From Nitrososphaerota archaeon (lineage in GTDB: Archaea > Thermoproteota > Nitrososphaeria > Nitrososphaerales > Nitrosopumilaceae), in contig JACRJT010000016.1 of assembly GCA_016215465.1 (NCBI GenBank), forward strand, positions 1 through 42,073: DNA of 42,073 bases, given 5' to 3'. Under the pieces are notes generated by a model, which worked only from the letters and a program-made list of their open reading frames with translations, did not search any database and was not told the origin of the DNA. How positions within the stretch are numbered: position 1 is the first letter of the stretch; each line of letters begins with the position of its first letter. The position numbers and the translations under genes are program-made. This document shows positions 1 to 42,073 of the stretch, piece by piece.

Positions 1-40
1 AAAATACTGCAACGATTACGTAAATACTCAAGGTCATCAT
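1..40 (-). CDS. possible 5' end of a gene running off the left edge
   Basis: Reading leftwards from an ATG at 40 (a second ATG at 37) gives 13 open codons to the window edge, encoding a hydrophobic start (MMTLSIYVIVAVF) that looks like a signal peptide or first membrane segment. A TATA-like ACAATACC (about 62-69) lies about 26 nt upstream, the spacing seen at the leaderless genes in this window. Too little is visible to name a product, and it may be spurious. Confidence 0.35.
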   Translation of the reverse strand, partial: MMTLSIYVIVAVF

Positions 41-236
41 TTCCTCGCAATGACAGTAATGGTATTGTACTGATCAGAAAAGCTGTCTGTCAAAAATAAC
101 AGATCTGATGGTTTGGGAACTTCAAAACTCTAGACAGTTACGTTTGTTCTAATTCCGAGTCATGGGAGAATTGATTTCCGTCTGGATACCGTATAAAATA
201 TCCCGCTCAATCCGTGTGGTCAACTGTGTACTATTC

Positions 237-245
237 TTTTTATAT
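237..245 (+). promoter_or_regulatory. TATA box of the hicBA pair
   Basis: The T/A stretch TTTTTATAT lies 24-32 nt before the ATG at 269, which fits an archaeal TATA box driving a leaderless or nearly leaderless transcript. The region between 41 and 236 shows only a CTGATCAG palindrome (70-77) and a weak TCTGT/ACAGA inverted repeat (86-103); no gene is visible there. Confidence 0.5.
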
Positions 246-268
246 CTCATACACACATTGTATCATAA

Positions 269-484
269 ATGCAACCTTCTACTGTATCAAAAAAAACCTA
301 CCAAGTAATTTTAGATAAGGATGAAGATGGAATGATCTTTGCAAGATGTGATGATCTTCATGCAAACGCCGAAGGTAAGACGGAAGCCGAAGCAAAAAAT
401 AACATCAAAGAAGCAATAGAACTCATGGTGGATCATCTGAACAAAGACAAAAGTTTTAGCCTTAAATTTGTCCACAAGTATTAA
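269..484 (+). CDS. hicB: HicB-like antitoxin
   Basis: This 71-aa protein has the short HicB partial RNase H-like fold. A YxVxLDKDEDGMIFARCDDL strand pair at residues 11-30 is followed by the family-typical GKTEAEAKNNIKEAIEL helix at 36-52. HicB proteins bind and neutralise HicA mRNA interferases and often repress their own operon. No DNA-binding extension is present, so any autoregulation would rely on the short N-terminus. The stop overlaps the next ATG (TAATG), indicating translational coupling. The order is antitoxin first, the reverse of many bacterial hicAB loci. The family call is firm; activity is inferred. Confidence 0.82.
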   Translation: MQPSTVSKKTYQVILDKDEDGMIFARCDDLHANAEGKTEAEAKNNIKEAIELMVDHLNKDKSFSLKFVHKY

Positions 485-729
485 TGGGCAAGGTTCCTCG
501 AGTCTCAGGTAATCAGTTAATCAAATATCTTGTCAATAAAAAGGGATTTCAAATGTCTCATAGAAAAGGAAGTCATGTTTCTTTACAGCATGACAAAAAA
601 CACAAGTTTACATCAGTACCATCAAAAAGCGATGATCTTGGGACTGGTTTAATGCTACAAATTCTAGATGATTGTGGAATATCTCGAGAAGAGTTCATCT
701 CAGATTATCAAAGTGGACTTCTAAAGTGA
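484..729 (+). CDS. hicA: HicA-like mRNA interferase toxin
   Basis: This 81-aa protein matches the HicA/YcfA dsRBD-like fold: VSGNQLIKYLVNKKGFQ at residues 7-23, then RKGSHVSLQHD at 27-37 containing the G-S-H catalytic signature (His32), then a basic strand and a C-terminal helix (LMLQILDDCGISREEFI). HicA toxins cleave mRNA independently of the ribosome. The conserved His is kept, so the toxin looks intact. It starts inside the hicB stop codon, so the two are made together. Length fits the family, which is usually 60-90 aa. Confidence 0.85.
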   Translation: MGKVPRVSGNQLIKYLVNKKGFQMSHRKGSHVSLQHDKKHKFTSVPSKSDDLGTGLMLQILDDCGISREEFISDYQSGLLK

Positions 730-997
730 TCGTAAAAAAACAACGAATTCATAAACTTTCGATTGTGATCTTCTAAATTTTAATTTCCTTCATCTGTTCG
801 TTTGTGTATTGAACCTGTGGGGCGTCAAACTTTTTTGTACCAATCCCTTACCTGGCGCCTAGAATTTTTCCCTTAAATAGTTTGAATCTTTTTTCAAAAT
901 CTAAAAAAGCAAAATATGGCGCTGAACTAACGTTTGGTCAGTTTTGAATTCGGCAATTTTGCTATTGATATATGTGATTTGGTAGATTTTGCAAAAA
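730..997. other. 268-nt gap between hicA and the cdc48 stop
   Basis: This is an AT-rich convergent spacer with several T-runs (829-834, 889-894) that could end transcription from either side. No ORF with a start codon and no convincing hairpin was found. A 24-codon open stretch on the minus strand (773-847) reads like protein but has no start. Confidence 0.5.
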
Positions 998-3181
998 TTA
1001 CATGTAATATGGAACTGCTATTTTTTCTGCAATCTTGATGTCTTTTTGTATTTTCACTTTTTTTAGCGCTTCATCAAAGTGTCTCATTGTTACCTTGGCG
1101 TCATTAACCTGTTTTTCGGCTTCTTTTGGATCTGGGTACTTTGCTAGGAATTCATGTATTACAATTGACGCTGCAGTGTTTGCAATGGATGTGATATCTG
1201 CTCCGCTTAGTCCATCTGATGCGTCTGCTATTTTTTCTAAATCTACATAATCTGGATTTTTACTCCCATCCAAACTGGCTTCTTTATCTATTGGGATTTC
1301 CTTCGTGCTTATCTCTAGAATTTTTTTCCTGCCTTCTTTGTCTGGCATTGGCACTAGTATTGTTCTATCGAATCTGCCCGGTCTGAGAAGTGCAGGATCA
1401 ATCATATCTGCCCTGTTTGTTGCGGCAATTACAACTACTCCGTATAGGGTTTCTATGCCATCCATCTCAGTTAAGAGCTGACTGACAACCCTTTCAGTGA
1501 CTGATGTGTCTCCACTCATACCTCTTATGGATGCGATGGAGTCAATTTCATCAAAAAACACCACGCACGGTGATGATTGTCGTGCTCTTCTGAAAATTTC
1601 TCTTATTCCTCTTTCTGATTCTCCAAGCCATTTTGATAACAACTCTGGGCCCCTAATTGAAATGAAATTGGCCTCACTCTCAGTTGCCACTGCTTTTGCC
1701 AAGAGTGTTTTTCCAGTGCCGCTTGCCCCATGAAGTAAAATTCCGCGAGGTATTCTGTAGCCTAGATTTCTATAGAATGTCGGATATTTCATTGGCCACT
1801 CTACTGCTTCCTGTAGTTCCTGTTTTACTGTTGTCAGGCCGCCTATATCATTCCAAGAAACATCTGGATTTTCTATATAGACCTCACGCATACCTGCTGG
1901 TATGATTTCTCGAAATGCGTTATTGTAGTCATCAGCATTTACTATTAGTTTATCCAAAACTTCAGATGAGATTTTCTCATCTGCCAAGTTGATTTCAGGC
2001 AATAACCTTCTCAGGCATTTCATTGCTGCTTCTTTACAGAGATATTCCAAGTCTGCTCCGACATATCCGTGACTAATTGATGCAAGTTTATCCAAATTAA
2101 CATCGTCTGCCAGCGGCATGTTTCTTGTGTGTATCAAAAGTATCTCATGCCTTCCTTTTTTCTGAGGTACTTTAATCTCGATTTCCCTGTCGAATCTTCC
2201 TGGTCTTCTAAGTGCCGGATCCAATGAGTTTGGTCTGTTTGTCGCAGCAATGACAATTACCTTGCCCCTTGCTTCAAGACCATCCATAAGTGAAAGCATT
2301 TGTGAGACTACTCTCCTCTCTACTTCTCCTGTGACCTCGTCACGTTTTGGTGCTATGGAATCAATTTCATCAATGAAGATAATTGTAGGGGATTTTTCTC
2401 TTGCCTCTTTGAAAATTTCTCGCAACCTCGCCTCGCTCTCGCCATAAAACTTGCCAATTATCTCAGGACCTGAGATACTGATAAAATGAGCATTGCTTTC
2501 ATTTGCCACTGCCTTTGCCAAAAGTGTCTTGCCTGTGCCTGGTACTCCATAAAGCAAAACGCCTTTTGGTGCCTCGACTCCAAGTTTTTCAAAAATTTCC
2601 GGATGCCTCATTGGAAGCTCAACCATCTCTCTAACTTTGCGTATTTCGTCTGTCAGGCCCCCTATGTCCTCATATGATATGTGTGGAATTCCTTGCAATG
2701 ATTCGCTTTTTTCACCAATAACAAATGTGGTCTTTTGAGTTACAATCACAGCATCCGCTATCGGTGAGATGTCTATTACTTGAAAAGTTAATCTGCCGCC
2801 AAAATATCGCACCATAACATAATCTCCTACTATGAGCGGCGTGTTTTCTAGCGATTCCGTGAGATACCTTTCGTCAATTGAAGGAATCACTTCAAGTGGA
2901 GCTACGACAATTTTCTCAGCTGGTACTGCCCTTATCTTTCTAACCTCTACTTTGTCGCCTATTGCAATTCCCAAGTTGTTTCTTGTAACGCCATCAATGC
3001 GTATGATTCCCTTTCCTTCGTCCGATGGATACAAAGGCAGACACTTTGCAACGGTTCTTTTCTTTCCTTTGATTTCAAGAACGTCACCTGTTGCTGCTGC
3101 AACTGAATCTGCAGAGTCATAATCAAGACGTGCTATTCCTTTTCCAACATCACGTGAGTATGCTTCTAAAACCTTAAGCAA
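998..3181 (-). CDS. cdc48: Cdc48/VAT-type double AAA+ ATPase
   Basis: This 727-aa protein is an archaeal p97/Cdc48 homologue that uses ATP to unfold or extract proteins, often for the 20S proteasome. An N-terminal substrate-binding region (about 1-165) precedes ring D1, with Walker A GVPGTGKT at 212-219, Walker [10 protein letters not shown] and arginine-finger region RRPGRFDRE. Ring D2 follows, with [18 protein letters not shown] and LRPGRFDRT. Both rings keep their lysine and DE residues and look active. The chain ends Y-Y-M, which resembles the HbYX tail that docks archaeal Cdc48 on the proteasome. The only usable start is TTG at 3181, giving [13 protein letters not shown], which matches the family N-terminus; TAATACAT at about 3200-3207 could be its TATA box. 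Confidence 0.95.
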
Positions 3182-3279
3182 AGTAGAATTTTGGGTTATG
3201 TATTACTGCGTCTGATCTAAGCCTTATACCTTGTTATCAAATCCGTGAAAAATTTGTCGCCTTTTCAATATTGACCGAA

Positions 3280-4209
3280 TTATAATTTTAACGACTCTCT
3301 TAATCCTTTGTACCTGTTTCGGATCGTAACCTCGGTTACTCCTGCCGCAAGTGCGATTTCTTTTTGCGAAACATTTTCCTTACATTTTATACACGAAATG
3401 TAAAGTGCCGCAGCCGCAAGTCCCATTGGATCCTTTCCAGCAGTAATCTGCATGGCGCTTGCCTCCTCTAGAATTGTAAGTGCCTTTCGCTTTGTTTTTT
3501 CGTTCAATCCTACCTTGCTTGCTATTTTGGACATGCAGCTAATTGGATCTACTACTGGCATTTTCAGTTCAAGTTCGTGCACTAACAACCTATAGTTTCT
3601 TGAAACATCTTTTCTCTTTACGTTGATTGCCTCAGATACGTCGTTTAGGGTTCTTGGCGTCTCAACATCCCTGCATGCTGCATATACTGCCGCTGCAAGA
3701 AGTCCTTCAATAGACCTGCCCCTTACCAAGCCTTTTGCAAGTGCTTTTCGATAAATGTAAGCTGTCTTTTCAACTACTGCGTCGGATAAGGCAAGTTTGT
3801 CCCTTAGCTTGTCTAGTTGTGTAAATGCATGTCTGAAATTCTTGTCTGCTTGCACATGAGCTTGACTTCTACTGTCCCACGTTCTGAGTCGATTCATGCT
3901 CATTTTCATAGATGAGGAGAGTGGTTTTCCAGTAGCATCCCTATTTGTGTGGCCTATTATTGTAGCAAGTCCCATGTCATGCATAGCAAGCGATGTCGGT
4001 GCGCCCGTCCTTGTTTTATCATCCCGTTCATCTTTTGAAAACAAATGACGTTCAGGGCCAGAGTCGTCAATGCGTTCAACAATTACAAAACCGCAACTAT
4101 TGCAAAATCTTTCGCCAGTAATGTCGTCTGTCATCATCATTCCCTTATTACAACGTCTACACTGTCCTTCTTTGTTCAAAGTTTGTACAACCATACTTAT
4201 GCCAGACAC
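3280..4209 (-). CDS. tfb: transcription initiation factor TFB (TFIIB homologue)
   Basis: This 309-aa basal factor bridges TBP-DNA and RNA polymerase. A zinc ribbon (C17, C20, C36, C39) is followed by the B-reader/linker (GPERHLFSKDERDDKTRTGAP, near 51-71) and two cyclin repeats (about 115-205 and 210-309), the second ending in the TVRNRYKGL-type helix that contacts BRE. The start shown is GTG 4209; an in-frame ATG at 4194 would remove five residues before the ribbon. TTATTATTA at about 4227-4235 lies 18-26 nt before the GTG, which favours GTG. It follows the patatin gene on the same strand after 118 nt with its own promoter. Thaumarchaea often carry several TFBs; which paralogue this is cannot be said. 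Confidence 0.95.
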   Translation of the reverse strand: MSGISMVVQTLNKEGQCRRCNKGMMMTDDITGERFCNSCGFVIVERIDDSGPERHLFSKDERDDKTRTGAPTSLAMHDMGLATIIGHTNRDATGKPLSSSMKMSMNRLRTWDSRSQAHVQADKNFRHAFTQLDKLRDKLALSDAVVEKTAYIYRKALAKGLVRGRSIEGLLAAAVYAACRDVETPRTLNDVSEAINVKRKDVSRNYRLLVHELELKMPVVDPISCMSKIASKVGLNEKTKRKALTILEEASAMQITAGKDPMGLAAAALYISCIKCKENVSQKEIALAAGVTEVTIRNRYKGLRESLKL

Positions 4210-4327
4210 ATACTATTGTCTGTCTGCTAATAATAACCGTGCATTTCATAACCTGTTTTTGCAACTTGTGCGCGTCTGAAACCTTGAATTTTCTCAATAC
4301 TTGGCATCTTTTTTTTAATATTGTTGG

Positions 4328-5428
4328 TTATTTCTTAGGCATTTTGTCGTTAGCAACAAGTGCGTTTTCGGCGTCTTCCTCTCCATTTTTTATTAGCTGC
4401 TTTATGGTGGCAATGGAAAAGTCAGCATCCTCAAAAAGAAAATGAACGTCCTCTTTTCGTGCTATGCGTATTACCTGCTTGATTATGGCGCCTCGTTCGC
4501 AGGCAAGCCTGTGATATTCTAGTTTGAGTAATGAGAATTTTTCCTCGCTCCTCTTATCTAGGTTTGACGATTCTATGATGTCGTGCATTTCTTTTATCAA
4601 TGCAAGCTGTCTTGAGATCACCCTTGACATTCTAACAGTGTGAGATGTTTTGTCAGTATGCATGATGTCCCTAGCTCTGTGCCATGACTCCATCATGTTT
4701 TTTGGAATCTCATCTTGCCTTTGCGGAAATAGGTTGACAATGTAGACCTTTTTATCTTGTCTTGGGGATGCGTCAATAACTTCAGTTAGCGGTGTATTGC
4801 TCAACAGCGTGCCGTCCCACAGATATCTATCGCCTATCTGTGTCCATGATATGCCATAGAATGGATAACCTGCACTCGCAATGACATGGTCTGCATCAAT
4901 ATTGTCTCGTCTGCTATCAAATATGCATGATTTTCCGCTCTGGATGTCAGTGCTAGTTATGATCAATCTTGAATTTTTAGGATCCTTGAGTTTTCCAAAA
5001 TCGGTATACTCCTTTAATGTATTTTTGAGTGGTGTAATGTCATAAAGGTGGGGGAGATTGAAGAAATTCAAAAAAGCTGGCGCAAACCAGATTGGCTCAA
5101 AAGCCTTTGGATTTCCATAAATTGAAGATTGCATTGATGAGAAAAACGCCCTTGTCTCTTCTGGCAAAAACGAGGGGGTTGTTCTTTCTGCCAAGGTAAG
5201 CCAAAACTCTTCTAGGTTTTTTGCAGGATTGTCGTCTTTGCTTGCAGTGATGATTGCAGCATTAATTCCACCAATTGATGTCCCTGCAACAACGTCGAAT
5301 TTTATTTTGTGTTTTTGTAACGTCTTGTATACTCCGCATTCATATGCTCCAAGAGATCCTCCTCCCTGTAATACGAGCACTGTCTCAAAGTCTCTTGTTT
5401 CGTCGACTGTTGATTTTTTCAACCTCAT
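4328..5428 (-). CDS. patatin-like phospholipase
   Basis: This 366-aa protein carries the full patatin Ser-Asp dyad. The oxyanion loop is G22-G23-G24-x2-G27, the nucleophile elbow G49-T-S51-I-G53, and the catalytic Asp is in D205-G206-T. Patatins hydrolyse acyl esters. In an archaeon with ether lipids the natural substrate is unclear and may be another ester, a lipoprotein-like acyl group or host/environmental lipid. There is no signal peptide or membrane segment, so it probably acts in the cytoplasm or at the membrane surface. The C-terminal third (about 240-366) is a charged helical region. The ATG at 5428 has CTTTAAATG (5446-5454) 18-26 nt upstream. Confidence 0.88.
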   Translation of the reverse strand: MRLKKSTVDETRDFETVLVLQGGGSLGAYECGVYKTLQKHKIKFDVVAGTSIGGINAAIITASKDDNPAKNLEEFWLTLAERTTPSFLPEETRAFFSSMQSSIYGNPKAFEPIWFAPAFLNFFNLPHLYDITPLKNTLKEYTDFGKLKDPKNSRLIITSTDIQSGKSCIFDSRRDNIDADHVIASAGYPFYGISWTQIGDRYLWDGTLLSNTPLTEVIDASPRQDKKVYIVNLFPQRQDEIPKNMMESWHRARDIMHTDKTSHTVRMSRVISRQLALIKEMHDIIESSNLDKRSEEKFSLLKLEYHRLACERGAIIKQVIRIARKEDVHFLFEDADFSIATIKQLIKNGEEDAENALVANDKMPKK

Positions 5429-5445
5429 TATTTACTGCTGAAACG

Positions 5446-5454
5446 CATTTAAAG
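5446..5454 (-). promoter_or_regulatory. TATA box of the patatin gene
   Basis: CTTTAAATG on the minus strand lies 18-26 nt before ATG 5428, implying an essentially leaderless mRNA. The divergent aldehyde dehydrogenase promoter (CATTAATAC, 5497-5505, plus strand) lies about 50 nt away in the same 99-nt spacer. Confidence 0.5.
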
Positions 5455-5496
5455 TGTAGATCTGTCAACTGCCTCAAACTTGGTGATCCTTGGAAC

Positions 5497-5505
5497 ATTA
5501 ATACT
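5497..5505 (+). promoter_or_regulatory. TATA box deciding the GTG start of the aldehyde dehydrogenase
   Basis: CATTAATAC lies 23-31 nt before GTG 5528. An out-of-frame ATG at 5518 would fall upstream of the predicted transcript start and so would not compete. Confidence 0.5.
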
Positions 5506-5527
5506 ACAATCCACATAATGCTAACAA

Positions 5528-6916
5528 GTGACATTTAGGACAATAAACCCCACAACTGAGGAAGTTATCACAGAATATGATATTGTTAATAAAGAAAAAA
5601 TATCTGAAACTGTCAAAAAGTCAAAAACCGCATTTGTGGATTGGAAAAAAGACCTCAAAGAACGAACTCACTTTACTCATATTTTTGCTCAAGAACTGAG
5701 AAAAAATAAAACCGAACTTGCACAACTGGCTACAAAAGAAATGGGAAAGCCAATCAAGGAATCTCTCTCCGAAGTTGAAAAATGTGCATGGGCTATGGAG
5801 TTCTACGCAGATAACAGCGATATTTTCTTACACGATGAGGCAATAAACACCGATGCAAGAAAAAGCGTACTTTCCTTTGAACCGCTTGGTGTAATTGCCA
5901 GTGTGATGCCGTGGAACTTTCCGTACTGGCAAGCATTACGATTTGCAGCCCCGTCGCTTATGGCAGGAAATACCATTGTTCTCAAACCTGCCAGTGCAAC
6001 AATGCAATGTGGAATTGAAATAGAAAACATGTTTAGAAAGGCTGGCTTTCAAGAAGGAATATTTCAAACACTTGTTGGAGATTCAAGCATTGTTGAGCCA
6101 CTCATAGATTCTGATGTTGGCGGAGTTACATTTACCGGAAGCACATCTGTGGGTGCAAAAGTAGCACAAAGAGCTGCACTCAATCTCAAAAAATGTGTGC
6201 TGGAGCTTGGAGGAAGCGATCCGTTTATTGTGTGCAGTGACGCTGATGTGGAAAAAGCGTCAAGTGGGGCAGTAAAAGGTAGATTCATCAATTGCGGGCA
6301 AAGCTGCATTGCCTCAAAAAGATTCTTTGTTACAAAAAATCTGGCAAAGGAGTTCATCGAAAAATTCGTGCAAAAAACAGAAGGCCTCAGAGTTGGCGAT
6401 CCGATGTCTGAGGAAACCGATGTCGGCCCGCTGGTCAACAGTACTGGCATGCATAAAATTGAAGAACTGGTAAACGACGCAATATCAAAAGGCGCAGAGG
6501 TGTTGACCGGAGGAAAACGACTTGGCAGCAAAGGCTACTTTTACAGTCCTACTATAATTACCAAAATTTCGCCAAAGATGCAAATTGCATACGAGGAAAC
6601 ATTTGGGCCAGTTGCGCCAATCACCATAGTTGATGACGAGGCAGAAGCATTACGCCTTGCAAACGACTCTCAATTCGGCCTTGGAGCAAGTATTTGGACT
6701 CGTGATCTTACAAAAGCGGAGCGACTCTCAAGACTGGTCGAATCCGGCATAGTCACAATAAACAATGTGGTGATATCTGACCCTAGGATCCCGTTTGGAG
6801 GAATCAAACACAGTGGATTTGGTAGGGAGCTATCGAGATACGGGATGATGGAATTTGTCAACATAAAGTCGATTAGATTCTATGATAACTTGGTCAAGCA
6901 ACACTATGTGGAATGA
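5528..6916 (+). CDS. NAD(P)-dependent aldehyde dehydrogenase (succinate-semialdehyde type or acylating)
   Basis: This 462-aa protein is a complete ALDH. It has the PWNFPYW cofactor/oxyanion segment (N130), FTGST glycines near 202-206, the general base E226 in LELGG, and nucleophile C260 in NCGQSC. Such enzymes oxidise an aldehyde to an acid, or in acylating forms interconvert acyl-CoA and aldehyde. It most resembles the succinate-semialdehyde group by eye. In ammonia-oxidising archaea an enzyme of this superfamily has been proposed for the malonyl-/succinyl-CoA reductase steps of the 3-hydroxypropionate/4-hydroxybutyrate cycle, so this is a candidate, but the sequence alone cannot separate the two reactions. 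The start is GTG 5528, supported by the TATA spacing. It is monocistronic. Confidence 0.9.
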   Translation: MTFRTINPTTEEVITEYDIVNKEKISETVKKSKTAFVDWKKDLKERTHFTHIFAQELRKNKTELAQLATKEMGKPIKESLSEVEKCAWAMEFYADNSDIFLHDEAINTDARKSVLSFEPLGVIASVMPWNFPYWQALRFAAPSLMAGNTIVLKPASATMQCGIEIENMFRKAGFQEGIFQTLVGDSSIVEPLIDSDVGGVTFTGSTSVGAKVAQRAALNLKKCVLELGGSDPFIVCSDADVEKASSGAVKGRFINCGQSCIASKRFFVTKNLAKEFIEKFVQKTEGLRVGDPMSEETDVGPLVNSTGMHKIEELVNDAISKGAEVLTGGKRLGSKGYFYSPTIITKISPKMQIAYEETFGPVAPITIVDDEAEALRLANDSQFGLGASIWTRDLTKAERLSRLVESGIVTINNVVISDPRIPFGGIKHSGFGRELSRYGMMEFVNIKSIRFYDNLVKQHYVE

Positions 6917-7048
6917 CTGGCACAAAATGATAACTACGGTTCGTGCCTGAAATTACCCAAAATCTCAATCACGGTATGGATCTTATTTGAAAATTTGAAG
7001 ACATTTGTCAATTTTAAACATGCCAAATAATCTTAAAATTCCAAGACA

Positions 7049-8980
7049 ATGAAATTCGTGGACAGTAACGTAACTCTGCTGGAAATTGTAAAAAAATTAC
7101 AAGAAGCCGAAATGGGTGATTCTGGAAGGCTGTCTTACATATTGCATTCTCTTGAAACAGGGAAAAAAATCTACGAGTCTGATAAAGAATATCTAAATGA
7201 AAAACATCTCCAGTTGCAAAAAACTCAATCTGGCAAAAAAAATGCTGAGAAACAAAATTTAAAACTGCTGAACCCTATTGCTGAACCCCATTCAAATCCG
7301 GTCTTGATTGATCGTATGCACAAATGCTCATCCTGTGGTAATGAACTATGCCTCGATGAGCAAACCGTACGGTATCATGATAAATGGTTTCATGTGGCAT
7401 GTTTTGGTTCCGTACTAAAAGCAGAATCCGCACTGTCCCAAGTGACCCCAGTTGTTGAAGAGCCACACGTTGAACCATCACTTGTTGAAGAGCCAGGGAT
7501 AAAACCAATTGAACAAATAATACGAACTGAAACAAGGCGGGCAAAAGCCGATCCAGTTTTAGTTTTGCTGGCGTCTATAATTTTTGCATTGCTTGTAATT
7601 ACTGCCTATAGCATGCTTTCCTATCTTAGTCTGGTTGCAATTTCAGTTGCCGCAGTGATGGTCTTTTATCACATCATATCAAGAAAGGAACCAAAATCGC
7701 AGTATTCCTATGGGCGGCGCAGTGTATCGTCTTATTCTGTAATGGTGATGATAATGCCGTTTGTACTTGGAACGATAATTGCATATGATGGGTATGTTAG
7801 TGGAATCGCGGGTATAATTCAAACAATTTTTGTTTGGTGCTTGCTGTTGTCATTTTGGCAGACGATGCTCTTTGTCCCACTTGCAATAAGAAGCGTTTCA
7901 CTTGAATCCTTGTTAAAAGAACCTGACTTGTATCCGAAGATAAGCGTACTAGTTCCTGCGTATAATGAAGAAAAAGTCATTCGAACTACAATAGAATCGC
8001 TTCTTTCAACAGATTATCCTGACAAGGAAATTATAGTGATTGACGATGGCAGTAAAGACAAAACATTGGAAATTGCATCACACTATAAAGACAAAGTCAA
8101 AGTAATTCACAAAGAAAATGGGGGCAAGGCATCTGCACTGAATACTGGAATGCTTTATGCGACAGGCTCCATAATAACAATCTTGGATGCAGATACAATA
8201 ATTGGCCACACTGCACTAAAACATATTGCAAAATCTTTTTCAAATGAAAACGTTGCAGCCGTTGCAGGCAATATCAAAATACGAAACAGGATTAACTGCC
8301 TTACTTGGTGTCAAGCGTTAGAGTATTTGTCTGGCATACAAATCATGAGACGCGGACTTGACTATTTTGGCGCAATCACTATCGTTCCAGGAGCACTTGG
8401 CGCATTTAAGAAAAAAAAACTTGAAGAAGCGGGGGCGTACCACAAGGATACGCTAGTTGAGGATTTTGATGCTACCATGAAGGTTCTAAGATCTGGAATG
8501 ATCATAAGTGGAAGTAACATGGCAACTGCATACACACAAGCGCCGCAGAAATTATATGATTTTTACAAGCAACGAAAAAGATGGTACCGCGGAAATCTTC
8601 AAGTGTTGAGAAGACATTCTGATATTTTACTTAATCCTAGATTTGGATATCTTCACAAGTTTTCATATCCACTACTGGTAATTCACATGCTTGTGATCCC
8701 TACAACAAGCTTGCTGGTTTTGGTTTTTGCAGTTTACCAATTATTCCTTGGTAACTATTCTTACGTGGCATTTGTCCTTGGGATGTTCATAATATTACAG
8801 TACTTGCTTTCGGCAATGGCAGTTAGGATGGACAAGGATGACAAAAAAATGATACTTTATTCCGTGTTTTTGGTAATTGGATACAAACAACTAACTGATA
8901 TTTTACAACTAAAGGCAATTTTTGAAGAATTTGTTGGTCTAAAGGCAAAATGGACTAGTGCTCAAAGAGTACAACAGTGA
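7049..8980 (+). CDS. processive family-2 glycosyltransferase with an N-terminal LIM-like zinc site
   Basis: This 643-aa membrane glycosyltransferase is of the PgaC/HAS/cellulose-synthase type. Residues 1-90 are charged and helical. C93-x2-C96 and H115-x2-C118 make half of a LIM-type zinc finger, which is unusual for this family. Hydrophobic segments near 170-215 and 230-275 precede the GT2 domain, which has the VPAYNEE nucleotide-binding start, IDDGS, the DAD metal site, VEDFD catalytic base and QRKRW, the signature of processive synthases. Further membrane segments follow. It would polymerise a sugar from a nucleotide-sugar and may export the chain. Deacetylase and 3D-domain genes directly downstream point to an envelope or extracellular polysaccharide. 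The product sugar is unknown. Confidence 0.9.
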   Translation: MKFVDSNVTLLEIVKKLQEAEMGDSGRLSYILHSLETGKKIYESDKEYLNEKHLQLQKTQSGKKNAEKQNLKLLNPIAEPHSNPVLIDRMHKCSSCGNELCLDEQTVRYHDKWFHVACFGSVLKAESALSQVTPVVEEPHVEPSLVEEPGIKPIEQIIRTETRRAKADPVLVLLASIIFALLVITAYSMLSYLSLVAISVAAVMVFYHIISRKEPKSQYSYGRRSVSSYSVMVMIMPFVLGTIIAYDGYVSGIAGIIQTIFVWCLLLSFWQTMLFVPLAIRSVSLESLLKEPDLYPKISVLVPAYNEEKVIRTTIESLLSTDYPDKEIIVIDDGSKDKTLEIASHYKDKVKVIHKENGGKASALNTGMLYATGSIITILDADTIIGHTALKHIAKSFSNENVAAVAGNIKIRNRINCLTWCQALEYLSGIQIMRRGLDYFGAITIVPGALGAFKKKKLEEAGAYHKDTLVEDFDATMKVLRSGMIISGSNMATAYTQAPQKLYDFYKQRKRWYRGNLQVLRRHSDILLNPRFGYLHKFSYPLLVIHMLVIPTTSLLVLVFAVYQLFLGNYSYVAFVLGMFIILQYLLSAMAVRMDKDDKKMILYSVFLVIGYKQLTDILQLKAIFEEFVGLKAKWTSAQRVQQ

Positions 8981-8988
8981 TTGCCGAT

Positions 8989-9792
8989 CTACGGCTTGAT
9001 TTCATTAAACCCGACTGCAAGTACTCGGCTATCTCCCTGTGGCGGCAGCTTAGTTATTTTGAATGCGGCCTCTCTTGCCTTAATCCCATAGCCTGTGAAT
9101 ACATCAATATGTTTATCATTCCATTCTCCAATATCTGTTGCCCAATACGTTCTAGTATTCCACGGTGATGGAATGTCTGAAATGCGAAGTAACGTTCCAT
9201 GAGAAATTATCCCTGTTTTCATGTCTGTCTTGCCTGCGGTCACCGCGACCATTATTGTGGGCTCGTTAAGCGAACTTGTAGCTAAAGGCAAACAAATTCC
9301 TGAGAATGTCATTGCACATTTTTCATAATGGTAGAATCTTGTCTTTTCTCCGTTTGGAGAAACGAAATCGTATTTCCAGCTTTGCAGTATTTTGTTTTCA
9401 TTTGTCTTTCCTGAGCCCTGAATTGCTATTTCTTTGAGAAACGTTGATCTGAATTGCTTTAGATAATATGTTGAATTGTTTTCTGAATAATCAAAAGAAC
9501 CATTTTTCTTTACTCCCTGCACATATGCCAAAACCAACGGATCCCCTGGGTAGTCTTTTTCTAGCGGCAGAAAGTACCCTGTAATTTTCCAGCCTGAAGA
9601 CCCAGAGTAGCATTTTTGATTTATTGGATCCCGAAGTTCTCCACTGGGACATGATTTTCCTTTTATTTCTGAGCATAATTTATCGCCACAAATTTTTTTG
9701 TTAGATGTGGCAGCATCTGCAGTTTGCATTAGAACCGGAATTGATGATGCAAAAATACCTAACAGTATGACACCAAGTATGATCTGTTTCAT
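8989..9792 (-). CDS. secreted protein with a 3D (Asp-Asp-Asp)-like C-terminal domain
   Basis: From the ATG at 9792 this is a 267-aa exported protein with a clear signal peptide (MKQIILGVILLGIFASS, cleaved near ADA). A Cys-rich segment (C35, C40 and neighbours) follows. The C-terminal part has GTLLRI, then ATDIGEW with D220, D226 and HIDVFTGYG with D230, followed by an Ala-Arg. That order matches the 3D domain of MltA-type lytic transglycosylases and Rpf/YocH-like wall enzymes (known pattern: GT..., ADTGG, RIDxY, then a helix). A TATA box at 9814-9820 fits ATG 9792; upstream ATG 9831 and TTG 9840 lie across that box. It is convergent with the glycosyltransferase with 8 nt between. The fold call is by motif and moderately sure; activity is unproven. 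Confidence 0.62.
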   Translation of the reverse strand: MKQIILGVILLGIFASSIPVLMQTADAATSNKKICGDKLCSEIKGKSCPSGELRDPINQKCYSGSSGWKITGYFLPLEKDYPGDPLVLAYVQGVKKNGSFDYSENNSTYYLKQFRSTFLKEIAIQGSGKTNENKILQSWKYDFVSPNGEKTRFYHYEKCAMTFSGICLPLATSSLNEPTIMVAVTAGKTDMKTGIISHGTLLRISDIPSPWNTRTYWATDIGEWNDKHIDVFTGYGIKAREAAFKITKLPPQGDSRVLAVGFNEIKP

Positions 9793-9813
9793 TTGCTTAC
9801 TTTGATTCTGACG

Positions 9814-9820
9814 TATAAAA
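9814..9820 (-). promoter_or_regulatory. TATA box fixing the start of the 3D-domain gene
   Basis: TTTTATA on the minus strand lies 22-28 nt before ATG 9792, the standard leaderless spacing. The longer frame beginning at TTG 9840 or ATG 9831 would have to start upstream of its own promoter. Confidence 0.65.
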
Positions 9821-9940
9821 GCCTGATTCATCTTTGGCAAGCGTTCTTTACTTGGATGGGTTTTGGTTTTGCCGATTAATCACACATAGACTTTTAGCTA
9901 ATGGTTATAAAATTAAGAAAACATAGCATTAACTGATATC

Positions 9941-12625
9941 ATGTTTAAAACTAGCATATTTTTTCTGGCAATCTCATTTTTAATTTTCGTTCCTACGATA
10001 TCATATCAAGAACAAAATGCTGGCTCCGTCGAGGTGACCATAAAAAATGAAAATGGTGATAGGGTAACGCCTGACCTCTTGTCAGTAAAGGTGTATCAAG
10101 ATTTTGCAAGTGTACCACTCAAAGAGATCACATCAATCCCCAATAATCCGTTTACTGTAGATTCATTGCCATTGGGGCATCGGTACAAGTTTGAAGTATA
10201 CATGAATAGTATGTATGGAGACGTGGCGTTTGTTGATCTACAAAAAAGTCAGGACAAAGTCGAAGTAATAATAAAAAATCCCGGCGGCATGCGCCTTTCT
10301 GTATTTTATGGCGATGGTGAGACTCCGCTCACAAATGCTGATGTTTGGATAAAATCTTTTGATGGCAAATCCTGGGGATATTCTGGAACCGATAAGGATG
10401 GTCAAACCCTTAGAGTGTGGCTGTATCCGACAATGAAGGATGCCGATTACTATTATGCCGAAGTCTCCTTGGGACCTGATCTGAAATATGTCCAGACACC
10501 AGTGAAATTACTGCCAAACGTTGCTCAGGAACTCAAAGTTGTAACAAAGTGGCCCATAATAGTGGATAAACTAATCACAATCGAGGTATACAATACGACA
10601 AACACGAAGGTTGGAAAGTCCGATGGGGAATTTATTGCGCAATTGTATGATGGCAAGAAAAACAAACTGGCTGACTCCTTGGTGTCTGATAAGGGTCTTG
10701 CCGGATTCGCAAAATTAAAAGTTGGCACATATGCACTACATATAAAATCAAAATCACCCGATGGCCAGCTAATCACTGTGGCCTCAAAGAAAATCACCAT
10801 ATCTGGTCCTGAAAGCGTTTTCAAAATTTACCTACATAATCCCGAACTGAATTCTGAATACTTGAATTGCAACTGTGTAGCGTTTCGTCTAGATGATATT
10901 CAGGATTATTTTCTAAATGGTGCTCAAATTGACATTCTCAACGTGTTTGCGCAAAAACAATCAAGTCTTACAATTGGAATCATCGCAAATGTATTTGGCG
11001 ATGATCCAAAACTAATGTCTCTCATTAAAGATATGATTGCCAATGGAAATTTTGATCTGGAAATAGCAAATCACAGTTGGACACATAGAATAATGCCTGC
11101 ACTAACAAAAGACCAACAGGCAGACGACTTTGCAAAGTCAAACAAAAAAATTCACAATGTGCTCGGGGTTACTCCGACTACGTTTATTCCGCCAGAAAAC
11201 CTATACAATGATGATACCATTGCCCTACTAAAACAAAATAATTTCACACAAATCAGCTCTCACACATCAACTTCCAAAGCTCCACTGTTCCAAAAATCAA
11301 GTCTTTACTATTTCCCTGCTGCCACCCAAACCTCAATACTCGATAGGCAAGAGGCAAATTGGAAAGTTCAATCAATAGACAAAGTACTTGATGGGATAAA
11401 TGAAAGCTTGTTCAATTATGGATATGCCGTAGTGATGATGCATCCACACGAGTTTTCTACATACTCTGATGGAGTGTACCAAAACAAAGTCAATCAAACT
11501 CAGGTGCAGCAACTGGGATTACTAATAGACAAAATCAAGAGCCAGGGGCTCAAAATAGTGACAATCGATGAAATAAGTTCGTTTGACAAACCTGTGCCAC
11601 AAAAACAACCTACTGCTAGCATGCCAAAAGAGCCTCTGACCTGCAACTGTGTTGCATTTAGAATGGACAACGTGCAGGATTTCTACCTAAACGATGTACA
11701 AAATGCCGCAATCAGTAAATTTAGCGAAAAAAACACCCCACTCACAATTAGTGTGATTGGACAATTCTTTGGCAGTGATCCAAAAGCAGTTAATCTGATT
11801 AAGGAAAAAATCCAAAGCGGGACACCTCTCAGAATAGCAAACAGAGGATGGGAATATGTTGATCATGCCGTCTATGACAAAGAAAAACAAGCAGCCAGCA
11901 TCAAAAAAACAAACGACAAGATATTCCAAATTTTACAAGTAAAGCCTGCCACGTTTGCCCCACCAATGGACTCGTTTAACAAGGAAACAATTGAGGCTGC
12001 AAATCAAAACAAGATACGTTACTTTAGTGCGAGCATTGCAAGGGATCCTCCCCCTTACACCGATCCCCTAAAACACGTTCCAAGTACTACACTGTTCGCA
12101 AATTTGATTGATGATGATCCGTTTTACGCTGGAACCATACCTGAAAAGGCGCTGGCCAAAATTAAATTAAACATACGCCAGAATGGTTATGCTGTAATCA
12201 GTCTGCAATCCCAAGACTTTGCCGTCAGGGATGAAAAATCCTCTAAAAACGAAGTCGATTCAAGCAAACTCCAGTTTTTGGATGTGACGCTAGATGTTCT
12301 AAAATCAAACGGAATAAGCGTAGTCACACTGGATGAAATTCCATCAATTCTGGAAAACAAGTCGCTAGTAATTCCGGATCAGATTAAGGACAATGCTGAT
12401 TCGTGGTCTCAGGGTAAACTGTCTGATTCTGATTTCACAAAAGATCTTGAATACTTGGTGGAGCAAAAAATTCTACAAATTCCAAACTCACAAACTGATG
12501 CTGAACAGAAAATCCCGTCTTGGATTAAAGCCACTGCTAGCTGGTGGGTAGATGGAAAAATAGGCAACGCTGATTTTGTAAAGGGGATTCAATATCTTAT
12601 AGACAACGGTATAATGCGAATCTAG
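9941..12625 (+). CDS. secreted tandem polysaccharide deacetylase (one active, one degenerate domain)
   Basis: This 894-aa protein begins with a signal peptide (MFKTSIFFLAISFLIFVPTIS). Two beta-sandwich regions (about 25-200 and 205-300) follow, then two NodB-like domains. Domain 1 (about 308-545) keeps D318-D319, H378-S-W-T-H382 and MMHPHEF, the metal and catalytic set of carbohydrate esterase family 4. Domain 2 (about 566-790) aligns with it but has D576-N577, R635-G-W-E-Y639 and SLQSQDF, so all three metal ligands are lost. Two 38-residue W-rich repeats (810-847, 857-894) close the chain. It should remove acetyl groups from an extracellular amino-sugar polymer, probably that of the upstream synthase. 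Its stop shares a CTAG with the next gene. Confidence 0.85.
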   Translation: MFKTSIFFLAISFLIFVPTISYQEQNAGSVEVTIKNENGDRVTPDLLSVKVYQDFASVPLKEITSIPNNPFTVDSLPLGHRYKFEVYMNSMYGDVAFVDLQKSQDKVEVIIKNPGGMRLSVFYGDGETPLTNADVWIKSFDGKSWGYSGTDKDGQTLRVWLYPTMKDADYYYAEVSLGPDLKYVQTPVKLLPNVAQELKVVTKWPIIVDKLITIEVYNTTNTKVGKSDGEFIAQLYDGKKNKLADSLVSDKGLAGFAKLKVGTYALHIKSKSPDGQLITVASKKITISGPESVFKIYLHNPELNSEYLNCNCVAFRLDDIQDYFLNGAQIDILNVFAQKQSSLTIGIIANVFGDDPKLMSLIKDMIANGNFDLEIANHSWTHRIMPALTKDQQADDFAKSNKKIHNVLGVTPTTFIPPENLYNDDTIALLKQNNFTQISSHTSTSKAPLFQKSSLYYFPAATQTSILDRQEANWKVQSIDKVLDGINESLFNYGYAVVMMHPHEFSTYSDGVYQNKVNQTQVQQLGLLIDKIKSQGLKIVTIDEISSFDKPVPQKQPTASMPKEPLTCNCVAFRMDNVQDFYLNDVQNAAISKFSEKNTPLTISVIGQFFGSDPKAVNLIKEKIQSGTPLRIANRGWEYVDHAVYDKEKQAASIKKTNDKIFQILQVKPATFAPPMDSFNKETIEAANQNKIRYFSASIARDPPPYTDPLKHVPSTTLFANLIDDDPFYAGTIPEKALAKIKLNIRQNGYAVISLQSQDFAVRDEKSSKNEVDSSKLQFLDVTLDVLKSNGISVVTLDEIPSILENKSLVIPDQIKDNADSWSQGKLSDSDFTKDLEYLVEQKILQIPNSQTDAEQKIPSWIKATASWWVDGKIGNADFVKGIQYLIDNGIMRI

Positions 12626-12945
12626 CTTGGATATGATGATCCTGGGCCTACCCTGTCTTCTGGCTTTATGTCCTGATCCCACTTGCCCCTGACTCCTTTG
12701 ATTAAGAAAAATATTCCCAATCCAATCAAGCCTATGACAAGACTGAAAAACAAAAGTCGATTCTGCAATACTATGTCACAATCTACTTTGATTTGTTTTC
12801 CGTCGTCAGAAAATTCATAGCAGTCTTCGAACTCTTCTGCCTGAATTGCCACATTGTAATACTCATGACCAAATATTCCAAATATCAAAAATCCTGCAAA
12901 AATAAGTGCAATTCCAATCATTGTAAACCGTGTGTCGCTCAACAA
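12622..12945 (-). CDS. small membrane protein, two transmembrane segments
   Basis: I do not recognise a family. The 107-aa chain has two hydrophobic helices (about 9-27 and 66-83) around an acidic 35-residue loop containing two cysteines (EDCYEF and KVDCD) that could form a disulfide outside the cell, and a charged tail. The start is TTG 12945; ATG 12921 is an in-frame alternative that still keeps the first helix. It follows the SRPBCC gene by 17 nt on the same strand, so the two are probably co-transcribed. Its stop codon overlaps the deacetylase stop through CTAG. Confidence 0.65.
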   Translation of the reverse strand: MLSDTRFTMIGIALIFAGFLIFGIFGHEYYNVAIQAEEFEDCYEFSDDGKQIKVDCDIVLQNRLLFFSLVIGLIGLGIFFLIKGVRGKWDQDIKPEDRVGPGSSYPS

Positions 12946-12962
12946 AAAATCAATATGTGAAC

Positions 12963-13442
12963 TTAGTTATGTTGCTTTTCTATTCTGGCCTTGAGGTTTT
13001 TGAGCGAGTCTGCATAAAATGACTCCATAAACAGCAAAAACTCTTCAAACTGCTTTCTGTCTGTTTTCTCACTGATGAGAAACGAGTTCCACAAAACGTA
13101 CGAGGAGTTTTTCCTAGGTGTGATAGATATGGTTGCATGATATCCTCGTAATGGAAGGCCACTTGTTGCAATATATGACAGGTATTGCTCGTCTTTCCAG
13201 CCCGTCACATATTCGTCAACAATGCTGCCGTCTGTAAACCACAGTCTCCTTGCCCCGCCGATCCCATACTTGGCCTTTGAAAGAAACTCTGCTTTTTTGA
13301 TATCGGCAATCCAGTCTGGAAGGCCAACTATGTTGCTGATTTCTTTCCAGACGTTCTTTTTTGAAGCGTTAATTGTTACTGCTTGTAGCACCGTTCCGCA
13401 ATACTGCCCGTTTCCATCCTCTGCAAGTATTGTAGTTCCCAT
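12963..13442 (-). CDS. SRPBCC/START-like ligand-binding protein
   Basis: This 159-aa soluble protein looks like a polyketide-cyclase/START-type helix-grip fold. An N-terminal strand is followed by the NVWKEISNIVGLPDWIADIKKAEFLS segment at about 29-54, typical of the helix after strand 1 (VWEVLSDFENYPRW... in relatives). Then come alternating strands (ARRLWF, DEYVTGW, LSYIATSG) and a long C-terminal helix (130-155). Members bind hydrophobic ligands or modify them. No substrate can be assigned. ATG 13442 is 21-28 nt from AATTTAAA (13464-13471), so the gene is leaderless. It probably leads a two-gene unit with 12622-12945. Confidence 0.7.
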   Translation of the reverse strand: MGTTILAEDGNGQYCGTVLQAVTINASKKNVWKEISNIVGLPDWIADIKKAEFLSKAKYGIGGARRLWFTDGSIVDEYVTGWKDEQYLSYIATSGLPLRGYHATISITPRKNSSYVLWNSFLISEKTDRKQFEEFLLFMESFYADSLKNLKARIEKQHN

Positions 13443-13463
13443 GCATTGGGATGGAGCGTGTGG

Positions 13464-13508
13464 TTTTAAATTTGTAAACTTTTAAACAATCATTCGACAC
13501 GTATACAT
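13464..13508. promoter_or_regulatory. divergent promoter pair
   Basis: An 88-nt spacer holds two TATA boxes: AATTTAAA on the minus strand (13464-13471, 22-29 nt before ATG 13442) and GTATACAT on the plus strand (13501-13508, 23-30 nt before ATG 13531). Both genes would be leaderless. Confidence 0.5.
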
Positions 13509-13530
13509 CTAATCGAAAGGTGTCAAGAGC

Positions 13531-14805
13531 ATGGTTTTTGGATGGAATAAAAAGAAAACAGAAAAAGAAGAGCATACTTTATCCTCAAAGGAAATTAAAC
13601 TAGATCAGATATCTGCAATACTGTCTGATATAAAAAACTCAAAGCAAAAACATCTCATCAAGAACACGACGCCATTGTTTTCAAACATACAAAATGAGCT
13701 AAATTCCATTCTAAAGATAATAGATCATCTGTCAAGTGACAGCCTAAAGATAGATGACATTGATAATCAGCTAAAGATAATTGTAACAAGAAGCAAAACC
13801 GAGGTGATCAACACCATCTCAAAGGAAGCAAAAGTCAAGATGCCTCAATTAGGCACACTTGACGACGTAAGAAAAGCAACAGATCTTGCATCCCAAGCCT
13901 TAAAAAAAATAGGCGATGTGCTTGGAAAGAACAGCAGGGTAATTCACGTATTTGCGAAAAAATATGCACAGGATCTAAAAGATCATCTTGCAACGATCAA
14001 CACAAACTACATGTCCATATTGAAATTGGTTGACAGTTACACTAAATTTGAGTCTGACGAATTACTAATCAAAGAAAAGACGAACAAAATTATCGATATG
14101 ACCCAAACCATAAACGACAAAAATGTGCAAGTGCCAAAACTAAAAGCAACGCACGACGGGTTTGTTGATTCCATAACCGCACTCAGAAATCAAACCAGCT
14201 CGCTAAAGTCAAGCCCTCAGCACGCCAAATACCTGGAAATAAAAAACCAAATCGAACAAAACAAAAAAGAAGAAAACAAACTCAACAAGGAAATAGATGA
14301 GGAATTCTCCAAGATATCGCGACCACTTGGCAAGTATGTTTACGTCACATCGCTTGAAAAACCACTCAAAATGCTCATGGAGGAATTGATTCAAGACCCT
14401 GCAAAAACAATCACCACTCAAAATAAGGACTCGATAACTGTCATTCTGGAATCCTGCATGAAAGGAACACTATCTGGCGCAGTCTCAGTAAAGGAAGCAG
14501 ACAAATCAGTAGAACACATCGGCAGCTTAATTCGAAAGCTTGATGATTTTCTGGTGCGCAAGAACGGACTGATACAAAAAGATCAAGATCTTCAAAGCAG
14601 GCTTGGGGTTTTCGATATTGATGCACTTGACGAACTTGAGCAAAAATTACAAAAAACAATCACTGATAAAAACGACATAGAGTCAAAAATTGGGAAACTT
14701 GAATCTGAACTGGTTCAGGAAACAAACAATCGAACACAGGCAGTCTCAGAATTGGGCCGTAATTTACAAAGTATTTCAAATACAGAATATGTAATTTTGG
14801 TGTAG
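13531..14805 (+). CDS. long coiled-coil protein of unknown function
   Basis: This 424-aa soluble protein is Lys/Glu/Asp-rich and almost wholly helical, with heptad-like stretches at about 15-60, 185-270 and 370-415. There is no membrane segment or nucleotide-binding motif. A middle region (about 95-165 and 275-350) is less charged and may be globular. It resembles SMC-hinge-less or CdvB-like helical proteins only in composition, and I would not assign either. It is followed 13 nt later by the JAMM gene, so an operon is likely. The N-terminal VFGWNKKK is a possible amphipathic or basic membrane-contact motif. ATG is supported by the TATA spacing. Confidence 0.75.
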   Translation: MVFGWNKKKTEKEEHTLSSKEIKLDQISAILSDIKNSKQKHLIKNTTPLFSNIQNELNSILKIIDHLSSDSLKIDDIDNQLKIIVTRSKTEVINTISKEAKVKMPQLGTLDDVRKATDLASQALKKIGDVLGKNSRVIHVFAKKYAQDLKDHLATINTNYMSILKLVDSYTKFESDELLIKEKTNKIIDMTQTINDKNVQVPKLKATHDGFVDSITALRNQTSSLKSSPQHAKYLEIKNQIEQNKKEENKLNKEIDEEFSKISRPLGKYVYVTSLEKPLKMLMEELIQDPAKTITTQNKDSITVILESCMKGTLSGAVSVKEADKSVEHIGSLIRKLDDFLVRKNGLIQKDQDLQSRLGVFDIDALDELEQKLQKTITDKNDIESKIGKLESELVQETNNRTQAVSELGRNLQSISNTEYVILV

Positions 14806-14818
14806 ATTGGTGAAATAG

Positions 14819-15214
14819 ATGACTAGTGAATCTCGCAGAAAGGTAGTACTAAAAAAAGATCCCCGAGATGGCATTTTGTCATATTGTAAGATGAAGCATC
14901 CAAACGAAGGAATACTGATACTCAAGGGCAAATCGAAAAAAGGGATGATAACAGTGGATAGCCTTGTAATTCCGCCGTTTTCGTATGGTGGCCAAACCTT
15001 TGCCGGATTCCCTCACTCGTTTTTGCCGTTTGACTTGTCATATGTGGGGATAGTTCACTCACATCCAACTGGCCCTGCAGACCCTTCTGTGACTGACATG
15101 CAGAACTTTTTTGGCCTAGTTTCACTAATAATTAAATCCCCATATGAGAACAATGAGGACATTTTTGCTTGGGATAGTAACGGAAACTCGCTTGAAATAA
15201 TTTTTGAAAACTAG
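14819..15214 (+). CDS. JAMM/MPN+ domain metalloprotease (Rpn11-like isopeptidase)
   Basis: This 131-aa single-domain protein has the complete zinc-metalloprotease JAMM signature: E30, then H80-S-H82-P, S90 and D93 with family spacing (HxH-x7-S-x2-D). Such enzymes cut isopeptide bonds to ubiquitin or small archaeal modifiers (SAMP/Urm1-like), or act in Cys/sulfur-carrier metabolism. The short length fits archaeal JAMM1 proteins. A Shine-Dalgarno-like GGTGA (14809-14813) lies 5 nt before the ATG, one of few in this window, as expected for an internal operon gene after the coiled-coil gene. Substrate and partner are not visible here. Confidence 0.9.
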   Translation: MTSESRRKVVLKKDPRDGILSYCKMKHPNEGILILKGKSKKGMITVDSLVIPPFSYGGQTFAGFPHSFLPFDLSYVGIVHSHPTGPADPSVTDMQNFFGLVSLIIKSPYENNEDIFAWDSNGNSLEIIFEN

Positions 15215-15269
15215 GGATTCAGAGAAAAACTGACAAAACTTTATAAGGTTTTTTCGAAGATTGATAGTA

Positions 15270-15584
15270 TTGTACAGTTATAGAAACTACCTGATCTTTC
15301 TGTTTGCATCGCTTGCAGTAAGCATTGGGCTACAAATGATATTACCATTCCCATATGGGCTGGTAGCCGCTCTTGCGATTTTCATAATTTTGCCGCTCTT
15401 CATAAGGCGCAAATACATGAGCCGAGTCAAAGGCTATGGCGGGGATTCTGGAGGCGGCGGATTCTTTGGACTGAATCAGGAAGGAGGGTCAGGGGTAAAG
15501 TATGTCTGTCTGACATGCAATCACCGATTCAAGGGTGCAATGTGCCCTCGATGCGGCTCAAAAATGAAGCGCGCTGACTTTTAG
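15270..15584 (+). CDS. membrane-anchored zinc-ribbon protein
   Basis: The 104-aa chain has two adjacent transmembrane helices (about 7-25 and 28-45), a Gly-rich linker (GYGGDSGGGGFFG) and a C-terminal zinc ribbon, CLTCNHRF...CPRCGSK, with both CxxC knuckles intact. The ribbon should face the cytoplasm and may bind nucleic acid or a protein partner. TTG 15270 is chosen over TTG 15261 because TTTATAAGG (15239-15247) lies 23-31 nt before it. The gene therefore has its own promoter, although it follows the JAMM gene by about 55 nt. Confidence 0.7.
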   Translation: MYSYRNYLIFLFASLAVSIGLQMILPFPYGLVAALAIFIILPLFIRRKYMSRVKGYGGDSGGGGFFGLNQEGGSGVKYVCLTCNHRFKGAMCPRCGSKMKRADF

Positions 15585-15591
15585 CAATATC

Positions 15592-15915
15592 ATGACACTT
15601 GAGGATCTTAGGAAAAAGGCAATCTATCAAAATTCAATTGATACGTGGATTGTAACATGTGAAGAAAAAAACATAGATTGGTACGAGACTGAGAATTACA
15701 AAAAATTCGTCGCATATCTTCTAAAAAGTGGCCTTAACATGAAAAAATTCCCGCTCTGCATAAAGGAAACCGGGGGAATTTATGAGCGCGGAAAGGACAA
15801 GACAAAATTTGCTGAAATTTTGGCACAGTACAACGAACCGAATTCTGCGGCGTATACGTTAAAGCTTAACGACCAAACCGTAAACATAATTAGAAATTTT
15901 ACGCTAGACTCCTAG
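15592..15915 (+). CDS. conserved-looking small protein, function unknown
   Basis: This 107-aa soluble protein has no recognised motif. It is a mix of helices (LEDLRKKAI, YKKFVAYLLKSG) and C-terminal strands (SAAYTLKLNDQTVNIIRNF), with two isolated cysteines. Codon use and composition match the neighbours, which supports it being real. It begins 7 nt after the zinc-ribbon gene, so the two are likely one transcript. Its TAG stop overlaps the stop of the convergent permease gene through CTAG. Confidence 0.65.
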   Translation: MTLEDLRKKAIYQNSIDTWIVTCEEKNIDWYETENYKKFVAYLLKSGLNMKKFPLCIKETGGIYERGKDKTKFAEILAQYNEPNSAAYTLKLNDQTVNIIRNFTLDS

Positions 15916-17264
15916 CGTTTTATTCTAGATGAAGTGTCAAGCGAGTTTCCAACAAAGACAAATGCAAGTCCAGTAATAGTTATCATTATTCCTGGAGGGA
16001 TTACCCACCACCACAATCCTCTAGTCACAGCTCCGTGAGTACTTGCGTCATGAAGTATTTGTCCCCATGTTGGGAAGCTTGGATCCCCGAGTCCCAAAAA
16101 ACTCAATCCAGCTTCAGTTGTAATTGCCGCGGGCACTGATATTGCAATGCTTGCAAGTGCATATGGCATAATCTGGGGTATGATGTGCTTGAAGATTATC
16201 TTTGAGCTCTTTTGGCCCATTGTTTTTGATGCCTCGACAAATTGTCTGTTTTTAATCTGCAGTGCCATGCTTCTTGAAACCTTGGCAATTCCAACCCAAC
16301 CAAAAATCATCAGAAAGCCAATCATCAAAAATATGCTATTGCTAACCGTAACTGCTAGAATAATCAGAAACGGCAGAGCTGGCAAAGCATAAATTATATC
16401 GTTAAATCGCATCATGGATTCATCTGTCTTACCTCCCTTGTATCCTGCAAAAACTCCATAAACCAAGCCTGATGCTACCGATGCAACAGAAACCGTTATC
16501 CCGATGAATAATGCAAGTGGTGTTCCCCACAGCAATCCTATTGCCAGGTCCCGTCTTTGCTCGTCTGTCCCAATCAAACCGAAAACCTTGCCACCTATGA
16601 TTAGTTTTGAATCGTGTATTGCACTTTGGACATCCGTTGTAGATGTTTTTACTACAAACGTGTATTTTCCCTTTAATACTTCGTGCGTATCAATTTTTGA
16701 GAAAATCACCTCCTCAACTGGCATACTGTCAACTGAAAACGCAAATATGTTTGATGCAAGCAGGGTGTTTTTTCGTATGGATTCGTTTGTTGAAAAAATC
16801 TTGTCTGAAAACACCGTCCTAGATTTCAAGTCAGGCAACGAATACGACAGTAAATGCAGAGTTATTCCATCAGGCCTTGTAACGTCAAATTCTAAAACTG
16901 GCGTTCCCTGATATTTGGCAGTATATTGGTATATGAAGTCACTTGGGAAATAATCAAAGGCATAATCTGTCTCAAAACTCTGTATTATTTTTCTTGCATT
17001 ATCGCCAGTTTGTATTGTGGTGTGGATGTTCTCTAGTAATCGGTGTTCTGGGATTTTTTTTGCAAGGAAAACATTCACCCATGACGGAAGCGCGGATTTT
17101 GGAAATAATGTCCATCTACTTGGGTTGTTCCATTCTTTGTATGTGTCTAGTGGAATGAAAACTATTGTAAATGCAGATACCAAAACCAGGCAAAGCAAAA
17201 TACCAATTCCAGTCATTCCGACTTTGCTTTTCAAAATAGTACTGAGATCATCGAACAATCCCAT
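15912..17264 (-). CDS. ABC transporter permease, DppC/OppC type, with a large external insert
   Basis: This 450-aa protein is about 150 residues longer than usual DppC proteins. A first membrane helix (about 15-38) is followed by about 195 residues of predicted extracytoplasmic sequence. Then comes the canonical core: the GLIGTDEQRRDLAIGLLWG entry motif, membrane helices, and the EAA loop (MALQIKNRQFVEASKTMGQ) that docks on the ATPase. It would pair with the upstream DppB-type protein to import peptides or nickel-like solutes. No binding protein or ATPase gene is nearby. Its ATG immediately abuts the TAA of the upstream gene, so translation is coupled. The external domain might substitute for a separate binding protein; that is inference. 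Confidence 0.85.
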   Translation of the reverse strand: MGLFDDLSTILKSKVGMTGIGILLCLVLVSAFTIVFIPLDTYKEWNNPSRWTLFPKSALPSWVNVFLAKKIPEHRLLENIHTTIQTGDNARKIIQSFETDYAFDYFPSDFIYQYTAKYQGTPVLEFDVTRPDGITLHLLSYSLPDLKSRTVFSDKIFSTNESIRKNTLLASNIFAFSVDSMPVEEVIFSKIDTHEVLKGKYTFVVKTSTTDVQSAIHDSKLIIGGKVFGLIGTDEQRRDLAIGLLWGTPLALFIGITVSVASVASGLVYGVFAGYKGGKTDESMMRFNDIIYALPALPFLIILAVTVSNSIFLMIGFLMIFGWVGIAKVSRSMALQIKNRQFVEASKTMGQKSSKIIFKHIIPQIMPYALASIAISVPAAITTEAGLSFLGLGDPSFPTWGQILHDASTHGAVTRGLWWWVIPPGIMITITGLAFVFVGNSLDTSSRIKR

Positions 17265-18317
17265 TTACACCGTCTTTATCCTTGGATCCAAGTACCCATA
17301 CAACAAGTCTGACACAAATATGCTGACTAGAAAAAACGCCGTCAGAACATAGGTTGCGCCTATTATTACGGGCAAGTCCATTACACTTATTGCCTCAAAG
17401 TACAGCCTTCCCATGCCTGGCCAATCAAACACTGCTTCCGTAATGATTGCCCCGCCAAGCGAGCCTGAAAGACTCAGTGCAAGTACTGTGATTATGGGTG
17501 GTGCAACGTTTTTTAGCGCACTTTGAAAGACAATCTTTCTTTGCGCAATACCTATTGTCTTTTTGACCGTAACAAAGTCTTCTCGCATCACATTTACCAT
17601 GAAATTACGAACCAAGTATGCCCACGTTCCAAATCCAATTAGGGTTATGGTGATCAATGGAAGTGCCATGTGGTATAGTAGTGCCGGTATGTATCCCGGG
17701 TCATTTGGGGGAATGAGCGGTGTTGCCCTTGCAGGAAACAAATGAAGCGTAAATGCAAAAACAAAAATCATCAGCATTCCAATCCACCACACTGGAAAAC
17801 TTCCGCTAATTACTGCGAACGCCGATGTTACTTTGTCAATTTTTGACCCGGTCTTACTTCCAGCTAGTGCTCCAAGAAATATGCCGATCATAGATATGAT
17901 TATGGTGGCAGTAGTAAACAACAAAACTGTCCTTGGCAGCTTTTCCAAAATGATATCCGATACACGCGAGGATCCAGCATCACTTGACAAAAACGTCGCA
18001 TGTCCAAAATCAAGCGTGATTATCTTGTGCATGGAAAGCGCAATCCTGTTTGGCGAATACCATGGAGAGTCAAGGCCGAGTGCTTTGATCCTATCGTCAA
18101 TACTATTCTGTATGAATTGGTCTAACTCCTTCGTGTCTTTGAAGCTGCTCATAAGAGACTTATTTTCCGTAATTTCTGACCTGACCTGAATTGACACTCC
18201 TTTCTTTAGTATGACATCCATGTTGGAGCCAACAAGCATTATTGTCAGCAAAAGGGTTGTCATTAAAACACAGAACAATATGATCCCGCGAGTGGCTAAA
18301 TACCGCCTAAGTACCAT
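17265..18317 (-). CDS. ABC transporter permease, DppB/OppB type
   Basis: From ATG 18317 this is 350 aa. It has an N-terminal membrane helix, an external loop of about 80 residues ending in DFGHATFLSS, then the five-helix permease core with the family entry sequence (LPRTVLLFTTATIIIS) and an EAA-like loop (REDFVTVKKTIGIAQRK). It forms the inner-membrane channel with the DppC-type partner. TTTTAA at 18341-18346 lies about 26 nt before ATG 18317, so TTG 18332, only about 10 nt from the box, is unlikely. The gene stops with TAA directly touching the ATG of the partner. Substrate is unknown. Confidence 0.85.
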   Translation of the reverse strand: MVLRRYLATRGIILFCVLMTTLLLTIMLVGSNMDVILKKGVSIQVRSEITENKSLMSSFKDTKELDQFIQNSIDDRIKALGLDSPWYSPNRIALSMHKIITLDFGHATFLSSDAGSSRVSDIILEKLPRTVLLFTTATIIISMIGIFLGALAGSKTGSKIDKVTSAFAVISGSFPVWWIGMLMIFVFAFTLHLFPARATPLIPPNDPGYIPALLYHMALPLITITLIGFGTWAYLVRNFMVNVMREDFVTVKKTIGIAQRKIVFQSALKNVAPPIITVLALSLSGSLGGAIITEAVFDWPGMGRLYFEAISVMDLPVIIGATYVLTAFFLVSIFVSDLLYGYLDPRIKTV

Positions 18318-18348
18318 TGATCCATTTTGCAAAATTAGCTTAAAATGT

Positions 18349-18729
18349 CTATTGTGAAATGACTGGCGCGTTTATCTCCAGGTATGAAAGGAGGCTGACC
18401 ATTGCAAATGGTTTGTCGATTAGACTCATCGTGTCACCAATACTGTCAAATTCAGAACCCCTTGCAGGCAAATACGGAGATAGAAAAAATATCTTTTGCT
18501 GTGGATTAACTGACAAAATTTTATCCTCTAGATTGATACGCTCATCAAACTTGGTTGATTTTTCAAGAATCACAAAGTCATAGCTTTTACCATTATTCAG
18601 AAATTTATCAACACATGAAAACTTGTCAGATACAAAGTCTACATCGAATCCAACTGATGAGAAGATTTTCTCATATAGTTTTGTAATTCGTGGATTGTCC
18701 TCCAGTACCAGGGCATTCATCGTAGACAT
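18349..18729 (-). CDS. receiver-domain protein with Glu at the phospho-acceptor site
   Basis: This 126-aa stand-alone REC-like protein has no output domain. The acidic pocket (VLEDN, residues 8-12) and the conserved lysine in LIDKPF are kept. The end of strand 3, normally LxxLD, reads FVILE, so E56 replaces the phospho-accepting Asp. That change often mimics the phosphorylated state, so the protein may signal without a kinase. It starts 3 nt after the PIN gene stop, with a strong GGTGGGGAT Shine-Dalgarno-like stretch over that stop, so it is the second gene of an operon. ATG 18720 is a second possible start. Confidence 0.75.
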   Translation of the reverse strand: MSTMNALVLEDNPRITKLYEKIFSSVGFDVDFVSDKFSCVDKFLNNGKSYDFVILEKSTKFDERINLEDKILSVNPQQKIFFLSPYLPARGSEFDSIGDTMSLIDKPFAMVSLLSYLEINAPVISQ

Positions 18730-18732
18730 TGT

Positions 18733-19158
18733 TTATCCCCACCTGATGTAGTTTCTTGGCAAGAATGCCTGGACACCTTCCATTTTTGCAGTCTGCAAGA
18801 GATCCCTATCAAAACTAACCAAAGTAGAGCCTGTCAGTTTTGCTGTTGCCAAAATAAAATTATCTGGGACATGACATTCGTAATATTTTTGTGATATCTT
18901 GCTTGACTCTGTAATTATTTCGTCTGTCCTATCGATCATTATTGGCTGCTTGCAGTACTGGTAGACGTGCGTCATCGTTGTGATTGGATCAGAGCCTGTA
19001 ATTTTTGCAACCTCTCCTAGGACTGTTTCTGGCATGACTAATTTTGAGGACTGCTTTTTCATTTTTTTTGCAATGGGTCTTAGAATTCGACCTTCTTGAA
19101 TTTCTTTGATAAGCACATTTGAGTCTAAAACCACGGTTTGTACTTTTCCAATTTCCAT
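18733..19158 (-). CDS. PIN-domain ribonuclease-like protein
   Basis: This 141-aa protein has the PIN fold order: VVLDSNVL with D12 near the N-terminus, the PETVLGEVAK acidic helix, and VPDNFILATAKL followed by SFDRDLL carrying the later catalytic acids. The set of acids is intact, so a metal-dependent RNase is plausible. It resembles the archaeal Fcf1/VapC-like single-domain group. No cognate antitoxin gene adjoins it, which argues against a toxin; the partner in its operon is the pseudo-receiver. A perfect TTTTATA (19178-19184) lies 20-26 nt before the ATG. Confidence 0.82.
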   Translation of the reverse strand: MEIGKVQTVVLDSNVLIKEIQEGRILRPIAKKMKKQSSKLVMPETVLGEVAKITGSDPITTMTHVYQYCKQPIMIDRTDEIITESSKISQKYYECHVPDNFILATAKLTGSTLVSFDRDLLQTAKMEGVQAFLPRNYIRWG

Positions 19159-19177
19159 AGTATAGATTAGCCGTGGA

Positions 19178-19184
19178 TATAAAA
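19178..19184 (-). promoter_or_regulatory. TATA box of the PIN/pseudo-receiver operon
   Basis: TTTTATA on the minus strand, 20-26 nt before ATG 19158. It is divergent from the promoter of the 19259 gene; the palindrome at 19208-19224 lies between the two promoters. Confidence 0.6.
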
Positions 19185-19207
19185 GCGATTTTGCAATAAC
19201 TGTATCA

Positions 19208-19224
19208 TGTTACAAATTGTAACA
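19208..19224. promoter_or_regulatory. palindromic operator-like site
   Basis: TGTTACA-AAT-TGTAACA is a perfect 7+3+7 inverted repeat. It sits 6 nt before the TATA box TAAATATT (19231-19238) of the rightward gene and about 24 nt beyond the TATA box of the leftward operon, the right place for a dimeric regulator acting on one or both. Confidence 0.55.
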
Positions 19225-19258
19225 ATTGATTAAATATTTACAAAAAACGCTTATCTGT

Positions 19259-20101
19259 GTGTCTGAAAACGACAAGCTGTCTCTTGCAGAAAGACTAGAC
19301 ATTGCAATTGAAAACCTCAGCGTTTGGCACCGAGTTACACTGGTAATGGTGATAATTGGGTTGCTGTCTTTGTCTGTGATTATTTCTATGTCTCAGTATT
19401 ACTTTCAACAGGAAATAAACAAGCACGGCCGTATCGCCGAAATCACTGACGACAAAACAGGAGACGTGGAACTCTCTTTCATTCCAAACGGTGAGCAAAT
19501 TTTCTCAAGCGAAAGCATAGTTGCGCTTTATTCAACACAAATCTGGCTGATGGCAAGTAACGGACTTGTTATAGGATTACTGTCGTTTTTGTTTTTGTGG
19601 ATTACGTATAGAGGGCAAGCGTACAAAAAAGAACTAAAAACAATAGAAAACCAACTGATCCGGCAATCATATCTTGTAAACTTTGAGACATCGATACCTG
19701 AAGGCACAACAAGAATAGAAAAAATTCTAAACCACTCGAGCCTAGTATTTCCTGAATTACACTCTTTACTTGGACGTGATAAACCTGAGGGCAAAAAACT
19801 CCCATACAAGACAAACCAAACCCTAGGAAATGAAGCAGTAGACATTATCGTAGCTACAAAGAAAGGAGATTTTATCGTCAAGTTCTTCGATGATGCCTCA
19901 ATTAAGACCATAGAGCAGTTTGCGCAAGCCCTATCCAAATCCAACAAGAGACTATTCCGTGTTCTATGTGTTGCAAAAAACTATGATGATGAATTGCAAT
20001 CCAATCAGCTGTCGTCGCTGATGCAAAAGCTAGGCCTCAAATTTGACATGGATTTGATTTTTGAAGAAGAGCAAGGCTATTCCATGTTGTGGATAAACTA
20101 G
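19259..20101 (+). CDS. membrane protein with cytoplasmic domain, function unknown
   Basis: From GTG 19259 this is 280 aa. Two transmembrane helices (about 25-47 and 91-113) enclose an external loop of about 45 residues. The C-terminal cytoplasmic domain (about 120-280) contains EAVDIIVATKKGDFIVKFFDD, whose D-x(n)-V-K arrangement vaguely recalls PD-(D/E)xK nuclease folds but lacks a clear ExK. GTG 19259 is preferred over TTG 19226 because the TATA box at 19231-19238 is 21-28 nt before it and would lie inside the longer frame. The stop overlaps that of the next, convergent gene through CTAG. Confidence 0.65.
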   Translation: MSENDKLSLAERLDIAIENLSVWHRVTLVMVIIGLLSLSVIISMSQYYFQQEINKHGRIAEITDDKTGDVELSFIPNGEQIFSSESIVALYSTQIWLMASNGLVIGLLSFLFLWITYRGQAYKKELKTIENQLIRQSYLVNFETSIPEGTTRIEKILNHSSLVFPELHSLLGRDKPEGKKLPYKTNQTLGNEAVDIIVATKKGDFIVKFFDDASIKTIEQFAQALSKSNKRLFRVLCVAKNYDDELQSNQLSSLMQKLGLKFDMDLIFEEEQGYSMLWIN

Positions 20102-20433
20102 AGTGAACCATCCTTAAAGTCTCTTAATCCCAAAATGTATCTTACGTCTGGCTCAAAGTTGACACATTTTAGAAAAGATGCCTTTCCTTTTTCAGTTACC
20201 TTGTATTCGAATTTTGCCTTTGGATTCTGACTTTCCCTAATTTCGACAAAGCCCTTTTTGTTAAAACTCTCCAAAATTGACCTTAGTCTGTCCCTGTTAA
20301 GATCAGAGCCTGGGGTACCTGTAGTTATCTGCCTCAAATTCATCCAAGTTCCCACCTTTGTCAGATAACCCAATATTGCAATATTTGTGTCTCCAGGAGT
20401 CTGGTTGAATTTTCGCTCCAATTGATATTCCAA
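20098..20433 (-). CDS. winged-helix DNA-binding protein
   Basis: This 111-aa protein has a helix-turn-helix with wing: IAILGYLTKVGTWMNLRQITTGTPGSDLNRDRLRSILESFNKKGFVEI (about 18-65), then a beta-wing (AKFEYKVTEKG) and a short helical tail. Such small proteins are typical archaeal transcription regulators of the MarR/ArsR-like size class. It starts at TTG 20433 and faces the SWIM gene across a 101-nt divergent spacer, which it could regulate. Its target is not visible. The stop shares CTAG with the upstream convergent gene. Confidence 0.75.
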   Translation of the reverse strand: MEYQLERKFNQTPGDTNIAILGYLTKVGTWMNLRQITTGTPGSDLNRDRLRSILESFNKKGFVEIRESQNPKAKFEYKVTEKGKASFLKCVNFEPDVRYILGLRDFKDGSL

Positions 20434-20534
20434 TCAAAAGTCCATTGATATGCCTTATGTCTTGTATGAATAAATTTTCTCGACCAATGCAAAAATCATA
20501 ATCTATTCTAATGGGTGATGCCATTCATATGTGA

Positions 20535-20783
20535 TTGAGTGCAAGTACGATAAAAAAAGCAAAGAAACTTGTTGAGGAAGGTAACGTGATGCAGATCGAT
20601 AATGATCTGTATCAAGTAAGGTCCTCATCTGATCCAAGCAAGTCTTACATGGTGACGTCTGATTCGTGTGACTGTCTTGGGTTCAAAAATTTCTACAAAT
20701 TTCATCACGGTAAAGGACTCAAAGCCAACTGTTCACATTTGGAGGCAGTTAAGATATACTTGGAATCCAAAAATAATTATTAA
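20535..20783 (+). CDS. SWIM-type zinc-finger small protein
   Basis: This 82-aa protein carries C45-x-C47...C66-x-H68, the CxCx(n)CxH pattern of SWIM domains, which bind DNA or proteins and are known in archaea, often linked to repair or recombination partners. The N-terminal half is a short helix plus strands (VMQIDNDLYQVRSSS, SYMVTS), the usual SWIM lead-in. The start is TTG 20535. Its TAA stop overlaps the convergent cupredoxin gene stop through TTAA. Confidence 0.8.
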   Translation: MSASTIKKAKKLVEEGNVMQIDNDLYQVRSSSDPSKSYMVTSDSCDCLGFKNFYKFHHGKGLKANCSHLEAVKIYLESKNNY

Positions 20784-21736
20784 ATCTGTATGATTCTTGC
20801 ATTTACCAAATACTCTAAAGCATTGACAAATTCCGTATCTGAAATCAAGCCGTCTGTCCACCAAGACACGTTTGTCTTTATCCAGCTTGGGATTGCCTTT
20901 GATTGTCCAATCTGTGTTTGAGAATCGATTATGTTTTCTTTTGAGAGGTATTGTATTGTCTCGATGAATTCTCCGTCAGAAATGGTATTGCTTGACCATA
21001 GCTTTGCTTCTGTCTTTATCCAGCCTGGAATTTTATGTTCAGACGTATTTTTCAAATCAAAGCTTGTGCTGGCTATCTGCGTTGGGAGGCCATAAACCAA
21101 CTTGAGTGTGTATTTTGCACCGTCTAATTTGTTAGTGTGTATTGTTTCGCCAAGTGTCGCATCGTTATTAAAATGCCCTTTTATGATATCGACCAATTTA
21201 TCTTGATCATAAACTAGGAGTTGATAACTTATTTTTGCATAGTCGTCTGCAACCTTACCTGTGACTATGATATCCTGTCCTTTCTGGTATGTTGTGTGGC
21301 TGATGACAATTGGGAGTGCTGTATCTGGCTGTGATTCTGGAGCTGTAGATATGACTATTTTTCCAGTCATCCACGGGTGAATCTCACAGAAATAATAGAA
21401 TGCAAAATGGCCCTCTAGATCTGTTATTTGCGCAGAAGCTGACTTTTGGGCATCAATGTTTCCAGTTTTAAAAAACAATCCCGAGTATTCGGGAGCCTTT
21501 GGGATGCCACTTGCAACGCTATGCATCTTGGAATCTTCATTTACCCACGTTATGGTGTCCCCCGGATCAATTGGAAGAATATCTGGGTAAAACGCATTTG
21601 TCACCTCATTATTTGCTGAACCGCTTAGAATTTTCACTTCTAAGTTTTTGCCCATTTGTCCAAAGGCTACTTGTTGATAGGAAAAAATCAACAACCCTAT
21701 TACAAAAAAACCAACTAACGTGCTGTCTTTGAACAA
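20780..21736 (-). CDS. secreted blue-copper (plastocyanin-like) protein with two C-terminal W-rich repeats
   Basis: This 318-aa exported protein has an N-terminal hydrophobic signal (about 7-27) and a cupredoxin domain (32-130) with the type 1 copper set H72, C117, H120, M123 (CEIHPWM). An Ig-like beta domain (about 135-230) follows, then two 38-residue repeats (235-272, 281-318) with the IPxWIK...W...DxxFxxxxxYL pattern also found at the end of the deacetylase here. Ammonia-oxidising archaea rely on many such copper proteins, probably as electron carriers, outside the membrane. No C-terminal anchor is seen. The start is TTG 21736. A palindrome (21777-21799) lies before its promoter. Confidence 0.9.
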   Translation of the reverse strand: MFKDSTLVGFFVIGLLIFSYQQVAFGQMGKNLEVKILSGSANNEVTNAFYPDILPIDPGDTITWVNEDSKMHSVASGIPKAPEYSGLFFKTGNIDAQKSASAQITDLEGHFAFYYFCEIHPWMTGKIVISTAPESQPDTALPIVISHTTYQKGQDIIVTGKVADDYAKISYQLLVYDQDKLVDIIKGHFNNDATLGETIHTNKLDGAKYTLKLVYGLPTQIASTSFDLKNTSEHKIPGWIKTEAKLWSSNTISDGEFIETIQYLSKENIIDSQTQIGQSKAIPSWIKTNVSWWTDGLISDTEFVNALEYLVNARIIQI

Positions 21737-21776
21737 GTGGACTCAAAGTCAAAATCACACCGTGTGGTATTCTGAA

Positions 21777-21799
21777 TTTGTCTGTTCAAAACAGACAAA
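21777..21799. promoter_or_regulatory. 10-bp perfect inverted repeat upstream of the cupredoxin gene
   Basis: TTTGTCTGTT and AACAGACAAA are perfectly complementary arms around a 3-nt centre (CAA). It lies 41-63 nt before TTG 21736 and just upstream of a TATA-like GAATACC, so it may be an operator. It is also 20-42 nt after the stop of the gene at 21819, so an RNA hairpin ending that transcript is the alternative. A shorter inverted repeat, CACAC-C-GTGTG, lies at 21756-21766. Confidence 0.55.
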
Positions 21800-21818
21800 C
21801 TAGGGTAAATTAGGAAAA

Positions 21819-22415
21819 TCACGCCATGTCTGTAGGCCTGAACATTTTTCTGTAGAGCCAAAAAAGACCGACCATCTCGACTTGCTCCATAAACAAAATC
21901 AAATGCATGCTTGCAAGCCAGTCTCCTGTTAGGTCATTTAATATCGCAAATGATAATGAAAACACATACGCGATGTATCTAATTTGGGAAAACCCGACAA
22001 ACTCGCTATCATTTATGCCTGGCCCATTAAGCTTGAATTGAGAACTGGTTGATTCCTCATTGAATATGTCTTGGAATAATGCCTCTTTGTCATCTCGGTA
22101 TATTGTATTTCCATGGTTTACAAGTACGATGACTGTGCCAAAATAAACCATGAACCCTAGTAGCAAAAAAATGATCAGGCGCGCTGACTTTCCCCATACT
22201 GCCTTTTTTACCTGATTCTTCAAAATCTCGCCAAATCTGCCAAGCTTGTTTTTCTTGGCCAAGTATAACATCAGTATTGACACTGCGGTGGCAAATCCGA
22301 GATTGCCCAGCCAGTGTTCTGCAAAGTACTGGCTTGCAAGTAGTCTAAACGGAAGAAAAATTCCTGCAGAAACTCCGACTAGGATGCATTTTTCCTTAAG
22401 ATCACTTAAATTCAT
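21819..22415 (-). CDS. integral membrane protein, function unknown
   Basis: This 198-aa protein has about five hydrophobic helices (near 8-26, 40-53, 78-102, 147-163 and 168-188) and one acidic external loop (about 103-140). No transporter or enzyme signature is recognised. ATG 22415 is good. It ends the string of minus-strand genes before the cupredoxin and follows the 79-aa gene by 30 nt, so the two may share the promoter and repeats at 22706-22782. Confidence 0.7.
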   Translation of the reverse strand: MNLSDLKEKCILVGVSAGIFLPFRLLASQYFAEHWLGNLGFATAVSILMLYLAKKNKLGRFGEILKNQVKKAVWGKSARLIIFLLLGFMVYFGTVIVLVNHGNTIYRDDKEALFQDIFNEESTSSQFKLNGPGINDSEFVGFSQIRYIAYVFSLSFAILNDLTGDWLASMHLILFMEQVEMVGLFWLYRKMFRPTDMA

Positions 22416-22445
22416 TTCACAATTCCTCTTGAACCGAACTTGTGA

Positions 22446-22685
22446 TCAGAACTTGTTCTTGAGTTCCTTTAGATATTTGACACTCACTCGATACGCCCTG
22501 ATTGCTGAGTATATCTCATAGAGGTCCTTGTAGGTAGGACTGAGTTTCTTCATGTCCTCCCTGTTTATTCCAAAGTCCTCAATTGTTTGCCAAATGCTCT
22601 CAAGCGAAACTCCTTCTTCATCAACTAGTATTGAAGAAAGGTTCTTGATGATTCCCCTGCCCAAATAGACATTCGTTACCTTCAT
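22446..22685 (-). CDS. small soluble protein, function unknown
   Basis: This 79-aa, mainly helical protein contains MKVTNVYLGRGIIKNLSSILVDEE at the start and a basic C-terminal helix (RAYRVSVKYLKELKNK). No domain is recognised. The gene is notable for its promoter: an ATATAATC TATA box (22706-22713, minus strand) 21-28 nt before ATG 22685, preceded by a tandem array of operator-like repeats. Strong dedicated regulation of such a small protein suggests a regulatory or stress role, but that is inference. Confidence 0.65.
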   Translation of the reverse strand: MKVTNVYLGRGIIKNLSSILVDEEGVSLESIWQTIEDFGINREDMKKLSPTYKDLYEIYSAIRAYRVSVKYLKELKNKF

Positions 22686-22705
22686 GCGGCCGTTTCTTTA
22701 CCTTT

Positions 22706-22713
22706 GATTATAT
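22706..22713 (-). promoter_or_regulatory. TATA box of the 79-aa protein gene
   Basis: Minus-strand ATATAATC, 21-28 nt before ATG 22685. The tandem repeat unit begins only about 8 nt further upstream. Confidence 0.55.
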
Positions 22714-22720
22714 CTTTCTC

Positions 22721-22782
22721 GGAACTTGATCGGATTTGGCAGTTCCAATTTGGAACTTGAAATTTTTGGCAGACCGAATTTT
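22721..22782. repeat. tandem ~31-bp imperfect repeat with GGAACTTGA boxes, probable operator array
   Basis: Two units follow each other. GGAACTTGA occurs at 22721-22729 and 22752-22760 (31 nt apart) and TTTGGCAG at 22735-22742 and 22765-22772 (30 nt apart). Across the junction AGTTCCAA-T-TTGGAACT (22741-22757) is a perfect 8+1+8 palindrome. It occupies nearly the whole spacer between the TATA box at 22706 and the end of the next gene, so it looks like a binding site for a dimeric regulator in more than one copy. Confidence 0.6.
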
Positions 22783-23703
22783 CTACTTGTATAGTTTCTT
22801 GGCTGTGAGCCCTTTTACCTTACTGCTGCTGACTTTTTCATTGTGTTTCTTTGGCTTGGAATGATTCTCAGTGCCGTTTAGATCGGCAATTTTTTCCATG
22901 CTATCTCTTTTAGTAGAAAGTTTCTCCAAGTATGCATTTCTAGCCTCGTCTGGAGTGCCGCCGCTATCCAAAACTTTCCTCATGGCAAGTTTTGCATCTG
23001 TGATTATTTTTTTAGTGTAGTTCATTTGATTTGCAATGTCGTCTCTTACGCTAGGGTTTAGTTCTGAGACATACCTGTCATACTTGTAGCCTGAAAAACT
23101 TCCTGGGCCTGGCTTTAGCTCAATTATTGTCTGGTTTAATCTCTGATCTGCAATGTCTTTTTTTTCTTGCAACGCTATCTTTTTTGCTTCTATGTCTAGT
23201 TGTTTTTGGAATATCTTGTTTTTCTCCTTTAGGAATCTTTCATAGTTTTTAATCTTTAGCGATTCATATGGGTCGGATTTTTCCTGATTAGTAAAGTTAG
23301 ATAGTTTTGAATTATAATACAAGTCGCTAAACGTTGTTAGTTGCTTTGATATCCTTAGCGTGGTGTCTCCGAATCCTTTCTTTCCGTCCTGCTTTGCAAA
23401 AACATTCACCGTGAAAATTCCAGGCATCGATTGCTCAGAAAACTCTTGTCTGAACTTTCCGTCTGAATCTGTTATGGTGATGGCAGAATTTGCACCGAAT
23501 GTGATTTTTACCTCTATGCCTGGTACTGGCCTCATCACACTGTCTGTAACTATACCAAAAACGACTGGCTTTTGACCTAATTCAATTTGGTATTGTTCAA
23601 GTTTGACATTTATGAGAAAGTCAAACGGGGCTGCAGACGCATGCGATGCCCACATACAAAATGTGGCAAAAAACATGACTACTATGATTGCTATCTGTCT
23701 CAA
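22783..23703 (-). CDS. secreted protein with an Ig-like domain and a helical tail
   Basis: This 306-aa protein has a signal peptide (RQIAIIVVMFFATFCMWASHASA), then one CarboxypepD-regulatory/Ig-like beta-sandwich (about 35-115, with VVFGIVTDSVMRPVPGIEVKITF and DSDGKFRQEF). A long charged helix region (about 125-290) follows, very Lys-rich at the end. The domain type is common in archaeal cell-surface proteins and is a binding or spacer module. No enzyme motif is seen. The start is TTG 23703, with ATG 23676 as a weaker alternative that would shorten the signal. It is divergent from the PKD protein gene across 271 nt. Confidence 0.7.
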   Translation of the reverse strand: MRQIAIIVVMFFATFCMWASHASAAPFDFLINVKLEQYQIELGQKPVVFGIVTDSVMRPVPGIEVKITFGANSAITITDSDGKFRQEFSEQSMPGIFTVNVFAKQDGKKGFGDTTLRISKQLTTFSDLYYNSKLSNFTNQEKSDPYESLKIKNYERFLKEKNKIFQKQLDIEAKKIALQEKKDIADQRLNQTIIELKPGPGSFSGYKYDRYVSELNPSVRDDIANQMNYTKKIITDAKLAMRKVLDSGGTPDEARNAYLEKLSTKRDSMEKIADLNGTENHSKPKKHNEKVSSSKVKGLTAKKLYK

Positions 23704-23872
23704 CGATGTGACTTGAATCCATGTTTGTTAAGCTCAAATATCAAAATCAAAACAGTTGCAAATCAGTTATTTTTTAGCAATTCAAGTTATATGACAACTG
23801 TTTTAGGTTCTTTGATTTCATCATATTTTCAAAAAACACTGTCGTTTCAAAAAACGATCCAAAGTCTGTCAT

Positions 23873-23924
23873 TTGATCCCAAAATGCAAAAAAGATCGAT
23901 AAAACAAAATGTTGATCCCAAAAT
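23873..23924. repeat. direct repeats upstream of the PKD-protein promoter
   Basis: TTGATCCCAAAAT occurs twice exactly, at 23873-23885 and 23912-23924, 39 nt apart, and a partial copy (GATCCAAA) starts at 23856. They lie 20-90 nt before the TATA box of the PKD gene. The rest of the 23704-23974 spacer is AT-rich and holds no gene. Confidence 0.5.
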
Positions 23925-23945
23925 TGTATACAATTGAACGAAAGC

Positions 23946-23952
23946 TTTTAAT
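23946..23952 (+). promoter_or_regulatory. TATA box fixing the PKD-protein start
   Basis: TTTTAAT lies 23-29 nt before ATG 23975. An upstream in-frame start at 23909 would place this box inside the gene and put 22 extra residues before the signal peptide. Confidence 0.6.
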
Positions 23953-23974
23953 CAGTGTAATTTTTACGATTAAA

Positions 23975-26116
23975 ATGTTGCAATTAAAATTTTACACAGT
24001 TTTGATGACACTGCTGGTTGTCAGCATGGTCGGTTCTCCGGCTTTCACTCAAATTGCTAGCGCCGCAACCCAACCTCAAAACATTGTAAAAGCAGGAGAC
24101 TTTGTAACCTTATCTGGAACTGGAATTGATCCAGACAATGACTCTTTGTCCATCCAATGGAAACAAGTGGGTGGCGAACAAGTTGAACTGTCCTCAGCAA
24201 CCGTTGCAGAACCAACCTTTACTGCTCCTGATGTTGGAAACGGCCTTGTGAAAATTTTAACTTTTGAATTATCTGTTACTGACCCATATGGTGCAACTGA
24301 CAAAGATACAATAAAAATAACCGTCATGTCAAGAAATCAACCACCAACTGCCGATGCAGGTAGTGATCAAACCGTAAACAAAAATGACGAAGTAACACTA
24401 CAGGGTGACGGCTCAGACCCAGATGGCGATGCCTTATCATACCACTGGTCACAAATTGACGGACCGGTCGTGGAATTATCTGATGCAAGTGACCAAAACG
24501 CTTCATTTGATACCTCGACTATGCCAAGAAGCTCTGGCGTATTGCGATTCCAACTGACTGTAAGTGATGGTTATGGTGGATTGGCACGTGATAGCGTTGT
24601 AGTCAAAGTCAACGCTGCAAAGACTACCCTGATTTCTGCCCGTGCTGGTGATGACCAAACTGTTGACGAGGGAACAAACGTACAACTCGATGGCTCTTGC
24701 ACCGATAAACTAGATAGAGAATTTTCCTACAAGTGGACACAAACACTTGGACCATTTGTACAATTATCATCAACAACTAGCGCAGACCCGACATTCACTG
24801 CACCTGAAATTCCAAATGGGCAAATAGTTCCAACTGCGTTTAGATTTACTTGTGCCGTTGGTGACGGCGGTGGATCATCTACTGACGTTGTAATTGTTAG
24901 AGTTAGACCAGTTAATGATAATCCTGTAGCAGATGCAGGCCCTGACAAGAATACTTTGTCAAATAGACTCGTAATACTTGCCGGTTCTGGCTCAGACCCA
25001 GACGGAGATGCATTAAAGTATACTTGGAAACAAGTTGATGGCCAAGACGTACAACTTGTATCACCAAACAGATTTGAATTAAAATTCACAGCCCCCGAAG
25101 TATTTGGTGGCGACTCTACAACTTTGGAGTTTGAATTAACTGCAACTGACCCATATGGCGGTGAGGGAACCGATACTGTTACTATAACCGTTACATCTGA
25201 TAACGCAAGACCATCTGCAGACGCTGGTGTTGACCAAACTGTAGATGAGCAAACCGATGTTACACTTTCTGGTTCTGCGGATGACCCAGACAGTGAGGAT
25301 GTAACTTATACTTGGAAGCAAGTTGGTGGCGAGGCAGTAGAACTATCGTCTACTGATGAGCAACAACCAACATTCACAGCACCAATAGTTGCCAATGGCA
25401 AAGTCAAGGTGTTGGTATTTGAACTAAGAGCAGCTGACGAGAATGGCCGTCCATCAAAGGATACAACCAAAGTATTCGTACTCCCAGTTAACGCCGCACC
25501 AGTAGCTGATGCCGGTGCTGATCAGACTGTGGATGTTGATGCAACTGTAATGCTTACTGGTTCTGCAACCGACGAAGATGAAGAACAACTAACATACGTA
25601 TGGAGCCAAATTGCAGGTCAGACAGTAGATTTGTCCTCAACAACTGAACCAAGCATCACATTTGTAGCGCCAAAGTCTGAACTTGACACGACACTAACAT
25701 TCCAATTAATCGCTAATGACGGAACTATTGACAGTGCACCAGACACAGTTGATATTACTGTAAAGGGCATTGCATCAAAAGCAATAACTGCATATGCTGG
25801 CAAAGATCAAACTGTCGATGAGCGCTCTGTTGTTACACTGTTTGGCTCTGGTAAGGATCCACTAAAGCACAACCTGTCCTACAACTGGAGCCAGTTATCT
25901 GGTGAAACAGTAGTGTTGTCATCATCTAGTCTTGCAAAGCCGTCCTTTGAGACACCTGATGTAGACAATGGTGAAACAAAGACATTGACATTTGAGCTAA
26001 CTGTTAGTGATGGAACTGGTCGCAGCGCAAAGGATACTATCAAGATAATAGTAGAGCCAATTAACGGTGACCCAACAGCATTTGCCAAAGTCAAAAGTGT
26101 AAGAGAACCAGTCTAA
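23975..26116 (+). CDS. secreted protein of seven tandem PKD/REJ-like domains
   Basis: From ATG 23975 this is 713 aa: a signal peptide (MLQLKFYTVLMTLLVVSMVG, cleaved after ASAA) and seven beta-sandwich repeats of about 90-95 residues. The common pattern is ADAGxDQTV near the start, GSxxDPDxDxLxYxW in the middle, and FELTVxDxxG...DTxxIxV at the end. Repeats 1 and 3 are more divergent and repeat 3 has extra cysteines. The chain ends with INGDPTAFAKV, which looks like the first strand of an eighth repeat that is cut short. No membrane anchor or enzyme domain is present, so it is probably a surface or matrix protein held non-covalently. A weak hairpin ACCAG/CTGGT (26107-26123) spans the stop and may help termination. 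Confidence 0.88.
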   Translation: MLQLKFYTVLMTLLVVSMVGSPAFTQIASAATQPQNIVKAGDFVTLSGTGIDPDNDSLSIQWKQVGGEQVELSSATVAEPTFTAPDVGNGLVKILTFELSVTDPYGATDKDTIKITVMSRNQPPTADAGSDQTVNKNDEVTLQGDGSDPDGDALSYHWSQIDGPVVELSDASDQNASFDTSTMPRSSGVLRFQLTVSDGYGGLARDSVVVKVNAAKTTLISARAGDDQTVDEGTNVQLDGSCTDKLDREFSYKWTQTLGPFVQLSSTTSADPTFTAPEIPNGQIVPTAFRFTCAVGDGGGSSTDVVIVRVRPVNDNPVADAGPDKNTLSNRLVILAGSGSDPDGDALKYTWKQVDGQDVQLVSPNRFELKFTAPEVFGGDSTTLEFELTATDPYGGEGTDTVTITVTSDNARPSADAGVDQTVDEQTDVTLSGSADDPDSEDVTYTWKQVGGEAVELSSTDEQQPTFTAPIVANGKVKVLVFELRAADENGRPSKDTTKVFVLPVNAAPVADAGADQTVDVDATVMLTGSATDEDEEQLTYVWSQIAGQTVDLSSTTEPSITFVAPKSELDTTLTFQLIANDGTIDSAPDTVDITVKGIASKAITAYAGKDQTVDERSVVTLFGSGKDPLKHNLSYNWSQLSGETVVLSSSSLAKPSFETPDVDNGETKTLTFELTVSDGTGRSAKDTIKIIVEPINGDPTAFAKVKSVREPV

Positions 26117-26203
26117 ACCTGGTCTAATCAAATTCTAATTTTATCAAACTACAATCACAAGTATGTTGATAAACCATCCCGTTTGATGTAATGATGAACC
26201 TTT

Positions 26204-26863
26204 TTGGATGTAGAGAAATTCAAAGACGACGTTTATGTGATAACTGACCGCCTTGCAGCTAGTCTTCAAAAAGACGATGTGCCAAAACTAAACTATGTTC
26301 GCCAAAGACTAATTGACCTTTATCAGCAAAACTTGGTAAAAATCAATCACTCTGTACTTGAGCTGATTTGTGCGGCAAATCTAATCTCAAATGGGTGTGT
26401 TGTGGACGTAGAAAAACAGCTGACTGATTCATTGGTATGCGATGTTTATGCGAAAAAAGATGATCATGTATCCATAATTGAGATAGAAACCGGCTTTACT
26501 CCACCTGAGCACGCACTAGACACGATTGATTACTATACGTCTAGGATTGTAAGTAAGGTTGCTCGCTACAGCAAGTATTGCGCCAAGTTTTCGCTTGCCA
26601 CCCCTGTAATTGGTATGCTGCCAATAAACAAGATCTTCCTAAATCCTTCTACTTTAAGACCTGAAAATGAAATAAAAAAAGTAAAGTCTCTCTGCGACAG
26701 GTTCTACAAAAACCCGCCAATAGCATATGATGATATCGTGAATGCAAAGCTAAACTCTGTCTATCTTATCAATATAGACAAAAACTTTGCAAAAGAAATC
26801 GATCCAACCGCATACCATGAATTGACAATGTCTATTTTGGCCAAGAGTGAAATCGACCTTTGA
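26204..26863 (+). CDS. possible PD-(D/E)xK-fold protein
   Basis: This 219-aa soluble protein contains LICAANLISNGCVVDVEKQLTDSLVCDVYAKK...IIEIETG at about 54-97. The order helix, D80, then E93-x-E95 on a strand is that of restriction-endonuclease-like folds, with Glu in place of the usual Lys. Nuclease activity is therefore uncertain. The rest is helical. The start is TTG 26204, since TGA at 26195 lies in frame just upstream and an ATG at 26191 is in another frame; GTG 26237 is an internal alternative. It precedes the Cys-rich and SNF2 genes, all on the plus strand. The fold call is tentative. Confidence 0.6.
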   Translation: MDVEKFKDDVYVITDRLAASLQKDDVPKLNYVRQRLIDLYQQNLVKINHSVLELICAANLISNGCVVDVEKQLTDSLVCDVYAKKDDHVSIIEIETGFTPPEHALDTIDYYTSRIVSKVARYSKYCAKFSLATPVIGMLPINKIFLNPSTLRPENEIKKVKSLCDRFYKNPPIAYDDIVNAKLNSVYLINIDKNFAKEIDPTAYHELTMSILAKSEIDL

Positions 26864-26907
26864 AAGTAGTCCTAAAATATGACAAACATGTATGATCCGT
26901 TAGAAAC

Positions 26908-27033
26908 ATGATCTGCGGTAACTGTGAAAAGCATAGGCACTATGAGTGCATTGACTGTCAAAATGACCACAAAACTGAGCTGTGCAGCTGCGACTGCCAT
27001 GTGGATTCTGAGATGCACAAGCACGGAAAATAA
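26908..27033 (+). CDS. 41-aa Cys/His-rich zinc protein
   Basis: The ORF begins ATG and reads MICGNCEKHRHYECIDC..., with eight cysteines in the order CxxC, CxxC, CxCxC plus clustered histidines (HxxH-type tail EMHKHGK). This fits two small zinc knuckles. It starts 44 nt after the 219-aa gene, has neighbour-like codon use and is too dense in metal ligands to be chance. Relatives and function are not recognised; small zinc proteins in archaea often bind RNA or proteins. Confidence 0.65.
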   Translation: MICGNCEKHRHYECIDCQNDHKTELCSCDCHVDSEMHKHGK

Positions 27034-27149
27034 GCGAGTTTATTTTTAGTTCGATCTAGCAAATAATTAGAAAAAACACCATACTGGCGTTTATTTGATT
27101 CAAAAATCAACTCAAAAGCCGAGTTTTTCTATAATTCTTAACCTAAAGT

Positions 27150-27166
27150 TCAAACCTGTGGTTTGA
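27150..27166. other. 7-bp hairpin before the SNF2 gene
   Basis: TCAAACC and GGTTTGA pair perfectly around a TGT loop. The spacer 27034-27226 also holds a TATA-like TTCATAAAC (27185-27193). The hairpin lies upstream of that box, so it is either an operator or the end of the transcript of the 41-aa gene. Confidence 0.4.
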
Positions 27167-27218
27167 TCCCTGCTAAACTCAAGATTCATAAACCGAAAAA
27201 ACAATTCAACGAAGATCA

Positions 27219-29516
27219 TTGACGACCATGACTAACTTTGGTACATTAGAATATGTTTTGGACAAGTTTTCCGGCACATGGAGCTGGAAGGTAACTGGGG
27301 AACGTGCGGTTGCGATGGTGTCAAGAATAATCCCGCAAGCTTGGTACGGCGATGGCGAATTTGAGGCAATAGTTCCAGACGATCCGAAAAACGTCCTGCA
27401 GATAAAATGGATAATGGACAGATACCCACTTGAAATCCTCTCAAAGACAATCTGGCAAAAAAAGCTACCTGTCACTACAAAGCCTGAGCCAAAAAAGCCA
27501 AAGAGAATAGAAAAGCTACAACTTGCAAATCCTGGAAAACAATTCAAGGGGAACCTGCTGAACTTTCAAAGAGAAGGCCTTGACTTTCTGATAAAATCAT
27601 CTGGGAACGCACTACTTGCCGACGAAATGGGCCTTGGAAAATGCCTAGTTGGCACATCCGTGATTGAAACAATTGATGGTCAAGTACAAATTCAGGATTT
27701 ATGGGAAAAGTCATCATTAACTGAACAAAATGGTGATGAATCTTGGGGACAACTTGCAACGCCGATTATAGTATCGAGTTTTGATGGTGAAAGAATATCT
27801 GGAAAAAAAGTAGATCGCATATTCAGACAGAAAATAAATGAGAATCTAATCAAAGTTACACTTTGGGATGGCTCTGATGTGGAATGTACTGGGCGTCACA
27901 GATTCCTTACACCTGATGGGTGGAAAACTGCAAGTGAATTAAACGTAAAAGACAAAGTCGCAGTTCCCGCAACTACACCACATATTGGCAAAAATGATCT
28001 TGATAATACAGAAAAAACTAACGCCAAATCCGTAATCTCAACAGCCAGCAAAACAAGTAATGGGTTGATATGTTTGGTCACAAATAATCTTGAATCAATT
28101 CATTGGTGCCCAATCAAAACAATTGAACAGAGAAAGTTTGCAGGTTATGTTTATGATTTGTCTGTACCTGAAACTCATAACTATATCGCAAACGGTATCA
28201 TCTCTCACAACACTGTTGAAACGTTGTCCTACATCGGAACCGAGCAGGGTACGTTTCCAGCACTAATTGTAGCCCCGCTTGTAACTTTGAACAACTGGCA
28301 GAGAGAAATTGAAAAGTTTTTGAAACTAAAAAGTAGAAACGGCAGACTAATTGATGACAAGCCACCAACCTCTACTATTATCCGAGTTGGAAAATCCGAA
28401 GACTTGGGAAAATACGATTTTTACATAATCAACTATGAGCTATTGTTCAAGAGATACAAGGATTTGGCCAAGCTAAACCTGAAAACAATCGTATGTGATG
28501 AAGTGCAAAACCTTCGATCAAAAACAACGCAAAAGTACCATGCGATAAAGAAACTATCTGCACTGGAATCTATAAAGTACAGAATTGGTCTTTCTGGCAC
28601 TCCAATATACAACCGTGGCTCTGAGATTTGGCCAATAGTTGACATCCTTCGTCCTGGACTACTTGGGAGCTTTAAGGAATTTTGTGAATATTTCTGCTAC
28701 ATAAATGAAAAAGGAAAGGCGATTGTACTTGAAAACAAGCGAGAGTCCCTCAGAAACATGCTGCAAAAACATGTCATGTTAAGAAGAAAGAAAACAGACG
28801 TACTGCAAGAGCTCAAAGAAAAAATCCGACACAAGGAGATAATCGATGCAGACATCAACTATTACAATAAAGAACTTGAAAAAATCTGGAAAAAGCTTGA
28901 AGACGACAGAAAGGCAGCACAGAATGCGTTTGACGCATCAACTGCATATCAAAGAGCCATCCAAAGCGAACGACAAGTAGCCGGCGTTGCAAAGCTTCCA
29001 CACGTGATTAATTTTGTTAAGAACATAATGGAAATTGAGGAGAGCGTGGTTGTTTTCTGCCATCATAAGGCAATCCATTCATTGCTCCATCAGGCCCTTG
29101 CGGAATTCAAGCCAGCATCCATCATTGGAGGGCAGTCTGACAAGGAACGACAGAACAGCATTGACACGTTCCAAAATGGTGAGACCAAACTAATGATTGC
29201 AGGACTGCGCGCAGGAAACGTTGGAATTAATCTGACTCGCGCAAAATACGTGATATTTGCCGAGCTTGACTGGAGTCCTGCAATCCACTTGCAAGCAGAA
29301 GACAGATTGCACCGAATTGGGCAAAAGAGTACAGTCTTTGCCTACTATCTGATGGGTAATGGCACACTGGACGAACATGTGGCACGCGTACTTGTAGACA
29401 AGAGTTACGAAATCGACGCAATAATGGACAACAAGGTAGAGTCCTTTGAAAACAAAGAAAAGGCAGAGCTGATTTTGGCGCAAATCCACGACAAGATACG
29501 CTCTATTACTGGCTAG
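27219..29516 (+). CDS. SNF2-family ATPase containing a mini-intein
   Basis: The 765-aa precursor has an N-terminal region (about 1-115), then SNF2 helicase motifs: Walker A DEMGLGK at 135-141, split here by a 190-aa intein, then T332 continuing GKT; motif II CDEVQ; motif III LSGTPIYNR; and the C-terminal RecA half ending AEDRLHRIGQK (motif VI). Without the intein the protein is about 575 aa, close to small Rad54/HARP-like remodellers that move along DNA. Since the intein sits between GK and T, the ATPase is dead until splicing. The start is TTG 27219 or ATG 27228; the TATA at 27185-27193 puts the transcript start near 27216. Confidence 0.93.
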   Translation: MTTMTNFGTLEYVLDKFSGTWSWKVTGERAVAMVSRIIPQAWYGDGEFEAIVPDDPKNVLQIKWIMDRYPLEILSKTIWQKKLPVTTKPEPKKPKRIEKLQLANPGKQFKGNLLNFQREGLDFLIKSSGNALLADEMGLGKCLVGTSVIETIDGQVQIQDLWEKSSLTEQNGDESWGQLATPIIVSSFDGERISGKKVDRIFRQKINENLIKVTLWDGSDVECTGRHRFLTPDGWKTASELNVKDKVAVPATTPHIGKNDLDNTEKTNAKSVISTASKTSNGLICLVTNNLESIHWCPIKTIEQRKFAGYVYDLSVPETHNYIANGIISHNTVETLSYIGTEQGTFPALIVAPLVTLNNWQREIEKFLKLKSRNGRLIDDKPPTSTIIRVGKSEDLGKYDFYIINYELLFKRYKDLAKLNLKTIVCDEVQNLRSKTTQKYHAIKKLSALESIKYRIGLSGTPIYNRGSEIWPIVDILRPGLLGSFKEFCEYFCYINEKGKAIVLENKRESLRNMLQKHVMLRRKKTDVLQELKEKIRHKEIIDADINYYNKELEKIWKKLEDDRKAAQNAFDASTAYQRAIQSERQVAGVAKLPHVINFVKNIMEIEESVVVFCHHKAIHSLLHQALAEFKPASIIGGQSDKERQNSIDTFQNGETKLMIAGLRAGNVGINLTRAKYVIFAELDWSPAIHLQAEDRLHRIGQKSTVFAYYLMGNGTLDEHVARVLVDKSYEIDAIMDNKVESFENKEKAELILAQIHDKIRSITG
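27642..28211 (+). mobile_element. mini-intein inserted in the SNF2 Walker A motif
   Basis: Residues 142-331 of the precursor interrupt DEMGLGK|T. The start C142 (CLVGTSVIETIDG) matches intein block A. TGRHRFLTPDGW matches block B with the TxxH motif. YVYDLSVPETHNYIANG matches block F and IISHN block G, ending in N331, with Thr as the first residue after it. At 190 aa it has no LAGLIDADG or HNH endonuclease, so it is a splicing-only relic or minimal form. All catalytic residues (C1, block B Thr and His, penultimate His, terminal Asn, +1 Thr) are present, so splicing should work. Confidence 0.92.
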
Positions 29517-29593
29517 GCTGCTACGTATCACCACTTTCACTATATTTTCTATATGCAAAAGATCAAATACTTAGATCATACCAAGAGTAATTC

Positions 29594-29767
29594 TTGAGAA
29601 TAGATAGCTGCAGAAACTGTGGAAATGCCTTGGAGGTAAAAAAGTACTGTCAAGTATGCAGTCAGCCCATCCAGTTCGTTTGCTCTCAATGCTCCCATTA
29701 TGCAGATGATCCAGTGCATTCTAACTGCGAGCTAAAACTTCACATCGGAACGCAATCCTTAGCATAA
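29594..29767 (+). CDS. 57-aa double zinc-ribbon protein
   Basis: Starting at TTG 29594 the frame carries CRNC...CQVC...CSQC and one more Cys before the end, i.e. at least three CxxC-type knuckles, as in small archaeal zinc ribbons. AAATACTTA (29565-29573) lies 21-29 nt before the TTG, giving a leaderless gene like many here. It lies 77 nt after the SNF2 gene and 30 nt before the next gene. Function is unknown. Confidence 0.7.
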   Translation: MRIDSCRNCGNALEVKKYCQVCSQPIQFVCSQCSHYADDPVHSNCELKLHIGTQSLA

Positions 29768-29797
29768 GGTCTGGGTAACACCTTTTGATTCTCATGA

Positions 29798-30340
29798 TTG
29801 AAAATTAAAGAATTGTTATTTTATTTAGAAGCGGCACCACCTGCATTGGCAACTGACTATCTGTCTTTGACAGCCTTGTTAATTTCATTGACTGCCGTGG
29901 GATTCTCGATAATCAAATTCAAAAAGGAAAGCAAGGTCCAGATTCAAGCAGATCTTGTGAGTACTCTTACAAAGATTATCGATATAGTCCGTAACGACGC
30001 TGTGAGAGAATGCCGAGAAATGCTAAGAGAAAGCGAGGTCATGAACAAGATAAAAGGTGGCAAAGAAATACCGCCTGAGTTGGATGACAAAACGGAAAAA
30101 GCCGCAAGATATGTGGCAGTGGCATATGATAAACTGGGCTTTATTTTAAAACATGACGAGGACCTTGAACGAAGAGTGCTTGAATGGCACGGTGACGACA
30201 TTGCGGAAATGTGGCTGATGCTTCGACCGATCGTCAAAAACATATGGAGAAAAAGAACTCCGCGATACGCGCTGGAGTTTGAAAGGCTTGGGAAAAAGGC
30301 AGCCGAGATGGAAATCCAATTTGATGATTCAGGGAGTTAG
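29798..30340 (+). CDS. membrane-associated helical protein, function unknown
   Basis: The 180-aa chain has one hydrophobic helix (about 22-41, LSLTALLISLTAVGFSIIKF) and a long cytoplasmic, amphipathic helical part (50-175) that contains ARYVAVAYDKLGFIL and HGDDIAEMWLMLRPIV. The latter pattern resembles bacterial DUF4760-type proteins (a single helix followed by a helical domain), but I cannot be sure. The start is TTG 29798. It overlaps the next gene by 12 nt tail to tail. Confidence 0.65.
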   Translation: MKIKELLFYLEAAPPALATDYLSLTALLISLTAVGFSIIKFKKESKVQIQADLVSTLTKIIDIVRNDAVRECREMLRESEVMNKIKGGKEIPPELDDKTEKAARYVAVAYDKLGFILKHDEDLERRVLEWHGDDIAEMWLMLRPIVKNIWRKRTPRYALEFERLGKKAAEMEIQFDDSGS

Positions 30341-30757
30341 GATCTTCAGGGATGACTCCGCCGTCTTTTTGACTTCGTCTAGAACTTCCTTGATTGTTTG
30401 TTCGTTGCCGCTGACTCCTTTTTGCTGCAATTCTGTGTTATAGTATTTCATCCAAGAGTATGTGTGCTCTAGGTCTTTGATTATCTCGAATTGAAACAGG
30501 GTCTGCTTGCCTGATAATATTACTGAATCCCAGACATCTGTAAAGAACGGTTTGTAGTCCTTGTATAAAATAGAGTCATCTATGAACCGTAATTTTCTTA
30601 TCAGGTCTTCTTTTATCAGCAGCGATATTTTTCTCCTTGTTGAACTGTCCTCGTTTTTTTGTATCCTTCTGTGATTCCAGTGCTCAACATAAACCGCTCC
30701 AAAAATTATCACGGCCAGAATGACTGACTCGACTATGATATTATCTAATTCCGTCAA
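30329..30757 (-). CDS. single-span membrane protein with helical domain
   Basis: The 142-aa protein has an N-terminal membrane helix (about 7-25) followed by a basic stop (WNHRRIQKN) and a helical cytoplasmic part (30-140). Its plan is very like that of the convergent gene at 29798 although the sequences differ, so the two may be partners or distant relatives. The start is TTG 30757. No family is recognised. Confidence 0.65.
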   Translation of the reverse strand: MTELDNIIVESVILAVIIFGAVYVEHWNHRRIQKNEDSSTRRKISLLIKEDLIRKLRFIDDSILYKDYKPFFTDVWDSVILSGKQTLFQFEIIKDLEHTYSWMKYYNTELQQKGVSGNEQTIKEVLDEVKKTAESSLKILTP

Positions 30758-30796
30758 AACAACATCTCCAGTGGTATCATTTGTGATAAAAAAAGA

Positions 30797-31027
30797 TTAG
30801 AATTTATTGTTAGTGATCTCGTTTTTTACGAGATTTCTTAACAACTCTGCATGTTTTTTTCTATCTGTTTTTATAATGTTCCAAACCTTTTCTGCTTCTG
30901 CATCGCCTACCTTTTTTGCATCTTCTATGTACTGATCAGCACGAGACAAGAATCCTAATGTCTTTGATAGCTGGTGGATGACGTTGTAGCAGTTGTTATT
31001 TAGACACAAGTCTTTGGTATTTTGCAT
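30797..31027 (-). CDS. small helical protein, function unknown
   Basis: This 76-aa soluble protein consists of three predicted helices (NVIHQLSKTLGFLSRADQYIEDA, AEAEKVWNIIKTDRKKHAELLRNLV). The spacing of E/H pairs in the third helix hints at a ferritin-like half bundle but is not proof. Two cysteines lie near the N-terminus (CLNNNC). The ATG has TAATATAAG (31046-31054, minus) 19-27 nt upstream, with the palindrome TCACATGTGA (31073-31082) further out as a possible operator. Confidence 0.65.
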   Translation of the reverse strand: MQNTKDLCLNNNCYNVIHQLSKTLGFLSRADQYIEDAKKVGDAEAEKVWNIIKTDRKKHAELLRNLVKNEITNNKF

Positions 31028-31118
31028 TAATGTGGATACTTTTTTCTTATATTAGAACAAAATAGTCAATTATCACATGTGACATTTTCATTCATGTTGC
31101 TGGTAAAAAATTAAAAAC

Positions 31119-31271
31119 TTACTCAGTTGACTCGTCAAGTTTTTCATCTGATTCGTAATTTTTCTGAAGCTCAAGTTGATGCGCTTGTTCGAGCATTTGT
31201 TCGTGCATTTTCTCTTGTTCTAACTCTTTTTTTGCCTTCTCTTCGAGTTTTTTTGCATTTTTATTTTTCAT
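31119..31271 (-). CDS. 50-aa charged helical protein
   Basis: From ATG 31271 the product is MKNKNAKKLEEKAKKELEQE..., a highly charged single helix or coiled coil ending in an acidic tail. A longer frame from 31358 would add 29 hydrophobic residues, but CTTTATGTTATT (31288-31299, minus) lies 17-28 nt before 31271 and supports the short form. Function is unknown; similar peptides in archaea are often abundant and nucleic-acid or protein associated. Confidence 0.55.
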   Translation of the reverse strand: MKNKNAKKLEEKAKKELEQEKMHEQMLEQAHQLELQKNYESDEKLDESTE

Positions 31272-31340
31272 ATTAATTGTATGTGTAATAACATAAAGTG
31301 GATTATACCTATTATCAAAAATGAAAATCGTAAATGACTT

Positions 31341-31349
31341 TTTATTAAA
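31341..31349 (+). promoter_or_regulatory. TATA box ahead of the candidate structured RNA
   Basis: TTTATTAAA lies 19-27 nt before position 31368, where the outer stem of the predicted RNA begins. A second T/A box, TTTTTAATAC on the minus strand (about 31491-31500), lies at a similar distance from the other end, so the strand is not fixed by promoters alone. Confidence 0.45.
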
Positions 31350-31367
31350 CGCCCCCAATCTATACTA

Positions 31368-31473
31368 GGGTAATAACACTTGAGAAAATGCATCACCTTG
31401 TACGGCATGATGCTTTCAAGAAAACGAGTAACCAAAGGATTACTACGCTCTGAATCTTGAGAAGTTGTTACCC
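31368..31473 (+). ncRNA. candidate structured RNA, three-way junction
   Basis: The spacer folds into three stems. P1 pairs GGGTAATAAC (31368-31377) with GTTGTTACCC (31464-31473): ten pairs, one of them a U-G wobble that works only on the plus strand. P2 (31379-31420) pairs CTTGA-AA-GCATCA with TGATGC-TT-TCAAG, with small bulges and a loop near 31396-31407. P3 (31425-31447) pairs CG-AGTAACC with GG-TTACT-CG around an AAA loop with single-base bulges. CTTGAGAA is repeated after P1 and before its 3' arm. It is not a tRNA or 5S rRNA, and no known riboswitch core is recognised. It could be a small RNA or the leader of the gene at 31563. Confidence 0.5.
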
Positions 31474-31562
31474 TTTCCTTGTCTGATGTGGTATTAAAAA
31501 ATCCACAAACTTGCATAATTTTGCCAAAACCCTCAAATCGGTGTGTAACGTTCACGTTTTGT

Positions 31563-31814
31563 ATGGATTTCATGCTTGAAGAAGAGATGATTGATTTGCT
31601 AACGCTGTGCCTTCAAAATCCTGATTCTACAGAGATACCTCGCGCCAAAGAGCGAATCGTGGAAATTGGAAAGGAGCTTTATGCCGACGGTGGGGTGGAT
31701 GCACTTGAAAACATGTTTTTTGCACTAGAAAACCGCATCAAAGAAGAAATCGGAAAAGACCCACTACCTCTCCGCTCGTTATGGAACGGAAATACTGATC
31801 AGTGGTATTACTAA
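31563..31814 (+). CDS. small helical protein downstream of the structured RNA
   Basis: From ATG 31563 this is 83 aa (ATG 31572 gives 80). Two helical stretches (LEEEMIDLLTLCLQNP, ERIVEIGKELYADGGVDALENMFFALENRIKEEIG) end in a Trp/Tyr-rich tail (SLWNGNTDQWYY). The longer frame from 31479 would add a stretch of unlike composition overlapping the RNA element and is rejected. No family is recognised. About 90 nt separate it from the folded region, unusual in a window where most genes have no leader. Confidence 0.65.
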   Translation: MDFMLEEEMIDLLTLCLQNPDSTEIPRAKERIVEIGKELYADGGVDALENMFFALENRIKEEIGKDPLPLRSLWNGNTDQWYY

Positions 31815-31831
31815 AAAAGTATAGAAAAAGG

Positions 31832-31975
31832 CTACGCTGCCTTTCCTATTCTAAATATGGCAGTAGAACATGAAGGACACGTTCCCTTTGTTGCCGGTTT
31901 TCCATTCTTGAGAGTGACTGGTTTCATACCTGCCATCTCGCGTTTTGCTCTGCACTTTACGCAATAGCCTATCAT
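31832..31975 (-). CDS. DUF5679-type zinc-ribbon protein
   Basis: The frame from ATG 31975 encodes 47 aa: MIGYCVKCRAKREM, a VTLKNGKPATKG middle and CPSCSTAIFRIGK at the end. The YCVKCR...NGKPATKG.CP.C pattern is that of the small DUF5679 zinc ribbons, widespread in archaea, whose function is unknown; nucleic-acid or ribosome association is only a guess. Both CxxC pairs are intact. GTAATAG (31999-32005, minus) lies 24-30 nt upstream. A CACCTAGGTG palindrome (32030-32039) lies further out. Confidence 0.85.
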   Translation of the reverse strand: MIGYCVKCRAKREMAGMKPVTLKNGKPATKGTCPSCSTAIFRIGKAA

Positions 31976-32085
31976 GATGTCCTTAATGGCCAGATCTTCT
32001 ATTACTAGAATGCTGTGAACATTATTTCACACCTAGGTGGACTGCGATCCAATTTTTATGCCGTTTTTACTTATAATGTGACATG

Positions 32086-33366
32086 CTATTCCATCTCGAC
32101 GTCTTTGGTTTCTCTGCTGAGTATGGTTGGCACAATGACGATGACTGCACCGATGATTATGTTTGCACCAAGTGCTAGGGGGATCATGCTTTTCTCAACA
32201 CTTGACATGAGGCTTAGCGCAATCAATGGGGACCAGGAACCAAAAATCAACCCTGCGTTGTATGAAAAACCTGCGGCGCTATTTCTTACCTGTGTTGGAA
32301 ATCTTTCAGAAAAAAATGCTGGTACTGGGCCAGATGCGGTTGACACAACAAAAGCAAACACTACAATGTATGTGAAAACAAGACTCGTTTTGTTTAAAAT
32401 TGCATCTGCAAGAGGTACTGACACTGCGATAGATATGATGGCAAAAATCAGCATTGCTTTTTTTCTTCCTATTCTTTGCGAAATCCAACCTGTAACTATC
32501 ATTCCAATCCAAGATGATGCAGTTGCATAAATCATAATTTTTGCAACGTCACCTTTGCCAAACTCTCCAAACTGCTGCAAGTATGTGGGCAAAATGCTAA
32601 TGGAGCCGTGATACATGTAAACTAGGCCTGTCATTATGGCTGCGCACAAAAAGAACTCTTTTCTGTATTTCTTGCCTAGGACTATGGTTCTTAGGGGCGA
32701 TCTTTCAAGTGCGCCCGACTTGTTTTTTTCAGCCCATAATGGGGACTCATTCATGCTTAGTCTGACAAATAACGCCACAAAGCCGGGAACTATTCCTGTA
32801 AAAAACAAAACCCTCCAACCAATTTCCTCAAACATCTGTCCTGGAAACATCACAGTCGTGATCTCAAAGGCAATCGCTGCTAGCAAAAACCCAAACGAAA
32901 AACCGCTCTGCAAAAACCCTGAGACGAGCCCTCTTTTTTGCTTTGGGATGCTTTCCATTGTTATGACTGCACCACTACCCCACTCCCCACCTGCAAATAT
33001 CCCCTGAATAAGACGAACCATTATGAGCAGAATTGGGGCCATAATTCCTATGGCAGCATATGTTGGCAACAAGCCAATTGCGAATGTGGCAACTGAAAAG
33101 CCAAGAATTGTGATCATCATTGATCTTTTTCTGCCAAACTTGTCCCCGTAAATTCCGAAAATTACAGACCCCAATGGTCTCATTATCAAAGTAATTGTGT
33201 ATGACGCAAATGTTGCCATTATGCTAAAAACTGGATTATCTGATGGAAAAAATAACTGGCTAATGGAGGGAATAACAAGAAGCATCAAAACTATGTCATA
33301 ACCGTCAAGTGACCAACCAAGAAAAGATCCGACGGCGATTTTCTTTTGAGCAGTTGTTAAACTCAA
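32086..33366 (-). CDS. MFS transporter, metabolite:H+ symporter-like
   Basis: This 426-aa, twelve-helix protein shows the MFS motif A (GDKFGRKRSM) after helix 2 and the RLIQGIFAGGEWGSGAV signature of the metabolite:H+ symporter/sugar-porter group after helix 4; a second copy of motif A (SQRIGRKKAM) starts the C-terminal half. Substrates of relatives are carboxylates, osmolytes or aromatic acids; none can be chosen here. The TTG start 33366 has CTAAATAAT (33388-33396, minus) 22-30 nt upstream. It shares a divergent 68-nt spacer with the gene at 33435. Confidence 0.88.
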   Translation of the reverse strand: MSLTTAQKKIAVGSFLGWSLDGYDIVLMLLVIPSISQLFFPSDNPVFSIMATFASYTITLIMRPLGSVIFGIYGDKFGRKRSMMITILGFSVATFAIGLLPTYAAIGIMAPILLIMVRLIQGIFAGGEWGSGAVITMESIPKQKRGLVSGFLQSGFSFGFLLAAIAFEITTVMFPGQMFEEIGWRVLFFTGIVPGFVALFVRLSMNESPLWAEKNKSGALERSPLRTIVLGKKYRKEFFLCAAIMTGLVYMYHGSISILPTYLQQFGEFGKGDVAKIMIYATASSWIGMIVTGWISQRIGRKKAMLIFAIISIAVSVPLADAILNKTSLVFTYIVVFAFVVSTASGPVPAFFSERFPTQVRNSAAGFSYNAGLIFGSWSPLIALSLMSSVEKSMIPLALGANIIIGAVIVIVPTILSRETKDVEME

Positions 33367-33387
33367 CAGGAGATGATGGTATTAACC

Positions 33388-33412
33388 ATTATTTAGTCCT
33401 AGAATTTTTAAC
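33388..33412. promoter_or_regulatory. divergent TATA boxes of the MFS and 191-aa genes
   Basis: CTAAATAAT on the minus strand (33388-33396) and ATTTTTAAC on the plus strand (33404-33412) each lie 22-31 nt before their TTG and GTG starts. They are so close that binding of TBP/TFB to one could hinder the other. Confidence 0.5.
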
Positions 33413-33434
33413 TGACACAAAAAAACCACAATGA

Positions 33435-34010
33435 GTGAAAATTGCATTAATTCTTACATTGACAGGCCTTGCATGTTATTTTGGCCTGGTCCTATTTGTG
33501 ATTCCACAAGAATACTATGATGTTCAGACACTTGATCCTCAACCAAGCTTTACTGCTAAAGTCAGCTCAAACCACATACATCTTGGGGATTCTTTTGACG
33601 TTGTAATTGATTCAAGCAACTCTAATGATGCAGCTGACATACAGATAGTATCAATTTCATTTCCAAACATGACGCAAACTGGAAACCATGTGGAAATTGT
33701 AGGCTATGACTTTACCCAGTCTCCAAGATATATAAAAACTGGAGAGAAAATTGGCTATGACTATTCCGGTGGAACAAAATCCGTTCTGGCACAATATCCA
33801 TCAATTGAGGCATACAGCAGGCCAGTCAATCCTGGCGCTCATCATTCCATTGAATTGAAAGTAACTCCAGATGCCGTGGGTAACTTTACCGTATTTGCAA
33901 AGACTGTTGCAATTCCACATACAAGTGATCATTCTCACTATCCGTATTCTGGAGTAAAGGATCATCAAAATGAATACGTTGAATCCTTTTCTGTAGTGGT
34001 TTCCCAATAA
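33435..34010 (+). CDS. membrane-anchored extracellular beta-protein
   Basis: This 191-aa protein begins with one hydrophobic helix (about 3-20) that is a signal or N-terminal anchor. The rest is beta-rich, with strands such as FTAKVSSNHIHLGDSFDVVIDSS and HHSIELKVTPDAVGNFTVFAKTV, as in a CARDB/Ig-like domain, and three His-rich patches (HTSDHSHYP) that could bind metal. It starts at GTG 33435; an out-of-frame ATG lies at 33431. It is followed 33 nt later by a polytopic membrane protein with its own TATA box. Function is unknown. Confidence 0.65.
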   Translation: MKIALILTLTGLACYFGLVLFVIPQEYYDVQTLDPQPSFTAKVSSNHIHLGDSFDVVIDSSNSNDAADIQIVSISFPNMTQTGNHVEIVGYDFTQSPRYIKTGEKIGYDYSGGTKSVLAQYPSIEAYSRPVNPGAHHSIELKVTPDAVGNFTVFAKTVAIPHTSDHSHYPYSGVKDHQNEYVESFSVVVSQ

Positions 34011-34043
34011 CTTAGATAAACCCAAACGCTGAAATTATGATAA

Positions 34044-35129
34044 TTGAATTACTCCCAAAACGACTATGCGAAAAACTACCGAACATTTTTTCTTGGAAAC
34101 ATTCTAGTAAGTATTGGCATACTGATTGTGACTACGGGTGGCAGCTGGGACATATCGAATCACTTGCTAAATCGGCCTGAAACGTTTTTTGCTCCGCCCC
34201 ACTTTGTCCTTTATTCTGGAGTGATGGTTGCGCTATCTGGGGCAACACTTGTGATGTTGAAAAGATCTGTTGAGCAAATAAAGTCAGAAAATCGCATCTC
34301 AATAAATCTAGTACAAATTGGAATTGCGCTACTCCTTGGGGCAGGACCATTTGATTTTCTCTGGCACTCTAGTTTTGGCTTAGATGGGCTGCTCAGTCCG
34401 CCTCACCTTGTATTGATTTGCGGCATGACATTCTCTAGCATCGGCTCGTTTCTTTCAATTACCAAAAACTCTACACTCTTTGTTCGTAATTCATATCTTG
34501 TCAAAAACGTTCTGACTGTTCTTAGTATAATACCAGTGTGGTTGTCTGTGACTGGCTTGTTCTTCTCGTTTTCATTACCTTTCTCACAAACTGATTATTT
34601 TGATTTTAATCCGAATCCTGTTTTTGGAGCAGTTTTTGCGACAGTCACATTTCCTTTTTTGATTTCAATGATGCTGTATTTGGCATATCTTGTAAATGAC
34701 AGAAAATTTGGTTTTATTTCAACTACTGGCGCTACACTAATCATAATCAACATGATGACTTCGATTATTCCAAATCCTTGGCTTCATCTGACAATTCCGT
34801 TTTATCTGTTTACTATAGTGCCGATAGTTCTCTGTGATTTGATGCTGAAATTATCCAAAAACAAAATGTGCTCCTATTTTGCATCTGGAATTTTTGGAAT
34901 GCTTGGCTATTTCATATATTATCCGCTAATTACCCACATATACAACAAAATAGACACAAACCAGATTGTTTCTGCCAGCATGACATCAAAAATTTACTTT
35001 GAGATGGTTTTGTCAGTTTATCCACTCATCGTGATTCCGTGTATTGTAATGGGGTTAGTCGGTGGGTGGGTCTGTCATAGAATAACCCGTTCTATCAAAC
35101 GTCAAGAGACTAGCTCACAGTTATCTTGA
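34044..35129 (+). CDS. polytopic membrane protein, function unknown
   Basis: This 361-aa protein has about nine hydrophobic helices with little loop sequence. Conserved-looking polar features within the membrane part are GGSWDISNHLLNRPETFFAPPHFVLY and DFLWHSSFGLDGLLSPPHLVL, two similar D-x(n)-H-x(n)-PPHxxL segments suggesting an internal duplication and perhaps a metal or haem site. They resemble nothing I can name. TTG 34044 has TTAGATAAA (34012-34020) 24-32 nt upstream. It overlaps the next gene by 20 nt tail to tail. Confidence 0.7.
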   Translation: MNYSQNDYAKNYRTFFLGNILVSIGILIVTTGGSWDISNHLLNRPETFFAPPHFVLYSGVMVALSGATLVMLKRSVEQIKSENRISINLVQIGIALLLGAGPFDFLWHSSFGLDGLLSPPHLVLICGMTFSSIGSFLSITKNSTLFVRNSYLVKNVLTVLSIIPVWLSVTGLFFSFSLPFSQTDYFDFNPNPVFGAVFATVTFPFLISMMLYLAYLVNDRKFGFISTTGATLIIINMMTSIIPNPWLHLTIPFYLFTIVPIVLCDLMLKLSKNKMCSYFASGIFGMLGYFIYYPLITHIYNKIDTNQIVSASMTSKIYFEMVLSVYPLIVIPCIVMGLVGGWVCHRITRSIKRQETSSQLS

Positions 35130-35535
35130 TCTCTGATTTCACTGCAAGGGCATTTGCGCTTTGTATGCTGTCCCAAAGGAATATCTGGGCAGTATAAGTC
35201 CCAGGTCTGTCTGTAACCCAAGAAAGTGCAGGTGAAAAAGTCTGCTGCGCTTTAAAAGATGCTTTGATCCATGTTAGTTGAACTGGAACATTATTCTGAT
35301 CTAATACCTGAACTATATAGACAAAGTCCTGGTTTTGGCTCTGCATGTTTGTAATGTCTGCTGAAATCTGTACTTGTTGATTCGTGTTGATGTTCTGTGC
35401 AGATGTCTCACCAAACGCGTTTACCAGACGTGCGTTTTTTAATTCGGCACGATTTGTTCCGTCTAGTGCAAAGGCATGCGGAGTTGCGGTTAAAACTAAA
35501 ACACATATGCCAAAAATCAAAATTTTCTCTAGCAC
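35110..35535 (-). CDS. secreted beta-sandwich protein
   Basis: This 141-aa protein starts at GTG 35535 with a clean signal peptide (LEKILIFGICVLVLTATPHAFA). The mature part is a single beta-sandwich of about 115 residues (QVQISADITNMQSQNQDFVYIVQVLD, GTYTAQIFLWDS) with no cysteine, similar to small archaeal CARDB-like surface proteins. No anchor is present. Function is unknown. Confidence 0.65.
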   Translation of the reverse strand: MLEKILIFGICVLVLTATPHAFALDGTNRAELKNARLVNAFGETSAQNINTNQQVQISADITNMQSQNQDFVYIVQVLDQNNVPVQLTWIKASFKAQQTFSPALSWVTDRPGTYTAQIFLWDSIQSANALAVKSEIKITVS

Positions 35536-35605
35536 GCATGAATACTACTCTGTAGGTTACTAAAGAGTTTGCATGCTGGATCCCCAACAAATAAAGAAAA
35601 CTGCC

Positions 35606-36934
35606 TTACGTTAGATCTATTCTGTAATAGTCCCATCTCTCTGGGTCAAACTTGGTTACAAATTCCGCCTTTTCATTACCGTTAACTCGTTTTTGAATTA
35701 CGTCTCTTAGGGCAAAACTTGTCAGATACTTGTAGTTCATAGAATGCGCCTGCATTGTAAAGAGGTGTCTCATTTCACTTCCTCCTCGCAGTCCCCAGTA
35801 ACCCATCTTTAATGCGATTGGCTCCAAAAACACCGTGTTGTTCTTACCGTAATTTTCATCAATTATTTCTGGACGCAGAATGTAGTTTTCTATTGGCCCG
35901 CCTTTTGCAAATCCGATTATCGGGCCGTCTGAACCCCCAAGTCTCAAGGTGTTGAGAATTGTCTTTGTATCCTTCATGGTTCTCTCAAAATGTTCCCTGT
36001 CAAACTGTAATGGCATTGGTAATTCATTGTATATTTCGACTAGCGTTTTTACAAAATCTGAATCATCCCTTATCTTCATTGATTCTATTTTTGGAACTAG
36101 TCTGAGATTTTCGTACAGGTAATCTGATTGGATCTTTATTTCTTGCTGTCGCAAATTCAAAAATCCTGTCACTGTATCCATAAAGTTTTTTCTCATGTGC
36201 TTTGGTAGTGCTCTGAGTACTGTCTCGCACATTTCTGCCTCATCGTTTAACAAATCCTCAAAATACGCCACTGAGCGTTTTACTATGAATGATGGGTGCC
36301 ATGCAAGTGCGTGCGCATTCTTTTTTGCCATGTCCATCGCCTTACCAAAGTCTCCGAGTGCGTACCCGCTCACCCTGTCAATTATTGAGAGCAGCCATCC
36401 TAATTTCATAAAATATTCTTGCATTTGCAGATTGTCTTTTGTGATTGGTGATTCATTAAAACACTCTTGAATTTGTTTTTCTGCACGATCTTTTAGCTTG
36501 CCACCCCACGGGTACGTGGTGCGCAAAATCAGGGCCTTTACGATGTTTAGATCAAGCTCTGCATCGTGACAAAGCTGTTTTACACTGCCGTCATGCGTTA
36601 GAAATCTAATCACGTTGTCTTCGTGTGGCTTGTCTACGCTTTTCTGTGGATCAAAATCATGAAACAGCGCAGCTGCGTAAAGATACTTGAAATCATCAGG
36701 GCGCACGTTGTTTAGTATGCTCTTCCAATTTAGGACGATCATGGAAACGTACGTTACTTCAAGCTCGTGCGTTATGTTGTGATATCCGTAGTAGTCTTTT
36801 CCAAGTCCTTGGGACTCGAAGAGCTTTATGGTATAATCTAACATGCGCGTATAACACGGCTTTTCCAATCCGCATGAAACCGATAGGTTAATGATCTCAT
36901 TTCTCAGAGTCTGTGGATTGGCAAACAATTGCAA
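35606..36934 (-). CDS. HD-domain phosphohydrolase, cyclic-nucleotide phosphodiesterase-like
   Basis: This 442-aa soluble protein has YHN-x3-H (H52, H56) and FHDFDP (H92, D93), the first two metal-binding motifs of the HD superfamily in the exact form seen in class I cyclic-nucleotide phosphodiesterases, and a further Asp-bearing helix (LSIIDRVSGYALGD, about 185-198) as the likely third motif. The C-terminal part (280-442) is a separate alpha/beta region of unknown role. It may hydrolyse a cyclic or linear nucleotide; no cyclase gene is in the window. The TTG start has ATTTAAAAC (36957-36965, minus) 23-31 nt upstream. Confidence 0.78.
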   Translation of the reverse strand: MQLFANPQTLRNEIINLSVSCGLEKPCYTRMLDYTIKLFESQGLGKDYYGYHNITHELEVTYVSMIVLNWKSILNNVRPDDFKYLYAAALFHDFDPQKSVDKPHEDNVIRFLTHDGSVKQLCHDAELDLNIVKALILRTTYPWGGKLKDRAEKQIQECFNESPITKDNLQMQEYFMKLGWLLSIIDRVSGYALGDFGKAMDMAKKNAHALAWHPSFIVKRSVAYFEDLLNDEAEMCETVLRALPKHMRKNFMDTVTGFLNLRQQEIKIQSDYLYENLRLVPKIESMKIRDDSDFVKTLVEIYNELPMPLQFDREHFERTMKDTKTILNTLRLGGSDGPIIGFAKGGPIENYILRPEIIDENYGKNNTVFLEPIALKMGYWGLRGGSEMRHLFTMQAHSMNYKYLTSFALRDVIQKRVNGNEKAEFVTKFDPERWDYYRIDLT

Positions 36935-36956
36935 TAGTCTATCGATAATCCACTCA

Positions 36957-36965
36957 GTTTTAAAT
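36957..36965 (-). promoter_or_regulatory. TATA box of the HD-domain gene
   Basis: ATTTAAAAC on the minus strand lies 23-31 nt before TTG 36934. The rest of the 36935-37158 spacer is AT-rich; besides the palindrome at 36990-37006 it holds a short inverted GCCAG/CTGGC (about 37050-37066), and no gene. Confidence 0.5.
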
Positions 36966-36989
36966 CTGTAGCTAATAATTTAAACAGAT

Positions 36990-37006
36990 TTTGTAAGTTT
37001 TACAAA
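36990..37006. promoter_or_regulatory. palindromic operator-like site upstream of the HD gene
   Basis: TTTGTAA-GTT-TTACAAA is a perfect 7+3+7 inverted repeat, followed by a less perfect TGTAATTTTATACA (37013-37026). It lies about 25 nt upstream of the HD-gene TATA box, where archaeal activators usually bind. Confidence 0.45.
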
Positions 37007-37158
37007 GTATTATGTAATTTTATACAAGAATTTCAAATTAAAATGCCTCGCCAGATCTAGCCTGGCATGTCAAGTATTGTGTTTTTGATTAAGTCAAACA
37101 ACTTGCTATGCCGTGTGAACACACACACAGTATTCTACCAAATGATTTGTAATGTATC

Positions 37159-37386
37159 ATGAGCACAAAACAAACTCAAATCAAAATTAAATCCCCAAAT
37201 AAATCCCAAATCAAATCCAAAATACTGCACCTTCTTGAAGAAGGATCCGACAAAAACAAAATCTATGCAACAATCCAAAATGACTTTGATGTGTCAAAAT
37301 CCGAGGTGAGACTTGCCTGCAAGGAGGTAAAAATCGATCTTATGCTAAAACTAAAGGTCTTGCAGTCTGGCGTGCTTGAGATGTGA
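37159..37386 (+). CDS. small basic protein, possibly helix-turn-helix
   Basis: The 75-aa protein is basic at the N-terminus (KQTQIKIKSPNKSQIKSK) and continues with LLEEGSDKNKIYATIQNDFDVSKSEVRLACKEVK, whose spacing fits a short helix-turn-helix. It may bind nucleic acid. No family is recognised. It is 48 nt before the next plus-strand gene. Confidence 0.6.
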   Translation: MSTKQTQIKIKSPNKSQIKSKILHLLEEGSDKNKIYATIQNDFDVSKSEVRLACKEVKIDLMLKLKVLQSGVLEM

Positions 37387-37434
37387 GTGTCAAATTAGAA
37401 AAATTCAAAACACTAAATTTTTCACTACCTAGAG

Positions 37435-37833
37435 ATGGACGAATCTCAAATACTCTCCTCTGTGATCGAGCAACAAAATAAACTGCACTTTACCATGTTA
37501 GTTGGCGGGATGGCATGTGGAGTAGAGTCATTTGATGTGACGCGCTCACAAACACCTGTGACAAGGCCGACAATGCGCGGCGGAGTGTATTTTTCCAATT
37601 TGGAAGAATTCAAAATCAAGGCAAAATTCTCAGGCACTGCGTTATCGCCAGTCCTTTCTAAAACAATGCTTGGACCAAACACTGATTTTGAAAAGATCAA
37701 ATTTTTGACCGATATGGAATCAAACGGTGCAAAAAAACAACTGGTGCTCTTTGCAAATCTGACAAACTATATACAGCGTGGAGACGGCCTTGAGCTAAAT
37801 CTTGTTGTTGTCGGTGCCGAACTATCCGACTGA
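37435..37833 (+). CDS. conserved-looking soluble protein, function unknown
   Basis: The 132-aa chain alternates strands and short helices (FTMLVGGMACGVESFDV, PTMRGGVYFS, FKIKAKFSG, QLVLFANLTNYIQ, LELNLVVVGAEL), so it is likely a compact beta-rich domain. No catalytic motif stands out. The ATG is well placed. It overlaps the convergent J-protein gene by 12 nt. Confidence 0.65.
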   Translation: MDESQILSSVIEQQNKLHFTMLVGGMACGVESFDVTRSQTPVTRPTMRGGVYFSNLEEFKIKAKFSGTALSPVLSKTMLGPNTDFEKIKFLTDMESNGAKKQLVLFANLTNYIQRGDGLELNLVVVGAELSD

Positions 37834-38427
37834 TGCCTTGTAATATGCATCATATGTTTTTCTTTTTTCCGCATCCGATAAAATCTTGTATGCCTTGCTA
37901 ATCTCTGCCAACCTTTCGGCCGTTTTTTCGTCCTTTGACTTGTCTGGGTGTAGTTCTTTCACAAGCTGCCTGAATCTTGTTTTGATTTCTTTTTGATCTG
38001 CGTCATTAGGCACTCCGAGCATGGCGTAGTAGTCTGGCAGCTTTGATTCTTGCATCTGCCTTCTAAACTCCTCTGCGTCCTTGCTCTTTTTTGTAGATGA
38101 TATAAAATCATCCTCGTCTTCGTTCCAGGGGGAGTGATACTTTTCATAGTCCCTGTTTCGTTTAGACTCCAAATCCTTTTCCTCGTATCCTGTTTTTCTT
38201 CTAAGAATTATGTCGCGTGCAAGATACAGAAACAAACCAACCACTGCAATTGCCATTATTACAAGCGCTAGTCGCACATCTTCTACATTGTAGTATTCTG
38301 AAATTTCTTCTGACCCACGTGGCACTTGGTTGGAATCTGGCTGCTGCGCACTTGCAAATGATGGTGATTCTGAGTATGATTGTAATATTAAAAATGCTGC
38401 AAATATGGATAGGATGAGAAATTTCAT
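37822..38427 (-). CDS. membrane-anchored J-domain (DnaJ-like) protein
   Basis: This 201-aa protein has an N-terminal signal or anchor helix (about 3-22), a short external part, a second membrane helix (about 52-70) and a charged linker (75-130). A C-terminal J domain (about 134-197) follows: YYAMLGVPNDADQKEIKTRFRQL, the HPD tripeptide, and AYKILSDAEKRKTYD. J domains switch on Hsp70 ATPase, so this protein would call DnaK to the inner face of the membrane. It lacks the Gly/Phe and zinc domains of DnaJ. Confidence 0.88.
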   Translation of the reverse strand: MKFLILSIFAAFLILQSYSESPSFASAQQPDSNQVPRGSEEISEYYNVEDVRLALVIMAIAVVGLFLYLARDIILRRKTGYEEKDLESKRNRDYEKYHSPWNEDEDDFISSTKKSKDAEEFRRQMQESKLPDYYAMLGVPNDADQKEIKTRFRQLVKELHPDKSKDEKTAERLAEISKAYKILSDAEKRKTYDAYYKASVG

Positions 38428-38469
38428 TTAAGCCAAGTTGTTTTTAAAATTTTATTAATATTCCGTATC

Positions 38470-38910
38470 CTAAACCAGCCTGAAATCCTCTTTGACTGTG
38501 CTTAAAACTATGTTTGTCACCGTTTTGTCTACATTTGGCTTTGAGGATATGGTCTTGACAAATTTGCTCAACTCCTCCCTGTTTTTGAACTTGGCAACAA
38601 CTACCGTATCTGACTCTCCTGTCACGTCATATACTGCGCAAACGTTCTCAAGGCTGGATAGCTCGTTTTCAATTTCTACCATCTTGCCTTTTTTTGTAAA
38701 AATCTCAATTATTGCTGTAAGATCATAGCCGAGCTTTTCATGGTCTATTATGGCTGTATATCCTTTGACTATCTTTTCTTTTTCCATCTTTTTGATTCTG
38801 GTCAAAATGGTAACCGTGGACATGCCTAGCTTTAAGGCCATCTGCCTTGATGACAACCTTGCATCTACTAGCAGGTTTTTTAGAATTTTTATGTCAGTTT
38901 TGTCCAGCAA
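38470..38910 (-). CDS. Lrp/AsnC-family transcription regulator
   Basis: From TTG 38910 this is 146 aa. It has the classic AsnC N-terminus LDKTDIKILKNLLVDARLSSRQMALKLGMSTVTILTRIKKMEKEKIVKGY (helix-turn-helix) and a RAM ligand domain (about 65-140) with VYDVTGESDTVVVAKFK. Members bind amino acids or other metabolites and act as octamers. The TATA-like TTTAATATTTG (38934-38944, minus) is 24-34 nt before TTG 38910; a longer GTG start (38928) is possible. A 12-bp palindrome lies in the divergent spacer. Confidence 0.88.
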   Translation of the reverse strand: MLDKTDIKILKNLLVDARLSSRQMALKLGMSTVTILTRIKKMEKEKIVKGYTAIIDHEKLGYDLTAIIEIFTKKGKMVEIENELSSLENVCAVYDVTGESDTVVVAKFKNREELSKFVKTISSKPNVDKTVTNIVLSTVKEDFRLV

Positions 38911-38982
38911 TATGACACATAATGACACTTTACAAATATTAAACCTTGTCGTGTTTTTTTGAATATTTTTTTGTTCTGCCTC

Positions 38983-38994
38983 TAATCTAGATTA
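38983..38994. promoter_or_regulatory. 12-bp palindrome between the Lrp gene and the next gene
   Basis: TAATCTAGATTA is a perfect palindrome in the 118-nt divergent spacer, 35-46 nt before ATG 39029 and over or just before a TATA-like GATTAAATT. Archaeal Lrp proteins bind such AT-rich palindromes and commonly regulate neighbours. Confidence 0.45.
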
Positions 38995-39028
38995 AATTCA
39001 TCAATCGCGCATTGTAAACTGTGAAAGC

Positions 39029-39265
39029 ATGATTGAAAAATATTTTGACATTAACCGCCTTTACGGAAAAGTGCTCCGATATTATATAGACAAAAAACAC
39101 TACTCAAAGGAAAAGGCTAATGCCATTGCACAAAAAATCATCCAAAAAGAGCGAAATAGACGAATGTGTAAAAACACCGACTGCAAGCATTTGCTCAACG
39201 ACCACATAAGAAACTATGACTCATGCCTCGTAGAGTCATGCACCTGTGAAAAATTTACTCGTTGA
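39029..39265 (+). CDS. small Cys-rich protein, probable zinc binding
   Basis: This 78-aa protein has a helical N-terminal half (YFDINRLYGKVLRYYIDKKHYSKEKANAIAQKII) and a C-terminal cluster CKNTDCKHLLNDH...CLVESCTCEKF, with five cysteines and two histidines in a zinc-binding arrangement. It could be a regulator partner of the divergent Lrp gene. Function is unknown. The stop overlaps the receiver gene by 11 nt tail to tail. Confidence 0.65.
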   Translation: MIEKYFDINRLYGKVLRYYIDKKHYSKEKANAIAQKIIQKERNRRMCKNTDCKHLLNDHIRNYDSCLVESCTCEKFTR

Positions 39266-39656
39266 GGTCTTCGCCTTCTATTTTTTGCACAAAATCCCTA
39301 AGTGAAAATGGTTTTTGCAAAAAGTCTACCTTTTTCTTGAGCTGCTTCGTGTTGTCGCTTCCAGTCAGCGCATAGGCTGACGCAAATATGATTTTCTGCC
39401 TTGGGTTAGCTTCTAGTATTTCCTCTGCTACCTCTGAGCCTGATTTTTTTGGCATGGATTGATCCAATACCACTACATCAAACGGGTTTTCATCAAGCGA
39501 GTCAAACTCTGTTTTTTTGAGCTCGTTGCGGTATTTTTCCAGGCATTCTGAGCCATCCCTTGTTATCACGACGTTGTGGCCATATTTTCTTAAAATTCTG
39601 TCATACTGAGTTGCCGTAAACTGATTGTCTTCTGCAATGAGTATGTTCAAACTCAT
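39255..39656 (-). CDS. stand-alone CheY-like response regulator
   Basis: This 133-aa receiver domain has the acidic pair E9-D10, the phospho-acceptor D65 (VVLDQSMP), the switch Ser/Ala in FASAY and Lys in LQKPF. No output domain is present, so it works by protein contact. No histidine kinase gene is near. TTAAAAC (39680-39686, minus) lies 24-30 nt before the ATG. Compare the pseudo-receiver at 18349-18729. Confidence 0.88.
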   Translation of the reverse strand: MSLNILIAEDNQFTATQYDRILRKYGHNVVITRDGSECLEKYRNELKKTEFDSLDENPFDVVVLDQSMPKKSGSEVAEEILEANPRQKIIFASAYALTGSDNTKQLKKKVDFLQKPFSLRDFVQKIEGEDLNE

Positions 39657-39759
39657 GCCTATGGTTTTACTGTTTGGCGTTTTAACCCTAGTCTGTTCTA
39701 TTCAAACACACAATGATAACGTAGAAACCTAGTATAGGAAGAATCACAAATGATATTGT

Positions 39760-39987
39760 ATGCCTGATGTACGTGAACTGGTAAAAAAAGGAAAGACCTT
39801 GCTTGTTGAAGGGAACTTTGAAGACGCGCTGGCATATTTTGAGCAAGCCCTCTTGTTAAGCCAAAACGATCCTGACATTTGGAACCAAAAGGGGGCTGCG
39901 CTGCGAAGCCTTGGCAGATACGATGAGGCACTAGAATGTTTTAACAAGTCCCTTGAGATAGACCCTGCTGACAAGTATTCCTCATAA
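39760..39987 (+). CDS. short TPR protein
   Basis: This 75-aa protein has about two tetratricopeptide repeats (GNFEDALAYFEQALLLSQND, GRYDEALECFNKSLEIDPAD), with the usual W/A/G/Y/A/P positions. Such repeats mediate protein contacts. AGTATAGG (39731-39738) lies 22-29 nt before the ATG. It is followed 79 nt later by a longer TPR gene and then a convergent third; the three may be relatives. Confidence 0.8.
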   Translation: MPDVRELVKKGKTLLVEGNFEDALAYFEQALLLSQNDPDIWNQKGAALRSLGRYDEALECFNKSLEIDPADKYSS

Positions 39988-40066
39988 ACGATATTAAGGG
40001 CATGTGTCCTTGCCATTGACAAAAGAATAATTATTATCTCAATCAAACACTTTTGTAAATAAAGAA

Positions 40067-40543
40067 TTGAATAACATTGAAAAGATTTTGAGTCAGGCAT
40101 TTGATTTGTGTGAGGACGGTAATCTTGAAAAGGCAATAAAACTATACGATCGTATACTGAAAGTGGACCCAAACAATGTCAATGCATTAATTGACAAGGG
40201 GGTGGCCCTGCAGAATCTTGACAAACTAAAACCTGCGTTGCTCTGTTTTGAAAGCGCGCTTAAAATTGATCAAAAAAACATCACCGCGCTTGTCAACAAG
40301 GGCTCCGTATTGCACGGGCTAGGTGAGTTCCAAAAAGCGATTCTGGCATACGATGAGGCCATTGCACTTGATAAAAAATGTACAATGGCACTTGCCTACA
40401 AGGGACTGTCGCTTGGAGAGATGGGTTCAATCGAAGACGCACTCAGGTATTTCAAAAAGGCGTTGAGAATAGACAAGGATTATGACGTCGCCCTCATAAA
40501 CAAGCAAATAGCGCAAAATTTGCTAAAGCAATCAAAGTCCTAG
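40067..40543 (+). CDS. TPR protein, about four repeats
   Basis: This 158-aa protein starts at TTG 40067. Repeats follow in steps of 34 residues (GNLEKAIKLYDRILKVDPNN, DKLKPALLCFESALKIDQKN, GEFQKAILAYDEAIALDKKC, GSIEDALRYFKKALRIDKDY). There is no signal peptide or membrane helix. Its role is likely as a scaffold; partners are unknown. Its TAG stop overlaps the stop of the opposed TPR gene by a CTAG. Confidence 0.8.
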   Translation: MNNIEKILSQAFDLCEDGNLEKAIKLYDRILKVDPNNVNALIDKGVALQNLDKLKPALLCFESALKIDQKNITALVNKGSVLHGLGEFQKAILAYDEAIALDKKCTMALAYKGLSLGEMGSIEDALRYFKKALRIDKDYDVALINKQIAQNLLKQSKS

Positions 40544-41133
40544 TCTGATACCAGTTGCAAAAATCTGGAATCGTCGTATAATTTTGCAAATGCCTTGTGA
40601 TTTTTTGCCTTTATCTTGAATTGGCGGGAAACCTTCACTGCCTTATTTAGCGCATCTAGGGAATGATCCGTGACGTCTAGCATTGCAAGGCTAGCTGATT
40701 TGTCAAACAACACGTCACCGTTTTCTGGGTGTCCATCTAAAATAACATCACAGCAAGATACTGCATCCTTGTAATTTCCTAGTGAAAACAAAATTCGCTC
40801 TTTATGGTATAATGCGATGGTGTCTTTTGGACTTACCTCCAGTATTAGATTGCAATAGTTGACGGCCTCTTCGTATTTTTTCATCTTTCTTAGGGATGAT
40901 GCCTTGTTTATCAGGAGTGTTTTGTCATTTGGAGTGATTTGCAGTGCCTCATCATAACACCATACTGCATGTTCGTGATCCTTTAGTTTGCTCAACGAGT
41001 ATCCCTTGTTGTTTAGCGCAACCACCTGTCTTGGATTAATCACAAGTGCCTTGTCGTACATTGATACGGCGTCACGAAATTTCTTTTTCAAAAACAAGCG
41101 ATTTGCGTCTTCTAGTATTTCTTCAACTGACAT
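40540..41133 (-). CDS. TPR protein, about five repeats
   Basis: This 197-aa protein has TPR units beginning KKFRDAVSMYDKALVINPRQ, then KDHEHAVWCYDEALQITPND, KKYEEAVNYCNLILEVSPKD and GNYKDAVSCCDVILDGHPEN, with a helical tail. Several cysteines (CYDEAL, CNLIL, CCDVIL) sit in helix A positions. It opposes the TPR gene at 40067 and could have arisen by local duplication and inversion. It lies about 10 nt after the C2H2 gene on the same strand, so the two may share a transcript. Confidence 0.8.
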   Translation of the reverse strand: MSVEEILEDANRLFLKKKFRDAVSMYDKALVINPRQVVALNNKGYSLSKLKDHEHAVWCYDEALQITPNDKTLLINKASSLRKMKKYEEAVNYCNLILEVSPKDTIALYHKERILFSLGNYKDAVSCCDVILDGHPENGDVLFDKSASLAMLDVTDHSLDALNKAVKVSRQFKIKAKNHKAFAKLYDDSRFLQLVSD

Positions 41134-41143
41134 TTCAAATCAT

Positions 41144-41314
41144 CTAAAACACTGTTACGTCGCCGGGTGCTGGCTCTCGCTTGTGTGCTTCGTGGTGCTC
41201 TACAAATTCCTTATGTGATGTTTCTTGATGCTCTCGCAGCTTTTCTATTGTTTCAAACGCATTGTTGCAAAGATAGCATTTTGGCTTGTATTCGTCAACA
41301 ATTGGAAGTACCAT
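41144..41314 (-). CDS. 56-aa single C2H2 zinc-finger protein
   Basis: From ATG 41314 the frame reads MVLPIVDEYKPKCYLCNNAF..., with C13-x2-C16-x12-H29-x4-H34, the classical zinc-finger spacing, and a basic/acidic tail. GATTAAGTAG (41337-41346, minus) is 23-32 nt upstream of the ATG, with CACATGTG (41349-41356) just beyond. Archaeal mini C2H2 proteins exist as DNA or protein binders; the role here is unknown. It is followed by the TPR gene after 10 nt. Confidence 0.75.
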   Translation of the reverse strand: MVLPIVDEYKPKCYLCNNAFETIEKLREHQETSHKEFVEHHEAHKREPAPGDVTVF

Positions 41315-41401
41315 GAAATTGGTTTGTCATAAAACCTACTTAATCCTTCACATGTGTTATGGGTAGCATGGTCGTTTTTTCACACGTGGCGTTCCATAAT
41401 C

Positions 41402-41409
41402 TTAAATAT
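41402..41409 (+). promoter_or_regulatory. TATA box fixing the start of the last gene
   Basis: TTAAATAT lies 22-29 nt before ATG 41431. The longer frame from 41359 would have to start upstream of this box and would put 24 residues before the signal peptide. Confidence 0.6.
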
Positions 41410-41430
41410 CGTCTAAGGTCGCATACAGGT

Positions 41431-42009
41431 ATGCAAAAATTGGGATTCATAGCATCAGTACTGCTCCTAACTGCCGCACTAATTGGACCAATTGGATTTT
41501 CGTTTGCACAAACCGATGCGGGCTCAAATGCCACATCAACAGATGCCGATACCAAAACAGAACAAATGACTCAAAGAATGGAAGAAAAGAAACAAAAAAT
41601 TCAATCAAGAGTAGACGACAAAGTATTGCGACTAAAGGAAAAATCCCTAAAACAGCAACAGACACTTGACGAGATTCTTGAGAAAAGAGCACAGAAACTA
41701 CAAGAAAACAAGGCAGCAAAAGAGGGAAAGATGGTAGAAAAGCGGGCACAAGCAGAACAGAAAATGGCAGAAAAGAAAACAAAGTCAGAACAGAAAATGA
41801 CCGGTACAAAAGCCGCGTTTGAAGAAAGGATGGCAAAGCTAAGGGCACAATTCGAAGACAAAATGGCAAAAAAAACAGAAATGCTTGACAAAAAGATGGC
41901 AGAAAAAAGAGAAATGTTGGACAAAAAGATGGCTGCAATGAAAAAGGCCGCACCAGAAACAAAAACTCCTGAAGTACCTGCATCTAACAGCACATCTGTA
42001 AACCCATAA
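41431..42009 (+). CDS. secreted Lys/Glu-rich coiled-coil protein
   Basis: From ATG 41431 this is 192 aa: a signal peptide (MQKLGFIASVLLLTAALIGPIGFSFA), a Thr/Ser/Asp-rich linker, and a highly charged helix of about 130 residues made of near-repeats (MAEKKTKSEQKM, MAKLRAQFEDKM, MLDKKMAEKREMLDKKM), many with Met at heptad core positions. It ends in a Pro/Ser/Thr tail with no anchor. It should form a long extracellular coiled coil, perhaps a surface fibre or an envelope spacer. No family is named. Confidence 0.75.
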   Translation: MQKLGFIASVLLLTAALIGPIGFSFAQTDAGSNATSTDADTKTEQMTQRMEEKKQKIQSRVDDKVLRLKEKSLKQQQTLDEILEKRAQKLQENKAAKEGKMVEKRAQAEQKMAEKKTKSEQKMTGTKAAFEERMAKLRAQFEDKMAKKTEMLDKKMAEKREMLDKKMAAMKKAAPETKTPEVPASNSTSVNP

Positions 42010-42073
42010 CCGAAACCAGCGTAGTTTTTTATTTTATAACCTAAAATTTAGAATTATTTTGTAGTTACTAATT

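Follow-up and report, generated by a model that had tools for sequence, protein, structure and literature searches.

A multicopy family of structured RNAs with a three-way junction and its own promoters in ammonia-oxidizing archaea

A spacer in contig JACRJT010000016.1 of a Nitrososphaerota archaeon (the window, which is the whole 42,073-nucleotide stretch analysed) contains one copy of a conserved structured RNA class with compensatory changes in all of its helices across distant homologues. The element is not a local curiosity and belongs to a widespread multicopy family with more than 80 distinct copies, with RNAs of ~85–145 bases, in at least 76 genomes of ammonia-oxidizing archaea. The window copy belongs to S1, one of two subfamilies; the other is S2, and both have a common fold consisting of a stem P1, an inner stem P1b, and the hairpins P2 and P3. 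The fold, the homology and the promoter are observed directly. The reading we favor, with a probability of roughly 0.62, is that of a stand-alone RNA that acts in trans or binds protein and is co-regulated with stress genes; its transcription, its action in trans and the identity of any partner are inferred. The features of the window locus are as follows.

30797–31027, minus strand: 76-residue gene with no Pfam match; homologues adjoin S1 copies in G244 (L048) and G248 (L052)
31311–31328, plus strand: promoter palindrome ATTATCA-AAAA-TGAAAAT at -57 to -40 (consensus ATTATCA-N4-TGATAAT)
31339–31349, plus strand: TATA box TTTTTATTAAA
31368–31473, plus strand: structured non-coding RNA, S1 subfamily copy (from its fold, homology and match to covariance model R1)
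31368–31377, plus strand: P1 5′ strand, pairs with 31464–31473; 9 of 11 P1 pairs have double-sided changes among 15 S1 copies
31380–31385, plus strand: P1b 5′ strand, pairs with 31455–31460; a conserved inner stem missing from the first drawing
31390–31413, plus strand: P2 hairpin (31390–31395 with 31408–31413), loop variable
31419–31451, plus strand: P3 arm, AGA (31419–31421) with UCU (31449–31451); inner hairpin 31425–31447, conserved AAAGGAU
31455–31460, plus strand: P1b 3′ strand (S1 covariation)
31464–31473, plus strand: P1 3′ strand (S1 covariation)
31474–31483, plus strand: T-rich tract straight after P1 (T enrichment over 82 copies)
31563–31814, plus strand: downstream gene for an 83-residue protein with no Pfam match, on the same strand as the RNA

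The first-pass annotation had suggested that the spacer might hold a new plus-strand structured RNA with a three-way junction, and this is borne out by the homologues, the covariation and the lack of an Rfam match, although details at the base of the junction differ. The 10 bp outer stem it described is an exact match in the window sequence with a single U-G pair (31374–31467) as its wobble, the AAA-loop hairpin is present at 31425–31447, and the motif noted upstream of the 5′ end is TTTATTAAA at 31341–31349. The spacer was said to be free of genes; on its minus strand there are two mechanical ORFs that overlap, neither of them a supported gene, and the next plausible start codon is an ATG at 31563, 90 nt past the RNA, where a small gene had been placed. 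In contrast, the inner hairpin originally drawn, with 31379–31385 and 31413–31420 at its base, is limited to the minimum free energy fold of the window copy itself, and the relatives conserve P1b instead. The conserved P1b fold of the window copy (-32.1 kcal/mol) is only ~1 kcal/mol above that minimum, with a pair probability of ~0.35, and its P1b encloses a P2 hairpin (31390–31395/31408–31413) that is shorter than the inner hairpin first drawn. The form of P3 as a bulged-A hairpin is ambiguous, and L043 (GAUGAUC-AAAG-GAUCAUC) and similar copies point to a straight stem that contains a C-A mismatch. The 106 nt window RNA has a minimum free energy of -33.1 kcal/mol, versus -17.1 ± 3.1 in dinucleotide shuffles (z -5.1; 0 of 200). 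The fold of the complementary strand of the element is stable too (z -4.3), so stability alone does not settle the strand, and the plus strand is favored only mildly by folding.

BLASTN identifies S1 homologues in genomes of the same family with E-values down to 6e-15, and the extracted and re-bounded copies are 103–107 nt long and have the same ends. Covariance model R1, built from four S1 copies without the window copy in training, finds 15 copies in 12 of 250 genomes and scores the window copy at 65.7 bits (E 4.4e-11 in its own genome); model R2 adds one further S1 copy, in G250. Weak R2 matches (18.8–34.7 bits) in G250, G248, G265, G267 and G268 share the S1 architecture, including the distance to a TATA box. 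The S2 relatives were gathered by BLASTN with one weak R2 match, and model R3 was built from a plain MAFFT alignment of 16 S2 copies; BLASTN and R3 together place S2 in 64 of 250 genomes and 11 of 22 genera. S1 and S2 are related, since R3 recognizes one S1 copy (31.6 bits, E 7.6e-4). Together they are present in at least 72 of 250 genomes of the window's own family, and four genomes of a second family in the order (f8) have the RNA with E-values of 1e-11 to 1e-14. The genome and copy counts are lower bounds because the large searches use strict filters. The genome of the window carries three copies, the S1 copy in the window and two of S2 (G000:C47:12620-12719 and G000:C4:4757-4850). An independent pattern scan has matches in Nitrosotalea, one genus of the window's family, and in Nitrosopumilales/Thaumarchaeota MAGs, and none in viral contigs; two matches in bacterial MAGs (L060 and L069) have no covariance model match and were discarded. 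Absence of conservation among relatives would have refuted the candidate, and homologues in many genomes exclude it. The distribution is nonetheless patchy, so this is not a universal housekeeping RNA.

The covariation evidence for a conserved structure is overwhelming. In the S1 alignment (15 copies, fitted to a model trained on four rows) 95.2% of cells are paired and 24 of 36 pairs have changes on both sides, versus 12.1 ± 1.9 when shuffled; there are 70 cells with such changes versus 19.7 shuffled, and none of 500 shuffles reaches any of the measures. As a control, sliding the partners reduces pairing to 30–45%. RNAalifold, making its own structure prediction from the same alignment, recovers nearly identical helices, in which both sides change in 25 of 37 pairs. 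One example of compensatory change among the S1 copies is in P1, where GGGUAAUAACC/GGUUGUUGCCC is replaced by GGACGUAAGCG/CGUUUGCGUCC. The plain MAFFT alignment of 16 S2 copies has double changes in 13 of 25 pairs (6.5 shuffled; 0 of 500), and a larger alignment of 67 copies fitted to R3 has 92.3% of cells paired, double changes in 23 of 25 pairs, and 292 double-change cells versus 80.9 shuffled (0 of 500). The check for compensatory changes thus finds them in all stems, and a lack of covariation, the other outcome that would have spoken against the candidate, is not seen.

Within the 70 nt upstream of each RNA, 74 of 82 distinct copies have their best TATA-like match beginning between -32 and -24 relative to P1, with a sharp mode at -27 (33 of the 82). 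A TATA promoter of its own, placed to start at the RNA 5′ end, is a criterion for a stand-alone sRNA, and the family meets it. Without RNA-seq data, transcription and the RNA ends are inferred from this promoter geometry. Over the 82 copies, 57% of the bases at the first five positions past the RNA are T, versus ~40% further on, and the T-rich tract after P1 is likely a terminator, although termination is again an inference. Eleven of 15 S1 promoters have TGAnAATC within -62 to -32 (shuffled mean 0.04), at about -46 in most; in several, the window among them, it is half of the palindrome ATTATCA-N4-TGATAAT, a putative site for a dimeric transcription factor. The window palindrome, at -57, has one mismatch to this consensus, and G249 and G036 have a perfect palindrome at the same position. 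In a scan of ten genomes for TGATCATCTTTTTATTTTA with up to three mismatches, many of the matches with zero to two mismatches are at RNA copies. S2 promoters instead have GATCA[TCG] directly before the TATA box in 37 of 67 copies (0.59 shuffled). We note that S2 promoters in g1 and g12 (e.g. L137 and L151) have an extra upstream element, (G/A)ACAAAYGTTCA, which matches at -90 to -40 in 17 of 66 S2 promoters versus 0.18 shuffled. In the window, a TGATAATT half-site is present at 31068–31075 on the minus strand before the 76-residue gene, which is possibly a member of the S1 RNA regulon.

There are departures from the common pattern of several types. Some S2 copies are ~144 nt long (L157 2518–2662, L159 2501–2643, and L222 546–689) with an extra ~48 nt hairpin inserted in P2. 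Others are in groups of two or three within a few kb (L224, G139:C1:1351582-1353542; L157, G178:C86; L225, G202:C4), in some clusters with three copies in ~2 kb, which suggests tandem duplication. The S1 copies in G238, G241 and G244 (C77) may be decayed: all three are without the operator, those in G238 and G241 are also without a TATA box, and P2 is broken or absent in those of G238 and G244 (C77).

The gene neighborhoods bear on whether the RNA is a cis-acting 5′ leader, a riboswitch or attenuator in which P1 and the U-tract would decide transcription or translation of a downstream stress or TFB gene. At 14 of 15 S1 loci the RNA and the next ORF share a strand, and a TFB start codon is apparently ~10 nt past the RNA in G200, G221 and G161; a 5′ leader would give the same arrangements. 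The position of the U-tract directly 3′ of P1 and a conserved core with variable stems, as in an aptamer, also agree with a leader. However, the next ORF after S2 copies is on the same strand in 29 cases and on the opposite strand in 27 (n = 56), so there is no leader-type bias or fixed orientation, and many S2 copies face a convergent gene. The adjacent genes share no pathway, and those downstream are unrelated among themselves; the adjacent genes include those for what we take to be universal stress protein, Hsp20, CBS-domain, P-II, cupredoxin and TFB proteins (mostly recognized from sequence without a domain search), as well as the K0 gene and convergent genes. Moreover, an operator half-site and TATA box recur between the RNA and the next gene at seven of 15 S1 loci (0.01 shuffled; 0 of 70 at S2), the window locus not among them. 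At least seven S1 downstream genes therefore have their own promoters, and each seems to form, with its RNA, a pair of separate units in one regulon instead of a joint transcript. We consider a leader possible but unlikely.

A second alternative is that the RNA works like 6S RNA, serving the transcription machinery or an RNA-binding protein as scaffold or decoy. A titrating RNA that altered promoter choice would account for positions near TFB genes, which copies adjoin in G202, G200, G161, G221, G085 and G235, although no genome-wide expectation was computed; some copies are also near Lrp/AsnC-type regulators, and the conserved junction fits a protein-binding RNA. 6S RNA, which is bacterial, forms a long rod that opens into a central bubble. 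Ours could work in a similar way, being multicopy and located near transcription-factor genes, but it has a three-way junction with no 6S-like open bubble, there is no Rfam match, and no protein partner was found, so we hold this explanation to be improbable. The multiple copies, the three-copy clusters and their unrelated flanks could also be those of a small transposable element (MITE) with P1 as its terminal inverted repeats. We rejected this, and give it very little weight, as the TATA box and upstream elements are conserved outside P1 at a fixed distance, the internal stems P1b, P2 and P3 covary, and one S2 copy is found between DnaJ/DUF72 genes and the K0 gene throughout most of the genus to which the window belongs. 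The well-folding minus strand could be cited in favor of a fold that arose by chance in an AT-rich spacer, but this explanation is refuted by all of the homology and covariation results, and we regard it as practically ruled out.

The RNA does not fit a class that we could identify, as the first-pass annotation had supposed. Rfam release 15 has no family that matches the window, S1 or S2 homologues at its gathering threshold, with tRNA and Fluoride detected as positive controls in the S2-homologue search; low-threshold matches to snR77 (16.3 bits, E 8.1), caiA and Rp_sR47 are at chance level. Among the sequences of this archaeal family there is a true riboswitch, the fluoride riboswitch (crcB motif, RF01734, 34.7 bits) at L213 3948–4026 on the plus strand in G225. 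The junction RNA resembles riboswitches in its conserved junction and variable stems and in the location of S1 upstream of same-strand genes, but differs in the orientation of S2 and in the separate promoters of several downstream genes. A tRNA-like reading was rejected: ARAGORN finds no tRNA or tmRNA in the element, and the tRNA at L208 is just upstream of the RNA without overlapping it. Like archaeal C/D and H/ACA guide RNAs it is small, stable and has its own promoters, but no C/D box match is above chance (snR77), and by reading the sequence we see neither a guide-sized internal pocket nor a terminal ACA, so that class was set aside. Its ~100 nt length, paired 5′ and 3′ ends and U-rich 3′ flank are reminiscent of Y RNAs of Ro60 (TROVE) particles; this too was rejected, as there is no Rfam Y RNA match and no TROVE protein in five genomes (G000, G024, G137, G234 and G324), with one control genome positive. 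Tan1 (Thalassoarchaea ncRNA 1), an abundant ncRNA of marine group II Euryarchaeota, is also archaeal and stand-alone, has a predicted conserved structure and lacks a known function, although at 229 nt it is longer and from another phylum, and no sequence comparison was made (PMC5069720). We found no earlier report of the RNA in the open-access literature, a search that did not extend to transcriptome supplements and subscription papers, and an unnamed sRNA peak may already be present in existing data. The RNA class is new with respect to Rfam and the open-access literature searched; its mode of action may prove ordinary.

In the stand-alone reading, each RNA gene would be transcribed from its own TATA promoter beginning with P1, fold into a closed three-way junction, and end at the T-rich tract, and the product would act in trans, as a stable RNA with a regulatory or protein-binding role. 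The combination of a conserved junction with variable hairpin loops suggests protein recognition rather than antisense pairing through the loops; neither a target nor a partner protein was found. The S1 RNAs would probably be switched by a transcription factor common to neighboring stress-type genes (universal stress protein, Hsp20, P-II and others), which would make S1 the RNA arm of a regulon for stress or general transcription. A more far-reaching proposal, which we offer as speculation with the odds against it, is that the new class is the RNA arm of a global stress or basal-transcription regulon, with S1 under a dedicated palindrome-binding factor, and with several paralogous RNAs in each genome that are tuned to different conditions and act by binding a dedicated partner protein (a TFB paralogue or RNA polymerase, for instance).

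The window also contains, at 27219–29516 on the plus strand, a SNF2-type helicase gene split by an intein splicing domain (PF14890, residues 156–331).

Few microbes on Earth are as abundant as ammonia-oxidizing archaea, and to our knowledge, within the open-access papers searched, no family of regulatory RNA of their own has been described. With its strong covariation, its dedicated promoters and its links to genes of stress and basal transcription, this multicopy class offers a testable entry to RNA-based regulation in these organisms.
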